This document shows positions 1 through 62,336 of a stretch of DNA of 62,336 bases, piece by piece. The DNA is from Roseofilum reptotaenium CS-1145 (GTDB lineage Bacteria; Cyanobacteriota; Cyanobacteriia; Cyanobacteriales; Desertifilaceae), in assembly GCF_028330985.1 (NCBI RefSeq), contig NZ_JAQMUE010000086.1, positions 1-62,336 of the forward strand, in the 5' to 3' direction. Under the pieces are notes generated by a model that was not told the DNA's origin, searched no databases, and saw nothing but the letters and a program-made list of their open reading frames with translations. Position 1 is the first letter of the stretch. The number at the start of each line of letters is the position of its first letter. The translations under genes and the position numbers were made by a program.

Positions 1-117
1 GCAAGCTTTGAGGTATGCCCTCACTAGCTCATGGTCTACCTGCTTGGAGATGTCAATGGAGTTAGAGTAGAAGTACTCATTCACCAGGCTCCATGCTTGT
101 TTTATGTAGGTGTCCAT
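1..117 (-). CDS. Partial unknown protein, N-terminal 39 residues
   Basis: An ORF on the minus strand starts with ATG (CAT at 115-117) and is open for 39 codons to the window edge. The N-terminus reads MDTYIKQAWSLVNEY and looks helical. I do not recognise the family. It lies about 100 bp from a tRNA-Pro 3' fragment and behind a set of TTCAACAC repeats, which would suit a gene at the end of an integrated element, such as an integrase or regulator, but nothing in the 39 residues proves this. Starts at TTG or GTG further upstream are also possible, because the frame is open for some distance above the ATG. Confidence 0.45.
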   Translation of the reverse strand, partial: MDTYIKQAWSLVNEYFYSNSIDISKQVDHELVRAYLKAC

Positions 118-118
118 A

Positions 119-161
119 TTCAACACACTTTCAACACATTTCCAAGGTTCAGCGTGTTGAA
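119..161. promoter_or_regulatory. Operator-like TTCAACAC repeats upstream of the partial gene
   Basis: TTCAACACA occurs at 119-127 and again at 130-138, 11 bp apart (one helical turn). Its inverted form GTGTTGAA is at 154-161. The cluster lies directly upstream of the minus-strand ATG at 117. Such a layout is typical of a regulator or recombinase binding region; the binding protein is unknown. Confidence 0.4.
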
Positions 162-219
162 CGTATGCAGAGCAAGGCTTCTAGCTGTTAGAATAGGGCT
201 AGCTTACTTCAGTGGTGTT

Positions 220-241
220 GGTTCAAATCCTGTCATCCCGA
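220..241 (+). other. 3' fragment of a tRNA-Pro gene, att-site-like
   Basis: The segment carries a T-loop (GGTTCAAATCC) followed by TGTCATCCCGA, which matches the 3' T-arm, acceptor strand and discriminator of cyanobacterial tRNA-Pro. The matching 5' acceptor strand CGGGATG and the D and anticodon arms are absent upstream, so this is not a complete tRNA. A lone tRNA 3' end is what an integrase-generated att site leaves behind. The sequence match is seen; the att interpretation is inference. Confidence 0.5.
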
Positions 242-385
242 TTCATCAATATTCTTTGGTTTCAAGGCTTTTTGTCTGTGGTATCTCGCTTATCAGGGGG
301 GCTACCTAGAATCTACCCAAATTCATACTAACGAAAAACATCCTTATAACTATCACAATATTGATCTACCATAACCGGTTGATCG

Positions 386-1384
386 CTACTTCCCCCCTCC
401 CATTAAATAAAGTAGGGCCATTCTCACGGATACTCCACTGCTAACCTGTTGGGAAATCAGACTAAATTGGGGATCGTCCATGAGATCGGAGCTGATTTCA
501 ACTCCTCGATTCACAGGGCCCGGATGGAGAACTTTTACACCTGGTTTACAAAGTTCGAGCCGATCGCGGGTAATGCCAAAGCGATGATGGTATTCCCGGG
601 CACTGGGCAGTAAATGTTGAGTCATGCGCTCTTTTTGCAGGCGCAAGGTCATAACAAAATCAGCATCCTGGAGGGCGGGTTCGACTGACCAATGGACAAA
701 GACTTTTCCCGGGCGCTCTTGGAACTGGCCAGAAGTATATTGGGCAAAGAATTGGGGTAATAACGTTGGCGGAGCGGCTAAGTGAACTTCACAGTCAGTG
801 GCGGTTAAACTCCAGAGATTGGAACGAGCGACCCGAGAGTGAACAATATCTCCAACAATGGCAATTTTTTTACCGGAGAGTAACTCTAAACGGGGAGATT
901 GGGGATCGAGTAAGAAGCAAAGGGTAAAGAGATCGAGTAAGGCTTGGGAGGGATGTTCGTGTTGACCATCTCCGGCATTGAGAACGCCAACATGGGTATT
1001 GAGGCGATCGAGTTCAGCGGCGATCGCCTGGGGAACCCCTGCTTCTTTATGGCGAATGACCATAATATCCGTTCCCATGGCTAAATAGGTTTTAGCTGTA
1101 TCGAGAATGGTTTCTCCTTTGGAGAGGGAAGAGGAACCAGGAGCAAAATTGAGGGTATCAGCCGATAAGCGTTTGGCGGCTAGCTCAAAACTGCTGCGGG
1201 TGCGGGTGGATGGTTCAAAGAAGAGGTTGGTTACCACTCGTCCCTGGAGGGTGGGGAGTTTTTTGGCTTTTTTCGTTGGTCGAGAAAGGACATCAGAAAA
1301 ACTGGCGGCTGTTTGTAAAACGGCATTGTAATCGTCTGGGGTGAAGTCAGCTAGCGAGAGGATATGAGGGTGGTTAAAGGTCAT
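386..1384 (-). CDS. pyrB: Aspartate carbamoyltransferase catalytic chain PyrB
   Basis: The product condenses carbamoyl phosphate with aspartate, the committed step of pyrimidine synthesis in the cytoplasm. The 332 residues match the usual catalytic-chain length with both halves present. The carbamoyl-phosphate loop STRTR is at residues 59-63 in [13 protein letters not shown], followed by the SLSKGET loop, [10 protein letters not shown] and a C-terminal HPGPVNRG aspartate-domain motif. No pyrI regulatory chain is seen next to it. It is divergent from the lipoprotein gene at 1502, so both promoters must lie in the 117-bp gap. The ATG start gives a normal N-terminus. Confidence 0.97.
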
Positions 1385-1501
1385 GATTAGGTAATAGGTA
1401 AATGGCCATAGCTACTCTACAGGAAATTCGGCGGATCAAATGCAGGTTTCTATGAATGAGATGAAGAGGTACTCGAACTTATTCATGACTTCTTACGTAT
1501 T

Positions 1502-2014
1502 ATGCTCCTTCTCTTGAACCGTCAAGGATCGATCGCTCCCCTGAGTCTGGCGATCGCTCTCATTGTGACTGGATGCACCTCCAGCCATTCCACGGAACTC
1601 ACACCTACCCCTGCACCAGTCCCCAAAATTGCCCAAAGGCTTGAACCGACTCCTGCGGTGGAGATGATCGAGATGACGGTATACCAGCTCGATCCCTTCT
1701 GTGAATCGTTTGTAGAGAAGTCGATCCAAGTCCCTGAGCAAAATGCTCTGCAAGCAACCATCCATAACGCGATCGAAGAGGGAACAACAGCCGATTTTAC
1801 GATCGCCGGTTATCGCTTGCAACCCAACCCAACAGACAATAGTCTTACTATTGATTTTCGTCTCTCTCCCCAATCTGGGCGTTTGTTTGTCTCCCTCTCC
1901 ACTTGCGAAAGAATGGCTCTATTGGGCAGTTTAAAGGAAACTTTAACCCAATCTTCTAGATGGAATATCGAGGAGGTAAAATTCACAGATCGCGGTGTAC
2001 CCATTGGGTTTTGA
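1502..2014 (+). CDS. GerMN-like lipoprotein
   Basis: A 170-residue protein with a lipoprotein signal: a hydrophobic stretch ends in LIVTGC with the modified cysteine at about residue 25, followed by a Pro/Thr-rich linker. The mature part (about residues 55-168) contains VYQLD, AGYRLQPNP, SLTIDFRL and a conserved FVSLSTCE...LFGSL-like helix ending in FTDRGVPIGF. This pattern is the cyanobacterial GerMN (sporulation/germination-type) domain family, thought to act at the cell envelope. It lies 44 bp upstream of hom on the same strand and may be co-transcribed with it. The molecular role in non-sporulating cyanobacteria is not established. Confidence 0.7.
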   Translation: MLLLLNRQGSIAPLSLAIALIVTGCTSSHSTELTPTPAPVPKIAQRLEPTPAVEMIEMTVYQLDPFCESFVEKSIQVPEQNALQATIHNAIEEGTTADFTIAGYRLQPNPTDNSLTIDFRLSPQSGRLFVSLSTCERMALLGSLKETLTQSSRWNIEEVKFTDRGVPIGF

Positions 2015-2058
2015 TGATAAGCTTTAAAAAATAATCCATTGTTTTCAAGATTGGTACT

Positions 2059-3357
2059 GTGGCATATAACATTGGCTTGCTAGGCTTAGGAACCGTAGGA
2101 GCAGGAACGGTTGATATTTTACTGAACCCGGAAGGACGGCATCCCCTCTTAGGTGACCTAAACCTGTATCGGGTTGGTGTTCGAGATCTGAATAAACCTA
2201 GAGCGGTGAAACTGCCAGATGAGTTGCTCACCACCGATCTCGAAGCCATTGTCTCTGATGAAGCGGTGGATATTGTGGTGGAATTAATCGGCGGTTTAGA
2301 ACCGGCGCGATCGCTCATTCTTCAGGCGATCGCCCATGGAAAGCATGTGGTGACCGCTAATAAAGCCGTGATTTCCCGATATGGTGATGAAATTTATGAT
2401 GCAGCGAATGCTGCGGGCGTTTACGTGATGCTGGAAGCGGCTGTGGGCGGGGGGATTCCGGTGATTAATCCCCTGAAGCAAGCCTTGGGCGTGAACCGAA
2501 TTCAATCCGTAATTGGTATCATTAATGGCACGACTAATTATATTTTGTCCCGGATGCAGCAGGAAGGCTCGGACTTTGGAGAGGTTCTGGTGGATGCCCA
2601 GAGTTTAGGCTATGCGGAAGCCGATCCCACGGCGGATGTGGATGGTTGGGATGCGGCGGATAAGATTGCCATTTTAGCGGCTCTAGCCTTTGGCGGGCGA
2701 GTGAAACGGGAGGAAGTGCATTGTGAAGGCATTCGTTCTATTAGTGCAGCCGATATTAGTTATGCTCAAAAACTGGGATTTCGGATTAAACTTTTGGCGA
2801 TCGCTCGTCGAGATCCGTCCCCAGATGCGATCGATCATCTCCAAATTCGTGTCCATCCCACCCTCGTGCCCTTGAGCCATCCCCTTGCCAGTATCAATGG
2901 CGTATTTAACGCCATTTTAGTTGAAGGAGACCCCATCGGGCCGGTGATGTTCTACGGCCAAGGGGCAGGAGCAGGGCCAACGGCTAGCGCGGTTACATCC
3001 GATATCATTAATATTGCGGCTATCCTGAAAACGGAAACCGAACCCATCCCCCATCCCCTCCTCAGTTGCACCCATCAGCACTATTGCACCCTCACTCGAG
3101 TTGAGGAATTAGAGAGTCGCTTTTATATCCGCTTAATTGCCAAAGATCGTCCCAAAGTTATTGGTCATCTGGGCATGATTTTCGGCGAGCATGGGGTGAG
3201 TTTAGAGTCTGTGGTACAAATTGGATTCAGGGAAGATTTAGCGGAAATTGTGATTGTGACTCATGAAACCCGTGAAGGCAATTTTAGAGAAGCCTTAGCA
3301 GAAGTCGAAGATTTGGAGGAGATCGACACTGTGCCGAGTGTTATTCGGGTGTTATAA
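2059..3357 (+). CDS. hom: Homoserine dehydrogenase with ACT domain
   Basis: The enzyme reduces aspartate semialdehyde to homoserine with NAD(P)H, on the route to threonine, methionine and isoleucine. The 432 residues contain an N-terminal Rossmann motif GLLGLGTVGAGT, the dimerisation/substrate region with GIINGTTNYIL and a C-terminal ACT domain (about residues 350-432) expected to mediate threonine feedback. The start is a GTG at 2059 giving MAYNIGLLGL, which places the Rossmann glycines at the normal distance from the N-terminus. Shine-Dalgarno sequence is weak. Confidence 0.96.
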   Translation: MAYNIGLLGLGTVGAGTVDILLNPEGRHPLLGDLNLYRVGVRDLNKPRAVKLPDELLTTDLEAIVSDEAVDIVVELIGGLEPARSLILQAIAHGKHVVTANKAVISRYGDEIYDAANAAGVYVMLEAAVGGGIPVINPLKQALGVNRIQSVIGIINGTTNYILSRMQQEGSDFGEVLVDAQSLGYAEADPTADVDGWDAADKIAILAALAFGGRVKREEVHCEGIRSISAADISYAQKLGFRIKLLAIARRDPSPDAIDHLQIRVHPTLVPLSHPLASINGVFNAILVEGDPIGPVMFYGQGAGAGPTASAVTSDIINIAAILKTETEPIPHPLLSCTHQHYCTLTRVEELESRFYIRLIAKDRPKVIGHLGMIFGEHGVSLESVVQIGFREDLAEIVIVTHETREGNFREALAEVEDLEEIDTVPSVIRVL

Positions 3358-3359
3358 GT

Positions 3360-3377
3360 GCTAGGGAATAGGGAATA
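3360..3377. repeat. Short GGGAATA heptamer (STRR) tract
   Basis: Two copies of GGGAATA follow the hom stop codon. This is the same heptamer family found at 17391-17404, 38108-38152, 38683-38712 and 44170-44204, known in cyanobacteria as short tandemly repeated repetitive sequences. Confidence 0.5.
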
Positions 3378-3442
3378 GCTAGATTGAGTCTGTTGTGTAC
3401 TCCCTCCATTCTCCTACTACAGCGCGAAGTGCGATATTGCCT

Positions 3443-5317
3443 CTATTGTTTGTGAAAATAATCGTAAATATTCTGTGCTAAATTAGGGCCGATTCCGGGG
3501 ACTTGTTGGAGTTTTTTGGTGCTGGCTTGGGCGATCGCATCTAAAGACGGAAAATGTTTGTATAATTGCTTCTGTCGCTCATACCCTAATCCAGGAATTC
3601 CATCTAAGCGGGAACTGAGGAGGCGATCGCCCCGTTGTTGACGATGGAAGCTTACGGCAAAGCGATGGGATTCATCTCGAACCCGACGCAGTAACTGCAC
3701 ACCGGGTTGATCGCGATCGGTAGGAAGAGGAGCAGAATCGCCCGGTTGAAACAGTTCTTCCTCCTGTTTGGCTAAACTAATCACTCGCAAATCTTGTAAT
3801 AGTTCTAACTTAGAGAGGACAGCAACCACCGCAGATAACTGACCTTTTCCTCCATCAATGAGCAGTAAGTCGGGAAAATCTGGGTTTCCTTGACGGGGAA
3901 GTTGGGCATTATCCAGAAAGGGGCGAAATCGACGGTTAATGACTTCTGCAAGGGAGGCAAAATCATCAGAATGACCGGGTTGGACTGCTGGATTTTTGAT
4001 CTTATAATGGCGATAATATTGTTTCGCTGGCATTCCATTAATAAAGACCACCTGAGACCCCACCGCATTTGACCCTTGCAGATGGGAAATATCGTAACCT
4101 TCGATGCGTCGGGGAAGTTCGGGTAAGTTGAGGATGGTGGCTAAATCAGTGAGACTTTGTTGGGCGCGATCGCCAAATTTTTGCATCCGTTTTAGCTCGG
4201 CTTGGGCATTGCGATAAACTAAATCAATCAGTTCTGCCTTACTTTGCCGTTGCGGAACATGAATCGTAACTTTCTTGCCTTTGTGATTGTGCAGAAATTC
4301 TAGCAGAAACTCGGCATCTTGTAAAGGGTGTTGCACTAAAATTTCCGTCGGAATTTCCAGGGGTTCAGCACTTTGATAATGCTCCTCTAAAACCCGTTGT
4401 AAAATTGACCCTGGTTCCCCAGATTGGGCAAAGAACCCCAACCGACCCACCAATTTACCTGCACGAATTTGGAATAACTGAATGCAGCAGCGTTCTGCGT
4501 CCTGTTCCAGGGCGATCGCATCCCGTGAAACGCGATCGTCCGATAAATCGACCTTTTGACTCGCATTTAATGCTTGCAACCCTTGAATTTGATCTCGCAA
4601 TTGAGCCGCCAATTCAAAATTGAGAGCCTCTGACGCTTCCTGCATTTGCTGCCTCAATTCCTCCACCAACTCAGCCGTTCTCCCTTGAAAGATCATGGCA
4701 ATTTTTTGCATCATTTGCCGATAATCCTCCACCTCAACCAACTGTTGACAAACTCCCGGACAGCGCCCAATATCATAATTCAAACAAGTGCGGTCTTTAT
4801 ACAAGGGTTTCGGTCGCTGGCGTTGGGGAAAAATTCGCTTAATCAAATCCAATGTTTGCCGCAATTGTCCCCCGTCCACATAGGGGCCATAGTATTTATC
4901 TTTCGGGTTTCTGGGTTTGCGCTTGCGGGTAATAAAAATATGGGGATAGTTATCCGACCAAGTAATACAGACATAGGGATACTTTTTATCATCCTTAAGT
5001 AGGACATTAAATCGCGGTTGATGACGCTTAATCAGCGTCGATTCTAGAGCCAGCGCTTCCGCTTCTGTATCCGTAATAATCCATTCAATATCACTGACTT
5101 TCCGTACCATTAAGGCAATGCGAGCATTATGGCCGGTAAAATCGCGAAAGTAGGAGCGAACACGGGTTCTTAATTGTTTCGATTTACCGATATATAAAAT
5201 CGAGTTCCCCGCATCTTTCATTAAGTAAACCCCAGGTAGTTTGGGGATTTCTTGTAAATACTGCTGTAAGCGCTCTGGATTTTCACAGAGGAACTCTGAG
5301 TTGTTCTGATTGGTCAT
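3443..5317 (-). CDS. uvrC: Excinuclease ABC subunit C UvrC
   Basis: UvrC makes the two incisions on either side of a DNA lesion in nucleotide excision repair, together with UvrA and UvrB. The domains are in order: GIY-YIG nuclease ([20 protein letters not shown] near the start), Cys cluster region, UVR helix pair contacting UvrB (about residue 200), RNase-H-like endonuclease core ([26 protein letters not shown]) and a helix-hairpin-helix C-terminus ([19 protein letters not shown]). I chose the ATG at 5317, giving 624 residues starting MTNQNNSEF. The extra 17 codons upstream read through a REP-like palindrome and are unlikely to be coding. Confidence 0.95.
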
Positions 5318-5343
5318 AATAAACTTAGGAAATGCTGGGAGCC

Positions 5344-5358
5344 AGAAACCCGGTTTCT
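5344..5358. repeat. Perfect palindrome related to the 67-bp REP ends
   Basis: AGAAACCCGGTTTCT is a loopless palindrome made of the outer bases of the 67-bp REP arms seen near 8981-13071. It lies between trmB and uvrC and is probably a collapsed REP remnant. Confidence 0.5.
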
Positions 5359-5364
5359 TACTCC

Positions 5365-5994
5365 TCACAACCGTTCAAACATCACCCGATAAACCCGCTC
5401 ACCTTTGGCATAGGTTGCAATTTCTCGCTCCGTTTGTACGGGTAAAGGATTCTCCTCTAACCAGTCATGGGAACAGCTAAAGTCAGCGTGCCTATCGAAT
5501 AAACTTCGCATCTGTAATGCCACATCTTCCACATCAGATTGCAGGAGAACCTGACCCCCAGAACTCATAAACTGAGACAGAATATCGACCACTTCATCCT
5601 GAACCACGCGCCGTTTTTGATGTCGATGTTTAAACCAAGGATCGGGGAATTGGATGCTCACATAATGTAGAGTATTTTCGGGTAGAGACGTGAGGATATC
5701 TTTTAGGGATATATTAACATTACAAAAAAGATAATGGAGATTCGTTAAATTCTGGCGATCGCGCCATTCATTCGCTTCTGTCACTAGAGGTTCCCGAATT
5801 TCTAGCCCTAGGAAGTTCCAGTCCCCTCTTTGTTGCGCTATTTCCCACAAAAAGCGCCCCCGTCCACAACCAATATCGAGATGGAGAGGATGCTGTAAGT
5901 GAGGATAAATTTCTGACCAATTGGGAATCCCTACCGGCTCTTGAAATTTGCGGCTTAATGGATTAACATGCTGACGCACACGCACTCGTGCCAA
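5365..5994 (-). CDS. trmB: tRNA (guanine-N7-)-methyltransferase TrmB
   Basis: The protein methylates N7 of G46 in the tRNA variable loop using S-adenosylmethionine. At 209 residues it has the usual length. The SAM-binding motif [15 protein letters not shown] is at about residues 39-53, followed by [11 protein letters not shown]. The family signature for substrate binding, [16 protein letters not shown], is at about residues 116-131. It lies just upstream of uvrC on the same strand, so the two are probably co-transcribed. It is divergent from, and overlaps the possible 5' extension of, the permease gene to the right. Confidence 0.95.
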
Positions 5995-6027
5995 ATTTTA
6001 ACCCCCTTTTATTGTCTCCTAACTCCT

Positions 6028-6858
6028 ATGCATAAGACCAAATTCTGGCCCACCCTAGGAACCTATACAGTATTGGTTATTCTAGCATTTATAATGCTCT
6101 TGCCGCTACTGTGGTTAGCTAGCACCTCCCTAAAATCAGCGGGTGAAAATATTTTTCAATTCCCGCCCCAACTGATTCCAGAACAGCCTACACTGAGTAA
6201 CTTTATTGAGGTTTGGCAAACTAATCCCTTTGACCGCTACTTATTCAATAGCTTCTGGATTTCTGCCCTGACCGTGGGATTAAATTTACTCTTTTGTTCT
6301 CTGGCGGCTTATCCCTTAGCAAGACTCAATTTTCAGGGACGGCAACTGATTTTTAGCCTGATTGTGGCCACGATTTTAATTCCCTTTCAAATTGTAATGA
6401 TTCCCCTCTATATTTTAATGGTACAATTGGGATTGAGAAACACATATTTAGGCGTAATGTTGCCGTCATTAGCTTCTGCATTCGGGATTTTCTTATTACG
6501 GCAAGCGTTTCAAGGTATACCGAAAGAATTAGAAGAAGCAGCACGTATGGATGGCTGTTCCGAATGGGAAATTTGGTGGTGCGTCATGTTGCCTGCCATT
6601 CGCCCAGCATTGGTGACTCTAGCGATTTTTGTGTTTATTGGATCGTGGAGTGATTTTTTATGGCCGCTGATTATTTTAGATCAACCGGAAATGTTTACGC
6701 TTCCGTTAGGGGTTCAACGGTTAGCAGGAACATTTTCTTTAGATTGGCGTTTAATTGCGGCCGGATCGATGATTTCGATTTTACCGATTTTAGTACTGTT
6801 TATGTTTGTGCAACGATATATTATGTCTACGGATGCGGGGAGTGGCTTGAAAGGTTAG
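6028..6858 (+). CDS. Carbohydrate ABC transporter permease, MalG type
   Basis: An inner-membrane subunit of a sugar importer with about six predicted transmembrane helices. The cytoplasmic EAA loop that docks with the ATPase is visible as EELEEAARMDGCSEWEIWW near residue 170. I chose the ATG at 6028 (MHKTKFWPTLGTY, 276 residues, typical for MalG/UgpE); the upstream 20 codons overlap trmB. No binding protein, partner permease or ATPase gene is next to it, so it must work with subunits encoded elsewhere, as is common in cyanobacteria. The substrate cannot be told from the sequence. Confidence 0.85.
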   Translation: MHKTKFWPTLGTYTVLVILAFIMLLPLLWLASTSLKSAGENIFQFPPQLIPEQPTLSNFIEVWQTNPFDRYLFNSFWISALTVGLNLLFCSLAAYPLARLNFQGRQLIFSLIVATILIPFQIVMIPLYILMVQLGLRNTYLGVMLPSLASAFGIFLLRQAFQGIPKELEEAARMDGCSEWEIWWCVMLPAIRPALVTLAIFVFIGSWSDFLWPLIILDQPEMFTLPLGVQRLAGTFSLDWRLIAAGSMISILPILVLFMFVQRYIMSTDAGSGLKG

Positions 6859-6892
6859 GATTTGCTAATACAATGATACAAGAGGGATATTA

Positions 6893-7200
6893 CTACTCTA
6901 GAACAGTCAAAAAATACTTTAAAGTTGGCAAGTCGTGCAAGACAAGTTGCCAAACGGTCTCAACATCAATTTTATTGTAGTCATGCACAATAATATCGCG
7001 CATTCCAGCAATTTTACGCCAAGCAATCTCTGGATGATTGTTTCTAAAGTCAGCCGATAACCGTTTGGTTGCTTCGCCAACTGATTAAAATTCGCCGAAT
7101 CACTGCATCTTGCTTTTCTTCATTCTGGAACAATTCATCCCAGGTGACATTGTTGGTATAATGTTCTAATATCCAAAAGTGCTTCTTTATCTCGTCTCAT
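6893..7200 (-). pseudogene. HepT-type HEPN toxin remnant with two frameshifts
   Basis: Reading the minus strand from the ATG at 7200 gives MRRDKEALLDI, then the frame shifts to LEHYTNNVTWDELFQNEEKQ and DAVIRRILI, and shifts again to VGEATKRLSADFRNNHPEIA and WRKIAGMRDIIVHDYNKIDV before a TAG at 6893. Joined together this is a full HEPN (DUF86/HepT) protein with its RNase motif RxxxxH in RDIIVH. No single frame encodes it, so it is a pseudogene. It overlaps the 3' end of the nucleotidyltransferase gene by 14 bp, the normal order of a MntA/HepT toxin-antitoxin pair. Confidence 0.8.
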
Positions 7201-7570
7201 AAATTGTCCTTGCTGAACCTAAAATGTTTTCTTGGCGAATAGTGTAGTGATCTTCTAAGAGAGCTGTTTTACTCACCACATCAACCTCTCGGTTCAGTAA
7301 GTCTTCTAATTCATATTTTATCTGCACCAAAAGCAGTAAATTCCTACGCGCTTTCTCCCCATAAGTAAATAATACATCAACATCGCTCGGATCCCTGCCA
7401 GTTTCCCGGAAATCCTCTCGCAAAATTGAGCCAAACAAAGCAAATTCGACAAGCTGTCACTTTTGACAGAATGCTGCTATATCTTCAGGTGTGGTATGAA
7501 GACGCTGATAAATCTGGTCGAGAGATAACTGGGTTTGGGTCTGAGTTTGACTTTCCTGTGACAAGGTCAT
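7187..7570 (-). pseudogene. MntA-type nucleotidyltransferase antitoxin remnant with internal TGA
   Basis: The frame starts with ATG at 7570 (MTLSQESQTQTQ), runs 37 codons to FCQK, meets TGA at 7457-7459 and continues in the same frame as QLVEFALFGSILREDFR and DVDVLFTYGEKARR to TAA at 7187. In related proteins a tryptophan stands where the TGA is, so a TGG to TGA nonsense mutation is the simplest reading. The polymerase-beta-like motif GS..R.D...(D)VDV is still intact. MntA proteins neutralise HepT by modifying it. A shorter product starting at TTG 7438 would lack the N-terminal helix. Confidence 0.75.
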
Positions 7571-7678
7571 GATTTCTAAGTTTAGATTTTGCAGTTTTAC
7601 GATTTAATAGTTAGAATATTCACATATAATTGGGTCTAAGTCCCATTAGTTAGTTTTATTTTTTGTCATTGTCAAACT

Positions 7679-8962
7679 TTGCAATCTGTCGATAGAAGAA
7701 TCGTGATTGAACAGCAGTTATATCAAGACGGGATCAAAAAGGCAAATCAAAAGGATTTTGAGGGAGCGATCGCCATTTTCAATGAAGCAATTACCCTCAA
7801 TCCAGATTGGGGAGATCCTTACTATCAAAGGGGTTTAGCCTACTTTGACTTGGGTCAAATCTATCCAGCTATCTCTGATTATAGCCAAGCGATTGAGCGC
7901 GATCGCTACCATAGTCAAGCTTACTATGCCCGCGCCCTTGCCCGCATTAGCCTCAAAAACCTTCCTGGAACCCTGGAAGACATCAATTGGGTGATTCAGC
8001 TCAAACCTGGGTTTGCTGCTGCGTATCAACTGCGAGGGACGGTTGAGCGCAAACGGGGCAACCTTCAAAGTGCGATCGCCAACTTTAAACAAGCTGCCCA
8101 CCTTTATTTAGACCAAAAAGACAAAGATAACGCCAGTCGTTGTTTAGCCCTGATTCAACAAATTAAACCCAAAGAAGATGCCCCCCAACTAACCTCTCCA
8201 TCCCTACCTTTAGTCACCCAATCTGACTTTTATCAAAACCTCATTGACAAAGCGCAACAGGGAAAACCCCAAGAAGCTAGAGAAGAATTGAATTGGATTT
8301 TAAAAACCGATCCCAATGACGCTCGTGCCTACGGTTGTCGGGGAATTATTTATTGTCAACAGGGGAACTATCAAAGCGCTATTTCTGACTTTAACCGCGC
8401 CCTTTCTCTTAACTTTAAAGACCCGATTATTTATCGCAACCGAGGCAAAGCTCGCGCCCAGATTGGCGATCATTTAGGCGCGATTGAAGACTTTAATCAA
8501 GCGTTGAATACTGAGAGTAACGATCCCCTGATTTACATTGCCAGAGGAGATGCATATCGCTTAACCAGTCATTACGCTCAAGCTATCCAAGACTATAGCG
8601 CCGCCCTCAATCTCGATCCTAATAATGGCACAGCCTATTATAGTCGAGGACTTGCCCATGCTTGCTTAGAAGAAATGGGTGAAGCCATTGCCGACTATCA
8701 ACGGGCAGCGAGTAAGTTTTGCGAACAAGAAAAATGGTCAGAGTATGATCGGTCCCTATCCCAATTGAAGAAACTGCAAAAAGCCGTCCCTCAAACCAAC
8801 ACTATTCAACTCGAATCTTTGCTACGTCAACGGTTATTGCGTTTAGTAGGAGGACATTGGGAAATTGCCCAACGGCTGATCGATCAAGCGAAGCAAGATT
8901 ATCCTGGAATGGCACAAGAGTGGTATCTGGAGAAAGTGATTACAGATTTAGGGCAGAAGTAA
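7679..8962 (+). CDS. TPR-repeat protein
   Basis: A 427-residue soluble protein made largely of tetratricopeptide repeats in two blocks (about residues 10-140 and 180-340), with typical segments such as AIAIFNEAITLNPDWGDPYYQ and AISDFNRALSLNFKDPIIYR. TPRs mediate protein-protein contacts; no enzymatic domain is visible. The C-terminal 70 residues (LLRQRLLRLVGGHWEIAQRL) resemble a small tail found in other cyanobacterial TPR proteins. The longest frame begins with TTG at 7679, and a GTG nearby is an alternative. A TATAAT sequence at 7625-7630 could be its -10 element. A REP copy begins 19 bp after the stop. Confidence 0.75.
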   Translation: MQSVDRRIVIEQQLYQDGIKKANQKDFEGAIAIFNEAITLNPDWGDPYYQRGLAYFDLGQIYPAISDYSQAIERDRYHSQAYYARALARISLKNLPGTLEDINWVIQLKPGFAAAYQLRGTVERKRGNLQSAIANFKQAAHLYLDQKDKDNASRCLALIQQIKPKEDAPQLTSPSLPLVTQSDFYQNLIDKAQQGKPQEAREELNWILKTDPNDARAYGCRGIIYCQQGNYQSAISDFNRALSLNFKDPIIYRNRGKARAQIGDHLGAIEDFNQALNTESNDPLIYIARGDAYRLTSHYAQAIQDYSAALNLDPNNGTAYYSRGLAHACLEEMGEAIADYQRAASKFCEQEKWSEYDRSLSQLKKLQKAVPQTNTIQLESLLRQRLLRLVGGHWEIAQRLIDQAKQDYPGMAQEWYLEKVITDLGQK

Positions 8963-8980
8963 AGCGATCGCCTGAGGACA

Positions 8981-9047
8981 AGAAACCGGGTTTGTATCTA
9001 GTCTGTCGCTTTGATGTGGAGGGGATAGCAAACCCGGTTTCTGAGGC
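8981..9047 (+). repeat. 67-bp REP element, copy 1
   Basis: The element has 14-bp perfect inverted ends (AGAAACCGGGTTTG and its complement) around a loop containing CTGTCGCTTTGATG and GGGGATAGC, and ends in GAGGC. It lies 24 bp upstream of the RAYT gene. Two other copies of exactly the same length lie at 9687-9753 and 13005-13071 in the same orientation. Confidence 0.9.
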
Positions 9048-9071
9048 CCTCATTACTGGTAGTATGGAAGA

Positions 9072-9638
9072 ATGCCCTATCGTCAAATTCGGTTTCAGGA
9101 AGGTTGCTACTACCACGTATATAATCGCGGCAACGACCGACAACCTATTTTCTACAACCGGGACAACTATCTCTACTTTTTGCGCCAGTTTCGCCGTTAC
9201 TTCATTCAACCCCGCGCGCTAGATCTGGTTGCCTATTGCCTGATGCCGAACCACTATCACTTCTTGGTTTACTTGCATCAAGCCAACTTCTCGAAACGGA
9301 TGCAGCGGTTTGCCTTATCCTATACGAAAACCATGAATAATCGCTATAAGCGCGTTGGTTCCTTATTTCAAGGACGGTTTCAGGCGATATTAGTGGATAG
9401 CGATCGCTATTTAGCCAATCTAACTCGCTATATTCACCTGAATCCCGTGCGCGCCAACTTAGTCGAGTCCGCCGCAGATTGGGAGTTTTCCAGTTATCCC
9501 GAATATCTACAACTGCGCCGTGGCACCTTACCGCAATGTGAAATCGTCGGCTCCCTGTTCGAGTCCCCGAGTGCCTATCGGGAGTTTGTCGAAGAAGGAG
9601 AACGGGAAAATGCGATCGACCATCTCCTCTTTGACTAA
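9072..9638 (+). CDS. REP-associated tyrosine transposase (RAYT)
   Basis: A 188-residue Y1/HUH-type single-strand DNA transposase related to IS200/IS605 TnpA. The HUH metal motif is LMPNHYHFLVY with H61 and H63; the candidate catalytic tyrosine is about Y120 in RYIHLNPVRANLV. The N-terminal EGCYYHVYNRGN motif is characteristic of the RAYT (Y1_Tnp) family. RAYTs are normally single-copy domesticated transposases that act on REP hairpins. Here the gene is bracketed by 67-bp REP copies at 8981 and 9687, the classic REPtron arrangement. The reading frame is intact, with ATG at 9072. Confidence 0.92.
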   Translation: MPYRQIRFQEGCYYHVYNRGNDRQPIFYNRDNYLYFLRQFRRYFIQPRALDLVAYCLMPNHYHFLVYLHQANFSKRMQRFALSYTKTMNNRYKRVGSLFQGRFQAILVDSDRYLANLTRYIHLNPVRANLVESAADWEFSSYPEYLQLRRGTLPQCEIVGSLFESPSAYREFVEEGERENAIDHLLFD

Positions 9639-9686
9639 GAAACCGCGTGGCGAGGCGAGCGAGGCAAGAAACCGGGTGGCGAGGCG
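9637..9686 (+). repeat. Tandem truncated REP left ends
   Basis: Directly after the RAYT stop codon the REP left end is repeated twice in degenerate short form: AAGAAACCGCGTGGCGAGGC, then AAGAAACCGGGTGGCGAGGC, before the full copy at 9687. The units are about 22-28 bp long. They suggest repeated end processing or slippage at this REP. Confidence 0.65.
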
Positions 9687-9753
9687 AGAAACCGGGTTTG
9701 TGCCTAACCTGTCGCTTTGATGCGAAGGGGATAGCAAACCCGGTTTCTGAGGC
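9687..9753 (+). repeat. 67-bp REP element, copy 2
   Basis: The copy has the same 14-bp arms, the same length and the same orientation as copies 1 and 3; only a few loop positions differ. It ends 52 bp before the ATG of the CHAT gene and may affect its 5' untranslated region. Confidence 0.9.
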
Positions 9754-9805
9754 CCCCGTGAGGCCCCACGATAGACTCGAAACAGAGCAACCCACCAGTA
9801 TCGTC

Positions 9806-12800
9806 ATGGATGAAGAACGGCTAGAGGCTTACCTGAACTTGATTCGAGAACTGCTGAAGTGTCCCAACGGTGAGGAAGGACGGATCTTGCAGGAGAACCG
9901 GGAACTGGTGGATGCCGAGTTTCTCCAGGTCTGCGCAACCATCGGCGAGCAGATGGCAGAAGAAGGAAGGGAGAATGAGGCGCGGTTTTTGCAGGAGTTG
10001 GTGCGGGTGCTGGGACAGGGGAGGAACCGGGAAGGAGCAACGCCAGAAGATTATTTCCAGTTCTTATTGGAAGTATTAGCGACTTTAGATAGTAGCGGAG
10101 ATCCAAACGTGGTTTATCCGCTCTTGCAACAGAACTTAGATAGATTCGATTTAACATTAGCTGAGAGCTTGCGAGCTTGGGTGAGTCAAACTCTGGAGTA
10201 CATGGAACTAGAACAAGCCCAGAGTATTGCTGCAGGTCTTGGAAATTTCGGTAATTTAATCAAAGATTGTCCATTAGGCAGTCGTGCGGAGAATATCGAA
10301 CATGCCATTGTCGCTTACCAACTAGCCTTGGAAATTTATACTCCGCAACAGTTTCCTCAAGAGTGGGCAGGAATCCAAAATAATCTGGCAAATGCCTACT
10401 GTGAGAGCATCCGAGGAGAGCCGGCCGAGAATATCGAACATGCTATTGTCGCTTACCAACTGGCCTTGGAAATTTATACCCCACAACAGTTTCCTCAAGA
10501 GTGGGCAGGGACTCAAAATAATCTGGGAGATGCCTACAGAAACCGCATCCGGGGGGAGCGTGCGGAGAATATCGAAAATGCGATCGCTGCTTTCCAACTG
10601 GCCCTACAAGTAAGAACCCGTGAAGCCTTTCCTCAAGACTGGGCAAGAACCCAACATTATCTGGCTATTGCCTACTGTGAGCGCATCCGGGGGGAGCGGG
10701 CCGAGAATATCAAAAATGCGATCGCCGCTTGTCAACTGGCCCTACAAGTAAGAACTCGTGAAGCCTTTCCTCAAGAGTGGGCAAATACCCAAATTTGTTT
10801 AGGAGCTGCTTACTCTAAACGCATCCGGGAAGAACCCAGTGAGAACTTGGAGCAAGCAATCTCTTTGTATCAAGAAGTCCTTCAGGTATATGATCGCCAG
10901 GTTTTTCCTGAACGATGGGCAATGACCCAAAATAATCTGGCAGTAGCTTACTCAGACCGCATCCGGGGGGGGCGAGCGGAGAATATAGAAAAAGCGATCG
11001 CCGCTTACCAACTGGTACTGGAAGTATATACCCAGAAACAGTTTCCCCAAGAGTGGGCAGGAACCCACCATAATCTGGGATCGGTTTACTACGCCCGCAT
11101 CCTGGGAGAGCGGGTGGAGAATCTCGAACTTGCGATCGGCTGTTATCGTGAAGCTCTAGAAGTGACAACCCGCGCTGCCTTTCCCCAAAAACATGCAGAT
11201 ACCTTGTTTACTCTGGGTCTGGCCTATCGAGACCTGGGACAGCTTGCGGATGCCTACTCTGTCTTTACCCAAGCTATCGATACCGTGGAAGAAATACGCC
11301 AGGGAATTATCGTTGGTGGCGATGGGGATAAACAAAAACTCGCCGAAGAATGGCAAAGTCTCTATCGCAATACTATCGAAGTTTGCTTGGAGCGCGAAGA
11401 CTGGACTGGTGCTCTAGAATATGCCGAGCGCAGCAAGGCCCGCAACCTGGTGGAGCTGCTGGCCGCCACTAAGTTGCAACCGGAAAACATTCCGGAAGAC
11501 CTCTGGCACCGCTACCGCGACCTCTATCAGCAATGGTGGAAACTGCAACAAATGGAGGACTCCCGCAGCAGCGCCGCACCGGATAGCATCACGGAAACCC
11601 CTACGGCCAAACTCCGCACCCTGCGCCAGCAACTGGATCGCTTAATTGACGAAGAAATAACGCCCCACGACCCCAAGTTCCGCTACAGTCAACAGATTAC
11701 TCCCATTACCTATAGGGATATCCAAGGCCTGGTTAACCCGAAAACCGTCCTCGTCGAGTGGTACATCACTTACAAAGGTATCCACAGTTTCATCGTCACT
11801 CATCAAGGAACCCACCCCCAAGTCCTGACCACAAACCCGGACGCACCCGAGCGCTTGGATGCACTGCAAGAGGACTATCTGGAACACTATCTACGGCGTG
11901 CGGAAGACTGGCAAACCCAGTTACCCCACTATCTGCAAGAATTATCCGACTTGCTGGAGGTTCCTACCCTGCTGGCCGCTATTCCCAAGTCCTGCGAGCA
12001 ACTCATTCTGGTTCCCTATCGCGCCTTGCACCTGTTTCCCCTGCACGCCTTACCCCTGGGCGACTGTATTCTCAGCGACCATTTCCCCGAAGGCATCCGC
12101 TACGCACCCAGCAGCCAAATTTTACAACTCTCTTTGCAGGACAATGCTCCCGTTGCCAATAGCCGGGACAATGAGAACCATGAGGTATTTTTCGCCCTGC
12201 AAAACCCCACCGCAGACCTGGAGTATACCGACCTAGAAGTGGAAGCCATTCAAACTGTCTTCACCGCTCCCACTATCCTGAAACAAGATAAGGCCACGAA
12301 AACCGAGTTCGACAACCGCCAACCCCAGCTCGCCACCACCAATATCGCCCATTTCGCCTGCCACGGCTATTTTAACTTTAATAACCCGCGCAGCTCGGGC
12401 TTAATTCTCGCCGGTTCCCAACTCTCGGATACGGAAGACCCGGAAACGGCAAAAGAGGGCAGTGCCGACCTCTCCCCAGCCATCCGCTCCCGTCGCGGCA
12501 CGTTCGATGCGGATAAATGCCTCATTCTCCCGGAAATCTTTAACCTGCGCTTGCCCCAATGTCGCTTAGTGGTGCTTTCCGCTTGCGAAACCGCTATTAC
12601 CGATATCAGCACCACCACGGACGAATATATCAGTATCCTGGCCGCCTTTTTCTTCGCGGGTTCCCGCCACGTCCTGGGAACCCTCTGGGCCGTGAACGAT
12701 ATCTCGACGGCGGTGTTTATGGTGCGCTTCTACGAAACCTTGTTCGCGAAACCGTCTCCTCCGGTTACGTTGGCGCTGAAACAGACGCAAGACTGGATGC

Positions 12801-12967
12801 GCGAGGTCACGGTTGCTCGGTTGCAAGACTGGGCCCGGGGTTGTTCTCTGCTCTCGGAAACCGGAAAAGCTAGGATCGTCGGTCGGTTTGCCTGGGGATA
12901 TACCGCCGACTACGAACCCTACACCCATCCCTATCATTGGGCGGCGTTCTGCGTCACGGGACAATGA
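9806..12967 (+). CDS. TPR-CHAT domain protein (caspase-like peptidase)
   Basis: A 1053-residue protein with an N-terminal helical region, about seven TPR units of 46 residues (each starting AENIE.AI.AYQLAL and containing FPQEWA), and a C-terminal CHAT domain. The CHAT catalytic dyad is visible: His about residue 853 in HFACHG and Cys about residue 927 in VVLSACETA. CHAT proteases are caspase-hemoglobinase-fold enzymes; TPR-CHAT proteins include Craspase (TPR-CHAT) and other conflict-system proteases. I chose the ATG at 9806 (MDEERLEAYL), because the upstream frame reads through REP copy 2. Two same-strand unknown genes follow. The target protein is unknown; a link to them is inference. Confidence 0.88.
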   Translation: MDEERLEAYLNLIRELLKCPNGEEGRILQENRELVDAEFLQVCATIGEQMAEEGRENEARFLQELVRVLGQGRNREGATPEDYFQFLLEVLATLDSSGDPNVVYPLLQQNLDRFDLTLAESLRAWVSQTLEYMELEQAQSIAAGLGNFGNLIKDCPLGSRAENIEHAIVAYQLALEIYTPQQFPQEWAGIQNNLANAYCESIRGEPAENIEHAIVAYQLALEIYTPQQFPQEWAGTQNNLGDAYRNRIRGERAENIENAIAAFQLALQVRTREAFPQDWARTQHYLAIAYCERIRGERAENIKNAIAACQLALQVRTREAFPQEWANTQICLGAAYSKRIREEPSENLEQAISLYQEVLQVYDRQVFPERWAMTQNNLAVAYSDRIRGGRAENIEKAIAAYQLVLEVYTQKQFPQEWAGTHHNLGSVYYARILGERVENLELAIGCYREALEVTTRAAFPQKHADTLFTLGLAYRDLGQLADAYSVFTQAIDTVEEIRQGIIVGGDGDKQKLAEEWQSLYRNTIEVCLEREDWTGALEYAERSKARNLVELLAATKLQPENIPEDLWHRYRDLYQQWWKLQQMEDSRSSAAPDSITETPTAKLRTLRQQLDRLIDEEITPHDPKFRYSQQITPITYRDIQGLVNPKTVLVEWYITYKGIHSFIVTHQGTHPQVLTTNPDAPERLDALQEDYLEHYLRRAEDWQTQLPHYLQELSDLLEVPTLLAAIPKSCEQLILVPYRALHLFPLHALPLGDCILSDHFPEGIRYAPSSQILQLSLQDNAPVANSRDNENHEVFFALQNPTADLEYTDLEVEAIQTVFTAPTILKQDKATKTEFDNRQPQLATTNIAHFACHGYFNFNNPRSSGLILAGSQLSDTEDPETAKEGSADLSPAIRSRRGTFDADKCLILPEIFNLRLPQCRLVVLSACETAITDISTTTDEYISILAAFFFAGSRHVLGTLWAVNDISTAVFMVRFYETLFAKPSPPVTLALKQTQDWMREVTVARLQDWARGCSLLSETGKARIVGRFAWGYTADYEPYTHPYHWAAFCVTGQ

Positions 12968-13004
12968 GCGGGGGGCCTCGGGGGGGTTGAGAAACCCAAG
13001 AACA

Positions 13005-13071
13005 AGAAACCGGGTTTGTGCCTCATCTGTCGCTTTGATGCGGAGGGGATAGCAAACCCGGTTTCTGAGGC
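13005..13071 (+). repeat. 67-bp REP element, copy 3
   Basis: The third copy of the REP family lies 37 bp after the CHAT stop codon, in the same orientation as copies 1 and 2. Copies 2 and 3 therefore bracket the CHAT gene. It may also act as a hairpin terminator or mRNA 3' stabiliser. Confidence 0.9.
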
Positions 13072-13134
13072 ACCCCGTTTCTCGCCTGTCGCGGGGATTA
13101 TAATTGTTGTTAATTTGGTATTTTGCGTTGACCC

Positions 13135-13482
13135 ATGAATCCAGAAGAGATTATTCAAGCCTTTCTCAATGTTTGGGAAACTAATCCTAATGACATTTTT
13201 ACCACGTCTGGCGCGATCGCCGGTTTAGAAGAACTCAACGATATGGCGATCGCATCGGCAACCGACTCTAATACCGTATTTGTGGATAAGCTAGGTAAAT
13301 GGTGCGCGCAGTATCCGAAGTTAACCGATGAGATATTTGCCGAAGCGGAAAACCAACGCAAGTTTAAACTGAAGAATAATATTCCCGAACCGGAAACCGC
13401 GCCGAAAAAACCGGACAAAACTCTAGATAACCTTTATCCGAAAATTCCAAGAAGTCTTCGCGATCGCCTGCCGAAATCCTAA
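13135..13482 (+). CDS. Small uncharacterised protein
   Basis: A 115-residue protein that I do not recognise. Residues 1-80 look like a compact helical domain (MNPEEIIQAFLNVWETNP, then ELNDMAIAS...FVDKLGKWCAQYP). The last 35 residues are Lys/Pro-rich and probably disordered, ending in YPKIPRSLRDRLPKS. It lies between the CHAT gene and a membrane-anchored protein, 30 bp upstream of the latter, so these two are probably an operon. It could be an adaptor or an effector-associated domain, but that is a guess from context only. Confidence 0.6.
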   Translation: MNPEEIIQAFLNVWETNPNDIFTTSGAIAGLEELNDMAIASATDSNTVFVDKLGKWCAQYPKLTDEIFAEAENQRKFKLKNNIPEPETAPKKPDKTLDNLYPKIPRSLRDRLPKS

Positions 13483-13512
13483 TCTCCAATTTACCCTATC
13501 CATGTTGCTCCC

Positions 13513-15012
13513 ATGTCCTCGGAACCCTATCTGCTCGCTCCCAATATTTACCTGTTTGCCTATCAGTTGTGTCAGAAAAAGAAGAATGGCGAGTTTTTGG
13601 GACAAGATGATGAGTTTTGGCAAGAGTGCAACGGTCTGCTAAAGCCGTTTGACGTTAAGATAACCGATAAGCTGGATGCGGATAAATTAAAGAAGCCATT
13701 GAGTCGTCGCGATCGCGCAGTTTTAGCGGATAAGTATCGACGGGCGATCGCATTCCCAGACCCAAATCTCCAGACCGAAACGCCAGCAACATTACTTTCG
13801 GGTTCCGTCCAACCCTGGAAAATCAAAGATAGCTATGGCTTGCTATTCAATTACGGTTATGACGACGAACAAGAGCCACTCCCAAAGGTAAGCTTATCCG
13901 AGATAAAAGATAAATTAAGACCCAATTCTATTTTACATCATTTCCAGTCCAAAAATCCATCTATTTTTCTCGGAAATACGGTACTCTTGACTGCTTATGT
14001 TCCCACGGTTAACAAACAGCACGATCGCGATTACTTGAACGACTTAGCGGATCAGTGTTTTACCGGATTGTTTGCTGGCGAGGATTTGACATTATGCGAT
14101 CGCGGCGAGTTATTTGGCAACCCAATATTCGCTTACGAAAACCGCAGCAAAGAAAAAGGCGATCGCTATCTCCTGATTTGGCTCTTCCGCGACGAACAAG
14201 CGCAAACCTCAGTGAATGACTGCTTGGATAGTATTTCCGATCTATTGTTCTATCGCACAAAAATCGCGAAAGGCTTTGCCGATAGCCGCCTTATTTATCA
14301 AGTTCTGAATAACGGCTATGAGACTCTGGGAGAAACCTTAGACAACCTAGACGAAACCTTACAAAATCGAAAACCCGATCGGTTAGAACCCAAGGAACTA
14401 GAAGACTTTAAACAGAAGCTAATTTTTCTCACTGGGGAATCGTTACCCTATACCCGTACTTTGCGCCTCATGGAAGATTTTGGCAATACGATTAAAACCA
14501 ATTTGCATAACTATCGGCATACCTTAAAAGAGATTAGCGAGACTTTAGAGATCGAACCGAAAAACATGGGACTCTTGCACGAGTTTGCGGAAGATATTGC
14601 CCCCTATTTCGAGCAGCAAATTGCCACAAATTTCAGGTATTTTGCCGACGGTACGGATTTAGTCGATCGCGCGATCGCCACAATTCGCGGTTTAGTTGAA
14701 ATTCAACAAGCGGAAAGCGATCGCAAGCTACAGCAGCAAAACCAAGCTTTGCAAGACCATATCCAGGCGATCGGGGTGGGTATCGGTGCGGGGGCGATCG
14801 CCGCTTCTAGTTCCACGTTAATCTTTGAACAACAACGGATGACATTCCCCATTTTGAGCAAAAATCCGGGAACATCTCCCCATCCCTTTGTCATTGCTGT
14901 CTTGCTCAGTTTCACCTTTGCTGTCGGATTTTGGGCACTGGCAAAATGGGTTTTACCCCCCATATTGCGAATATTTTCTCAAAACGAATCCTCTGATGAA
15001 TCCAAACATTAA
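13513..15012 (+). CDS. Uncharacterised protein with C-terminal coiled coil and two membrane helices
   Basis: A 499-residue protein of unknown family. The first 350 residues are soluble and mixed alpha/beta. Residues about 355-425 form a long helical segment ending in EIQQAESDRKLQQQNQALQ. Two hydrophobic stretches follow: AIGVGIGAGAIAASSSTLIF (about 425-445) and FVIAVLLSFTFAVGFWALAK (about 465-485), with a charged tail. A long helix followed by two C-terminal membrane helices resembles CorA-like topology, but no GMN motif is visible. It is downstream of a CHAT protease and a small protein, so it could be a membrane effector; this is inference. Confidence 0.6.
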   Translation: MSSEPYLLAPNIYLFAYQLCQKKKNGEFLGQDDEFWQECNGLLKPFDVKITDKLDADKLKKPLSRRDRAVLADKYRRAIAFPDPNLQTETPATLLSGSVQPWKIKDSYGLLFNYGYDDEQEPLPKVSLSEIKDKLRPNSILHHFQSKNPSIFLGNTVLLTAYVPTVNKQHDRDYLNDLADQCFTGLFAGEDLTLCDRGELFGNPIFAYENRSKEKGDRYLLIWLFRDEQAQTSVNDCLDSISDLLFYRTKIAKGFADSRLIYQVLNNGYETLGETLDNLDETLQNRKPDRLEPKELEDFKQKLIFLTGESLPYTRTLRLMEDFGNTIKTNLHNYRHTLKEISETLEIEPKNMGLLHEFAEDIAPYFEQQIATNFRYFADGTDLVDRAIATIRGLVEIQQAESDRKLQQQNQALQDHIQAIGVGIGAGAIAASSSTLIFEQQRMTFPILSKNPGTSPHPFVIAVLLSFTFAVGFWALAKWVLPPILRIFSQNESSDESKH

Positions 15013-15071
15013 ATCAGTGGTCATTGCCACCGGAGGAGAGCGATCGCCTTTCGGCTGTCGCCGATATATTC

Positions 15072-15107
15072 ATGTCGCGAAGCAAAACGTTCGATTCGCG
15101 ATGACAT
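15072..15107 (+). terminator. Hairpin after the membrane-protein gene
   Basis: ATGTCGCGAA at 15072-15081 pairs with TTCGCGATGACAT at 15095-15107, with a small bulge. It lies 60 bp after the stop at 15012 and 34 bp before the next ATG. There is no clear T-tract, so the call is weak. Confidence 0.35.
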
Positions 15108-15140
15108 ATTATAATTGATTGAATAGACTTGATATGACTC

Positions 15141-16472
15141 ATGAACAATCCAATTAACCCCTCGAACATTGCCCAAAGTCTTGAGCCAGTCTTCACCGTC
15201 GCTCAAGAGTATTTAAACTTACTCTCTCCCAATTCTAATCTCAATCTCCAAACCGTTCAAACTCAAATTAATCAATTAATCGGATTACTGCCCTTAGTTC
15301 AAAGCAGTACGAATCCACTGTTTGTACAACAAGGATTAGGGCAAGCTTTGGGGCCCAATGGTCTAGGTTGGTTACAGGATATCAACGGTGATAATACGGT
15401 CAATAGCCAAGATATCACCATCACCTCAGCGCAAAATAATAATATTGCCTTTCAAGCCCAACTTAAACCTCCGATTCCTCCTTTAACCCTGACTCCTGAA
15501 ATTGCCAACAGTCTCGGTTTACCCAACTTGGGTATTAATGTGAATAGCTCTGCTTCCTTAGTCTTCGATGCACAATTACAGGCTAATTTCGGATGGGAAG
15601 GCGATCGCGGATTTTATGTCGATACTTCACCACCCAATGAACTAACCCTGCAAGTCAATGGGGGAGTTCTCAATGTTAGTCTGACCTCTCCCTTGGGTTC
15701 AGTGCAATTCATTCCTCAAAATAACTCCTCTAACCTGAGTGGAACTGTTCTGATTGATGTTCAAGATATCGATAGCAACCCTACAGATAATCGTATTTAC
15801 TTAACTGATTTATCCTCAATTGACCCCAATCAACTCCTCAATACTTTGATGGGAGCGAGCGCCACTAATCCCACTTTAAATGCCCTGATTAATGGGTTGA
15901 ATAGTCTTCTGACTCCTATTCCCCCAGGTACTCCAGGGAATGATGTAATTGAAGGCACACCCATTGGCGATCGCATTTTCGGTCTACAAGGCAACGATCT
16001 CCTCTTCGGTGGATTTGGCAATGATGAAATCTATGGTAATCCCGACAACGACACCCTTCTGGGCAATGCCAGTAATGACCTTATCCATGGGGGACAAGGG
16101 AACGATTGGCTCTATGGGGGGCAAGGAAATGATACTTTAAGCGGCGATAATGGCAACGATACCCTAAGCGGCGATCTAGGGGCAGATATCCTCACGGGAG
16201 GACTCGGAGCAGATGTCTTTATGCTACGCACCAGTGCCGCCGTCAATGATATTCTACAAGCTGATTTCATTACCGATTTTCAAGTGGGGATCGATCGCAT
16301 CGCCTTAACCCCAGGAACTAATCCCCAGAATCTCATCTTAGACGATATTGCTGGCAATACAGTCATTCGTCTGAGTGCCTCTGGCCCGATTCTCGGTATC
16401 ATCGGTAATGTGCCGCCCAATAGTTTAGAGGCCAATAGTCTTATCCCTATTGATATGGGAATGGTTTCCTAG
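15141..16472 (+). CDS. RTX-type calcium-binding protein
   Basis: A 443-residue protein. Residues 1-255 are a non-repeated domain containing a dockerin-like stretch (INGDNTVNSQDITI) and Asn/Ser-rich beta segments. From about residue 265 there are nine or so nonapeptide repeats of the GGxGNDxLx type (FGGFGNDEIYG, GGQGNDWLYG), which form a Ca2+-loaded beta roll. The C-terminal block DVFMLRTSAAVNDILQADFI resembles the type I secretion tail of other cyanobacterial RTX proteins. It has no N-terminal signal peptide, as expected for ABC type I export. The passenger role (adhesin, S-layer-like, enzyme) cannot be decided. Confidence 0.85.
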   Translation: MNNPINPSNIAQSLEPVFTVAQEYLNLLSPNSNLNLQTVQTQINQLIGLLPLVQSSTNPLFVQQGLGQALGPNGLGWLQDINGDNTVNSQDITITSAQNNNIAFQAQLKPPIPPLTLTPEIANSLGLPNLGINVNSSASLVFDAQLQANFGWEGDRGFYVDTSPPNELTLQVNGGVLNVSLTSPLGSVQFIPQNNSSNLSGTVLIDVQDIDSNPTDNRIYLTDLSSIDPNQLLNTLMGASATNPTLNALINGLNSLLTPIPPGTPGNDVIEGTPIGDRIFGLQGNDLLFGGFGNDEIYGNPDNDTLLGNASNDLIHGGQGNDWLYGGQGNDTLSGDNGNDTLSGDLGADILTGGLGADVFMLRTSAAVNDILQADFITDFQVGIDRIALTPGTNPQNLILDDIAGNTVIRLSASGPILGIIGNVPPNSLEANSLIPIDMGMVS

Positions 16473-16552
16473 CCTGAAATCCTCTTAGAGTTTGAGGGAT
16501 TCTTTGATATATTAAGAATTGTAAACTTTTTCCCCTTACCGCATAACTAGCC

Positions 16553-17374
16553 GTGGCTTTGCTTAATCCCCTATTGCGTCGTTATCCCTCACTCTCCGAA
16601 CTTCCCACCCTCTGGGCTGATAGCATGACTATTTTATGGGGAGAATGGCTAGATTTGCGGGTTAGACTGGCACCCGTGGCGGCATCTGGCTTAGTCTCTC
16701 CCTTAATCTATATTCTTGCTTTTGGTCTGGGACTCGGTTCTACCCTCGACCGAGCGATGACTCCCCCCATAGGGAATAGCTATCTAGAGTTTATTTTACC
16801 GGGGATGGTCGCCCTTTCTTCAATGACCATTAGTTTTGCCGGAACGGTATTTTCTATTTGTGGGGAACGTCTCTATACGAAAAACTTTGAGGAAATGTTG
16901 TTAATGCCCGTTCATCCGTTGGCGTTATATTTGGGTAAAATGTTGGCAGGAGTGGTACGCGGGTTAATGACTTCGGGTTCTGTGATTTTAGTCGCGGTTC
17001 TATTTACGGGCAAGTTTTGGAGTTTTCTAAATCCCTTATTTTTAGTCCTGATTATCCTTAATTGTGCCGTTTTTGCTGGCTTAGGGGTATTAGTCGGGTT
17101 ACAGGTGAAATCGTTAGAAACGGTAGGGCTTTATAATAATTTTCTGATTATCCCCATGTCGTTTTTAGGGGGGACATTTTTCGATCCATCTACCCTGCCC
17201 ACGGTTCTGAAAGGAATTGTTTATTTACTGCCTCTAACTTATACTACGTTAGGCTTGCGATCGGCTGCCTATGATATCGGTCAGTTTCCCTGGTATTCTA
17301 TTCCAGCACTGCTGGTTATGGCGATCGCTCTTTCCCTAGTTGGCGCTGGTCAGTTTACCACCCAACAAGACTAA
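16553..17374 (+). CDS. ABC-2 type transporter permease, NodJ-like
   Basis: A 273-residue integral membrane protein with about six helices and an ABC-2 membrane core (LEFILPGMVALSSMTISFAG, then FNNFLIIPMSFLGG-like segment FLGGTFFDPSTLP). This belongs to the exporter permeases of the NodJ/DrrB group, which work as dimers with a separate ATPase. The start is a GTG at 16553, giving MALLNPLLRR. No ATPase gene is adjacent. It lies between two RTX genes; RTX export normally needs a type I ABC transporter, so a functional link is not implied. It is convergent with the giant RTX gene, 82 bp away. Confidence 0.82.
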   Translation: MALLNPLLRRYPSLSELPTLWADSMTILWGEWLDLRVRLAPVAASGLVSPLIYILAFGLGLGSTLDRAMTPPIGNSYLEFILPGMVALSSMTISFAGTVFSICGERLYTKNFEEMLLMPVHPLALYLGKMLAGVVRGLMTSGSVILVAVLFTGKFWSFLNPLFLVLIILNCAVFAGLGVLVGLQVKSLETVGLYNNFLIIPMSFLGGTFFDPSTLPTVLKGIVYLLPLTYTTLGLRSAAYDIGQFPWYSIPALLVMAIALSLVGAGQFTTQQD

Positions 17375-17390
17375 TATGCGCTTTGCGCTA

Positions 17391-17404
17391 GGGAATAGGG
17401 AATA
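17391..17404. repeat. STRR heptamers next to a GCGCTTTGCGC palindrome
   Basis: GGGAATA heptamers follow the palindrome GCGCTTTGCGC in the gap between two convergent genes. The same pairing of heptamer tract and GCGC-type palindrome recurs at 31133-31180 and 38108-38166. Confidence 0.45.
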
Positions 17405-17456
17405 CAGCACTGTTGTAGAGTACAGGGTAACCCTAGGAAAGAAAGTCGCTCTACCC

Positions 17457-20400
17457 CTAAACAACATTGAAAAAGCGGTTCTCGTTTAGAGTGTTAACCA
17501 TTACATTTTCTAGGATGGCTAAAACCTGGTTATTGCTAGAAATAATTGTATTGTCGCCATTTTGGGCTAGGGTGAGCTGAGTATAAGTTAAGCCTGTCGA
17601 TAATCTGAGGCGATCGCCAGCGGAAAAGTCTATGATGCGATCCCTTCCTTCTCCTATTGCCAGCACAAAGAGATCGTTGCCTCTATCCCCAAATAATACA
17701 TCATCCCCAACTCCTCCCAACAAGATATCATTGCCTTCACCTCCCCAAAGGCTATCATGTCCCCCCTGTCCTCGTAAATCATCATCTCCTTGATTTCCGA
17801 GCAGCCAATCGTTTCCTAAATTACCATGAATGCAATCATCGCCCAAATCACCGAACAAGGTATCATTGCCTTCACCCCCAGCCAGGCGATCGTTATCCTG
17901 TCCAGCATGGACAACATCATCCCCTAAACCACCATCGAGAAAGTCATTTCCCGTATTCCCAGACAGAAAATCATTGCCATCATTACCTTCTACAATATCA
18001 TTCCCCCTCTCTCCAAATATCACATCATTTCCTTCCCCCCCGCGCACCCCATCATTTCCCTGTCCACCATGAATCCAATCATTCCCCAACCCCCCATCAA
18101 TCACATCTGTTCCTTGATTAGCAATTAACCAATCATCCCCATTTTCACCATTAATGTTATCATTGCCTTGCAGAGCAATGACCCAATCATTATCCGCACT
18201 CCCTAAAAATGTTTCATTCTGATTATTGCCAAACAAAATATCAGCAAAAACAGTTCCTTCCCGTGTAATTTCTGTCAGATTCAGCGCTGGAAAAACCACA
18301 GGAGAATTAGAGGGTGGGCAACTTAAGGATACGGGAGAATTCGACGGTGGAGAAGCCGGAACTTGAGGATTAGGTGAAGAAGGAGGAGTTACTAGAGACG
18401 GGGATGGAGATGGAAATGGAGATGCTACTACCGCCACATCATTATCCATAATGGTTCCCAAACCTTCAGCATCACTGATAGTAGCGTTAGTCGCATTCGT
18501 TAAATTAATCGTAAATGTTTCATCCGTTTCATCCGCACTATCCTCAGTCAGATTAACCGTAATTTCTTGACGGGTTTCTCCGGCTGAAAACGTTAAACTA
18601 CCTGTGGTACTCGTGTAATCATTTCCGGCTGTGGCTGTACCATCGGCACTGGCATAGTCTACAGTAATATCTTGGGCACTGGCTGCATCAAGGGAGATGG
18701 CAAAAGTGAGCGTTCCGGCCCTTTCATTTACGGTTACATCATTGATGGATAAACTCGGTTGTCCATCATTATCAGTTATTGTTCCCTTTCCTTGAGCATC
18801 AGCGATACTTGCATTACTCGCATTCGTTAAATTAACCGTAAACGTTTCATTGATTTCGTCTAAGCTGTCGTCGGAGATGTTAACGGTAATTGCTTTACTC
18901 GTTTCTCCCGCTGCGAAGGTTAAGCTACCACTAGCGCTGGTGTAGTCACTTCCGGCTATTGCCGTCCCATCGCTACTGGCGTAATCTACGGTAATAGATT
19001 GAGCGCTGGCTGCATCAAGGGAAACGGTGAATGTTGCTGTACCCGCATTTTCATTTACGGTTACGTCGCTGATGGATAAGTTAGGTTGTCCATCATTATC
19101 AGTTATCGTCCCCACACCTTGAGCGTCGCTGATAGTGGCATTACTAGCATTGGATAAGTCAACACTGAAGGTTTCATTACTTTCGTCTAAGCTGTCGTCG
19201 GAGATGTTAACGGTAATATCTTTACTCGTTTCTCCTGCTGCAAAGGTTAATGTGCCACTAGCGCTGGTGTAGTCACTTCCGGCTACTGCCGTCCCATCGC
19301 TACTAGCATAATCTACGGTTATAGTCTGGGCGCTGGCTGCATCAAGGGAAACGGTAAAGGTGGCTGTGCCGGCATTTTCGTTGACGCTTACGTCGGCTAT
19401 CGATAGGTTGGGAGTATTGTCATTGTCAGTGATATTCAGTGTTGTTGTATTTTGACTGCCAATGGTGGTATTGGTTAAACTCGCCACACTAAACGTCACC
19501 GTTTCATCTGCACCCGGTTCATCGATGCTATCATCATTAACCGGAATATCGATCGTCTTGCTGGTTTCTCCAGCATTAAACGTCACGGTTAGCGGGAAAC
19601 TACTGCTCGTATAGTCAGTTCCACCACCCGTTGCTGTTCCTCCCGTCAGGCTAACTTGTACTGTCGATGTACTTGTGGTGTTGCCTGTGCGAGTAAGGGC
19701 GATCGCACTGCTGGTTCCCACATTTTCAGCGCTGGTGTAACTGGCGGCTGAAAATTCTATGGTGGGAGGCAGGGCAATGTTAAGAGTCGTTGTGGCTGTG
19801 GTGCTATTCAGGCTGCCGTCATTGGCTACAAACTCAATGGTTCGCGCGGTTGTATTGGGAGAGGCAGCCGTGTTGTTGTATACTATTTTGCGGAGAACCT
19901 GTTGGTAATTCGCTACCGTATCGCTACCGGAGAGATTTAGCACTCCCGTGGCTGTATTGTAGCTAAAGCTGATGCTCGTGCCAGAAGTATCGACACTCAA
20001 GACTTCATCCGCACCATCTAGCAGGTTAGTAATGCTCACCGTAGCATTGGTGAGGTTAGCACCATCATCGGTCACTGTCAGGTTAGTACTATCGACGATC
20101 GCCACTTGACCCCCACCGCTCGTAAAGGTTGCGCTATAGTCTATACCAGAGGCTCCCCCATTCAAGTCCACAACCGGCGCACTATTAGCGATAAACGTGA
20201 CCATATTATCCGTACTCGTGCTGGCAGTATTGGCATTACCGGCTATGTCGGTTGCTACTCCTGCGGCTAAACTGCCTATAACCGTACCATTACCCGTCAT
20301 GCCGCTTACCGCCACATTGTAAGTCGTGCCGCTACCCGTCACCGTGGCTATCGTTGCTCCCGCAGTGCCACCCAGGGTTACATCTCCCGTAGCAAAACCG

Positions 20401-23264
20401 GTTACCGGTTCGCTGAATGTGACCGTGTAGTTGATGGGGGAATTGGTGGTAGGATCTCCTTGACTGACTGCCTGTTCGACCGTTACCGTGGGTGCGGTGG
20501 TGTCGATGACAAGAGCTTTATTATCCGCCAGAGACTGTCCCCCCGGAATGGTGAGGGTAACGTTATTTGCGGTGGTATCTTGCAGAGTTGCGCCACCCGC
20601 TAAGGTTAGTCCAGTTGAGTTTAAGTCAGTGCTGTTTTCTCCTGTGCCTACGGTGTAGCTTCCTGATGCGCTGTTGGAGCTGCTAAAGGGAGAGAGGATA
20701 ACTGTTCCACCACTATCTAAATTTAAGGTAAGGTTGCCACCCGCAAGGGTGACGTTTTCCGAGAAGTTGACGGTGACGTTGACAGTGCCTCCGACTCCGA
20801 ATGTGCCATCGGTGGTGGTAGAGGTGATGGAAGTGATGGTGGGAAGTGCGTCGAAGGCTTGATCTCCGGAAGCGCTGAGGGTTCCCGTTTTGCTGGCGGA
20901 GGTGAAGATAATATCGCTCAGGTTAGGTGCAGCAATATTGATGGTATTGCCAGCAGTCGCTCCAGAGGCGATATCGGCGACGAGGAAGAGTGTACCAGTG
21001 CTGCCGCTATTAATGGTTTGCGAAAGTCCCGTGAAGGCAAGGGTGTTGCCAGAGGTAACAACCGCTTGAGTTCCCAGGGAAGCATCGTCAGCATTGCCGA
21101 AGATGGTATCAGTGGAGTAAAAGAGTTCAAAGCTGTTAGCAACAATATCAGCAGCAGCATAAGTGCCTGCGGTGGTGAAAGTAGCGCTGGTTAACTGTGC
21201 GTTGGCAGTGGTAACGGCTAAGTCGAGTTGATAGAGGGGATGGTTGGTTGTGCCTTGCGCGACGTTGGCGGCGGAAATAGTGCCGGAGGAGAGGGTTACG
21301 GCAGAAAGCGTGCCACCAGGGGAGCCAATATCGTTACCACTGTTTCCGCCAGCATCAGCACTGAGATAGCCTGTACCGAGGGGAGTGGAGCCGCCAACGG
21401 TACTGGTTCCCCAATTCGAGCCAACCGTATTATCTGCGGTTAGGTTAGTGAGATAAATGGACGCTCCCGTTGGATCGGGAAAGCCTGCGCTACTATAGTC
21501 AACAGTTTCAATGGCATTAGCATGAGCTATATGGTCGCTGCTATAGCTGGTAAAGCTATCCCATAAACTGACTGTCTCGCCAGTGTTGTTGAGTTCGATG
21601 TTACTCCAACCGGTAACGCCAATGAAGGTGATGCCGGTTCCCCAGGCGGCTTCAAAGTCAGAGGCATCAAGGTCATCGTCGTTGAAAAGGATGGCGCTCG
21701 TGCCAGCAGCTATGGAACCACTGGCGATGTTAGCGGAACCCTGAGCGATACTATTATTATCGTCGAGGACGTAGCCAGATAAATCGACGGTGCTGCTGCC
21801 GGAGTTGTAAACTTCTATCCATTCCCAGTTATCTTCACTGCTGGCAGGGTCGTACATAATCTCAGAGATAACCAGAGGGGATGTAATCGTTTGGATTCCC
21901 CCAGCCGTAGGTGTACCGGTTTTATTCCCACTTGTAAAGGTGATATCACTCAGGGTGGATGCAGCAATATTGATGGTATTACCAGTAGTGGCTCCCGTGG
22001 CGATATCGGCGACTAGGAATAATGTCCCGGTGTTGCCGCTATTGATGGTTTGTGAGAGTCCGGTAAAAGCCAGGGTATTGCCGGAGGTGACAACGGCTTG
22101 GGTTCCCAGGGACGTATCTCCTGCATCGAAGGTGGTGTCGGTGGAGTAGAAGAGTTCAAAGCTATTGGGCACGATATCGGCGGCAACATAACTGCCGCCT
22201 GTGGTGAAGGTTGCACCGGTTAGCTGGGTGTTGGCGGTGGTAACGGCTAGGTCTAACTGATACAGCGGATGGTTGGTTGTGCCTGGGAGGACGTTGCTGG
22301 CAGCAAATGTAGGCGAAGATAGGGCAATATCAGGAATTTGTGCGAGTTGATAAGCAGAGACTTGGGTTCCATGTAGGAGAAAGAGCTGGTCATTTCTTGC
22401 TCCTGCACCATAAAAATCGCCACCTAATGCAGTAGAACTATTATTGAGGAGTTGGTTGCTCCCTGTACCTAGGGTGTAGGTTTCTGTTGGAGTCGCTGCG
22501 GTGACTGTGGTTGGACTATCCATGTCCCAAACATGCACTGCATTAAGGGTGACGGCGATTAAGGTTTTCCGACCATCATATTCGTGGACGATCGCCTGAT
22601 AAACTCGATCTGGAGAACTCGTCCCTGGCGAGGTTCCCGGCACAGTAATGTCAGTCCCACCAAAGTTGACGGCAGTATGCGTTCCGCTATCCGCATTAAA
22701 CGCCCAAATTCGCTCGGCAAACCCCCCGTCTCCGCCACCATCGCTGGCGTAGATGTATTCATCCCCCGCCGCAGCACTATGATCGAAGTAGCTAATGCCG
22801 CGAAACCGTCCCCCAGTGCCCACATCTTGCGCCCATTGCTGAGTTAGGCTAAAGTCAGTGGGATTACTGGTTACCGACCATTTGATGATGCGATCGCGGT
22901 TAACATCATCATTCCCATAAATATACGTGCCATCGGTGGTAATGGATTCAGTTTGCTCTGTTGTGGCTTGATAACTTGTGAGAGGAAGAGTCCAGTCATT
23001 ATCGATACGCCGAATTCCTTGGGCATCATCTCCAGTGAAGAAGATATAGCTGCCCAATTCTAGGGCGCTTTTCGCTCCATCACCAAAAGTATTATAACGA
23101 TCAACTACCGTACCATTGGATGCATTATACTCAACTGGCCCGCCATCAATGGCTCCAGCTAGAGGGTTGCCTGCGGCTGAAAAGTTGTTGTTGAGATAGT
23201 GGTTATTATTGCCAAAAGGGGTAGTGGCAGTCCATTGAGCGGTGATGTTATCAATTAAACTCAT
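17457..23264 (-). CDS. Giant RTX protein with Calx-beta and lamin-tail domains
   Basis: A 1935-residue secreted-type protein. In order: a propeller-like N-terminus (about 1-310), a 150-residue beta module present twice (DIALSSPTFAASNV... and its copy after residue 650), a lamin-tail domain between them (LVISEIMYDPASSEDNWEWI), Ig-like beta domains (ITSITSTTTDGTFGVGG, APTVTVEQAVSQGDP), four Calx-beta repeats (about 1180-1600, e.g. ASAQTITVDYASSDGTAVAG), a Pro/Ser linker and some 18 nonapeptide Ca2+ repeats ending in a type I secretion-like tail. There is no signal peptide. It is probably a surface adhesin or sheath protein. High internal repetition suggests ongoing domain duplication. Confidence 0.88.
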   Translation of the reverse strand: MSLIDNITAQWTATTPFGNNNHYLNNNFSAAGNPLAGAIDGGPVEYNASNGTVVDRYNTFGDGAKSALELGSYIFFTGDDAQGIRRIDNDWTLPLTSYQATTEQTESITTDGTYIYGNDDVNRDRIIKWSVTSNPTDFSLTQQWAQDVGTGGRFRGISYFDHSAAAGDEYIYASDGGGDGGFAERIWAFNADSGTHTAVNFGGTDITVPGTSPGTSSPDRVYQAIVHEYDGRKTLIAVTLNAVHVWDMDSPTTVTAATPTETYTLGTGSNQLLNNSSTALGGDFYGAGARNDQLFLLHGTQVSAYQLAQIPDIALSSPTFAASNVLPGTTNHPLYQLDLAVTTANTQLTGATFTTGGSYVAADIVPNSFELFYSTDTTFDAGDTSLGTQAVVTSGNTLAFTGLSQTINSGNTGTLFLVADIATGATTGNTINIAASTLSDITFTSGNKTGTPTAGGIQTITSPLVISEIMYDPASSEDNWEWIEVYNSGSSTVDLSGYVLDDNNSIAQGSANIASGSIAAGTSAILFNDDDLDASDFEAAWGTGITFIGVTGWSNIELNNTGETVSLWDSFTSYSSDHIAHANAIETVDYSSAGFPDPTGASIYLTNLTADNTVGSNWGTSTVGGSTPLGTGYLSADAGGNSGNDIGSPGGTLSAVTLSSGTISAANVAQGTTNHPLYQLDLAVTTANAQLTSATFTTAGTYAAADIVANSFELFYSTDTIFGNADDASLGTQAVVTSGNTLAFTGLSQTINSGSTGTLFLVADIASGATAGNTINIAAPNLSDIIFTSASKTGTLSASGDQAFDALPTITSITSTTTDGTFGVGGTVNVTVNFSENVTLAGGNLTLNLDSGGTVILSPFSSSNSASGSYTVGTGENSTDLNSTGLTLAGGATLQDTTANNVTLTIPGGQSLADNKALVIDTTAPTVTVEQAVSQGDPTTNSPINYTVTFSEPVTGFATGDVTLGGTAGATIATVTGSGTTYNVAVSGMTGNGTVIGSLAAGVATDIAGNANTASTSTDNMVTFIANSAPVVDLNGGASGIDYSATFTSGGGQVAIVDSTNLTVTDDGANLTNATVSITNLLDGADEVLSVDTSGTSISFSYNTATGVLNLSGSDTVANYQQVLRKIVYNNTAASPNTTARTIEFVANDGSLNSTTATTTLNIALPPTIEFSAASYTSAENVGTSSAIALTRTGNTTSTSTVQVSLTGGTATGGGTDYTSSSFPLTVTFNAGETSKTIDIPVNDDSIDEPGADETVTFSVASLTNTTIGSQNTTTLNITDNDNTPNLSIADVSVNENAGTATFTVSLDAASAQTITVDYASSDGTAVAGSDYTSASGTLTFAAGETSKDITVNISDDSLDESNETFSVDLSNASNATISDAQGVGTITDNDGQPNLSISDVTVNENAGTATFTVSLDAASAQSITVDYASSDGTAIAGSDYTSASGSLTFAAGETSKAITVNISDDSLDEINETFTVNLTNASNASIADAQGKGTITDNDGQPSLSINDVTVNERAGTLTFAISLDAASAQDITVDYASADGTATAGNDYTSTTGSLTFSAGETRQEITVNLTEDSADETDETFTINLTNATNATISDAEGLGTIMDNDVAVVASPFPSPSPSLVTPPSSPNPQVPASPPSNSPVSLSCPPSNSPVVFPALNLTEITREGTVFADILFGNNQNETFLGSADNDWVIALQGNDNINGENGDDWLIANQGTDVIDGGLGNDWIHGGQGNDGVRGGEGNDVIFGERGNDIVEGNDGNDFLSGNTGNDFLDGGLGDDVVHAGQDNDRLAGGEGNDTLFGDLGDDCIHGNLGNDWLLGNQGDDDLRGQGGHDSLWGGEGNDILLGGVGDDVLFGDRGNDLFVLAIGEGRDRIIDFSAGDRLRLSTGLTYTQLTLAQNGDNTIISSNNQVLAILENVMVNTLNENRFFNVV

Positions 23265-23325
23265 GGTTGGTTAGGTTGGAGTAGAAGGCACGGCAGAATG
23301 ACACATGGGAAAAACTAGAATAAGA

Positions 23326-23364
23326 CTCCATCCCAGTTTACTAGTTTTCCAGACTGGGATGGAG
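23326..23364 (-). terminator. Strong hairpin terminator after the P-type ATPase gene
   Basis: CTCCATCCCAGT at 23326-23337 pairs perfectly (12 bp) with ACTGGGATGGAG at 23353-23364. An inner AAACTAG/CTAGTTT pairing is also possible. On the minus strand the stem is followed by a T-rich stretch. It lies between the ATPase stop at 23423 and the giant RTX gene. Confidence 0.7.
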
Positions 23365-23422
23365 ATATGGGGTTAAAAATAGATTCTTAGTAGTAATTAC
23401 ATCTGCAACTATAGTTCAAAGC

Positions 23423-25396
23423 TTAACCCCAAACTCGCCGCAGATTCAGCACAAAACCCGGCAGAACTTCCTCTCTCGATAACTTACTGGCATTAACAAT
23501 TGCAACTAAGGCAACCCCCACATCTGCAAAGACGGCTACCCAAAGATTCGCCATTCCGATCGCTCCCAGAGTAATGAAAAAGCCTTTGACTGCCAAGGCA
23601 AAAACGATATTCTGCCACACGATGCGGCGGGTTTTATGAGCCACTTGGATCGCCTCTACTACCTTAGAAGGAGCATCCGTCATAATAACCACATCTGCTG
23701 TTTCAATAGCAGCATCAGAACCGAGTCCCCCCATGGCTATGCCCACATCTGCTCTCGCAATCACAGGGGCATCATTAATACCATCGCCAACAAAGACGAC
23801 TTTGCTTTTCGTGCGATGGGCTTGATGTAAAAAGTCTTCTAAGGCGCTGACTTTATCTTCTGGCAAGAGGTCAGCCCTATATTGATTGAGTCCTAATTTC
23901 TGGGCAGCGCGATCGGCAACCGATTGGGAGTCCCCAGTGAGCATAGCGGTTTGAATGCCTTGAGCCTGTAAAGTATGAATGGCTTCGGCTGCATCCTCTT
24001 TTAACTCATCGGCAATGATAATGCGTCCGGTATACTGACCATCGACAGCTAAATGAGCCACCGTACCTTCGACCGTACAAACCTGATGGGGAATATTTTC
24101 TCGATGCAATAGGCGATCGTTTCCAGCCAGTACCATCTGATTGCCGACTTTAGCACGAATGCCATGTCCGGAAATTTCCTCATAGTCCTGCACCCTGGTC
24201 TCATCAATGGGCTTTCCGTAGGCAGTACGGATAGATTGGGCGACAGGATGATTGGAATGAGACTCGACGGTTGCGGCCAGTTCCAACAATTGAGTGGGGG
24301 TGAGTCCGTTGTCAGAAATCACATCGGTGACGTTGAATGTCCCTTTCGTTAAAGTTCCGGTCTTATCAAAAACAACGGTTTTCACTTGGGTGAGTGCGTC
24401 TAAAAAGGTTGAACCTTTGACTAAAATCCCCCGCTTGGCTGCACCTCCTACACCACCAAAGTAGCCCAAGGGAATACTAATCACTAAACCGCAGGGACAG
24501 GAAATGACCAGTAGCACTAGGGCACGATACGTCCATTCTGCCTGACTTGCACCAGTAATGAGCAAGGGAGGAATGATGGCAACTGCTAAGGAGAGAAAGA
24601 CCACTACCGGGGTATAGTAGCGGGCAAAGCGGGTCATGAATTTTTCGGTGTCGGCTTTTTTGCTACTGGCGTTTTCTACTAGTTCTAGAATTTTAGCAAT
24701 CGATGATTCATTGAAGCGCTTGGTCACCCGAAGAGTCAACACTCCGGACTGATTAATCATGCCAGCAAGAACGGTGTCTCCTTCTCGAACGCTGCGGGGG
24801 ACAGATTCGCCAATGAGGGCAGAAGTATCAACTAGGGATTTGCCGGTGAGAATTTCACCGTCAAGGGGCACTTTTTCGCCAGGACGCACCAGAATGATAT
24901 CCCCAATGTTGACGGATTCTGGTGAGACTGGGTGAATTTGACCGTTGACTTTTAGATTGGCGCTGTCGGGTCTAACTTCTAGTAAGGCTTTGATGGAACG
25001 GCGGGAACGGCCAATGGAATATCCCTGCAAGAGTTCGCCTACCTGAAAGAATAGCATTACGCCAACGGCTTCGGGGATTTCGTGGATGGCAACTGCGCCT
25101 AGGGTGGCAATGGTCATTAAGAAGTTTTCATCAAAGATATGTCCCTTGAGAATATTGCGCCCTGCTGTCGTCAACACACTCCAACCACTAATCAGGTAGG
25201 CGGGAAGCAGTACAACATATTCCCCCAGAGAAAAAGGGGTGTTTTGTAAAGGTTTGTTGAAAATCAAGCCAATCAGAAATAGGATGGTGGCGATCAAGAT
25301 CGGTTTCAGTTCTTTTTTTAGGTCAAACTCGGCTTCTTCGTGGTGATGACCGTGATCGTGGCTGCAACAACCGCAGTGAGAATGGGCTTCTGTCAT
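23423..25396 (-). CDS. Zn2+/Cd2+-type P1B-ATPase exporter
   Basis: The product pumps divalent heavy metals out across the inner membrane. It lacks an N-terminal HMA domain but has a His/Cys-rich start (HCGCCSHDHGHHHEE) that can bind metal. Key motifs are CPC in SCPCGLVIS (membrane metal site), phosphorylation site DKTGTLT (Asp about 344), SALIGESVPR and GDGINDAPVIARADVG. The last helices carry the ADVG aspartate typical of P1B-2 Zn/Cd pumps such as ZntA/ZiaA. I chose the ATG at 25396 (657 residues): it has a purine-rich AGGACG site upstream, and the upstream Met at 25447 lies inside the putative operator. Confidence 0.9.
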   Translation of the reverse strand: MTEAHSHCGCCSHDHGHHHEEAEFDLKKELKPILIATILFLIGLIFNKPLQNTPFSLGEYVVLLPAYLISGWSVLTTAGRNILKGHIFDENFLMTIATLGAVAIHEIPEAVGVMLFFQVGELLQGYSIGRSRRSIKALLEVRPDSANLKVNGQIHPVSPESVNIGDIILVRPGEKVPLDGEILTGKSLVDTSALIGESVPRSVREGDTVLAGMINQSGVLTLRVTKRFNESSIAKILELVENASSKKADTEKFMTRFARYYTPVVVFLSLAVAIIPPLLITGASQAEWTYRALVLLVISCPCGLVISIPLGYFGGVGGAAKRGILVKGSTFLDALTQVKTVVFDKTGTLTKGTFNVTDVISDNGLTPTQLLELAATVESHSNHPVAQSIRTAYGKPIDETRVQDYEEISGHGIRAKVGNQMVLAGNDRLLHRENIPHQVCTVEGTVAHLAVDGQYTGRIIIADELKEDAAEAIHTLQAQGIQTAMLTGDSQSVADRAAQKLGLNQYRADLLPEDKVSALEDFLHQAHRTKSKVVFVGDGINDAPVIARADVGIAMGGLGSDAAIETADVVIMTDAPSKVVEAIQVAHKTRRIVWQNIVFALAVKGFFITLGAIGMANLWVAVFADVGVALVAIVNASKLSREEVLPGFVLNLRRVWG

Positions 25397-25432
25397 AGCG
25401 TCCTGCCTTTGTGAAAATATAACCTGAATATC

Positions 25433-25446
25433 TGAACGTTTATTCA
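25433..25446. promoter_or_regulatory. Putative SmtB/ZiaR-type metal-sensor operator
   Basis: TGAA-N6-TTCA (TGAACGTTTATTCA) lies 37-50 bp upstream of the ATPase ATG at 25396. A second CTGAA sits just outside it. ArsR/SmtB repressors of cyanobacterial Zn exporters bind imperfect 12-2-12 repeats with this TGAA/TTCA core. No smtB/ziaR gene is in the window, so the regulator must be encoded elsewhere. Confidence 0.45.
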
Positions 25447-25606
25447 TGTTTTATCGCGATTGGCCTCATCCCAATCTAAAATTTTTCCTTAAGATGGGTA
25501 ACCACCTTTCGACAAACTGCCATACTCAAGGGGTGAAAAAGAGGGTAGAAAGTATGCTATGTAAGGAATATAAACTTTAAACTCTTCCCCAAAAATAAGC
25601 ATTTAT

Positions 25607-25695
25607 CGGGACTTAAACAAGAAAAATAATGAAATAAGGTTATAATAACTTGCTATTTTAGGCTTGATTTGGTGTTGATCTTTATTAAAGTCCCG
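25607..25695. repeat. 89-bp AT-rich unit with inverted ends, possible MITE
   Basis: CGGGACTTAA at 25607-25616 is mirrored by TTAAAGTCCCG at 25685-25695 with a one-base gap. The interior is very AT-rich and encodes nothing. The structure suits a short MITE or a long hairpin in the leader of the DUF3531 gene. Confidence 0.35.
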
Positions 25696-25756
25696 TTAAT
25701 GAGTCATGGACTAAACCCACCTCTACGGTTAACAATTTTTAACTTTGAATTGATTT

Positions 25757-26200
25757 ATGAACGTTTTATTTCGAGAATTTAATCCTTTTGATGTTTGGAT
25801 CTGGCTGGAATTTAGCACGGTTCCCAGTGATGCGGAAAAGCTGTATCTGCAAGAAGCCTTTGATGCTTGGTATTATTTAGGCAAGTTGGGTGGATTTAAT
25901 GCGGAAAATCTGCAAGTGCAAGAGGAAGGGTTGGATCTCAGTTATATGACCTATGATGATCAACAAGGCGATCGCTCCTTGATGGCGTTAATGCATAACA
26001 TGGGAGACTTAGAATATCAGGGAAATTGGGGACGCTGTTGGTTTGATCTGGGAACCAGTGATGCTTTGGCTTTGGATGTCCTGATTAACGCTTTGCAGCA
26101 ACTTAGCCAGGAGTATGTAGCGATTGAAACTCTGATTATGGGTGGCGTTAACGCGGATTGGCCGATTCCAGAAACCCAAGATACGTTTGTGCAATATTAG
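25757..26200 (+). CDS. DUF3531 family protein
   Basis: A 147-residue protein conserved across cyanobacteria and plastid-bearing eukaryotes, of unknown function. The family features are the Trp/Phe-rich start (REFNPFDVWIWLEF) and the block YQGNWGRCWFDLGTSDALALD near residue 95. It is predicted to be soluble with no signal. It ends 22 bp before the Nudix gene, so the two probably form an operon. Nothing in the sequence indicates a catalytic site. Confidence 0.75.
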   Translation: MNVLFREFNPFDVWIWLEFSTVPSDAEKLYLQEAFDAWYYLGKLGGFNAENLQVQEEGLDLSYMTYDDQQGDRSLMALMHNMGDLEYQGNWGRCWFDLGTSDALALDVLINALQQLSQEYVAIETLIMGGVNADWPIPETQDTFVQY

Positions 26201-26222
26201 CGGTATTAGCATAGCAGCAATC

Positions 26223-26654
26223 ATGTCTAAGAAGAAGCCGACAATTCGGGTTATTGCTCTAGGTTTGATTAGAGACGGCGATCGCCTATTCCTCTCTGAA
26301 GGCTATGATCAGGATAAAGACCACACCTTCTATCGTGCCTTAGGAGGTGGTGTTGAGTTTGGCGAAACCTGCCGTGAAACACTTCAACGGGAATTTCGGG
26401 AAGAATTAAACGCCGAATTAACCCAAATTGAATATCTAGGCTGTATAGAAAGCCTATTTACTTATCAGAGTCAACCCAGACACGAAATTCTCCAACTCTA
26501 TCGCGCCCAATTTGTAGACCCCAGGTTTTATCAGCAAAATCGTTTTACGTTCCATGAAAAAAAGCGCAGTAAAACTGCCTTATGGGTCAATATTAGTGCC
26601 TGTAAATCTGGACAAGTACGAGTGGTTCCCCCAGAATTTTTAGGGTATCTGTAG
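26223..26654 (+). CDS. Nudix hydrolase
   Basis: A 143-residue hydrolase of nucleoside-diphosphate-linked compounds. The Nudix box is nearly complete: GGVEFGETCRETLQREFREE fits GX5EX7REUXEE with the metal-binding glutamates in place; the usual Gly after EE is replaced by Asn. The substrate cannot be predicted. I chose the ATG at 26223 (MSKKKPTIRVIALGL), because the longer frame overlaps the DUF3531 coding sequence. A bidirectional hairpin follows the stop. Confidence 0.87.
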   Translation: MSKKKPTIRVIALGLIRDGDRLFLSEGYDQDKDHTFYRALGGGVEFGETCRETLQREFREELNAELTQIEYLGCIESLFTYQSQPRHEILQLYRAQFVDPRFYQQNRFTFHEKKRSKTALWVNISACKSGQVRVVPPEFLGYL

Positions 26655-26750
26655 TCAGATCAAATCAGTTAAGATTACCGAGATGAGACTCCTTGTTAAG
26701 CACATCATGATCAAGAAAAGGTATTACTGAGCAGATTTTATCCAAAAAAA

Positions 26751-26780
26751 TGTAGGAGCAAACAGCCGTTTGCTCCTACA
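26751..26780. terminator. Bidirectional hairpin between Nudix and prs genes
   Basis: TGTAGGAGCAAAC pairs perfectly with GTTTGCTCCTACA around a four-base loop, with A-rich and T-containing flanks. It lies between two convergent genes. Similar GTAGG-type hairpins are at 29041, 44215 and 45436, so it is also a dispersed repeat family. Confidence 0.7.
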
Positions 26781-26815
26781 AAATCTTACTAATTACCGAT
26801 TACCAGCACGATAAC

Positions 26816-27808
26816 TTATCTGAACATGCTACTAACGGAACTATCTTCATGGATACGCCAAATGGTTTCTCCAACCAAATTAGCCACAGATAACACCCGC
26901 AGTTGAGGGAAGTACTTATCTTCAGGCAATTGAATCGTATTGGTAACAATCACCTCTTCAAATACGCCACTAGAAAGACGCTCAACGGCTGGATCGGAGA
27001 AAACGGCATGGGTAGCACAAGCATAAACTTGTCTTGCGCCTTTTTCGCGCAGCATTCTCGCCCCTTCAGAAATGGTTCCAGCGGTATCAACCATGTCATC
27101 AACTAATACGGCGGTTTTCCCTTCCACGTCTCCAATGAGATTGAGCACTTCAGCCACATTGTGAGCTTGACGGCGCTTATCAATAATGGCTAAAGGCGCA
27201 TCATTGAGTTTTTTGGCAAATGCTCTTGCTCTCGCCACTCCACCGACATCAGGAGAAACTACGACCAGATCGGGTAATTGCTTACTTAAAAGATAATCAA
27301 TTAAAACGGGAGAACCATAAACATGGTCACAGGGAATATCAAAATAGCCTTGAATTTGAGCAGAATGCAAATCCATGGCTAAGACACGACTGGCTCCAGC
27401 TTCGGTAATCAAGTTAGCCACTAATTTAGCGGTAATCGATTCACGCCCAGCCGTTTTACGGTCGGCCCTAGCGTAACCATAGTAGGGGATAACGGCTGTA
27501 ATTTGGCGGGCAGATGCTCGACGACAAGCATCTATCATGATCAACAGTTCCATTAAATGGTCGTTGACCGGAGAGCTAGATGGTTGAATCAAATAAACAT
27601 CGCAACCGCGAATTGACTCTTGAATTTGAACATAAAGTTCGCCATCAGCGAATCGTTTACGAACCATTGGCCCTAGATCCACCCCTAGATAGCGGGCGAC
27701 TTCTTGAGCCAAGAATAAGTTAGCAGAGCCAGCAAACAACCGAAGGCGGTTATTTTCATTGACAGATGGTAGCGTTGGCTGAATTGCCAAAGTCGCAGAA
27801 CGGATCAC
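26816..27808 (-). CDS. prs: Ribose-phosphate pyrophosphokinase
   Basis: The enzyme makes PRPP from ribose 5-phosphate and ATP for nucleotide, His and Trp synthesis. Visible motifs: LFAGSANLFLAQEVA, FADGELYVQIQESIRG, the catalytic flexible loop YYGYARADRKTAGRE and the PRPP-binding signature VLVDDMVDTAGT. I prefer the GTG at 27808 (MIRSATLAIQ, 330 residues), which fits the size of cyanobacterial homologues; ATG codons at 27847 and 27832 give longer versions. It is single-gene, convergent with the Nudix gene, and about 170 bp from the acyltransferase upstream. Confidence 0.96.
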   Translation of the reverse strand: MIRSATLAIQPTLPSVNENNRLRLFAGSANLFLAQEVARYLGVDLGPMVRKRFADGELYVQIQESIRGCDVYLIQPSSSPVNDHLMELLIMIDACRRASARQITAVIPYYGYARADRKTAGRESITAKLVANLITEAGASRVLAMDLHSAQIQGYFDIPCDHVYGSPVLIDYLLSKQLPDLVVVSPDVGGVARARAFAKKLNDAPLAIIDKRRQAHNVAEVLNLIGDVEGKTAVLVDDMVDTAGTISEGARMLREKGARQVYACATHAVFSDPAVERLSSGVFEEVIVTNTIQLPEDKYFPQLRVLSVANLVGETIWRIHEDSSVSSMFR

Positions 27809-27974
27809 GACAAACCCTCGAAGCGCACTCATTGGCAATCTTATCACTAGAAATTGGCTTATTATTATGTATTTTTTATGAAAAGTTTATGATTGACTGA
27901 TTTAAGGAAGGAAAAATTGCTCAAAAAGCTGATGATGGGGTTAACAATAGGGACGATTTTGGGTTGTGGTTGGG

Positions 27975-28817
27975 TTAAGGGATGATGTGGGTGATGAGTT
28001 GATCGAGTTCGGTTTGCATGGTACTAAGAACTTGCTGATAGCAGGACTCAACATAATCAAAATCGCTGGCAGCTTTGCGTCCGTAGTTTGGGAAGCGGAT
28101 GGGTTGACAAATGCGGGTATGAATCTGAATGGGTAGGGGAATATGGGGTAAGGGGCCAAAGGCAATTCCCCAGGGAAGTCCAAGATAAATGGGGAAGACT
28201 TCAGGATCGATGTCATAAACCCAAGGCATTCCCCATTCATGGAGTTGTTTCATCAGGGGATAAATATCGCCTAGAACCATGAGGGTATCATGGGCCCCGT
28301 AGGAAATGGCAGGGATGATGGGGATGTTTTGGCGCAGTGCCAGTTTAATAAATCCTTTACGGCCGGCGAATTGGATTTGATTTCGTTGAGAATGGGGACG
28401 AAAAACGTCTTGCGCTCCTCCGGGATAGACGAGGACACTGGCCCCTTTTTGGAAGGCGGCGATCGCCATTTTCGGGTTAGCTCGAACTGCTCCAACAGCT
28501 ACTGCTTCTTTGGCCAAAGCCGGATTGAGTTCCCAAATATGGCGGTGCATTAGGCCATAAACCAGGCGCTGTGTTCCAAAATGGCGAAACCAATCATAAA
28601 TCATCATAACCATATCTGGAGAGACTAAGCCGCCGTTATGGGAGCCAACGATCAGGACTTGTTCATCCCTGGGAATATGATGCCAACCCTCGGTTTGTAC
28701 GCGAAAATAGTACTGATAAAACCAGCCCCAAACTGACATCCAGGATTCAATGACTTGGGGTTTTCGTTCGTCTAGAGACCATCCATCTCCAGGTTTTTGA
28801 TGCAGAGTGTTTGTCAT
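27975..28817 (-). CDS. Lysophospholipid/diacylglycerol-type acyltransferase
   Basis: A 280-residue membrane-associated acyltransferase of the PlsC/DGAT-like superfamily. The acyltransferase start motif appears as VGSHNGGLVSPD near residue 59 instead of the classical HX4D, as seen in TMEM68-like relatives. The second block is VLVYPGGAQDVFR near residue 130 and the third is IPIIPAISYGAHDT. It is likely to transfer acyl chains onto glycerolipids or wax/DAG-type acceptors. The exact acceptor is not predictable. It starts with MTNTLHQKPGDGW and is monocistronic by spacing. Confidence 0.8.
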   Translation of the reverse strand: MTNTLHQKPGDGWSLDERKPQVIESWMSVWGWFYQYYFRVQTEGWHHIPRDEQVLIVGSHNGGLVSPDMVMMIYDWFRHFGTQRLVYGLMHRHIWELNPALAKEAVAVGAVRANPKMAIAAFQKGASVLVYPGGAQDVFRPHSQRNQIQFAGRKGFIKLALRQNIPIIPAISYGAHDTLMVLGDIYPLMKQLHEWGMPWVYDIDPEVFPIYLGLPWGIAFGPLPHIPLPIQIHTRICQPIRFPNYGRKAASDFDYVESCYQQVLSTMQTELDQLITHIIP

Positions 28818-29156
28818 GGGGAGTTGAAGATTGGCGATCGCCTTCTTTAAACACAGGTCAAATTTCGATTTTTAACTGCTCTTTTGATCTGTGTCAACCA
28901 ACGGCTGCTTCAAATTGCAAATTGCCCGGCTGGTATTACGCTGATACGCAATTTCCAACCGATTATGTTCTGTTACCAACACTGAAATATCCAACTCTTT
29001 ATATCAAATCTATTTATTTATGATACACATCACAATCCGAGTAGAGACAAGGTATACCTTGTCTCTACAGTACGCATTTTTAGCAAGCATTTAAGGATTT
29101 GAGATTAGATTATCTTTTGCCAATACCTATCAATATACCTAAAATCAGTCTTGGTC
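28818..29156. other. Intergenic region with one palindrome
   Basis: A gene-free stretch of 339 bp between the acyltransferase start and the aldolase/dehydrogenase stop. It contains the 28-bp palindrome at 29041-29068. I saw no ORF with a recognisable product and no tRNA. Confidence 0.5.
29041..29068 (-). terminator. Perfect 28-bp palindromic hairpin
   Basis: GTAGAGACAAGGTA and its exact complement form a 14-bp stem with no loop bases unpaired beyond the centre. It lies about 90 bp downstream of the aldolase/dehydrogenase stop on the minus strand and is a dispersed cyanobacterial type of hairpin. Confidence 0.6.
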
Positions 29157-31124
29157 TTAAATCACTCGGTCATTGCCTCCATCAACAGGAACTTGAGCAG
29201 CCGTGGTTTTCGCAAATAAGGGGCCGCACATTTCGGCGGCCAGTTCAGCAACGGAATGGCTATCGACTTCAACTTTTAAAACATTATTGGTTTTATATTC
29301 TTCCACGATTAAACCATAATGGGCGGCACGAGCATTGAGGACATCTTCTGTCCATAAACCGGTATCGAATACAGCATTGGGATGGAGGCTGTTGAGGCGA
29401 ATATTGTCTTTGCCCCACTCTAATGCGGCAACACGCATGAGTTGATTTAAAGCCGCTTTAGAAGCAGAATAGGCAGCGGCTCCGGGGCCGGGGGCAGGGA
29501 CATTTTTAGAGCCGATAACGACAACTCGACCGCCTTGGGGGGCAAGTTTGAGCAGGGGATAGGCATGGCGTAAGAGGGCAAGGTTAGCATCTAAATTGAC
29601 CGACATCACCTTGCGCCATTCGCTAGTATCGAGGTCGGCAATGGGGCATCCTCCGGGAAAAATACCAGCGTTGAGGATGAGCATGTCTAAGCCGCCAAAC
29701 CGCTGTACGGCTTGTTCTGGAGCAGCAATAAGAGCGGTTTCGTCGGTGACATCGCAGGTGATGCCATAGAAGTCGGCCCGGTTATAGAGGGATTCAATTT
29801 TGGTATCGATATCTAAACCGATAACGGCGGCTCCTCGCTTGAGCAGGGAGTCTACGCAGGCTTTGCCAATGCCGGATGCTGCGCCAGTGACGAGGGCAAT
29901 TTCACCCGTGAACAGGGGCGGTTTACCGCCTTTGCGAAGTTTGGCTTGTTCTAAGTCCCAGTATTCGACAGCAAAGATGTCTTTGGCAGAGAGTGCCTGA
30001 TAGCCGCCGAGCTGGGTGCTAGTACTGATAATGTCGATGGTATGGTCGTAAATGTCAGCAACGATATGGGCTTGTTTCACAGTTTTGCCCACAGTACACA
30101 TACCCAGTTCTGGGTCAAGAATGACTCTGGGGATGGGGTCGAGAATGGTTAAATCTGGGGTGGCGTGGGCGCGGAAATAAGCTTGATAGGCTTCCACATA
30201 GCTTTGAATGTCTCGCCCAACTAGGGGTAGCCGTTTGGTGCGAATGACGTGATCTGGGGTTGCAGGGCCTTGTTGGGAGATGTGTTGAATATCCTCTCGT
30301 TGGGCGAAGCTGAGGGTTTTGGGGTTGCGGTGGGTGCTAAGAATGACGGGAAATTGGGTGGTTTTGGAAAGGGTATGGCGCAGTTGGGCGAGGGTATGAC
30401 TGAGGGGCGCAGGTTCTGGTACAGGCTGTTCAGGAATAGAAGTAATAGCCCCTTGTTTTTGTAGATAACTTTCTGCTTGACTGACTAGCTCAATCATCCG
30501 TTCATAGGATTCTTGAGCCGTGGCTCCGAAGGAAAAGATACCATGATTCATGAGTACCATGCCGAGAGCATGCTCTCCTGCTTCTAGAGCAAATTGCCTG
30601 GCACAGACTCGTGCAAGATCAAATCCGGGCATGACGTAGGGTATGACGATCAGGCGATCGCCATAAATCTCTTCTACCCGTTTTCTGCCATTGGCTGTAT
30701 TTGTAACCGCAATAATGGCATCCGCATGAGTATGATCGACATATTTGTAGGGCAAAATGGCGTGCAAAATCGTCTCTACAGACGGATAAGGGGCGCTGGC
30801 ACGGGTCATCTGGGTTTTGAGTTCATTGACCATTTGCGGGTCGGACAACTGTTCTAGTTGTGCCAATTTCAGCAAGTGGGGAATCCGTACCGGGGCAAAC
30901 CCTTCGGCTTCAATGGTGGCCAGATCCCATCCGCTCCCTTTGACGTAAAGAATGTCTTCTTTTTCTCCAAAGAGGTTCGTTTCTTTGACTTTTACGGAGG
31001 TATTACCGCCTCCATGGAGGACGAGGGAAGGGTCTTTTCCTAATAAGCGCGAGGTATAAACTCTTTGTTCTAAATCTGTTGTATATTGAGCGGCTTCGCT
31101 CTGATTCCATAAGTTTTTTACCAT
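29157..31124 (-). CDS. Bifunctional class II aldolase / short-chain dehydrogenase
   Basis: A 655-residue fusion. Residues about 1-330 are a class II (fuculose/rhamnulose-phosphate type) aldolase with LVLHGGGNTSVKV, HTHADA and MNHGIFSFG carrying the metal-binding histidines. Residues about 405-655 are an SDR with the NAD motif TGAASGIGKA, NAG, and the catalytic YSASKAA. The family (RhaD-like, bifunctional rhamnulose-1-phosphate aldolase/lactaldehyde dehydrogenase) cleaves a sugar phosphate and oxidises or reduces the aldehyde. No rhamnose pathway genes are adjacent, so the natural substrate is uncertain. It starts at MVKNLWNQSE and is followed upstream by an STRR tract. Confidence 0.87.
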   Translation of the reverse strand: MVKNLWNQSEAAQYTTDLEQRVYTSRLLGKDPSLVLHGGGNTSVKVKETNLFGEKEDILYVKGSGWDLATIEAEGFAPVRIPHLLKLAQLEQLSDPQMVNELKTQMTRASAPYPSVETILHAILPYKYVDHTHADAIIAVTNTANGRKRVEEIYGDRLIVIPYVMPGFDLARVCARQFALEAGEHALGMVLMNHGIFSFGATAQESYERMIELVSQAESYLQKQGAITSIPEQPVPEPAPLSHTLAQLRHTLSKTTQFPVILSTHRNPKTLSFAQREDIQHISQQGPATPDHVIRTKRLPLVGRDIQSYVEAYQAYFRAHATPDLTILDPIPRVILDPELGMCTVGKTVKQAHIVADIYDHTIDIISTSTQLGGYQALSAKDIFAVEYWDLEQAKLRKGGKPPLFTGEIALVTGAASGIGKACVDSLLKRGAAVIGLDIDTKIESLYNRADFYGITCDVTDETALIAAPEQAVQRFGGLDMLILNAGIFPGGCPIADLDTSEWRKVMSVNLDANLALLRHAYPLLKLAPQGGRVVVIGSKNVPAPGPGAAAYSASKAALNQLMRVAALEWGKDNIRLNSLHPNAVFDTGLWTEDVLNARAAHYGLIVEEYKTNNVLKVEVDSHSVAELAAEMCGPLFAKTTAAQVPVDGGNDRVI

Positions 31125-31132
31125 GATTAAAT

Positions 31133-31180
31133 AGCGCTTCGCGCTGGTAATGGGTAATTGGTAATTGGTAATGGGTAAAC
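31133..31180. repeat. STRR-type GGTAATT/GGTAATG tract with GCGCTTCGCGC palindrome
   Basis: The palindrome GCGCTTCGCGC is followed by five heptamers of the GGTAATT/GGTAATG type. It lies between gatC and the aldolase/dehydrogenase gene. Confidence 0.55.
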
Positions 31181-31228
31181 CGTTTTTCCCTTAACAGTCA
31201 ACTTTCAATCCTCTGATTAACCCCCCCC

Positions 31229-31282
31229 TATCCCCCCATCCCCAACCTTGCCATTTTTCAGGGGAGAAGGGGCTTGGGGGAT
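31229..31282. repeat. Inverted-repeat element, ATCCCCC...GGGGGAT type
   Basis: A C-rich left end is mirrored by GGGGGAT on the right, with ATTTTTCAGGGG inside. The unit at 53247-53316 shares both the ends and the TTTTTCAGGGG core, so these are members of one dispersed family. On the minus strand it could terminate gatC transcripts. Confidence 0.45.
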
Positions 31283-31294
31283 GAGAGCAGCAGT

Positions 31295-31582
31295 TTACTC
31301 GCTGAGGATTTGAGGAACCTTAAAGAAGTCGCCATCGCGATCGGGGGCGTTGTCTAAAAGGGCTTCCCGAAACTCATCCGGAGTTAGTAAATCTTCGCGA
31401 GTGATATTACTGAGTTCGATCGCCCGCGTGGTGGGGGGAACACCTTCGGTGTCCAACTCATTGAGCTGTTCCACATAGTCGAGAATCTGGCTCAGTTCAC
31501 CACTAAACTGGGCTTCCTCTTCCGAAGTCAGGGCTAAACGGGCAAGATGGGCAACTTTATGAACTTGTTCTTGGTCGAGCAT
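31295..31582 (-). CDS. gatC: Aspartyl/glutamyl-tRNA amidotransferase subunit C
   Basis: A 95-residue subunit of the GatCAB complex that converts Glu-tRNA(Gln) (and Asp-tRNA(Asn)) to the amide form. Typical features: MLDQEQVHKVAHLARLALTS at the start, the FSGELSQILDYVEQLNELDT helix and the C-terminal LRED-like segment (REALLDNAPDRDGDFFKVPQ). GatC wraps around and stabilises GatA. It lies 33 bp downstream of ycf3 on the same strand and is probably co-transcribed with it. Confidence 0.95.
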   Translation of the reverse strand: MLDQEQVHKVAHLARLALTSEEEAQFSGELSQILDYVEQLNELDTEGVPPTTRAIELSNITREDLLTPDEFREALLDNAPDRDGDFFKVPQILSE

Positions 31583-31615
31583 AAGGGTTGTGAAAGATGA
31601 CAGAAAAAAATAGAC

Positions 31616-32137
31616 TTAGAAAAAGACTTCGCCTTGCGATCGCCCGGTATTTTTCAACCAGTTTTGGGCTTCGATATAGTTATTAGGAGCCATTTTAATC
31701 GCCCGGTTCCAATAATCTGCGGCGATATCAAATAATGCTTCGGCTTTCTCATTATCTCCCTCGGCTTTGATCTGTTCGCCTTTATAGTGATAAATGACGG
31801 CGATATTATTCAGGGCTTGGGGCATATTATCATTCAAGTCCAAAGCCTGCTCATAATAGTCGATCGCCTGGTCATGCTCCCCGTTACTGGCATGGATCAA
31901 GCCTACATTGTAGAGGATGTAGCTGCGATCGTTGGCATCTTCCTCTAGCTTCAACGCCTCATAATAATTATCCAAAGCCTCCGCATACTCACCATCAGCC
32001 TGAGCTGACATCCCATCGCGATAATAGGCAAAGGCAGTTTTGGATTTATTGCTCGTGGGCAGAATCTTCAAAATAATATCTGCCATCACCGTAAAGCTTT
32101 TATCAATAAAGTTATCGTTGCGCTGGGTTCTCGGCAT
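31616..32137 (-). CDS. ycf3: Photosystem I assembly protein Ycf3
   Basis: A 173-residue TPR chaperone needed for photosystem I assembly at the thylakoid membrane. It has the family N-terminus [20 protein letters not shown], three TPRs ([60 protein letters not shown] region) and the ending [13 protein letters not shown]. The length is normal. Its presence is strong evidence for an oxygenic phototroph. It is upstream of gatC. Confidence 0.97.
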
Positions 32138-32266
32138 AACGGTTTAGATTAAGGGGTTTCAACTCGCCATTGTAACAAGGATAGATGCTGATACGATACC
32201 CACTTTAAATCGATCGCTCACCCTGTCCCTATGCCCCGATCCTCATCCAACCCGTCCAAAATCTGC

Positions 32267-35200
32267 TCAATCAGGTGCGGATGTTCCGGGTAGAAGATTT
32301 TCAGAGAGGGAACCATGCCAAGTTTCGTAGAAGTCAGGATAGGAGAGAGTTTGGGCAATCTTCCAGAGGACTTTGTAGGAGTTGTAAAACAGGCGAAAGT
32401 TGTTTTCGTAGGTTTCAGGATTGAGGTGAGGTTGGAGGGCAGAAACAACGCTTTTTTGCTGTTCCTCAGTGGTGATGATTTCCCCTAAACTCTCCGCCAT
32501 CCAATAACGGGTGTCAGTCTGCACCAACAGTTGCACTAGAACCGAGATCGCTTGTTGATTTCCGGGGTCAATTTTTCCTAAGCTCTTAGCTGCCCACCAA
32601 CGGGTTAATTCATCCTCAGTCTGCTCCAGAACTTTCACCAGAGCTGCGATCTCCTGGGGATTGCCGTGTCCAATTTGCCCTAAACGATGAACTGCGCAAC
32701 TACGGATATCTTCATCCTCAGTTTGTTCCAGAACTTTCACCAGAGCCGCGATCGCCTGGGGATTTCCCTGTCCAATTTGCCCGAGACTATCAACCGCTGT
32801 CCAATGGAGAGTTTCATCCTCATTCTGTTCCAGAACTTGCACTAGAGCAGCAATTGCTTGTGGATTTCCCCGTTCAAGGCTCAGACTATCAACCGCCTCC
32901 CAACGGATATTTATATCCTTTGTCTGCTCTAGAACTTGCACCAGAGCTGCGATTCTCTCTTGATTTGCCGGGGCGATTTCCCATAAAGTATAAGCTGCCC
33001 ACTTCAGCATGTCTTCATCCTCAGCCTGCTTTATTAGGCGTACCAGAGCAGCGATCGCTTCTTGATTGCCAGGATCGATTTGCCCCAAACCCTCAGCCGC
33101 CAGCAAACATATATGTTCATCATCAGTCTGCTCCAGCAGTCGTACTAGAGCGGCGATCGCTTGTTGATTGCCTGGGTCGATTTGACCTAAACTACAAGCT
33201 GCTATCTGACAGAGATATTCATCCAGATTATCATCCTCAGTATCGGTCAAAACTTGAACCAGGGTGGCGATCGCCTGCTGATTTCTAGGGTCGATTTTCC
33301 CTAAACGATAAGCCACTGAACAACGGCTAAATTCATCCTCTATCTGTTCCAGTAGTTGTACTAGAGCAGCGATCGCCTGGGCATTTCCTGGGTCGATTTT
33401 CCCTAAACGATAAGCTGCCCGCCTATAAGTAGATTTATCTTCAGTTTGCTCCAGAAGTTGCACTAGAGCGGCGATCGCCTGGGCATTTCCTTGTCCAATT
33501 TGCTCTAAACGATCAGCCGCCTCATATTGGGTAAATTGATCTTCAGTCTGCTCCAGAAGTTGAACTAGAGTGGCGATCGCCTGGGCATTTCCTTGTCCAA
33601 TTTGCCCTAAATTACCAACTAACTGCCGACGAGCATCTTCATCCTTAGTCCGCTCCAGCAGTTGTATTACAGCAGCAATAGCTTGGGAATTTCCAGCGTC
33701 GATGTGCCCTAAACTCTCCGCCGCCCGCCTACAGGTTCCTTCAGGACATTGGCAATGGTTTAGCAGGTAAGAGAGCGTCTCAATAGCACGTTTTCGGTCA
33801 GTTTCAGGTAAAGTATTCCTTGCCCCTTCTTGAATGGGCTGGAGAAAGGTTCGCCATTTCTCTTGTTCATCATTGAAATCCCCAAACCCCCACTTCACAA
33901 GCTGCCGCACAATTTCATCAGCACGAGAACAACCCTTAAACTCACTGATACCAGCCGCAGCTAAAAAATAGGCACGATAGGAATAAAATCCTCGATCTGC
34001 TTGCTCAAAATTCCACTCTCCACAACCATCCTCAAAATGAACCAACTGCCCAATAAACGCCTCCTTCTTCTCCTCTTCCACATCCCCACGCCCCAACCAC
34101 AATAAAATCACCTGCTTCCACTGTGGGGTAAAAATCCGATATTCTTTTCCTGGAACAAGATACTGGGGCAGAAAATAATCCCCATCCTCCACCCCTAGAG
34201 CGGCAAAATATTCCTGAAACGTGGCATGATAAAACCCATAAATCGTATCCGTTCCCCTTTGCAAGCAATTCAACCATCCCAACTGTTTGATGGATTCTAA
34301 CAGTGAGCGACTGGGCAAAACCTCTAAAATCCAACTTTCCCGCAACTGAAACCGAGAGGAATCATCGGATTGCTCCATTGCTGCTAATGCCAAAGCTGCT
34401 AACGCCCGATCGATTTCTTGCCGTTGTTCTAAACTCTCCTCATCTGCCTTCCAGCTATATACCCACTCCACAAACTGTGCATATAACTCCGCTTGAGTCT
34501 CTGGTAATCCCTGCTCCGGTTGCCAAATATGGCAGAGCATCCACAACCGTAAAGGATTACGAATCAACTCCAGCAAACGAGAATTATCAGAGCGTTGCAA
34601 TTCTTCCTGAAGCTGTTCTCCCCTCGTTGCATAGCCAATCTGGGCAAACCAATTACCAATATATTGATTAACCTGTTCTGAGTCCAATTCCAAATTGCGA
34701 AACACATCAAACCCAGAAAACGCATTCTTATCCGCTTCCCCAACATTTACCCGACAAGTAACCACCACTCGCGTTTGCCCCACCCATCCCCCCAACAGTT
34801 GGGAAACATGACTTGTATCTACTGTAGAGGTTATTTCATCCCAACCATCCAACAAAACCCAAATCTGCCCTTCATGCTGGCGCAGAGCTTCCACAGTCAG
34901 ACTTTCGCCTGTTTGTTTCAGCCAAATTTCCTCAATCTGGTGGTCCAGCGTGGGTTGGGTTAACTCCTTGAACGATATCCAAATCGGCAACCCCAAATTT
35001 TGCTCTAAAATCCAATCCGCAATCTTCTGTAACCGGGTGGTTTTTCCTGAACCCGGCTCACCAATAATGGCGATTCTCCGACCTTTACTGGCTCTGCTTT
35101 TTTCCTGTCGTAAGACTTGCTCAAGAAATTTATTTTCCTTAATCGGTGTTAGCGTTTCTTGTTCTTCGGTTGGCTTCTTGTTCCACTCGACAATTGCCAG

Positions 35201-35356
35201 CTTAACATAAACATCATCATAGTTTGTGTCTACATCATAGTAATGGCGATAGGGGTTAGTGGTTAATTCTTTCTGCGTTTCCAGATTTTGCTCGCAGATT
35301 TTTCGCCATTCTTCAATGGGAAGAAACTTGACCCGATTCCCAGCAGGCGACTCGAT
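32267..35356 (-). pseudogene. STAND NTPase (NACHT) with HEAT repeats, cut off from its start by TGA
   Basis: The frame is open from just after the TGA at 35357-35359 to a stop at 32267. It starts with IESPAGNRVKFLPIEEW, a linker, then Walker A GEPGSGKTT, Walker B-like IWVLLDGWDE, the sensor VVVTCRVN and NACHT C-terminal helices. About twelve PBS-lyase-type HEAT repeats of 34 residues follow (e.g. NAQAIAALVQLLEQTED). No ATG, GTG or TTG precedes the Walker A; the first TTG (34996) would delete it. So the gene needs readthrough of the TGA, an unusual start codon, or is a pseudogene. NACHT-HEAT proteins are conflict-type sensors or regulators. Confidence 0.7.
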
Positions 35357-35755
35357 TCAAAATGTCCCCCCAATAATCGTATTCCCTTGGAAGACATTCT
35401 TAATGTTTTCCGCTAACTTGCCAGTATTGTAAACAGTCGATTGCTCAGAGACAAAATTGGATAGTTTTGAATTCGGATCGGCCTTTGCTGCAACTACCAA
35501 CTCCTGCAACAGTTGAGCCACTTGAGGTTCTCGCTCTGCCAAATCTCTCAAGGTTTCCACCGCTTGCGGATAGTCTAACTCCTGGGGCGAGACTTCGATC
35601 TCTGTAGCAGTTTCCGGCGAATGTTTCCGCAGTGAAGCCATCAGTTGAGTCGTTCGGTCTACAACGACTTCCCCAATTTTTTCTCCCCCTTTCTCTAACG
35701 CCTTAGTTGCCACAATGGTAGAAATAGTTAAAGCTACTGCTAACATAGGCTCCAT
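35357..35755 (-). CDS. Small N-terminal module of the split STAND protein
   Basis: A 132-residue product starting MEPMLAVALTISTIVATKAL and ending QGNTIIGGTF. The first 25 residues form a hydrophobic-to-amphipathic helix and the rest is helical (ALEKGGEKIGEVVVDRTTQL, PQVAQLLQELVVAAKADPNS). Similar modules occur in cyanobacteria at the N-terminus of, or directly before, NACHT proteins and probably act as an effector or adaptor domain. Its TGA stop is in the same frame as the NACHT ORF that follows, so it may be the first exon-like half of one ancestral gene. Function is unknown. Confidence 0.6.
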   Translation of the reverse strand: MEPMLAVALTISTIVATKALEKGGEKIGEVVVDRTTQLMASLRKHSPETATEIEVSPQELDYPQAVETLRDLAEREPQVAQLLQELVVAAKADPNSKLSNFVSEQSTVYNTGKLAENIKNVFQGNTIIGGTF

Positions 35756-35870
35756 TTCTTCACCTCTCCTTTGTCTGGTTTGGATTCTGGCTACTCAAGC
35801 AATTTTAAATCACTTCCCCACCATTGTCCCCCATCCCCGCGTCTTTGTGTCTCCGTGTCCACGCCTTCCT

Positions 35871-36051
35871 TTAGCTTGGTGATGGCGATCGCCTCTTTCG
35901 TATTGGCGATCGATATAACCTATAAGGAAGCTCGTGCTGCGATCGCGGATGCTTCCAGATTTTGTCGAAAACGAGCTAGAAAAACCTCGATCGGTTGTAA
36001 TTTCATATTTTCTGAAATAATGTTTGTATCCAGGATGAATTTTATGGTCAT
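35871..36051 (-). pseudogene. VapC-like PIN toxin remnant
   Basis: From the ATG at 36051 the frame reads MTIKFILDTNIISENMKLQ, then VFLARFRQNLEASAIAA, which is the first half of a PIN ribonuclease with its first acidic residue in LDTN. It stops at 35920; a shifted frame continues as HELPYRLYRSPIRKRRSPS to a stop at 35871, matching the WHELLFG region of intact PIN toxins. The rest of the domain, with the other acidic residues, is missing. It is therefore dead. Its ATG overlaps the TGA of the antitoxin remnant (ATGA). Confidence 0.7.
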
Positions 36052-36443
36052 GACCAATCCCGTTTTTCAGGAGTAGGACAGCGATCTCGGACATCTTCAA
36101 AAATTTCATCAGGTTCTAAGTCAATTTGTTCTGAAATGATTCTATAGTAAGCCTAAATGAGTTGTGCAACTAGTGTTTTTATTCAAGCCCTTGCCCAGCA
36201 AGGGCTTGACCTGTCATTTTCCTTCGTTTGTTTTCTAAAATGATTTAGGCTTACTATCGAAAACCAAGGTGAAGCACGATCGGATACATTTTTCAACTCA
36301 TCTAGCAGAGCGATCGTATCGTTGGTTTCTCCAAACTGTTCAAATAAAGTGAGTTATGCCAAAGTTGCTCTATGAATAATCTCCAATAACTGCCACTTTA
36401 AATTCCAGATAGTTTCTTCAAGATCGGTAGGAATTTCTGCCAT
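36048..36443 (-). pseudogene. Antitoxin remnant interrupted by a MITE
   Basis: Starting at ATG 36443 the minus strand gives MAEIPTDLEETIWNLKWQLL, then a frame change to LFEQFGETNDTIALLDELKN. A 114-bp inverted-repeat element interrupts the gene. Beyond it the sequence is RIISEQIDLEPDEIFEDVRD ending in TGA at 36048, which overlaps the PIN start. The arrangement is that of a VapB-type antitoxin in front of VapC. At least one frameshift and one insertion inactivate it. Confidence 0.55.
36144..36257. mobile_element. MITE with 15-bp inverted ends and TA target site
   Basis: ATAGTAAGCCTAAAT at 36144-36158 is the exact complement of ATTTAGGCTTACTAT at 36243-36257. If the element is taken as GTAAGCC...GGCTTAC it is flanked by TA on both sides, the target duplication used by IS630/Tc1-type transposases. 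The interior holds a hairpin around CAAGCCCTTGC...GCAAGGGCTTG and has no ORF. No matching transposase gene is in the window. Confidence 0.75.
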
Positions 36444-36631
36444 ATTTGATGAATTACTGATGATCTCCTAATGATTGTAACTCCGATCGCCGTGAGAACA
36501 GCCCTAGAGATCCGTGGTATACAGTTACTAGGGATGAATTCGTTCTTGGACTATTTTGATCGAGAGAGCGAAGACAGCACTGACCCAATGTAATCACTCA
36601 AGTCTCAATCATCTTAACTGGTTGAATTACA

Positions 36632-38026
36632 ATGAATACGGATATTAAAAATCTGCTCTCGGATTTAATCAAACGCTATCGCTCTCAAGTTGATTTCCTT
36701 GCTATCCGTCTGGAAGAAGCAGAAGCAACCGATATCTTGCTGCGGGGGAATAAAGTAGAAACCCTCAGCGAAGGCATTTCCCTAGGGGGACAAGTACGTG
36801 CTTGTTACAAAGGCGGTTGGGGAATGAGTAGCTTTAACCAACTGGGGGTATTGTCGAAGCGGATAGAAGAAGCGATCGCCTCTGCGCGGTTGGTGGGACA
36901 AGAAGAAACCATTCTAGCGCCGATTCCCATTATCGAAGATAGTCAGGTCTTGCCCCTGGGGGGAACCCATCCCAGGGAGATTCCCCTAATCGAGAAAAAG
37001 GAATTGTGCGATCGCTACGCCGACATTCTCCACAGTACCAATCCTCAAGTAGCCACAACCTCTGTACGCTACGGAGACTGCTGTCAGCGGATTATCTTGA
37101 TCACCTCTGAAGGAACGCTCATTGAGCAATCCTGGGTCGATTTAGAGATGCGCTTTGCCGCCACCGCTCGTCAGGGTTCCACTGTACAAACCGGACGGGA
37201 AACCACCGGATCGCGCAATGGGTACGAAGATTTAACCCAACTCGATAACCAAGTGCGATCGGCTGCCCAGCGTGCCGTTAATGCCCTCTCCCATCCTCCC
37301 ATTAAAGGCAATACCTACACCGTCGTCATCGATCCAATTTTAACCGGATTATTTGTCCATGAAGCCTTTGGTCACCTTTCAGAAGCCGATATGGCCTATG
37401 AAAACCCCGATATCCTGGAAGTGATGACCCTAGGGCGCAAATTTGGCCCGGACAACCTGCAAATTCTGGATGGTGGAGCACCACAAGGTCACCGAGGCAG
37501 TTATTTCTATGATGATGAAGGAACCCCAGCCACAACCACCCAACTGATCAAAGATGGGGTATTAGCTGGCCGTCTGCATTCGCGGGAAACCGCCGGCAAA
37601 CTGGGAGAGGAACCTACAGGGAATGCTCGTTGCCTCAATTATCATTATCCTCCCTTGGTACGAATGACCAATACCTGGATTGAGCGGGGGGAAACTCCTG
37701 TCAGCGATTTGTTTAGCGGTATTCAAGAAGGGGTTTACGCTAAAAACTGGCGAGGGGGAATGACCAATGGAGAAATGTTTACCTTTGGGGCAGGAGAAGC
37801 TTGGATGATTCGCAATGGGAAAATTGCTGAACCAGTACGAGATGTGACCCTTTCCGGCAATGTGTTTAGTACCTTAGCCGATATTGAGGGGATCGGTGAC
37901 GATTTTTACTGGGATGAGTCCGGCGGTTGTGGCAAAGGGGGACAAAATGGGTTGGCTGTCGGCTGTGGCGGCCCCTCCTTACGCATCCAGAATGTAGTGG
38001 TGGGGGGAGAAGCAGAGAATGAGTAA
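36632..38026 (+). CDS. tldD: TldD/PmbA-family metalloprotease
   Basis: A 464-residue peptidase related to TldD, which with TldE degrades or processes peptides in the cytoplasm. The zinc motif HExxxH is HEAFGH at residues 243-248, and the C-terminal Cys-rich loop GGCGKGGQ and GCGGP carries the family's third ligand region. Length is typical of TldD. No tldE partner is adjacent. It starts with MNTDIKNLLSDLI at an ATG preceded by a short AT-rich leader; a decayed VapBC pair lies upstream on the opposite strand. Confidence 0.9.
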   Translation: MNTDIKNLLSDLIKRYRSQVDFLAIRLEEAEATDILLRGNKVETLSEGISLGGQVRACYKGGWGMSSFNQLGVLSKRIEEAIASARLVGQEETILAPIPIIEDSQVLPLGGTHPREIPLIEKKELCDRYADILHSTNPQVATTSVRYGDCCQRIILITSEGTLIEQSWVDLEMRFAATARQGSTVQTGRETTGSRNGYEDLTQLDNQVRSAAQRAVNALSHPPIKGNTYTVVIDPILTGLFVHEAFGHLSEADMAYENPDILEVMTLGRKFGPDNLQILDGGAPQGHRGSYFYDDEGTPATTTQLIKDGVLAGRLHSRETAGKLGEEPTGNARCLNYHYPPLVRMTNTWIERGETPVSDLFSGIQEGVYAKNWRGGMTNGEMFTFGAGEAWMIRNGKIAEPVRDVTLSGNVFSTLADIEGIGDDFYWDESGGCGKGGQNGLAVGCGGPSLRIQNVVVGGEAENE

Positions 38027-38107
38027 ACTGTAATGAGATCAAGTCCGAGTCATCAGTTTAACGATGTATAGTGCGTTTCCACTCCTAGATTGTTTCGGGA
38101 GAACATT

Positions 38108-38166
38108 GCCTATTCCCTGTTCCCTATTCCCTATTCCCTATTACCTATTCCCCAGCGCAAAGCGCT
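38108..38166. repeat. STRR tract TTCCCTA with AGCGCAAAGCGCT palindrome
   Basis: Five to six heptamers of CCCTATT run from 38108 to 38152 and are directly followed by the palindrome AGCGCAAAGCGCT. The tract fills the gap between the convergent tldD and ccmK4 genes. Confidence 0.65.
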
Positions 38167-38212
38167 GTATGAGTAATGAGTGCCGTACCCATTACCCATT
38201 ACTCCTGACGGA

Positions 38213-38569
38213 TTATCCACCCACCGTTAATGAAGGTCGTGGTGTATCCCCTTCAACAGCTCTGCGATAGGACTCTACATTATCGTTGTAATCAATCGGG
38301 AGGACAGCAACTACGTTCTCGTGGGGACGGGGGATGATCACCCAGGATTCTAGGGTCGCGCCGTAAGCCTTCTCTACAGCGTCTATTCCTGCATCCATCG
38401 CCGTTTTGACCTCAGAAACATCTCCCCGGATATTTACGGTAAATCGAGCGCTCCCAACGCGAATATAGCCGACTAAGGTAATCCGTCCCGCTTTTACCAT
38501 TGCGTCAGCAGCAGCCAAAATACCTGGGAACCCTTTAGTTTCAATCGCTCCAACAGCTTGCTGTCCCAT
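38213..38569 (-). CDS. ccmK4: Carboxysome shell hexamer protein CcmK4
   Basis: A 118-residue bacterial microcompartment (Pfam00936) protein that forms hexagonal tiles of the beta-carboxysome shell. Diagnostic sequence includes AVGAIETKGFPGILAAADAM, VKAGRITLVGYIRVGSARF and SWVIIPRPHENVVAVLPIDY. The closest family member by these motifs is CcmK4. It lies 146 bp downstream of a CcmK3-like gene on the same strand, matching the satellite ccmK3-ccmK4 locus of many beta-cyanobacteria, away from the main ccmKLMNO operon. The C-terminal tail (RPSLTVGG) is probably disordered. Confidence 0.9.
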   Translation of the reverse strand: MGQQAVGAIETKGFPGILAAADAMVKAGRITLVGYIRVGSARFTVNIRGDVSEVKTAMDAGIDAVEKAYGATLESWVIIPRPHENVVAVLPIDYNDNVESYRRAVEGDTPRPSLTVGG

Positions 38570-38650
38570 AATTGTTGCTCCTAATGTTAATCAATAACCA
38601 TTTTTATGCAAGATTTTATTGTAGGGGTTTAGGGGGTCACTTGAGTCAAC

Positions 38651-38712
38651 AAAATGGGTAATGGGTAATGGGTAAAACCCGGTTTGCCTATTCCCTATTC
38701 CCTATTCCCTAC
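38651..38712. repeat. STRR tracts between ccmK3 and ccmK4
   Basis: GGGTAAT heptamers at 38651-38673 and CCCTATT heptamers at 38681-38705 are separated by AAAACCCGGTTTG, which resembles the REP arm. The tract fills the ccmK4-ccmK3 spacer and may alter transcript stability and the ratio of the two shell proteins. Confidence 0.6.
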
Positions 38713-38715
38713 TGC

Positions 38716-39021
38716 CTAGCGAAAGGGTTCACTGACTTCCGTGTAGTCGATGGGAAGTACGGCTTGGACATTTTCGGGGGGATTGGGGACAATGTAGTGC
38801 ATCATCACTTTGCCTCCGTAGACTTTTTCCGCTTCCTGAATGCCCACTTCCATTGCTGGCACAACTTCAGATGTCCCCCCACGAATCGCTATGACAAAGT
38901 TGCCACTTTCGGCACGGTCGAAATAGACTAGGGTTACTCGTGCTGCTTTAACCATGGAATCAGCAGCAGCGAGAATGGAAGGAAATCCTAGGGTTTGGAT
39001 GACACCAACAGCTTCAGGCAC
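38716..39021 (-). CDS. ccmK3: Carboxysome shell protein CcmK3
   Basis: A 101-residue Pfam00936 shell protein. The sequence EAVGVIQTLGFPSILAAADS, the altered pore/edge region VYFDRAESGNFVIAIRGGTS and HYIVPNPPENVQAVLPIDYT are the CcmK3 pattern; CcmK3 usually does not form homohexamers but co-assembles with CcmK4, and may cap the shell. Gene order ccmK3-ccmK4 fits. It starts with MPEAVGVIQTL. The distance to ilvH upstream is 91 bp. Confidence 0.9.
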   Translation of the reverse strand: MPEAVGVIQTLGFPSILAAADSMVKAARVTLVYFDRAESGNFVIAIRGGTSEVVPAMEVGIQEAEKVYGGKVMMHYIVPNPPENVQAVLPIDYTEVSEPFR

Positions 39022-39112
39022 AGTTTTTCTCCTTTTAGGGGCATTGAGGTGAGTTCACAAAGGTGATTTCACTATTATTGTAGGGGAGAAAGGCGATCGC
39101 GCTGCTTTGGCT

Positions 39113-39634
39113 TTAAGCTAATTTAGCTTCTAGAGATTTGAGCAATTCTGTATTCACCCCAGATTCACGGGTGAGGGCAATTTTACCGGTGCGGGCAATT
39201 TCCCGAATGCCAAATTTTTGCAGCACTTGGACAATGGCGACCATTTTTCCCGGGTCTCCGACAACTTCCAAGGTTAGAGAATCTTCCGCTACATCCACGA
39301 CACGGGAGCGGAAAATATTGGCTAACTCAATAATTTCCGAGCGACTTTGAGCCGGAGCATTAACTTTGAGCAACATTAATTCCCGTTCTACACAGGGGCT
39401 GTCCGTTAAGTCTTGTACTTTGAGGACATTAATTTGTTTGTAGAGTTGTTTGGTTATTTGTTCGATAATTTTGTTATCTCCAGGTACAACCATAGTAATC
39501 CGAGAGACTCCAAGCTGTTCGGCTGGCCCGACGGCTAGACTTTCGATGTTAAAGCCGCGACGAGCAAACAAACCAGAAATGCGACTTAAGACTCCAGCTT
39601 CATCTTCTACCAGTACAGAAAGGGTATGTTTCAT
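39113..39634 (-). CDS. ilvH: Acetolactate synthase small (regulatory) subunit
   Basis: A 173-residue regulatory subunit that activates acetolactate synthase and confers valine feedback inhibition in branched-chain amino acid synthesis. The N-terminal ACT domain is visible ([34 protein letters not shown]) followed by the second ACT-like part with [10 protein letters not shown] and [16 protein letters not shown]. The length is standard. The large subunit ilvB is not in the window. It is divergent from infC, separated by 426 bp. Confidence 0.96.
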
Positions 39635-40060
39635 AGTTGCTTCATCCGCTTACAGGTGATACAATCAGGTTCTGATTTTAGGTTTAATCTTACAGTATAC
39701 GCCATAGACCCAACTATGATAGGAGGCTTGACTCGGCGATCGCCGACCCTATAATCCTTTCTTAAGATTAATCTGGGTTAATCACTCAATGAATCAGTAC
39801 TGTACCAACCTTAAGACCCTTCAGTCCCGCTCAGAAGCACTCAAAAGGGTCACAATCCTGGTCTAGAGCAAGAAAGAAGTTAAAAATGTAGGGCAATTCA
39901 AAATCTGTCAGTTACAATGACAGAAAATCATCCATTTTGCCCACCTCTCCCACCAATTAAGGAATGGGGAGGTTGTGTGTAAACCTGATATCGGGTTCTC
40001 CTGAACCCTTAGATTCAATAGCCTACCATTGTTCTATCCCTAGAAAAACGAAAAACGCCT
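39635..40060. other. Long leader region between ilvH and infC
   Basis: A 426-bp gene-free stretch that holds the ilvH promoter and the infC leader. It contains hairpins CTGTCA/TGACAG (39905-39923), a stem ACCTCTCC/GGGGAGGT (near 39942-39973), and GGGTTC/GAACCC (39993-40008). The last two lie within 120 bp of the infC start and could regulate translation or transcription; no T-tract follows them. I saw no small ORF with a recognisable product. Confidence 0.45.
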
Positions 40061-40594
40061 GTGGTTGACAAGAAAAGAAATCGCGATCTACCCCAAATTA
40101 ACGAACGGATTCAATATCCCAAGGTTCGAGTCATTGATGGTGAGAACAAACAACTTGGCATTCTATCGCTCAAAGAGGCCCTAAAGCTTGCACAACAAGA
40201 AGAACAAGACCTGGTTCTAGTCAGCGATAAAGCCGATCCCCCGGTATGCCGAATTCAGGACTACGGAAAATTTAAGTTTGAGCAAGAAAAGAAAGCCCGC
40301 GAAGCTAAGAAAAAACAGCACACCTCTGATGTTAAAGAAGTGAAAATGCGTTATAAAATTGAGGAACATGATTACAATGTGCGCCTCAAGAACGCCAGGA
40401 AGTTTCTCCAGAAAGGAGATAAAGTTAAAGCAACAATTAACTTTAAAGGGCGGGAAGCCCAGCATAGCGATTTGGCAGAAGGGTTGCTCAAACGCTTGGC
40501 CAAAGATCTAGAAGAAGAAGCCGAAATACAGCAAGAACCGAAGCGGGAAGGGCGCAATATGATGATGCTTCTCTCGCCGAAAAAACAGTCATAA
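40061..40594 (+). CDS. infC: Translation initiation factor IF-3
   Basis: A 177-residue factor that binds the 30S subunit and checks start-codon pairing. N-terminal domain: [20 protein letters not shown]; the linker is Lys-rich ([14 protein letters not shown]); the C-terminal domain has [20 protein letters not shown] and [15 protein letters not shown]. The chosen start is GTG at 40061 ([11 protein letters not shown]). Unusual starts are typical of infC, since IF-3 controls its own level by start-codon discrimination in E. coli; whether that happens here is unknown. The long leader suggests extra regulation. Confidence 0.95.
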
Positions 40595-40669
40595 GTCATA
40601 CTCTACTTAGGTGAACAGAGACTCTCTTGAGAGCCTAGGTAGAGCTAGACCGATGTAAACGACCAAAAT

Positions 40670-43600
40670 ATGGAACTCAACTATCAGGGACGCAGCTTAA
40701 ACCGGTGGGGACAACGATTCTTCCAATGGTTTAACCTTCGGCCAGACGAAAGTGAGCGTACAGTATTAATGCTGGCGTTTTATACCGCAAGTTGTGTGGG
40801 ACTCAGTTGGACAGAAGCGAGTACCGCTGATTTGTTCTTGCAACGATTTGGAGCCGAATCTTTACCCTGGATTTATATTGCTAGTGCTGTAATGGGTTCA
40901 GGATTAGGGTTTTTGTATGACTGGTTGCAGACCCTGCTCCCTTTGCGTAAGGTGATTGTGATTACAGCCGTACTGATGGCGATCCCCTTATTTCTATTAC
41001 ACCTAGGGTTAGATCTAGTTATTATCGCCCCCATCTTGATTTTTTTGCTGCGCCTGTGGTGTGAAGCGATCTTTATTCTCAATGAACTCAATACCAGTAT
41101 TTGCGCTAATCAACTGTTTAATATTCGAGAAATCAAGCGCACTTATCCACTGATTTCTAGTGGGATTCTGATGGCCGATGTGGTCAGTGGATTTTCATTG
41201 CCGGTGCTGTTAACGTTTCTGCGAGTCGAGAATATCCTCATTTGTGCCAGTGTCTTGATGTTTGTGGGGGGAGGCGTTGCATTTTATCTGACTCAAAATT
41301 ATCAGCAATTTTTTCCCGATACTCCCAATCGTGTCTCTCAAGAAGAAGCATCAGACTTTACCCAGCGCCGGTTAGGTCGTCCGGTATGGCGGTATGTCAT
41401 TCCCTTAATTCTGTTCTTTTTCGTTGCCCAAGGGTCTTTGCAGTTGGTTGAATTCCAGTTTTTTGACCAGCTTGAAAAAAAACTTAATTCGGGAGAAGTT
41501 GCCAGTTTTCTCGGGTTTTTCAATGGTGTTTTGGGAATCTTTGAACTGGTTCTGCAATGGTTTGTTTCTTCTCGGTTGATTGAACGCTTGGGCGTATTTG
41601 TGGCTGCGTCCTTACTGCCCGGAATGATGGGGATTATCAGTTTGGTGTCGTTGGGCAAGGTGGCAGATTTATTTTGGTGTCTGATTACGCTGAAGTTTTT
41701 TGATGATTTGTTGCGCTATACGGTGGTCTTGGGGTTGGGGCCGGCTCTGTTTCAGCCGCTTCCAGAGAGTATTCGTAATGGTATCCAGACTTGGCGGGCG
41801 ATCGCCGAACCGATCTCAACTGGGGTAACGGGTTTGTTGCTCTTGGGAACGATTTGGTTTTGCAATCAAATTCTGCCCCAATTTCAAGACCGTCAGTCAG
41901 ATATCTTCCTGTTCCAAACCATTCTCATCGCCTTGGGATGGTTATTAGCCATTTTCTTCCTCCGCTCTGGGTATGTGCAACTGTTGGTGTCGAGTGCCAA
42001 AAGTGGCCGCTTAGGGGTCTCGGATGTGGATTTGCGATCGCTACAACGCAATGTGGCCGAAACCCTCAAACAACCAGGAGCAGAAGAAGATAAGCGCTCT
42101 TGCATTGAACTGCTCAACCGGTTTGACTCCCAAAATATTAACGAGGTACTGGTTCCCCTGCTCCCTTCCCTCTCTCCTGCTCTACAACGCCAAAGCTTAG
42201 AGGTGCTACTGGAACATCCCCAACCCAAGGATGTAGAATCCATTCGCGCTCTCACCCAAACCTCCTTACTACCCGATGTGTTGGCTCTTGCCCTACGCTA
42301 CATTTGGCTCACGGAACCGGAACCCGATATCCGTCAGTTACGCAGCTATCTGCAACCGGCGGTCGATCCGGTGGTGCGGTCAACGGCGGCTGCTTTAATG
42401 TTACGACGAGGGAATGCGAAAGCTAAAGCGGAAGCAACGAATACCCTGCGACGGATGGTTACCAGCGAACAGGAACGGGAGCGGGTGATGGGATGTCGTG
42501 CTTTGGGGGAAGCGGTGTATATGCAAGCGCTACGGCTCTATGTGCCCAATTTACTTCAGGATGATTCCCTGCGGGTGCGCTGTGCCCTTCTAGAGGCGAT
42601 CGCCGCTACCCGTCTAGAAGAATATTATCCCTCTTTGCTGCGCGGTCTTTACTATCAATCCACCCGTGAAGCAGCGTGTAAAGCTTTAGTGCGCTTACGC
42701 CATGAAGCCATTCCCCTATTATTAGATTTAGCCCGTGATATCTATAAGCCCGATCTAGTGCGCATGTACGCTTGGATGACCATTGGTGATATTAGAACGC
42801 CAGAGTCCTTGCATGTCTTAACCCAAAATTTAATGGCTTCCTGGGGAACCACTCGGCGCAATATCCTCAAAATCCTGATTAAATTACCCGATGATACAGG
42901 GATTGAACAGGTACAAGCCGTCTTAGGGCGATCGGGGATTGAATTATTAATCGATCAAGAACTCATGTTTATCGGGCAGCTCTATGCAGGACGTTTAGAT
43001 CTAGCTGAGGATCGAGTTTCAGGTCGAGAAGCTCAATTGTTACAGCGATCGCTCGCCGATCTCGAAACAGATTCTATTGATCGCTGCTTCTTATTGATGA
43101 AGTTCTTGTATCCCATCCAGAGCGTACAAGCGGCTGCCTTTAACCTTCAGTCCAATTCCATGAGCAGTCAAGCGAAAGGGTTAGAAATTTTAGACAATAT
43201 TGTAGATATTCCCCATAAGAAAGCACTGTTAACGGTACTCGATCAATATGCGATCGCCGAAAAACTCTCTTATCTGGAAGATTTATTCTTATATGAACCG
43301 CTCAGTCCCAGCGATCGCCTGCGCCATCTTCTCGACCTTCGTCATTTTCTCTCAGATTGGCCCTTAGCTTGCTGTTTCCATGTCGCTCAAGCCTTCCGCT
43401 GGAGTACCACTACTGAACATATTCTGGCTGGACTACGGCATCCGAGGGGGTTTGTACGGGAAGCCGTCTTGAATTATCTTAAAGTAGCAAGCCCTTCAAC
43501 CTTGAGTCAATTGTTGCCTATGCTCAAAAACGATCCCGATCGCCTAGTGGCTGGCCAAGTTCAAGCCTTAATTGAAGAGTGTGGACTCTCCCATATTCAG

Positions 43601-43678
43601 GACTCCTCACCCTCAATCTTGAGTGAAGATGCCTCAGATTTCCCCATCCCCCCATTTCCCTATCCCCCATCCCCCTAA
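40670..43678 (+). CDS. Transporter-like membrane domain fused to HEAT repeats
   Basis: A 1002-residue protein. Residues about 30-440 have about twelve hydrophobic helices and resemble the MFS / ATP-ADP-translocase (NTT) fold (LAFYTASCVGLSWTEASTAD, NELNTSICANQLFNIREIKR). Residues about 450-980 are soluble and made of HEAT-like helical repeats (e.g. VLEHPQPKDVESIRALTQTS). It is followed 18 bp later by a cyclic-nucleotide-binding protein on the same strand, and in other bacteria these three parts can be fused. A ligand-controlled transporter is plausible but the substrate is unknown. Confidence 0.75.
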   Translation: MELNYQGRSLNRWGQRFFQWFNLRPDESERTVLMLAFYTASCVGLSWTEASTADLFLQRFGAESLPWIYIASAVMGSGLGFLYDWLQTLLPLRKVIVITAVLMAIPLFLLHLGLDLVIIAPILIFLLRLWCEAIFILNELNTSICANQLFNIREIKRTYPLISSGILMADVVSGFSLPVLLTFLRVENILICASVLMFVGGGVAFYLTQNYQQFFPDTPNRVSQEEASDFTQRRLGRPVWRYVIPLILFFFVAQGSLQLVEFQFFDQLEKKLNSGEVASFLGFFNGVLGIFELVLQWFVSSRLIERLGVFVAASLLPGMMGIISLVSLGKVADLFWCLITLKFFDDLLRYTVVLGLGPALFQPLPESIRNGIQTWRAIAEPISTGVTGLLLLGTIWFCNQILPQFQDRQSDIFLFQTILIALGWLLAIFFLRSGYVQLLVSSAKSGRLGVSDVDLRSLQRNVAETLKQPGAEEDKRSCIELLNRFDSQNINEVLVPLLPSLSPALQRQSLEVLLEHPQPKDVESIRALTQTSLLPDVLALALRYIWLTEPEPDIRQLRSYLQPAVDPVVRSTAAALMLRRGNAKAKAEATNTLRRMVTSEQERERVMGCRALGEAVYMQALRLYVPNLLQDDSLRVRCALLEAIAATRLEEYYPSLLRGLYYQSTREAACKALVRLRHEAIPLLLDLARDIYKPDLVRMYAWMTIGDIRTPESLHVLTQNLMASWGTTRRNILKILIKLPDDTGIEQVQAVLGRSGIELLIDQELMFIGQLYAGRLDLAEDRVSGREAQLLQRSLADLETDSIDRCFLLMKFLYPIQSVQAAAFNLQSNSMSSQAKGLEILDNIVDIPHKKALLTVLDQYAIAEKLSYLEDLFLYEPLSPSDRLRHLLDLRHFLSDWPLACCFHVAQAFRWSTTTEHILAGLRHPRGFVREAVLNYLKVASPSTLSQLLPMLKNDPDRLVAGQVQALIEECGLSHIQDSSPSILSEDASDFPIPPFPYPPSP

Positions 43679-43696
43679 TCCCGACCCGGAGAAGTT

Positions 43697-44164
43697 ATGT
43701 TAAGTAGCGTTGACCGCTTGCTGTTTGTGCGAGGTGTTCCCATCTTTAAAGAGTTACGGGATGATTTTTTAGTGCGATTGGCCTCGATTATGGATGAGTT
43801 ATCGTTTCCCGCTGGGCAAACGATTTTTACGCAAGGACAAGAAGGACGCTCTCTGTATATTGTGGTCTCCGGACGGGTAAGGGTGCATATTGGCGATCGC
43901 GATTTGGCTTATTTGGATAAGGGAACGACCTTTGGAGAAATGTCCCTGTTTGATGCAGAACCGAGATCGGCTTCTGTAACGGCGATCGAAACCTGTGATT
44001 GTTTGGTTTTAACTCAACAACAACTCTATGATGCCATTGATGAAACTCCAGGCATTGCGGTTAATATTATTCGCTTGCTTTCTCGACGTATTCGCGAATT
44101 AAACCAGAAAATTAATGCCCAAGAAAGTAAGATTCAAGAATTACAATTATCTAGCAAGCATTAG
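43697..44164 (+). CDS. Cyclic-nucleotide-binding domain protein
   Basis: A 155-residue stand-alone CNB (CAP-like) domain. The phosphate-binding cassette is FGEMSLFDAEPRSASVTA with the key Glu and Arg of a cNMP pocket. There is no HTH DNA-binding domain, so it is not a CRP-type regulator; the C-terminal helix (IRELNQKINAQESKIQEL) could be a coiled-coil dimerisation helix. It forms an operon with the MFS/HEAT gene 18 bp upstream and may be its regulatory partner. Confidence 0.85.
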   Translation: MLSSVDRLLFVRGVPIFKELRDDFLVRLASIMDELSFPAGQTIFTQGQEGRSLYIVVSGRVRVHIGDRDLAYLDKGTTFGEMSLFDAEPRSASVTAIETCDCLVLTQQQLYDAIDETPGIAVNIIRLLSRRIRELNQKINAQESKIQELQLSSKH

Positions 44165-44169
44165 GAAGT

Positions 44170-44204
44170 GGTAGGGAATAGGGAATGGGGAATAGGGAAT
44201 GGGG
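44170..44204. repeat. STRR tract GGGAATA/GGGAATG
   Basis: Four to five heptamers of GGGAATA and GGGAATG follow the CNB stop codon. It is the same heptamer family as at 38108 and 38681, in the opposite orientation. Confidence 0.6.
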
Positions 44205-44214
44205 TCTAATCCTT

Positions 44215-44245
44215 ATGTAGGGGCAAAAAATTTTCGTCCCTACAT
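44215..44245. terminator. Bidirectional hairpin between convergent genes
   Basis: ATGTAGGG at 44215-44222 pairs with CCCTACAT at 44238-44245, with AAAAAATTTT in the loop. It separates the CNB gene (plus) from the TPR gene (minus). Confidence 0.65.
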
Positions 44246-44277
44246 AAATGTCTCAGTGTTATTTGAATTGACTATAA

Positions 44278-45417
44278 TTATTCATCATTCATCAATCCTT
44301 GAATCAGCTCGGTATAATACTCCGTTCTTACATTAAGGTGTTGGGCGAATTTCAGCCCTCGTTCAAGGGCAGCTAGGGCTTGTTCTCGTTGATCGAGAGC
44401 ACTATGGATCTCGGCAATGCGTTCATAGGTGTTCATCATGCCATAAGCATCATAGGCTTGAGCTTGAGTCCCTAGAAGCGAGCGATAAACGGCTAAAGCT
44501 TCGGGGAATTTCTGTTGGTTGTTATAGAGTATTCCCAAGGATTGTAGAGCTTCGGCAGCATAGGCAAGGTGTTGCTGTTCAAAGGCAATCAGGTAGGCTT
44601 GTTCGTAGAGTTGGGCACTGGTTTTAAGGTTACCTAGGGTTTCGTAGTGTTTGGCGATCGCTATTTGTTCCTTGGGAATTGAATTAACTTGCCCTAATCG
44701 ATCGTACAGGTTAATGAGATTCAGTCGCGTGGCGATCGCTCCTTCCCACTCCTCCATCTGCTCGTAACTATAGGCTAACTGTTGATAAGCCTGAATTTGA
44801 GTCAGAACATCCTCCTGTTCTTGGGCAAAACTCAAAACCCCTTCATATCCGGCAACGGCTTGGGGATAATCAAACCAATTGAGGTGGGTTTGGGCAATTT
44901 GCCCTAGAAGTGTATTTTGTTGCTCCTCATTAGAGTCTTCAATTGCCAGATGTAAGAGTTTCTGATAGACTCCTACAGCAGATTGGGGCGATCGCAATTG
45001 TTGATAGGCAACGCCCAATTCCTGCAACGTTTCCTGGTCTGTGCCTTCCACGTCTCCCTGAATTTGATCTAACCGAGCCATAATTTGCCGAAGCATCACT
45101 AACTCCCCCTCCGACCAAGCAATAGCTCCAACTCGTGAGAGTGCTTGGATTTCTGGAATGATTCCTAATCCTTGGCGTAACTCTAATTCCTGCTGCCAGA
45201 GTTGAAACGCTTCAGGTTGATTTCCCTGTTGTAGTAACTCTAGGGCTTCTTCATGAAGGGTTTCCACATCTGAAGATTCTACAACGCGATCGGAGAGTAC
45301 AGGCTCGGCCGCAACGGGCAAAGTCCATAACCCCCCCAGGCAAATTATCCAAGGAGCCAGATATTGCGCTACACGCTGGGGAGTTAAAGTCATAAGCTTG
45401 TTATATAGCGTTTTCAA
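44278..45417 (-). CDS. Exported TPR-repeat protein
   Basis: A 379-residue protein with an N-terminal signal-like helix (APWIICLGGLWTLPVAAEP, cleavage likely after AEP region) followed by about eight TPR units over residues 60-370 (e.g. EALELLQQGNQPEAFQLWQQ, AAEALQSLGILYNNQQKFPE, ALDQREQALAALERGLKFAQ). It is predicted to be periplasmic or envelope-bound and to mediate protein contacts. The start at 45417 gives MKTLYNKL; an ATG eight codons later (MTLTPQRV) is an alternative. The next gene upstream is the sulfotransferase fusion, separated by a hairpin. Confidence 0.8.
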   Translation of the reverse strand: MKTLYNKLMTLTPQRVAQYLAPWIICLGGLWTLPVAAEPVLSDRVVESSDVETLHEEALELLQQGNQPEAFQLWQQELELRQGLGIIPEIQALSRVGAIAWSEGELVMLRQIMARLDQIQGDVEGTDQETLQELGVAYQQLRSPQSAVGVYQKLLHLAIEDSNEEQQNTLLGQIAQTHLNWFDYPQAVAGYEGVLSFAQEQEDVLTQIQAYQQLAYSYEQMEEWEGAIATRLNLINLYDRLGQVNSIPKEQIAIAKHYETLGNLKTSAQLYEQAYLIAFEQQHLAYAAEALQSLGILYNNQQKFPEALAVYRSLLGTQAQAYDAYGMMNTYERIAEIHSALDQREQALAALERGLKFAQHLNVRTEYYTELIQGLMNDE

Positions 45418-45435
45418 ATGATAAACAGAAATTCT

Positions 45436-45463
45436 GTAGGGGCGAACGGCCGTTCGCCCCTAC
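45436..45463 (-). terminator. 28-bp palindromic hairpin overlapping a stop codon
   Basis: GTAGGGGCGAACGG and its exact complement form a perfect palindrome. Its right end includes the TAG stop codon of the methyltransferase/sulfotransferase gene, so it is placed as that gene's terminator. A related GTAGGGG hairpin is at 44215. Confidence 0.6.
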
Positions 45464-47958
45464 TCCTTAATCAAACCTAACTTTTGCTTCAGTTTTACCC
45501 ATTTCATCCGCAAGCGCCAAGCTTTATTGGCTTTAATCGCCGCTAATTCCAGGTTACGGTGATGCAGTTGACTATTGAGATCTTGCAATTGGGCATTCAG
45601 TTGAGCTTGAATGTCAGCCGAGAGGGTATGGGTATTTTGCAGTTGGGCACTGGTGTTCACCAATTGTTGGTTAATGTTGACGGCTTCCGCGTGGGATTGA
45701 TTCAGTACTTTTTGGGTTTGTTCCAGGTCATAATTGGCTTGTTCAAGTTGCGATCGCAGTTGATTCGCCATATGTTTGTAATGTTCGCATTCGGACTGAG
45801 TCTGAGCTAAGAGCGCTTTATTAGCCCGTATGTTTTTCTGAACCAGGGATTTTTGGTATTCTGATTCTTCATACTGCGATCGCATCCGTTGTAACTCTTG
45901 AGCGTGTCGATCGCATTCTTTCTGTTTAAGGTTCAGCAGTTTCTGATATTTTGTTGCATTGCCCACTTCCTGCCAACTGCTAAACGCCCAATCTTGGGGA
46001 CTCAAGGCTTCAATCTTTTCCAATTCTGCATCCACATCCAGTTCCGCAGGCATAATCGAGTCTGCACTTCCCCAAGAACCCGCTAAGGTTTCCAACTCTT
46101 GATAGAGCGTAATGGCTTCTGGGAAAAATGCCTGAATGAGTGCTGGTTTACGGGTTTGGGAAACATCCCGTTGGAGTAATCCCGGTTCAATTACCGAGGG
46201 TTCTACAGCGCCTAAAGAAAGTTGCCATTTTGCCTCTAGTCCTTGTATCCACCCTTGCGGATCGCGGACAATAGCATCTAGATTCGCTAGGAAGCACCGT
46301 TCTGGATAGGCTCGGACAAATTCCAGCATCTGCTGATTGTAGTGCATCCATAATTCTACTGCTTTTTCGGGATAAGCCGCGACCACTTCATCGGAACTGC
46401 GACGATAGAGGGAATCGACTACTTCCCAGGGAGAGCGATAGACCAATATAAAATAAGCTGAGGGGACTAACTCAGCCCAAAACTTGAGAAATAGGGTGGT
46501 ACGGGGGTCTTTCCATCCCCACAGAGGGCGTTGGGTTTTCTCTTTGAGCAGAAGTTTGGCGCTTTGCTGATAGCGAGGAGCGAGGATAAGTTCTGATTCT
46601 AGGGTGAGTCCGTCGATTTCTAAGCCTTGGGAGCGGAGAACATTTTGGTGGAATTCTACGAAGTCTAAATCTTCAAAATGACCGCGATCGTTACCTATTG
46701 TAGTGGCGACGAGGCGATCGCCCAAATGAACCCCCACACTATTGAGCAAGGAGGCACTCAGAGAAGTACCAGAGCGATGCATTCCCCCCAGAATAAAAAT
46801 GCCTTCAGCCAACCCTTTACCCGATGAATGTCCCGATTCTAAACTGGCGAGTTGTTCCAAAGTTTGGCACACGAGCATCCGTTCTAAATTTCCCGTCTCC
46901 CCTATCGCTTTAATCATCACTACATCGTCGCGCTGCACTTGACTATGATTCAGATGACACACCCAAGATCCTTCAACACGGGGGACACAGCGATGGATAA
47001 TGGTATCATTCACCCACAATTCAATCGATTTGGCGGCCGTTTGTGCGTTTAAACTCCAGACTTTACCCTTAAATTCCCAATCTCCAGAGGAGTTGAGTTC
47101 CGTACTTTCCAGACTCCCTTGGGGAGGATAGGTAAAGGTAAACGTTGACCAGTCTGGACTCGTATTTTTGCTAACAATATATAGATCTTGATGGTCAGCG
47201 AGTCCCTTGGGAATCCGGTGATAGGCGGCACTTGGCCCTAAAATTTGATTGAGGGAATGTTGGATAAATTCTTCGCTGACATACGTGGTGCCATACACGG
47301 AAGGATCTAGGGTACGACTTTCGCTTTGGGGAATAAAGTGAATTCCCGATGCTGACAGCGCGAAGGGATTCGGTGCTAGAGTAACATCATGGGTGCTAAA
47401 AATTAGGAGTCCCCCCTCACTCAAATTATGGTAGAGGGTTTTCAGCCAAGGCGCAAAGGTACTTTCGGGGATATGACTAAAAAAGGAACTGGCGAGAATA
47501 CAGTCAAAATTTTGGTCAATTTTGTACTCAGTAGGGGTGAGGGTAGAGGGAATCCCCTGAACTTGGAATTGTTCAATTTGAAATTGTACAGCTTCTGGAT
47601 AGATGTCCGAAATCCAAATGTGTTCGGGAGGGAGAACTTGGGTAAGGAAGCGGGTAAAGCGTCCATATCCTCCGGCAAAGTCGAGGAATGTGGAGAGCTT
47701 ATCCCAACTGCCAAAATGATGGGTGATAATTTGTTGGATGGCTTGGAAGATGCGGAGTCCATTGCCATGATAGCGGATAGCGGCTTGAGTCGGGTCACCT
47801 GCTGTGTTCTCTAGAGCCATGAGAAACATCTCGTCATTGTCAGAGATGGTGGTATTGAAGGAGTTGAAGGAGGGAACCATGGCTTGTAAAAACGATGCTA
47901 AGATGCGATCGCTCCTTCCTTCCTCAAGCTGTTGATTTTCAATCCTACTCACGGTCAT
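45460..47958 (-). CDS. Methyltransferase / sulfotransferase / coiled-coil fusion protein
   Basis: An 832-residue fusion. Residues about 60-260 are a class I SAM-methyltransferase (FLDFAGGYGRFTRFLTQVLP). A beta-sandwich-like link (about 270-370) follows. Residues about 385-620 are a sulfotransferase with the PAPS 5' loop FILGGMHRSGTSLSASLLNS and the DPR motif in WGWKDPRTTLFLKFW. Residues about 650-810 form a Gln/Leu-rich coiled coil (ECDRHAQELQRMRSQYEESE) like those in polysaccharide-associated glycosyltransferases. It likely modifies a surface glycan, methyl plus sulfate. An O-antigen-type Wzm/Wzt exporter lies 5 kb away on the same strand; a link is plausible. Confidence 0.8.
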   Translation of the reverse strand: MTVSRIENQQLEEGRSDRILASFLQAMVPSFNSFNTTISDNDEMFLMALENTAGDPTQAAIRYHGNGLRIFQAIQQIITHHFGSWDKLSTFLDFAGGYGRFTRFLTQVLPPEHIWISDIYPEAVQFQIEQFQVQGIPSTLTPTEYKIDQNFDCILASSFFSHIPESTFAPWLKTLYHNLSEGGLLIFSTHDVTLAPNPFALSASGIHFIPQSESRTLDPSVYGTTYVSEEFIQHSLNQILGPSAAYHRIPKGLADHQDLYIVSKNTSPDWSTFTFTYPPQGSLESTELNSSGDWEFKGKVWSLNAQTAAKSIELWVNDTIIHRCVPRVEGSWVCHLNHSQVQRDDVVMIKAIGETGNLERMLVCQTLEQLASLESGHSSGKGLAEGIFILGGMHRSGTSLSASLLNSVGVHLGDRLVATTIGNDRGHFEDLDFVEFHQNVLRSQGLEIDGLTLESELILAPRYQQSAKLLLKEKTQRPLWGWKDPRTTLFLKFWAELVPSAYFILVYRSPWEVVDSLYRRSSDEVVAAYPEKAVELWMHYNQQMLEFVRAYPERCFLANLDAIVRDPQGWIQGLEAKWQLSLGAVEPSVIEPGLLQRDVSQTRKPALIQAFFPEAITLYQELETLAGSWGSADSIMPAELDVDAELEKIEALSPQDWAFSSWQEVGNATKYQKLLNLKQKECDRHAQELQRMRSQYEESEYQKSLVQKNIRANKALLAQTQSECEHYKHMANQLRSQLEQANYDLEQTQKVLNQSHAEAVNINQQLVNTSAQLQNTHTLSADIQAQLNAQLQDLNSQLHHRNLELAAIKANKAWRLRMKWVKLKQKLGLIKE

Positions 47959-47985
47959 TCACACTCCCCTCTACATCTATAGGCG

Positions 47986-48092
47986 CTAACTGTATATTGT
48001 ATAGCGCCATGGGCTGGCCATGAGTAATTGGACTATCTGTGGGGTGTTGAACGGTTCCTTGACAATATTGGTATCGAGCAAATATCTACCAT
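47986..48092 (-). pseudogene. VapC-like PIN fragment after the antitoxin gene
   Basis: The minus strand following the antitoxin stop encodes RYLLDTNIVKEPFNTPQIVQ and then unrelated residues to TAG at 47986. LLDTN is the PIN domain start with its first Asp. The ATG at 48092 is one base out of frame with it, and the domain ends after about 25 residues. It is a truncated, frameshifted remnant of a VapC toxin. Confidence 0.65.
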
Positions 48093-48409
48093 TCCTCGAT
48101 ATCTATCCGATTACAGTCTTCCTGAATCGCTTCTGCCATGATTTGTAGATCTTCGGCTGGAATTGAACCAGCAAAACGGAGCAGTTTGTATCCTGGTGTT
48201 CCAGAGATTGGTGTCGTATCACCTGCTGCGATTTCTTCCCTCACGCTCTGGGCGATCGCCTCCCACTGCTCATCTGTGGTAGCCTCAAACCGAGTTGTCC
48301 AGTTCAGTTCGTCTTGGATCTCAGCCAGCAGACGAGCGGCGATCGCGTCTTGCTGATCTTCTGGTAATTGTTTGAGTTGGGCGATCGCCTCTTCGAGTAA
48401 TTGAGTCAT
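48086..48409 (-). CDS. VapB/RelB-like antitoxin, possibly chimeric
   Basis: A 107-residue protein starting MTQLLEEAIAQLKQLPEDQQ. The N-terminal 70 residues resemble one class of short antitoxins (DAIAARLLAEIQDELNWTTR, then QSVREEIAAGDTTPI). The last 35 (LLRFAGSIPAEDLQIMAEAI and CNRIDIEEW) match the C-terminal toxin-binding tail of VapB proteins that precede PIN toxins. The two parts look joined from different antitoxins. The start at 48409 has a better N-terminus than the longer frame from 48511. Its toxin is broken, so it may be an orphan antitoxin. Confidence 0.6.
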   Translation of the reverse strand: MTQLLEEAIAQLKQLPEDQQDAIAARLLAEIQDELNWTTRFEATTDEQWEAIAQSVREEIAAGDTTPISGTPGYKLLRFAGSIPAEDLQIMAEAIQEDCNRIDIEEW

Positions 48410-48543
48410 ATTCACTATTGGGATCGACTGCTTTGCAGTTATTGTAACGAAGATGTCTGGGTTTATGGCGATTTGTTGCGCGATCCCGATCCCTTCAGAA
48501 ATACCCCCCATTTAAGCATGAGGGGTCATTTTGCCATCAATGA

Positions 48544-49911
48544 TTAGTCGGTCAGGCGTTGTGCGATTTTCATCAATGACCGTAAGGCTTTATTTACGGA
48601 TTTTTCATTGGGAAATACCTTAGCCACATCAGGCTCAAGCCGAACCAGATTATTGACAGCTTGCTCCTGTTCGCCATCTTTACCTTCAACTTTCCCGGCT
48701 AACTGGGAAGGATTATGAACTTCAGGTTGCAGGTCTTCATCCATTTTATTGTCAAATTTGGGTTGCAGATCTTCATTCGTTTTCTTCTGCATCAAATTCT
48801 TTGATTCCTCACGAACAGCTTTTACAACATCGTCTGGATTCGGAGGATTACCATTATTTTCGATAAACAATCTTTCCAAAATAGCAATGTAAGTTTCTCC
48901 AACTAATGTAGTAAGGGTTGCTGCTGTTCCTCCAGCTATTAGACCTCCAGCAATCTGACCGCCAGGAACTAACTTAAGCAGTCCTCCTACAATAGCTCGT
49001 CCCGTAAGTGTTCCACCTACTCCAGTAACAAGACTGCTAAAAATTGAGCTATAAAAGCCTTCATTGAAAGACAAACCAAAATTTACTGATATACCAGTAA
49101 TCATGCCAATTTGAATGGGTACGATACCCACTGCATCCGAGAGTGGGATAGGAATTGCACCTATTCCTGCTGCTGTTAGTGCTGCTGCCGCCACTATTAG
49201 ATGACATGCGCGTTTTTTTAGCTCAATATCTGCTTTTTGAGCAGCCGCGAATGCTCTTTTATGTCCTTCTGGAATAACTTCCATCGTCAAGCTTACAAGT
49301 TCATCCAGTCCCTTAGCTTCAAGGACACTGCCATCATCTAGTTCTTCTGGAATTGAGCGCACACGAATAACGTTTTTTGTAAGTGGAAGTTTCTCCTGAA
49401 CTTTTGCACGAAATGATTCAATTTGTCCCTTATTATTAGGAGCTTTATCCTGTCTTGCTTTTGTAATTACTGCAATGACAGGCATATCTTTAGCCAACAT
49501 ATTGACCAGTTCCTCTTCCGCTTCCTGAACACGACGAGAATCTTCAGAAATGCAAAGCCAGGCAACATGAATATGTTGGTTACTATCGGTTTTTTTCTTG
49601 CGTTCCTTAACCAATGAATATAAATTCTCTATAGTCTCGGAAAAAGCCTTCATTTCAAGTCCACGAGTATCAAAAATAGAAATCGGAATCCATTCTTTTT
49701 TAATTTCTCTTATGTGTTTAGTTTTAGCCTCTCCTGACCCAGTAGCTGCAAAGTTGCCCTGGAATACTGCATTAATGAGTGTGCTTTTACCAACTCCAGT
49801 AGCGCCAGCGATCACGATGTTGACATGACCACGCTCTTTTACCGCTTTGTCTAAAGACTCTCTAACTAATTTTTCAAAGTCAAATTTTTCAAAGTCACAC
49901 TCTTTTGTCAT
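48544..49911 (-). CDS. GTPase with membrane-associated helical domain (DUF697-like)
   Basis: A 455-residue P-loop GTPase. G1 is GATGVGKST (residues 36-44), G3 is FDTRGLEM, and the G4 position is ITKARQDK, an NKxD variant. After about residue 235 there are hydrophobic segments (LIVAAAALTAAGIGAIPIPL, VGIVPIQIGMITGISV) as in DUF697-type GTPases, followed by glycine-rich helices and a charged disordered tail. It probably binds a membrane. Divergent-style neighbours are a 105-residue unknown gene and a STAND regulator, a context typical of stress or defence genes, but no function is established. Confidence 0.78.
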   Translation of the reverse strand: MTKECDFEKFDFEKLVRESLDKAVKERGHVNIVIAGATGVGKSTLINAVFQGNFAATGSGEAKTKHIREIKKEWIPISIFDTRGLEMKAFSETIENLYSLVKERKKKTDSNQHIHVAWLCISEDSRRVQEAEEELVNMLAKDMPVIAVITKARQDKAPNNKGQIESFRAKVQEKLPLTKNVIRVRSIPEELDDGSVLEAKGLDELVSLTMEVIPEGHKRAFAAAQKADIELKKRACHLIVAAAALTAAGIGAIPIPLSDAVGIVPIQIGMITGISVNFGLSFNEGFYSSIFSSLVTGVGGTLTGRAIVGGLLKLVPGGQIAGGLIAGGTAATLTTLVGETYIAILERLFIENNGNPPNPDDVVKAVREESKNLMQKKTNEDLQPKFDNKMDEDLQPEVHNPSQLAGKVEGKDGEQEQAVNNLVRLEPDVAKVFPNEKSVNKALRSLMKIAQRLTD

Positions 49912-50000
49912 AATTCAATCCTACTTTTATGAATCGTCAAATAAATCAGTATTTTTTTACATACTGAGTCAGTTGAGTGAATAGTTTGTGATATATTAGC

Positions 50001-50318
50001 TTAATCGATCACCCAGACTTTCAAGCTATAAGTCAACTTTGTTCCGGGATCGAGCCAGTAGTGGACTCTAACATTAGATGAAGTGGTTTCAGCAACTTTA
50101 GCATCTCCGTGACCACTACCGGGAATAGATGCTTTAGTCTTAGCAATCAAGGGTAGAGAAACATCTCCAAGTTCAGCTAGAGGGATTGCACTCACACTTT
50201 TGTTGAACTCGATTCTCGATATTTTCTTGGCATTGTAGGAGAAATCATCATCCCCTTTCTTTCCCACCCATTTTGCTTCATAATTGATGGATGAATCTAT
50301 GGCCAGCCTTTCACTCAT
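50001..50318 (-). CDS. Uncharacterised 105-residue protein
   Basis: I do not recognise this protein. It has no signal peptide or membrane helix and appears beta-rich (INYEAKWVGKKGDDDFSYNA, VRVHYWLDPGTKLTYSLKVW). It is encoded 89 bp upstream of the GTPase on the same strand, so the two may be an operon. The beta-sheet pattern could be a small carbohydrate- or peptide-binding fold; this is only a guess. Confidence 0.55.
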   Translation of the reverse strand: MSERLAIDSSINYEAKWVGKKGDDDFSYNAKKISRIEFNKSVSAIPLAELGDVSLPLIAKTKASIPGSGHGDAKVAETTSSNVRVHYWLDPGTKLTYSLKVWVID

Positions 50319-50500
50319 TAGCTCATTTACTGAAAAACACTAGGCTCCACTGTCATTGAAGAACAAGTTCTCCAACTGTTAACTCCCTTGAGTTAGGGAA
50401 TTATTCTTTACAGTATAGGAGACTGTTTCCGATTTGCCTACTGAAAAAAAGGTGAATTTAGTCTATAGTTTGAGCAACTCTTTCTCTATCCGTGAGTCTA

Positions 50501-50547
50501 AAAAAGTTAATTAAAGTTGAAAAAAGTCGTAAAAGGTTAAAAAAGTG
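50501..50547 (+). promoter_or_regulatory. Five phased AAAAAGTT-type repeats upstream of a STAND gene
   Basis: Consecutive 10-bp units read AAAAAGTTAA, TTAAAGTTGA, AAAAAGTCGT, AAAAGGTTAA and AAAAGTGATA, ending 34 bp before the ATG at 50582. The near-exact 10-bp spacing places each AGT on the same DNA face. This is typical of a cooperative binding region for a regulator and may also bend DNA. Confidence 0.5.
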
Positions 50548-50581
50548 ATAGGATAGCGACGGAGTCGTATCGGTATAAGTA

Positions 50582-51931
50582 ATGGATGTGGAAGCAATCC
50601 TGGCATGGGCCGATGAGTTGATGTTGGCTCAAACAGGCACAAGGTTAAGTAGTCTGCAACGAGCGATATTAGCTGGGGTTTGGAAGCATCAGAAATATAA
50701 AGAGATTGCGGAATCTTCTCACTGTGGCGAAGCGAATGTGAAAATAGTGGCGGGAAGTTTATGGAAGTTGATTTCGGAAGAGTTGGGGGAAAAGGTTAAT
50801 AAGAAAAACTTTCGCGCAACATGGGAACGCTATTCTATTGCTCATTCTAGAATCAATAATTTTGAGAAAAGTTTTAACCAAAATCACATTAATATCTGTG
50901 AAAAGAATTGGCCATCTGGAGAACTGACCAAAGAACGCTCACCTTCTTCCTCTATCAATCAACAACAGCGCCACGATCTTACAGAAGCACCAGAATACTA
51001 TCCTCTAAAGAATCGCAGCACTGAACTAACGACTCTGAAAGAGTGGGTATTGGATGAAAAAATAAAGATTGTCACTATTTTGGGATTACCTCGCATCGGT
51101 AAAACCACTCTCGCGAGAGCATTGGTAGAAGCAGTTAAAGATCGATTTGACTATGTTATCTGGCAAAACTGCATGAATAGCCTAGAGAGCCAATCTCTGG
51201 AAACCGATCTCATAGAATTTATCGGCAAAGATGAAACCCAGAAATCGGCAAAGCCGATCGACTATTTGCGTTCCTCTCGTTCCCTGATTATTCTCGATGA
51301 CTTCCAAGAACTGTTCACTCCGGGTGAGTTGTCTGGGACTTATTTACCCGGACAGGAAAGTTATGGTAAGCTCTTAAAAGAAATGAGCCGATCGCACCAC
51401 CGCAGTTGCTTCCTCCTCCTCTCCTGGGAAAAACCCACAGAAATCGCTACCTTAGAGCGGGAAAACAGCCATTGTCTCAGCTTACAACTGGGAAGTTTAG
51501 GAGCAGCAGCACGGGAAATCTTGAGCAACCACCAACTCAGGGATGAGGAACGATGGGAAGAATTGATTCAACGTTACGGAGGTAATCCTTCCTGGCTCAA
51601 TATTATTGCCTCTACTATCCAGGACTTCTTTAACGGTAGCTGCGATCGCTTCCTATCCTATCCTAACCCCTTCCTGGGCGACTTAGAACCCATCCTGCAA
51701 GACTATTATCAACGGTTATCCCCCTCGGAAATGACAGTAGTCCAGTGGTTAGCCAGTCACGAAACCCTTGATATTTTCCACAAACCTACAGACTTAGCCT
51801 TATCTGATGCTGAATTTTTGCAAGCGATACACTCTTTAATCAAACGGGGAATTATTGAGAAACACACCCATGATAAAGTCGCCCAATTTATACTACAACC
51901 GACGATTGCATCTTATGTTAATTTCTTATAG
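50582..51931 (+). CDS. STAND-family regulator with vMAP N-terminal HTH and NB-ARC-like NTPase
   Basis: A 449-residue protein. Residues 1-90 match the HTH domain at the start of vWA-MoxR-associated proteins (LSSLQRAILAGVWKHQKYKE, ANVKIVAGSLWKLISEELGE). The NTPase follows: P-loop GLPRIGKTT at about 168-176, Walker B SLIILDDFQE, and the NB-ARC sensor region CFLLLSWEKP. A winged-helix-like end follows (LSPSEMTVVQWLASHETLDI). Full-size relatives carry WD40 or TPR repeats after this; here the protein ends, so it is a short form or a truncation. Upstream is a set of phased A-rich repeats. It likely acts as a regulator or effector trigger in a conflict system. Confidence 0.75.
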   Translation: MDVEAILAWADELMLAQTGTRLSSLQRAILAGVWKHQKYKEIAESSHCGEANVKIVAGSLWKLISEELGEKVNKKNFRATWERYSIAHSRINNFEKSFNQNHINICEKNWPSGELTKERSPSSSINQQQRHDLTEAPEYYPLKNRSTELTTLKEWVLDEKIKIVTILGLPRIGKTTLARALVEAVKDRFDYVIWQNCMNSLESQSLETDLIEFIGKDETQKSAKPIDYLRSSRSLIILDDFQELFTPGELSGTYLPGQESYGKLLKEMSRSHHRSCFLLLSWEKPTEIATLERENSHCLSLQLGSLGAAAREILSNHQLRDEERWEELIQRYGGNPSWLNIIASTIQDFFNGSCDRFLSYPNPFLGDLEPILQDYYQRLSPSEMTVVQWLASHETLDIFHKPTDLALSDAEFLQAIHSLIKRGIIEKHTHDKVAQFILQPTIASYVNFL

Positions 51932-51967
51932 GACTTATGTATAAACATATTTTTTGGATAATATGCC

Positions 51968-52147
51968 ATGACGCAAGGTACTGCCAGAGTTGTCCCCCGC
52001 TTAACACCACAGGAATATTTGGAATGGGAAGTCCAACAACCACTACGCTACGAATATTTTAATGGCGAAGTGTTTGCGATCGCAGGGATTTTGTTTGGCG
52101 ATCGCTTGCTATACTTCTATCAAAGACAGATAGCGTTTCATTACTGA
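51968..52147 (+). pseudogene. Truncated Uma2-family (DUF820) nuclease fragment
   Basis: A 59-codon ORF starting MTQGTARVVPRLTPQEYLEW and reading RYEYFNGEVFAIAG, the conserved first third of Uma2-family endonuclease proteins. After IAG the family sequence is lost (ILFGDRLLYFYQ) and a TGA follows at 52145. The catalytic restriction-like core is missing. It overlaps the 3' end of the acyltransferase gene on the other strand. Confidence 0.65.
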
Positions 52148-53205
52148 CTGATTAATGTTTTAGGATGATACCAAGCAGTGATACCATAGCGGTCATACAG
52201 AGTGAGCAAAACGTAGGATACTCCGATAATCAGGGGAATACCGAGAAAGACTAAACCGGCAGTAATGATATGGACATTTTCCACCAGAAAGAGCGATCGC
52301 ATCATCTGCTCCAGAACAAACCAAATCGGACGGTGAAAGAGGAACATCCCATAGGCGCAATAGGCTATGGTGTGGAATAATCGGTTAAGTCGCGAATTTT
52401 GACAAACGACATCAGAAATGCGATAGATCAATAGCACAAAGGAAAACATCAACAGATTGAGTAAAATCGTGTTGTGTTCAATTCCTAGGCTATATTTCTT
52501 TTCCCACAACCAGCACAGGGGCAAGAAAGCTAAAAATAGTCCCTTATTTAAGGATAATACTTTTCGCCAAATGCGACTCTCAAACCAATTCTTTTTGGCG
52601 ACTAAAATCCCCCCTATAAAGGGTAAGCTATAGCAAATCAGCCGCATATCAGTAATGTTCAAATAAGTGGCACTGAGGAAGAGCGTTAAGAGAACTACCC
52701 CCAGAATTGTCGCTTTGTAGAGAGTTGGAATTTTCTCAATATTGAGCAGTGAGAAGAGACTATAATAAACTAAAATTAATCCCACATACCATAACGTCGG
52801 TAAAGGCGGATACCTGTCAGAAGAAAAGATTAATTGTAACCCCAAAACGTGAATCAAGATTTGTCCCCAATCTAACATGCTATAGAGATAACAAAATAGG
52901 GCAAGGGAGAGGTAATAAAGTGGGAAGAGTTTAGCCAGCTTTTTGAATAAAAATTTCCCGGCTGTCTGGATATTCGGAAAGGTTAATTGATGTCGGTTAA
53001 TTAAACTTCCAGCAAGAAAGACTAATAACCCTAAGCTACATTGAAGACTGAGATGGTGTAACGGCGATAAATCAACCGTTGTGCCGAAAAGGTGGAAATG
53101 ATAGGATTTGAAACAATAATCAGGAAGATTGTACAGTAAGATCATGGAAATTCCTACGGATCTCATGAAATCGAATCGGGATGAGCGATCAACTATTCTG
53201 TTCAT
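52141..53205 (-). CDS. Acyltransferase-3 family membrane protein
   Basis: A 354-residue integral membrane protein with about ten helices. It has the acyltransferase-3 pattern: an N-terminal FDFMRSVGISMILLYN, a helix ending in FPLYYLSL, LPTLWYVGLILVYYSLFSLL and a C-terminal YGMFLFHRPIWFVLEQ. Such proteins O-acetylate surface polysaccharides or lipids. It lies between a decayed Uma2 and the Wzt/Wzm export genes on the same strand, supporting a role in exported polysaccharide. The start is ATG at 53205. Confidence 0.8.
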   Translation of the reverse strand: MNRIVDRSSRFDFMRSVGISMILLYNLPDYCFKSYHFHLFGTTVDLSPLHHLSLQCSLGLLVFLAGSLINRHQLTFPNIQTAGKFLFKKLAKLFPLYYLSLALFCYLYSMLDWGQILIHVLGLQLIFSSDRYPPLPTLWYVGLILVYYSLFSLLNIEKIPTLYKATILGVVLLTLFLSATYLNITDMRLICYSLPFIGGILVAKKNWFESRIWRKVLSLNKGLFLAFLPLCWLWEKKYSLGIEHNTILLNLLMFSFVLLIYRISDVVCQNSRLNRLFHTIAYCAYGMFLFHRPIWFVLEQMMRSLFLVENVHIITAGLVFLGIPLIIGVSYVLLTLYDRYGITAWYHPKTLISQ

Positions 53206-53246
53206 AGTTCTAGGGTTGATGAGGTTGAACTATATTGCGCACTGCT

Positions 53247-53316
53247 AATCCCCCGACATCTCCCTTAAAAAGGGCAATTTTCGCTAGTTCCCACCTTTTT
53301 CAGGGGGTTGGGGGAT
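53247..53316. repeat. Inverted-repeat element AATCCCCC...GGGGGATC
   Basis: The ends ATCCCCC and GGGGGAT are mirrored with CCCTTAAAAAGGG and CCTTTTTCAGGGGG inside. The same core is seen at 31229-31282. It may be a non-autonomous element or a hairpin terminator for wzt or the acyltransferase gene. Confidence 0.5.
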
Positions 53317-53341
53317 CTCAGAGTTGTAGGGATTTTTAAAA

Positions 53342-54754
53342 CTAGCTATTATCCTCTAGAACTTCCAGTGTATGGGCTGGAGGTTCTGTCCATTGGCTTT
53401 GAAAAGTTAACTTGGGGTCAATCTTGAAATCGACTGTGCCATTGCCACAAACGGCTTCATCTGGATTAACCCGAAACATGGCCGCATCAATACAACGGGC
53501 GAGATAAATAAATTCTTCATCTACCATTCCGGAAACTCCGGCATTGAGGAAATAAACTCCTGGATGAAGAAAGCATTCAAAGGAAAACTGAACGGTAATC
53601 ACTTGATGAGGTTCAAAGTGAGAAATTTTATGAAAAGAAGGGCTGACAGAGGCTCCACCTAATTCTAAGCCGCTAATGGTTTTAATTAACATGCCAAAGC
53701 GCACATTTTGAGCCATTTTGGAAAAGCGGACTTTGAATGTATAGATGTAGGGTTGTCTGCGAATCAGATGATTGACCATTCTACCGGATAAGGTCTCAAT
53801 GTGAGGGTCAATAATTTCCGCGCCTCTGGTGGTGTAGGAAAGGGTATGTTCGGGGTTAAGATTGGGGTCGTAGTAGTCTCCTAATGTGGGTATGGATGGG
53901 GAATGAGGGAAGTCTTTAGAGGGAGCAGATTGCCCATTGGTTTCTGATTTTTCTGGTGTGGGAAGGGTTTGCTGTTGATGAGATTTTTTCAGTTCTTCGC
54001 GTAATATATGGCTTTTGTCTGAGGGCGCATAAATCAGTTCTTGATATTTGGAGACGACGAATTTCGGCTTATTGCTGAGGATGATTTCGCCTTTATCCAT
54101 GAGGATAGCCCGATCGCACAATTCGACCACCGAAGAAGCAGCATGAGATACAAATAACACTGTCCCGCCGCGATCGCGAATATCCTGAATCCGAGCAAAA
54201 CATTTGCGCTGGAACGCTTCATCTCCCACAGATAGAGCTTCATCGACCACCAAAATATCGGGTTCGACACTGGTTGCCACCGCAAATGCCAAGCGCACGA
54301 ACATTCCGCTAGAGTATGTTTTTACCGGTTGCTCAATGAATTCACCGATATCTGCAAAGGACACAATCGAGTCAAATTTAGTTTTAATTTCGTCCTTCGT
54401 TAACCCCAATAACTGACCATTAAAAAAGACATTCTGCCGCCCGGTAAATTCCGGATTAAATCCACTGCCCAATTCCAACAGAGCCGATAGCCGACCCTTC
54501 ACCTCTACCTCGCCTGTGCTTGGTGTAAGGGTAGCGGCAATAATTTGTAGCAAGGTACTTTTCCCTGAACCATTGCGCCCCACAATGCCTAGGGTTTGCC
54601 CTTGAGGAATTTCTAAATCAATATCATGCAGCGCCCAGAATTCTTGCCCCCTGGTTTTTCCAGGTAGCAACAGCTCTTTGAGGCGATCGCCCGGATGGGC
54701 ATATCGCTTAAACGACTTAGAAACACCTTTTAGTGAAATCGCCATTTCACTCAT
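53342..54754 (-). CDS. wzt: Wzt-type polysaccharide ABC transporter ATPase
   Basis: A 470-residue ATPase that drives export of O-antigen-like polysaccharide with the Wzm permease. Walker A GRNGSGKST, ABC signature YSSGMFVRLAFAVA, Walker B LVVDEALSVGDE and the H-loop VSHAAS are intact. Residues about 300-470 are the C-terminal Wzt domain that recognises the modified end of the glycan (VRFGMLIKTISGLELGGASV). Such a domain implies a terminally modified polysaccharide, which fits a methyl/sulfotransferase nearby. It overlaps no gene and lies 78 bp downstream of the permease. Confidence 0.88.
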   Translation of the reverse strand: MSEMAISLKGVSKSFKRYAHPGDRLKELLLPGKTRGQEFWALHDIDLEIPQGQTLGIVGRNGSGKSTLLQIIAATLTPSTGEVEVKGRLSALLELGSGFNPEFTGRQNVFFNGQLLGLTKDEIKTKFDSIVSFADIGEFIEQPVKTYSSGMFVRLAFAVATSVEPDILVVDEALSVGDEAFQRKCFARIQDIRDRGGTVLFVSHAASSVVELCDRAILMDKGEIILSNKPKFVVSKYQELIYAPSDKSHILREELKKSHQQQTLPTPEKSETNGQSAPSKDFPHSPSIPTLGDYYDPNLNPEHTLSYTTRGAEIIDPHIETLSGRMVNHLIRRQPYIYTFKVRFSKMAQNVRFGMLIKTISGLELGGASVSPSFHKISHFEPHQVITVQFSFECFLHPGVYFLNAGVSGMVDEEFIYLARCIDAAMFRVNPDEAVCGNGTVDFKIDPKLTFQSQWTEPPAHTLEVLEDNS

Positions 54755-54832
54755 GAAAATTACAATATCTTTAGTTCAGTGCGATCGTCAACCAACCCGA
54801 CACTCTCCCAGGAATAGATGGGTATCCCTTCC

Positions 54833-55708
54833 CTAGATCACATCGGCAAACGCGGGGCGCAGTCGTCGATAGACCCACAAACCCCCTGACAACAGTACCA
54901 GAGAAATGCCCAAAGCACTCATCCATTCTCCCCAATGTTGCATGTGGCCCACTAAAATCAAATCGCGGTAGGTTTCCGAAATCGCTGCCAAAGGATTGAG
55001 CCAAAACACCCACTGTCGCCAAGGTTCGGGAATAATGGTAACCGGATAGACAATTGGAGTCATGTAAAACCACAAATTGGTAATCACCGCTAAACTTTGG
55101 GGAATATCGCGCAAAAACACGGTTAATGCCGAGACTAAATAGCCCAAACCTGCCGTAAGCAACAATTGGGGTAACCATGCTAAAGGCAACAATAACAGCG
55201 TCGGATGTAGCGTCTGCGTAATCAACCCGCTCAATACAATCAGGGCAATTAACCCCATAGAACTTTCAATGAAGGCGCTCAGAACAGGCACAAGAGGCAA
55301 TAGCCCTAGGGGAAAAACCACCTTTTTCACTAAATTCGGTTGACCAATCACCGCATTTGAGGACTGAAGCAAACCGGTCATAAACGCAGTCCAGGGAAGC
55401 AGTCCCGCAAATAACCATAACCCAAACGTGAGATTATTGGCCGCCATGCCCTGGAGATTGAGCTTCACCTTCAGCACAATTGAAAACACATAGGTGTAAA
55501 TCAGCAACTGCGAGAGCTGATTGAGCAACGGCCACAAATTCCCCAGTACTGAACCCTGATAACGAGCCGCTAAATCCCGGTGAACTAAACTTTTAAGTAA
55601 GTTCGCTTGTAGCAACCATTGACGGTTTCCCAGAAATTTGGCGATAATGCGACTTATCGCTCGCGCGATCGCTTCTACTCCCATTCCTCCCTTATTGGCC
55701 TTCAACAA
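54833..55708 (-). CDS. wzm: Wzm-type polysaccharide ABC-2 permease
   Basis: A 291-residue inner-membrane permease with about six helices of the ABC-2 family (DLAARYQGSVLGNLWPLLNQ, LTFGLWLFAGLLPWTAFMTG, FYMTPIVYPV). It forms the channel with the Wzt ATPase encoded next to it. The start at 55708 gives MLKANKGGMGVEA; an ATG at 55684 (MGVEAIARAI) is an alternative. It is divergent from the ATP-grasp gene, 198 bp away, so both promoters are in that gap. Confidence 0.87.
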   Translation of the reverse strand: MLKANKGGMGVEAIARAISRIIAKFLGNRQWLLQANLLKSLVHRDLAARYQGSVLGNLWPLLNQLSQLLIYTYVFSIVLKVKLNLQGMAANNLTFGLWLFAGLLPWTAFMTGLLQSSNAVIGQPNLVKKVVFPLGLLPLVPVLSAFIESSMGLIALIVLSGLITQTLHPTLLLLPLAWLPQLLLTAGLGYLVSALTVFLRDIPQSLAVITNLWFYMTPIVYPVTIIPEPWRQWVFWLNPLAAISETYRDLILVGHMQHWGEWMSALGISLVLLSGGLWVYRRLRPAFADVI

Positions 55709-55906
55709 AATTCACATCCTCTCTCACCACTGCACAACCCCAGACTCTACAGAGTAGGGCCCTCAAATTTTGACATTCTCCCCGATCAAGTGCAACTGTA
55801 GATTGACTCAAAGTTTTGTAAAATTGTAGTCTGAGTTACAGTAATCCAGTCTACTCCATCTCTATATCATAAAAGTATTCAACCCACTCGCATTTTACCC
55901 ATTAGT

Positions 55907-57340
55907 GTGAACTTTGATTCCTACGATTCAGGGGACTTCTACGATGAACTCTTCGGGCCCGATGGCAATCCCCGCCCCGAATGTCAACCCCTTATAGACC
56001 ATTTCAATCATCTTTCTCGCGAACACCTTCATCAACGCCAACAAGCGGCCCAGATTGGACTGTTTAAGCTGGGAGTCACCTTTAATGTCTATGGTGCAGA
56101 AGAAGGAACTGAACGGATTTTGCCCTTCGATCTCATTCCCCGTGTCGTCTTATCTCAGGAGTGGAAAACCCTAGAGCAAGGACTCAAACAACGAATTCAA
56201 GCCCTCAATTTATTTATTGCTGATATTTATGACCAGCAAAAGATCGTTAAGGATAAAGTCATTCCCGAAGAATTAATTCACTCAGCGACCGGTTTTCTCA
56301 AACCCTGTATGGGTCTCAAACCTCCCCAAGATGTTTGGTGTCATATTACTGGAACCGACTTGGTGCGCGACAAAGAAGGACAATGGTACGTTTTAGAAGA
56401 CAATTTGCGTTGTCCCTCTGGCGTTTCCTATGTCTTGGAAAATCGCCGAGTGATGAAAAGTACCTTTCCTCAAATCTTTACCTTGATGGATATTGAACCG
56501 GTCGATCGATATCCTAGCCGTTTGCTCGATACCTTACTCCATCTAGCTCCTGGCCATCTTCCCAACCCCACCGTAGTCCTCTTAACTCCAGGAATATATA
56601 ACTCAGCCTATTTTGAACATTCATTTTTAGCCCAGCAAATGGGAGTTGAGTTAGTCGAAGGCCGAGATTTAGTCGTTGTTGATGGCTACTTACAAATGCG
56701 AACCACGAAGGGATTGCAACGGGTAGATGTGGTCTATCGTCGCATTGATGATAGCTTTATCGATCCGACGGTCTTTAATCCCGATTCCTTGTTAGGCGTT
56801 CCCGGTTTAATGGAAGTTTATCAGTCTGGACGAGTCGCTTTAGCCAACGCCCTGGGAACTGGAGTCGCAGATGATAAGGTAATTTATGCCTATGTTCCCC
56901 AAATGATTCGCTATTATTTGGACGAAGAGCCAATTTTAGCCAATGTCCCCACCTATCTATGTTGGGAGCCAAAGCAACAAGACTATGTGCTCAACCATTT
57001 GCCACAATTAGTGGTTAAAGCCGCCGATGAGTCAGGCGGCTATGGCATGTTGATCGGCCCGAATTCAACTTCAGCCCAACGGGAAGAGTTTGCTCAACGG
57101 ATTAAGGCCAATCCCCGTAAATATATTGCCCAACCCACCCTCTGTTTATCTAGGGTTCCTACCCTATTAGAGGGGAGTATCGAAGGCTGCCATGTAGATT
57201 TGCGCCCCTATATTCTCTATGGTAAAGATATTTCCGTAATGCCTGGAGGTTTAACTAGAGTGGCCCTCAAGCGGGGGTCTCTAGTGGTCAATTCTTCTCA
57301 AGGTGGTGGCAGTAAAGATACCTGGGTTTTACGAGATTAG
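55907..57340 (+). CDS. Circularly permuted ATP-grasp protein
   Basis: A 477-residue type-2 circularly permuted ATP-grasp enzyme, predicted to ligate amino acids or peptides using ATP. Typical elements are [57 protein letters not shown] and the C-terminal SRVPTLL...[16 protein letters not shown]. The start is a GTG at 55907, giving [11 protein letters not shown]. It begins a conserved set that includes an alpha-E protein, a transglutaminase-like protein and an Anbu protease; that cluster was predicted in comparative genomics to make and process a peptide. A peptidoglycan-binding gene is inserted after it. Confidence 0.88.
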
Positions 57341-57473
57341 AGGGCTAGGCTAGGGGGGATGTTATGAAAATAACGATACATTAAGTTTCGTGAATTATTG
57401 ATAAAAATGAGTTGCTCAAACTCAGGGTTATCCTTTATCCTTCCAGTAACGAGTTTTTCATGGCAAAAAACCT

Positions 57474-58049
57474 ATGATTGAATCACTTGCATTTACTCAT
57501 GCTTCACTGGCCTACGAAGATACTAACCCAGCTCCCCAATTACGGTCTTTTGAAGGAATTAATGTATCTCTGGCAAAAAGTGCTGTAGGAGTTTTAGCTC
57601 TAAGTGTAGCGCTCTCGATTATCAGTGTCGCAGAAAACGCGATGGCCTACCTAAGTTATGGGTCTAGAGGTAATGATGTTGTTTATCTGCAAGACTTGCT
57701 AAAACGTGCGGGTTACTTCCCCTATACGGTGGGATCAACCGGTTACTATGGTAGTATTACCTATGATGCAGTCGTCAGTTATCAGTACGACATGGGCCTA
57801 GCTGTAGATGGAATGGCTGGCGCTCAAACTTTTGCGTCTCTGGAAGCTAATACTGGCGTAGGTGGTGGGACTCATCGAGTGGTTGCTACAGGCGGCTTAA
57901 ATGTCCGTTCAGGAATGGGGACATCCTTTCCTGTTATTGGTGGACTCGCCAATGGACAACGGGTTTTTGTGGAATACTTCGACCATACCGGGTGGGCTAA
58001 ACTTACCACGGGTGGATATGTGTCCGGTGGTTATCTGGCCGCACTCTAA
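57474..58049 (+). CDS. Peptidoglycan-binding and SH3 domain protein
   Basis: A 191-residue envelope protein. Residues about 35-55 (VGVLALSVALSIISVAENAM) form a signal or anchor segment. A PG_binding_1 domain follows (YGSRGNDVVYLQDLLKRAGY, VDGMAGAQTFASL), then a bacterial SH3-like domain (GLNVRSGMGTSFPVIGGLAN) ending in GYVSGGYLAAL. It probably binds cell wall. It lies 133 bp after the ATP-grasp gene on the same strand and is followed by a strong terminator, so it may be an independent unit. Confidence 0.85.
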   Translation: MIESLAFTHASLAYEDTNPAPQLRSFEGINVSLAKSAVGVLALSVALSIISVAENAMAYLSYGSRGNDVVYLQDLLKRAGYFPYTVGSTGYYGSITYDAVVSYQYDMGLAVDGMAGAQTFASLEANTGVGGGTHRVVATGGLNVRSGMGTSFPVIGGLANGQRVFVEYFDHTGWAKLTTGGYVSGGYLAAL

Positions 58050-58073
58050 TCTTTAAAATCAGAATTCTATGAC

Positions 58074-58110
58074 AATAGCGAGTCAGTTATTATGAAACTG
58101 ACTCGCTATT
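58074..58110 (+). terminator. Rho-independent terminator
   Basis: AATAGCGAGTCAGTT at 58074-58088 pairs perfectly with AACTGACTCGCTATT at 58096-58110 across a seven-base loop, followed by TGAGTATTTCTTTG. It lies 25 bp after the stop of the peptidoglycan-binding gene. Confidence 0.8.
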
Positions 58111-58139
58111 TGAGTATTTCTTTGTATTAAAAGTTCGTT

Positions 58140-58355
58140 TTAAACGGCTAGGGATGTGGGGATTAAATCGATTTTACCGCGTTGTACAGCTCGCAATAAA
58201 CGGTCAATCGATTTCCGTTCATGGGCTTGTAGTTCAGAATAGCTAGACGCGAGTTGCAGGGTATGATAATCGGTACAAGAAACGACACCGGTTGCACCCA
58301 CTGCTCCAAAGATTTCGGAAATGCGATCAGATAGCTTTTCTGTTGGAGATAACAT
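58140..58355 (-). CDS. Small uncharacterised protein
   Basis: A 71-residue helical protein starting MLSPTEKLSDRISEIFGAVG and ending GKIDLIPTSLAV. I do not recognise the family with certainty. It has no signal or membrane segment. It is on the opposite strand to its neighbours, behind the terminator at 58074. A coding sequence is plausible because of its regular codon use and a clear ATG, but no function can be given. Confidence 0.5.
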   Translation of the reverse strand: MLSPTEKLSDRISEIFGAVGATGVVSCTDYHTLQLASSYSELQAHERKSIDRLLRAVQRGKIDLIPTSLAV

Positions 58356-58650
58356 AGTTTTTTCTCTTCAACTCATCTTATGTTCCTATTGTGGTTGCTT
58401 GTGGTCATCTGTGGGGTGACAACCCCCACATAAAGTTTGTGATTTACGTTGGCTATACAAGTGATTTGGATGGGAGAGATAGGAGGAAGAGGAGAGACGG
58501 GGAGGTGGGGACTTGAAGAAGTCTGAATATGTCGCTATTCGCGCATTAGTCTATTCGCCGATTGAAGATCCGTTTAGAATGAGCAGATTTTTACCTCGAT
58601 TATTCTGATAATACGGGAGCTAGGTTTTGATTACTGTTTGAAGTTAAGTT

Positions 58651-59607
58651 ATGTTAAGTCGTGTCGCAGATTCAATCTATTGGCTCAATCGTTATGTAGA
58701 GCGGGCAGAAAATACGGCTCGATTTATTGATGCTAATTTGACCTTAATTTTGGATTCTCCGGTTGGGGTTGTCCATCAGTGGGAACCGTTGGTGATTACG
58801 ACGGGAGATCGCCAGGTGTTTTGGGAGCGCTATGGCGAAGCGACGAAGGAGAATGTCCGCCATTTTCTCACGTTTGACGCGAAAAACCCTAATTCGATTT
58901 TGTCTTGTTTGTGGATGGCTCGTGAGAATGCGCGATCGATTCGAGAGGTGATTTCTTCGGAGATGTGGCAGCAAATTAATGAATTTTATTACATGGTAAA
59001 GGAGACTTCTCCGGAGGGTTCAATGGTGGAGTTATCGGATTTTTATACGGAAGTTAAACGCTGTAGCCATTTGTTTGCCGGATTGATGGATGCCACGATG
59101 TCCCATAATGAGGGTTGGCATTTTGGCTTGATTGGCCGGTTGTTAGAACGGGCAGATAAGACTTCGCGAATTTTAGATGTGAAGTATTTTATTTTATTGC
59201 CTTCGGCTCAGGATGTGGGCACAACTTTAGATGAAATTCATTGGATAGCCCTGTTAAAATCTGCGAGTGCTTATGAAATGTATCGCAAACAAATACACCG
59301 TCACCAAATTACGCCTATGGGAGTAGCAGAGTTTTTATTGCTCGATCGCCACTTCCCCCGTGCAGTACGCTCTTGTCTGTTTCGCTCTGAGCAGTCTCTC
59401 CATAGAATTAATGGTACAGCACCGGCAACCTGGAGTGATTCGGCCGAACGAGCCTTGGGTCGTCTGCGATCGGAGTTGGAATACATCACCATTGAGGAGA
59501 TTATTCAACAGGGATTACATGAATTTGTGGATAATTTACAAAAACAGTTAAATTTGGTGGGCGAGCAACTCTATCAAACCTATTTCTCTTTAGAGTCGGT
59601 GCATTAA
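58651..59607 (+). CDS. Alpha-E domain protein
   Basis: A 318-residue all-helical protein of the alpha-E family (MLSRVADSIYWLNRYVERAE, NTARFIDANLTLILD at the start; HFGLIGRLLERADKTSRILD inside; EYITIEEIIQQGLHEFVDNL near the end). The Glu/Arg residues in these motifs are conserved, but the reaction is unknown. It is always found with ATP-grasp and transglutaminase-like genes, as here, and ends 27 bp before the transglutaminase gene, so the pair is an operon. Confidence 0.92.
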   Translation: MLSRVADSIYWLNRYVERAENTARFIDANLTLILDSPVGVVHQWEPLVITTGDRQVFWERYGEATKENVRHFLTFDAKNPNSILSCLWMARENARSIREVISSEMWQQINEFYYMVKETSPEGSMVELSDFYTEVKRCSHLFAGLMDATMSHNEGWHFGLIGRLLERADKTSRILDVKYFILLPSAQDVGTTLDEIHWIALLKSASAYEMYRKQIHRHQITPMGVAEFLLLDRHFPRAVRSCLFRSEQSLHRINGTAPATWSDSAERALGRLRSELEYITIEEIIQQGLHEFVDNLQKQLNLVGEQLYQTYFSLESVH

Positions 59608-59634
59608 ATTAACTAAAGATGGCAACAGAAACAC

Positions 59635-60495
59635 ATGCGCTATAAAATTATCCACTCAACTTATTATACTTATAGTGAATTTGTGGCTCTGAGTCCCCAT
59701 TGGCTGCGGTTGCGATCGCGCTCTGATGGCGCTCAAACCCTGCATCACTTTCAGTTAGAGATCGATCCACTCCCTACGGGTCAATCCTCTGTCCTCGATG
59801 AAGAGGGCAATGTTCTGGAAAAAATTTGGTTTGATGCTCAGGAACTCAAAGCACTGAAGATTACTGCGACTTCAGAAGTGGAAACCCATTGTACCAACCC
59901 CTTTAATTATCTCTTAGAGCCTTGGGCCGTTCAATTTCCGATTGATTATCCGTCTAGTCTACTGGCTCGGCTATCCCCCTATTTTGCCCCTAGAACACTG
60001 CCGAGTCCAATCGATCCCAGGGTTTATACTTGGGCGATGGATATTGCAGATCGCGTTCGCTATCAAGTTACCCCGTTTCTGAGTGCGATTAATCAGCAAA
60101 TTTATGAACGGTGCGATTATTATATTCGTGATACGGGCGATCCTTTTCCTCCGGGAATAACTTGGGAACAAAAAGGGGGAACTTGTCGAGATTATGCTGT
60201 TCTGTTTATGGAAGCCTGTCGCGCCATGGGTTTAGCCGCACGGTTTGTCAGTGGCTATCAAGAAGGCGATCGCGATACAACAGACCGCCACCTGCATGCT
60301 TGGGCAGAAGTCTACCTTCCAGGAGCAGGATGGCGGGGCTATGACCCCACCCATGGTCTAGCCGTCAGTAATGGCCATATTGCCGTAGCGGCTAGTGCCA
60401 TTCCCCAAAATACAGCTCCCGTTTCTGGCACCCTGCGCCGCTCTCAGGTACACAGTCAAATGGACTTTGATTTGGCGATCGCATTTTTAGATTAA
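59635..60495 (+). CDS. Transglutaminase-like protease-fold protein
   Basis: A 286-residue protein with an N-terminal beta domain (MRYKIIHSTYYTYSEFVALS) and a C-terminal transglutaminase-like papain-fold domain. The catalytic triad is visible: Cys in WEQKGGTCRDYAVLFMEACR, His in HAWAEVYLPGAGWRGYDPTH and the following Asp. It probably cleaves or forms amide bonds on the product of the ATP-grasp enzyme. It overlaps the last 4 bp of the Anbu gene, which runs in the opposite direction. Confidence 0.92.
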   Translation: MRYKIIHSTYYTYSEFVALSPHWLRLRSRSDGAQTLHHFQLEIDPLPTGQSSVLDEEGNVLEKIWFDAQELKALKITATSEVETHCTNPFNYLLEPWAVQFPIDYPSSLLARLSPYFAPRTLPSPIDPRVYTWAMDIADRVRYQVTPFLSAINQQIYERCDYYIRDTGDPFPPGITWEQKGGTCRDYAVLFMEACRAMGLAARFVSGYQEGDRDTTDRHLHAWAEVYLPGAGWRGYDPTHGLAVSNGHIAVAASAIPQNTAPVSGTLRRSQVHSQMDFDLAIAFLD

Positions 60496-61259
60496 TCTGT
60501 GGTTAAATCTCCATCGTCTTCCTGGGCGTAATACTCCCAATCAATATTGGGAATACTTTCAACTGCCTGGTTGAGAGCAACTTCCCAGGTTTTGCGAAGC
60601 CTGCCTAAATAAGGGTCTCTCAGAGGAAGTTCAAGCTGGTGGCGGATCGCCAAACTATCCCGTTCGTACATTACAAGATTGATAGGTGGCCCTACGGAAA
60701 TATTCGATTTCATCGTAGAATCGATGGATAAGATCGCTGCTTTCGCTGCAACTTCTACTGGGGTGTCAAAGTTCAACGTGCGATCGAGAATCGGTTTACC
60801 ATATTTAGTTTCCCCAATTTGTAAAAACGGGGTTTCTGGAGTCGCTTGAATTGAATTACCCTGTGTATAAACCAGATAAAGTTCTGGGTCTTCCCCCTGA
60901 ATTTGTCCCCCCACTAAAAAGTTACAATGGTAATCAATACCGTCTTTTTCCAACCAAGCTCGGTCTTGTTCGAGCAATTGCCGGGTTTTACTGCCGATAT
61001 AGCGGGCAATTTCGTGGAAAGTTGGTAGAGAATGCAAATTAAGATCCTGCTGCACTTTAATATCTTTCTTCAAACTAGAGACTACCGCTTGGGTAACAGA
61101 GAGGTTCCCCGAAGTACACAGGATAATCACTCGTTCTCCAGGTAGGGAGAAATCAAATAACTTACGATAAGTGGAAATATAATCCACTCCAGCATTGGTT
61201 CGCGAGTCTGCCGCCAGCACCAGACCAGAACAGGTGATAATGCCAAGACAATAGGTCAT
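60492..61259 (-). CDS. Anbu-type proteasome-homologue protease
   Basis: A 255-residue Ntn-hydrolase of the Anbu group (ancestral beta subunit, also called bacterial proteasome homologue). After Met1 the start TYCLGIITCSGLVLAADSRT supplies a likely N-terminal nucleophile Thr2, and the TNAGVDYISTYRKLF pattern is typical. It is the protease member of the ATP-grasp/alpha-E/transglutaminase set and is encoded convergently with the transglutaminase, overlapping it by 4 bp. Anbu assembles into open ring- or helix-like complexes in other bacteria; its substrate is unknown. Confidence 0.9.
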   Translation of the reverse strand: MTYCLGIITCSGLVLAADSRTNAGVDYISTYRKLFDFSLPGERVIILCTSGNLSVTQAVVSSLKKDIKVQQDLNLHSLPTFHEIARYIGSKTRQLLEQDRAWLEKDGIDYHCNFLVGGQIQGEDPELYLVYTQGNSIQATPETPFLQIGETKYGKPILDRTLNFDTPVEVAAKAAILSIDSTMKSNISVGPPINLVMYERDSLAIRHQLELPLRDPYLGRLRKTWEVALNQAVESIPNIDWEYYAQEDDGDLTTD

Positions 61260-61357
61260 AGAAGCTAGAGAAAAACGCCTTACTGATTGTACGGAATTTT
61301 AGGAATGTGGCGTTTCTCGCGTGTATCCTTTATTGTTGAACTCAGGGGGTATAGAGG

Positions 61358-62125
61358 ATGAATTCTCTCAAAACCACTGCTTTAATGTTTACAGGTGGAT
61401 GCTTAAGCCTCTGTGTGGCTGCATCTCCAGTCCAGTCCCTTCAGTTACACTTTCAGTCTCCAGATGGTCAAACCAGCGCTGATCTCTTGTTTGGAGACCA
61501 TGTTACTTTTGGAAATAGTTATGTCGGTCCTATGGGTATTGAGCTTTATCAAGATCCAACAAAAGACCCGATAGATTCTTTTCTCAAAGGTGAGAGTCAT
61601 CGAGTTTATTACCATAATGGTTCTCTCGATCCCTATTTGGCCAGTCACTTCCGCAATAATAAACCTGGTAAGTGTGATACGAGGCAGTGTTTATTGCCAC
61701 TGAACTCTGTTTATTATGGTAGTCTCCATTCAACCCCTTCTACTGCTGTGATTACTCAATCTAATGGTCAGTGGCATTTTCATACAGCAATGGGTTCTTC
61801 TTGGAAGGCGAACAAGTCGAGTCCGTATCCTACATATTCGATGGGTCTGTTTCGTCTCAGCCTCAATTGTGCGTCAGATTTACTCTCCTGTGTTGGCTCG
61901 TCTGGGACTATGAGAATGTTTGCTAGCAGTAGTCAGCATTTGTGGTATGAGGGTCCAATGAAGTTTGTAGGATTTACCAATTCAACTCCAACTCCAACAC
62001 CGAATCCTATCCCAGTACCGACTCCGACTCCAACGCCAGATCCGACTAGGATTCCGGAACCGTCTGTTGTTTTAGGACTGCTGTTCTTGAGTGGTTTAGG
62101 TTTGCTTAAAAAGAGAAGAATGTAA
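61358..62125 (+). CDS. PEP-CTERM sorting-domain protein
   Basis: A 255-residue exported protein. The N-terminus (SLKTTALMFTGGCLSLCVAA) is a signal peptide. The body is a single beta-rich domain of unknown family with several Cys (RQCLLPLNSVYYG, NCASDLLSCVGSSG). A Pro/Thr linker precedes the PEP-CTERM anchor: IPEPSVVLGLLFLSGLGLLK and KRRM. Such proteins are sorted by exosortase and cut at the PEP motif, then become surface or extracellular. The target polysaccharide or role is unknown. Confidence 0.85.
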   Translation: MNSLKTTALMFTGGCLSLCVAASPVQSLQLHFQSPDGQTSADLLFGDHVTFGNSYVGPMGIELYQDPTKDPIDSFLKGESHRVYYHNGSLDPYLASHFRNNKPGKCDTRQCLLPLNSVYYGSLHSTPSTAVITQSNGQWHFHTAMGSSWKANKSSPYPTYSMGLFRLSLNCASDLLSCVGSSGTMRMFASSSQHLWYEGPMKFVGFTNSTPTPTPNPIPVPTPTPTPDPTRIPEPSVVLGLLFLSGLGLLKKRRM

Positions 62126-62200
62126 ATCCCAATAAGAAAGGCGATCGCCTCTGATGACCTGGTAGACTATCTATTGGTACTCTCTACTAGAGAAGCAAGA

Positions 62201-62336
62201 ATGGTCATATCCAATCATTTGGAAACTGAAAAACGGATAACGAGTGCGATCGCTCTAGGAAGTAACCTTGGTGACTCTCGCGCTACCCTAGAAAATGCCC
62301 TAAAAACGATTGACCAAACTCCTGGAATTACCATCA
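62201..62336 (+). CDS. folK: Partial FolK, dihydropteridine pyrophosphokinase
   Basis: The frame from ATG 62201 reads MVISNHLETEKRITSAIALG and then SNLGDSRATLENALKTIDQT, running off the window edge. IALGSNLGD is the N-terminal signature of HPPK (FolK), which transfers pyrophosphate to 6-hydroxymethyl-7,8-dihydropterin in folate synthesis. Only 45 codons are visible, so the catalytic core and stop are not seen. Confidence 0.85.
   Translation, partial: MVISNHLETEKRITSAIALGSNLGDSRATLENALKTIDQTPGITI

Follow-up and report, generated by a model that had tools for sequence, protein, structure and literature searches.

Can a RAYT move its own gene and the DNA beside it? A stretch of 62,336 nucleotides from Roseofilum reptotaenium CS-1145 (contig NZ_JAQMUE010000086.1; hereafter, the window) raises this question, because a RAYT and a TPR-CHAT gene stand there among three copies of a hairpin element. 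The preliminary description of the window proposed that the RAYT had helped to move neighbouring DNA and that the CHAT gene sits in a REP-bounded cassette. We compared the locus with those of other genomes. Our reading, which we consider probable, is that we are dealing with a REPtron, in which an intact RAYT is accompanied by REP doublets of its own, and that this REP-ended unit changes site and is linked to a mobile CHAT operon. The features are as follows.

7679..8962, + strand: TPR-repeat gene, the ancestral left neighbour, outside the putative mobile block (orthologs, G001 synteny)
8963..16507, no strand: segment that has no equivalent at the orthologous position of the related genome G001 (synteny edges 8961 and 16508)
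8981..9047, + strand: REPIN-type hairpin copy 1, 5′ of the RAYT (copies 1 to 3: repeat search, genome pattern scan, folding)
9072..9638, + strand: RAYT (Y1/HUH transposase family), 188 aa, intact (PF01797, NF047646, alignment of 10 sequences)
9637..9688, + strand: two degenerate 23-nt tandem units with partial REP arms, immediately 3′ of the RAYT (repeat family)
9687..9753, + strand: REPIN-type hairpin copy 2, in the gap between RAYT and CHAT
9806..12967, + strand: TPR-CHAT gene, 1053 aa (PF12770, E 3e-47; alignment with the G004 homolog)
13005..13071, + strand: REPIN-type hairpin copy 3, in the gap between CHAT and the next gene
13135..13482, + strand: g13135, small gene without known family (after CHAT in G004, 58% aa; in a G002 operon without RAYT, 43% aa)
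13513..15012, + strand: g13513, gene without known family, the last one that the block shares with G004 (54% aa)

The RAYT gene and its hairpin elements

The RAYT open reading frame scored 46.4 bits with PF01797 and 84.3 bits with NF047646, a curated model of REP-associated transposases whose cut-off is 80. In an alignment of the window protein with nine homologs, H61-Y62-H63 and the Y motif YIHLNP (Y120) were invariant in 10/10 sequences. By the Y---NP motif given for class 2 in PMC6006769, the predicted catalytic tyrosine is Y120. The alignment also places NHYH at 60-63, FQ at 99-100 and YIHLNP at 120-125, as in the subclass 2.1 motifs NH[YF]H, FQ and Y[IV]HLNP of Table 1 in PMC6006769. Judged by these motifs, the RAYT is probably close to subclass 2.1, that is, TIRYT-like. 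An extra C-terminal HTH/DnaA-like domain is absent: Pfam detects only Y1_Tnp, over residues 10-122 of 188. The RAYT has one match in its own genome, where Y1 hits of all kinds number nine. A search of PHROGs returned one weak family with no function assigned. We rejected plasmid carriage, because all plasmid relatives of the RAYT (25 records) and of the CHAT protein (101 records) were less than 60% identical.

As the preliminary description stated, the three elements share one orientation and 14-bp arms, and the positions of the open reading frames, with PF01797 and PF12770 hits, place the RAYT between copies 1 and 2 and the TPR-CHAT gene between copies 2 and 3. Each copy has perfect 14-bp arms (AGAAACCGGGTTTG / CAAACCCGGTTTCT) and a 34-nt loop, 62 bp in total; a trailing GAGGC gives the 67 bp described earlier. 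Compared with copy 1 over 73 nt, copy 2 is 86% identical and copy 3 is 92% identical; the three loops are 83-92% identical. Thus, "near-identical" is a generous description. When the three copies were folded, all six strands beat 200/200 shuffles (z -3.4 to -5.7). The window contains 16 arm matches with at most two mismatches, against 2.07 expected, and 16 was reached in 0/100 shuffles.

Genome-wide, the exact paired-arm pattern occurs at 20 places (reversed control, 0), and the loops vary. The RAYT is therefore flanked by palindromic repeats that are themselves repeated in the genome, and the window elements show the REPIN arrangement of two inverted REPs around a less conserved spacer that forms a hairpin. 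The GT[AG]G guide tag is not the rule: GTRG stood within 8 nt of the foot in 2/18 elements (18 of the 20 with exact 13-nt arms were counted) and in 0/3 window copies. The window elements are REPINs without a GTAG tag.

The search of the genome that had been proposed for the 67-bp element gave a divided answer. The arms recur as the 20 exact pairs, and the complete element including the loop was found only at the three window places (E <= 0.001). Among elements with exact 13-nt arms, loop similarity averaged 84% in 9 near pairs, 58% in 181 far pairs and 54% after shuffling. One far group, on contigs C36 and C43, has a common loop type. Because the loop is private to the locus, recent dispersal explains the copies less well than local copying or homogenisation does. 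The recent activity suggested earlier thus gains little from loops that differ by 8-17% and are of a type seen nowhere else in the genome.

The copies may also be alike through gene conversion or local tandem-type duplication, without any action of the RAYT. This is a possible explanation, somewhat doubtful to us, and it is compatible with our reading of the RAYT itself. Loop similarity is mostly limited to neighbours, the REP slots of the G004 locus described below are also alike within that locus, and contig C43, which is 9.8 kb long and has no Y1 transposase hit, carries four paired elements that resemble one another. However, RAYT genes of several other genera have dense REP clusters on either side, which suggests a role of the RAYT.

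The hairpins were also counted across other genomes. The 15-mer AGAAACCSGGTTTCT had at least 10 copies in 9/9 genomes with a full-length RAYT (at least ~60% identity, R. reptotaenium included), compared with 12/50 other genomes (Fisher p 2e-5, kinship ignored); the 50 "without" RAYT include G003, G022 and G023, whose RAYT is broken or more distant. Outside the family, it was abundant in 5/5 versus 6/44 genomes (p 2e-4, again ignoring kinship). Against our reading, the 15-mer is also abundant in G002, G005, G007-G009, G016, G036 and G051, none of which has a close RAYT. At the 72 of 80 RAYT loci with enough flanking sequence, hairpins of at least 14 bp stood on both sides in 36/72 and on at least one side in 59/72, compared with 8/254 single control windows. 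Where all three subclass 2.1 motifs were present, 9/22 loci had hairpins on both sides.

Sites of the RAYT in related species

We compared R. reptotaenium CS-1145 (G000) with three related species (G001, G003 and G004). At the DNA level, synteny with G001 breaks off at 8961. The gene at 7679..8962 has orthologs of 88-91% aa identity in G001, G002, G004 and G005 and of 63% in G003; in none of these five genomes do the ortholog and a close RAYT share a contig. At the place orthologous to 8963..16507, G001 has ~1.93 kb of other DNA. In G004, the order RAYT-CHAT-g13135-g13513 is also present, upstream of rplU, and this rplU site is uninterrupted in G000 (gap of 62 bp) and G001 (20 bp). The expectation that relatives would have an empty or different site was therefore borne out. 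G003 has a decayed REP-RAYT-CHAT remnant after an ftsW/rodA-like gene. In G001, REP-RAYT-REP stands beside a dihydroorotate dehydrogenase gene. There G000 has 342 bp of other DNA; since both genomes hold different DNA, this is not a clean empty site. Thus, related species have the RAYT, flanked on both sides by REPs, at non-orthologous sites. The CHAT-g13135-g13513 operon follows it in two species and a decayed CHAT piece does so in a third, at three different sites.

One pair of species shares just REP-RAYT-REP. The segment common to G001 and G004 (820 aligned bp, 92%) begins and ends at REPs: its edges lie 6 bp outside the 5′ REP and at the end of a 3′ REP arm, and beyond them only REPs cross-match. 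No CHAT match was found in the 19-kb RAYT locus of G001. The left edge of the insert in G004 lies ~190-265 bp outside the REP. Inspected by eye, the edges in G004 and G001 showed no target duplication, and the genomes compared yielded no transposition event or excision junction.

The kinship of the RAYTs conflicts with that of the species. G000 and G001 share 78% RAYT identity and 93% core DNA identity; G001 and G004 share 94.5% and 89%, respectively. The RAYT fragment of G003 is 91.5% identical to G000 over 117 nt, with 83% for the core. These core values, and the core comparison, come from one core region. The RAYT and core trees disagree, and forcing G000 and G001 together is disfavoured (AU p 0.025); this AU result is modest, and the RAYT row of G000 has an unusual composition. 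The core-tree branch that unites G000 and G001 has support of 92/96, below the tool's star. Because the sites differ, the G001/G004 segment is edged by REPs and RAYT kinship conflicts with species kinship, we propose that the REPtron relocates.

RAYT loci of further genomes were compared through matches of at least 100 nt, at most 40 per pair. Among the matches listed, those between the 15-kb loci of G010 and G041, which are congeners, are confined to the RAYT and its REP arrays. G044 has two RAYT copies with ~940 bp in common at 87%. These copies also share 274 bp, in inverted order, immediately outside one copy's 5′ REP; homology at that place therefore extends beyond the REP.

Mechanistically, the RAYT would nick single-stranded REP hairpins and copy REPINs, mostly into intergenic gaps close by, such as the one after CHAT. 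At times, it would move its own gene between REP ends. The CHAT operon may be an accessory conflict operon that passes from genome to genome in the manner of islands, and the REPtron would be linked to it. These comparisons suggest that genes of a kind generally held to be immobile may move in this genus.

Homologous exchange, or ordinary island transfer in which the RAYT is a passenger, could also account for the moves. In its full form, this alternative holds that the RAYT is domesticated and non-moving and is carried passively, that species exchange the CHAT block, a defence-type island, by other means and that the REPs are incidental. We consider it unlikely, for G001 has the RAYT and REPs with no CHAT match in its 19-kb locus, homology with G004 stops at REPs on both sides, REP-limited homology recurs in G010/G041 and G044 has a second copy. 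In its favour, no REP stands at the block's right end, and between G000 and G004 the three block genes that follow the RAYT are 54-64% identical (aa), against 91% for a core neighbour protein. Moreover, relatives' loci with a g13513 match and no RAYT match are common: in the 15 best non-RAYT loci of 30 rows, some of them ended by the contig, CHAT was present in 11 and REP arms (at most 2 mismatches in 15) in 8.

A bolder version of our reading, which we hold to be quite improbable, is that this RAYT clade is not settled or domesticated at all and still transposes its own ~0.8-kb REP-ended unit between sites and species, by one-ended or faulty events able to take along the neighbouring conflict operon. 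If so, a REPtron would be a minimal transposon with the capacity to carry defence genes.

The CHAT operon and the REP borders

The CHAT gene has a CHAT domain (PF12770, E 3e-47) after a TPR array (TPR_12, TPR_10). Its mechanical open reading frame begins at GTG 9647, inside repeat DNA. The G004 homolog (64% aa) aligns from residue 1 of the ATG 9806 start; this homology points to ATG 9806 as the likely start. PADLOC gave only a weak partial match for CHAT (BovA, 20.8 bits), and neither a Pfam (E 0.001) nor a PADLOC family (E 0.01) was found for g13135 and g13513.

In the preliminary description, CHAT may have been mobilised or duplicated by the RAYT as a REP-to-REP cassette between copies 2 and 3. 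REPs do flank CHAT in both G000 and G004 and the block stands at different sites, but we regard this model as very improbable, because the common segment continues past copy 3 through g13135 to g13513, the REP slots differ in type between the two genomes, CHAT operons occur at other sites without a RAYT and none of the loci examined contained a solo-CHAT cassette. Nor do the REPs form the outer borders of the moved DNA: copy 3 is internal to a block that runs to ~15012 and ends there without a REP, and the three REP slots of G004 carry a different, short-loop REP type. The REPs at these fixed slots may have been replaced or homogenised once the block had diverged between species. In a G002 CHAT operon without RAYT, a paired element stands just 5′ of CHAT. 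Thus, the CHAT gene is not set off as moved cargo by the REPs. Of the wider proposal that the RAYT helped to move neighbouring DNA, what stands is the RAYT-CHAT block at different sites in congeners and one REP-RAYT-REP segment with REP edges.

Two broader associations were rejected. RAYT-CHAT is not a general pairing: 0/80 RAYT loci from other genomes (the best 80 of 547 confirmed, many on short contigs) had a window-like CHAT gene (E<1e-10). Nor do REPs gather near CHAT genes in G000: 4/40 REP clusters lay within 5 kb of one of its 30 CHAT genes (32 hits merged), with 2.3 expected (P 0.20).

Relation to known systems

Cyanobacterial TPR-CHAT conflict operons combine a TPR array with a CHAT domain. 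The operon here has both, and G000 has 30 CHAT genes; unlike those operons, it adjoins a REPtron and its next two genes lack a Pfam or PADLOC family. IS200/IS605 elements share the Y1 catalytic family and a hairpin-ended unit at different sites. In contrast to them, the RAYT here is not present in multiple near-identical copies and scores as a REP-associated family.

The locus also resembles the RAYT (TnpAREP) REPtrons with REPINs described by Nunvar 2010 (PMC2817692) and by Bertels and Rainey 2011 (PMC3116915): a Y1 HUH gene is flanked by inverted, hairpin-forming REP doublets, whose copies occur throughout the genome and cluster close to the RAYT. The usual GT[AG]G tag sets those systems apart from this one. 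RAYTs have been described as domesticated transposases that spread REPs, with no movement of their own gene seen. In its account of RAYT sites, Nunvar 2010 (PMC2817692) reports no change of chromosomal location, whereas here the location differs among congeners. Quentin 2018 (PMC6006769) likewise states that evidence of mobility was lacking, while PMC3686654 mentions some RAYTs at novel sites. Because a RAYT or its remnant occupies four sites in four species of the genus, with REP-exact edges in one pair, self-mobility is directly testable.

TIRYTs and TIRtrons (Di Nocera 2013, PMC3733652) correspond to subclass 2.1, RAYT group 1, in Quentin 2018. The window RAYT resembles them in its three motifs and in flanking inverted repeats that are unrelated to GTAG REPs and occur as dimers or clusters; it differs in its length of 188 aa and in the lack of a C-terminal HTH detectable by Pfam. 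Near members of subclass 2.1, Quentin 2018 detected no REP-like sequences. In contrast, a palindrome family stands beside the gene and throughout the genome here, and has thus been shown for a RAYT close to that subclass.

The RAYT gene and its paired REP elements

The preliminary description placed three REP copies around a RAYT gene and a TPR-CHAT gene, and we confirmed the copies, with one shared orientation, in the window. The features are as follows (RAYT, TPR-CHAT, g13135 and g13513 are together called the block).

8981-9047: copy 1, REPIN-type hairpin (two inverted REP arms around a loop)
9072-9638: RAYT gene
9687-9753: copy 2
from ATG 9806 (likely start): TPR-CHAT gene; the mechanical ORF begins within repeat DNA
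13005-13071: copy 3
from 13135: gene g13135
from 13513: gene g13513
15141-16472: gene with RTX calcium-binding repeats (PF00353)

Each copy has perfect 14-bp arms, measures 62 bp from arm end to arm end and is trailed by GAGGC. Aligned with copy 1 over 73 nt, copy 2 is 86% identical and copy 3 is 92% identical. In DNA folds, all six strands of the copies were stabler than every one of 200 shuffles. The window contains 16 arm matches (two mismatches or fewer) versus 2.07 expected. In the genome, exact paired arms were found at 20 places and single arms at 80 places, as compared with 0 and 2 for the controls. In contrast, the whole element including the loop was found at only three places, all at this locus (E ≤ 0.001). 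Thus, of the 67-bp element, only the arms were recovered elsewhere. The mean loop identity was 84% in the 9 pairs within 10 kb, 58% in the 181 other pairs and 54% for shuffled loops; one exception is an element on contig C36, which has the loop type of four elements on contig C43. Because loops are alike mainly between neighbours, genome-wide recurrence is a property of the arms and the loop type is largely tied to a single locus. The preliminary description took the near-identity of the copies to imply recent activity; local copying or homogenisation fits the loop pattern better than recent genome-wide spread.

The RAYT ORF is intact, and its score in the curated model for REP-associated transposases exceeds the cut-off. 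In homologous loci of relatives, the gene is flanked by the same arms, as arrays in several. In two genomes with a more distant RAYT (G022 and G023), other palindromes occupy the corresponding places, and the same was observed in many of 80 RAYT loci from other genomes. Among the 72 of these with sufficient flank, 36 have hairpins of 14 bp or longer on both sides and 59 have one on at least one side (control, 8 of 254 single windows); the stems on the two sides have an 8-mer in common in 30 of the 36. Hairpins were present on both sides in 9 of 22 loci bearing all three motifs of subclass 2.1, a RAYT subclass to which ours is close. Across 59 genomes, the 15-mer arm occurs 10 times or more in all 9 genomes with a close RAYT (our own included) versus 12 of 50 without one (p = 2e-5, a value that ignores kinship). 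The arms belong to the RAYT. However, the 12 arm-rich genomes without a close RAYT count against strict RAYT dependence of the arms.

Sites and kinship of the RAYT

In earlier papers, no change of RAYT location on the chromosome is reported, flanking REPs vary between orthologs and new REPs arise near an acquired RAYT (PMC2817692); novel sites with suggested horizontal transfer are given for some RAYTs, and laterally transferred regions are described as lacking REPs (PMC3686654). Earlier work also describes REPINs (PMC3116915), TIRtrons (PMC3733652) and subclass 2.1, the last with no evidence of mobility (PMC6006769). No paper titled on REP-ended RAYT movement was among the literature matches listed, which covered few subscription titles.

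We compared this genome (G000) with relatives G001-G005, taking core identities from one core region. Between G000 and G001, identity is 93% in the core and just 78% in the RAYT; between G001 and G004, it is 89% in the core and 94.5% in the RAYT. A G003 RAYT fragment is 91.5% identical to that of G000 over 117 nt (core, 83%). Trees agree with this mismatch, although support for the core branch uniting G000 with G001 is 92/96 and the RAYT of G000 is of odd composition. An AU test against the grouping of the G000 and G001 RAYTs gave p 0.025. It is therefore unlikely that the RAYT was simply inherited vertically in this genus.

The RAYT or its remnant occupies four sites in four species, with CHAT or a CHAT piece beside it at three. 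G004 keeps the order REP-RAYT-REP-CHAT-REP-g13135-g13513 (78, 64, 58 and 54% amino acid identity to the window for the four genes), but with a gyrase/topoisomerase IV A-type gene on one side and rplU on the other. This site is uninterrupted except for 62 bp in G000 and 20 bp in G001; the same place holds other DNA in G002 (268 bp) and G005 (1.2 kb), and neither of these two genomes has a close RAYT. The G001 RAYT with its REPs adjoins a dihydroorotate dehydrogenase gene, a place holding 342 bp of other DNA in G000. In G003, a REP arm, RAYT ends with the middle gone and part of CHAT follow an ftsW/rodA-type gene. At this contig end (C45, L156 ~1778-2100), the decayed RAYT is fused to the CHAT fragment at a short GCGATCG-containing repeat, with a single REP arm adjacent.

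An empty site in relatives was proposed as a check. G001 lacks the segment 8963-16507 and keeps the neighbours (left TPR gene 91%, right ABC-2 gene 99% in amino acids), but ~1.93 kb of other DNA lies there (L116 3778-5707), including small PIN-, DUF2283- and DUF4258-like genes and two REP arms ~190 bp apart. This content suggests a variable spot. The RTX gene lies in the segment missing from G001, at its right-hand end, and has no match in the G004 block locus.

Edges of homology and the CHAT gene

The segment common to G001 and G004, which both have the short-loop REP type, is 820 aligned bp at 92% identity (751/820). It starts 6 bp outside the 5′ REP and ends at the end of a 3′ REP arm; beyond it, cross-matches are between REPs only. 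With the short-loop type in both, REP type and RAYT go together in these genomes. Between congeners G010 and G041 (15 kb), matches of at least 100 nt were restricted to REP arrays and the RAYT. Two RAYT copies in G044 have ~940 bp in common at 87%; because 274 bp are also common, in inverted order, outside one 5′ REP, this case is not REP-limited. Synteny between G000 and G001 ends at 8961, 20 bp short of copy 1, and no REP is at the right edge of the segment (16507). In G004, some 190-265 bp separate the left edge of the insert from the REP inside it, and the right edge has no REP.

TPR-CHAT is the next large gene after the RAYT. The proposal that REPs border a CHAT cassette was not supported: copy 3 is internal to the block, away from its end, and the three REP slots hold long-loop elements in G000 and short-loop elements in G004. 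We compared 15 loci that carry the last block gene and no RAYT match: 11 had a CHAT match and 8 had REP arms. In the G002 locus, a paired element lies 5′ of CHAT, and the gap that follows CHAT contains none. REP clusters were not enriched near CHAT genes in G000. We conclude that the CHAT operon is accessory and occurs at several sites, whether or not a RAYT is present; its RAYT-driven transport is possible but unproven. The preliminary description was right in observation and partly right in interpretation: what moves is best taken to be the REPtron (the RAYT gene with flanking REPs), with the CHAT gene as a linked neighbour.

G000 has 30 CHAT-domain genes (32 hits, split hits merged). Locus L157 (contig C43, 563-5146) holds a second TPR-CHAT gene, whose CHAT match carries a flag for one internal stop. 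Within ~2.3 kb upstream of it are four paired REP elements with a different loop type; no Y1 transposase match was found on this contig. Separately, G002 and G005 have dozens of matches to a dispersed repeat that is about 130-150 bp long and up to 98% identical (L113 ~1351-1504, 3699-3832 and 14400-14555). Among the matches listed, hardly any are in G000 and G001; the repeat is another high-copy small element.
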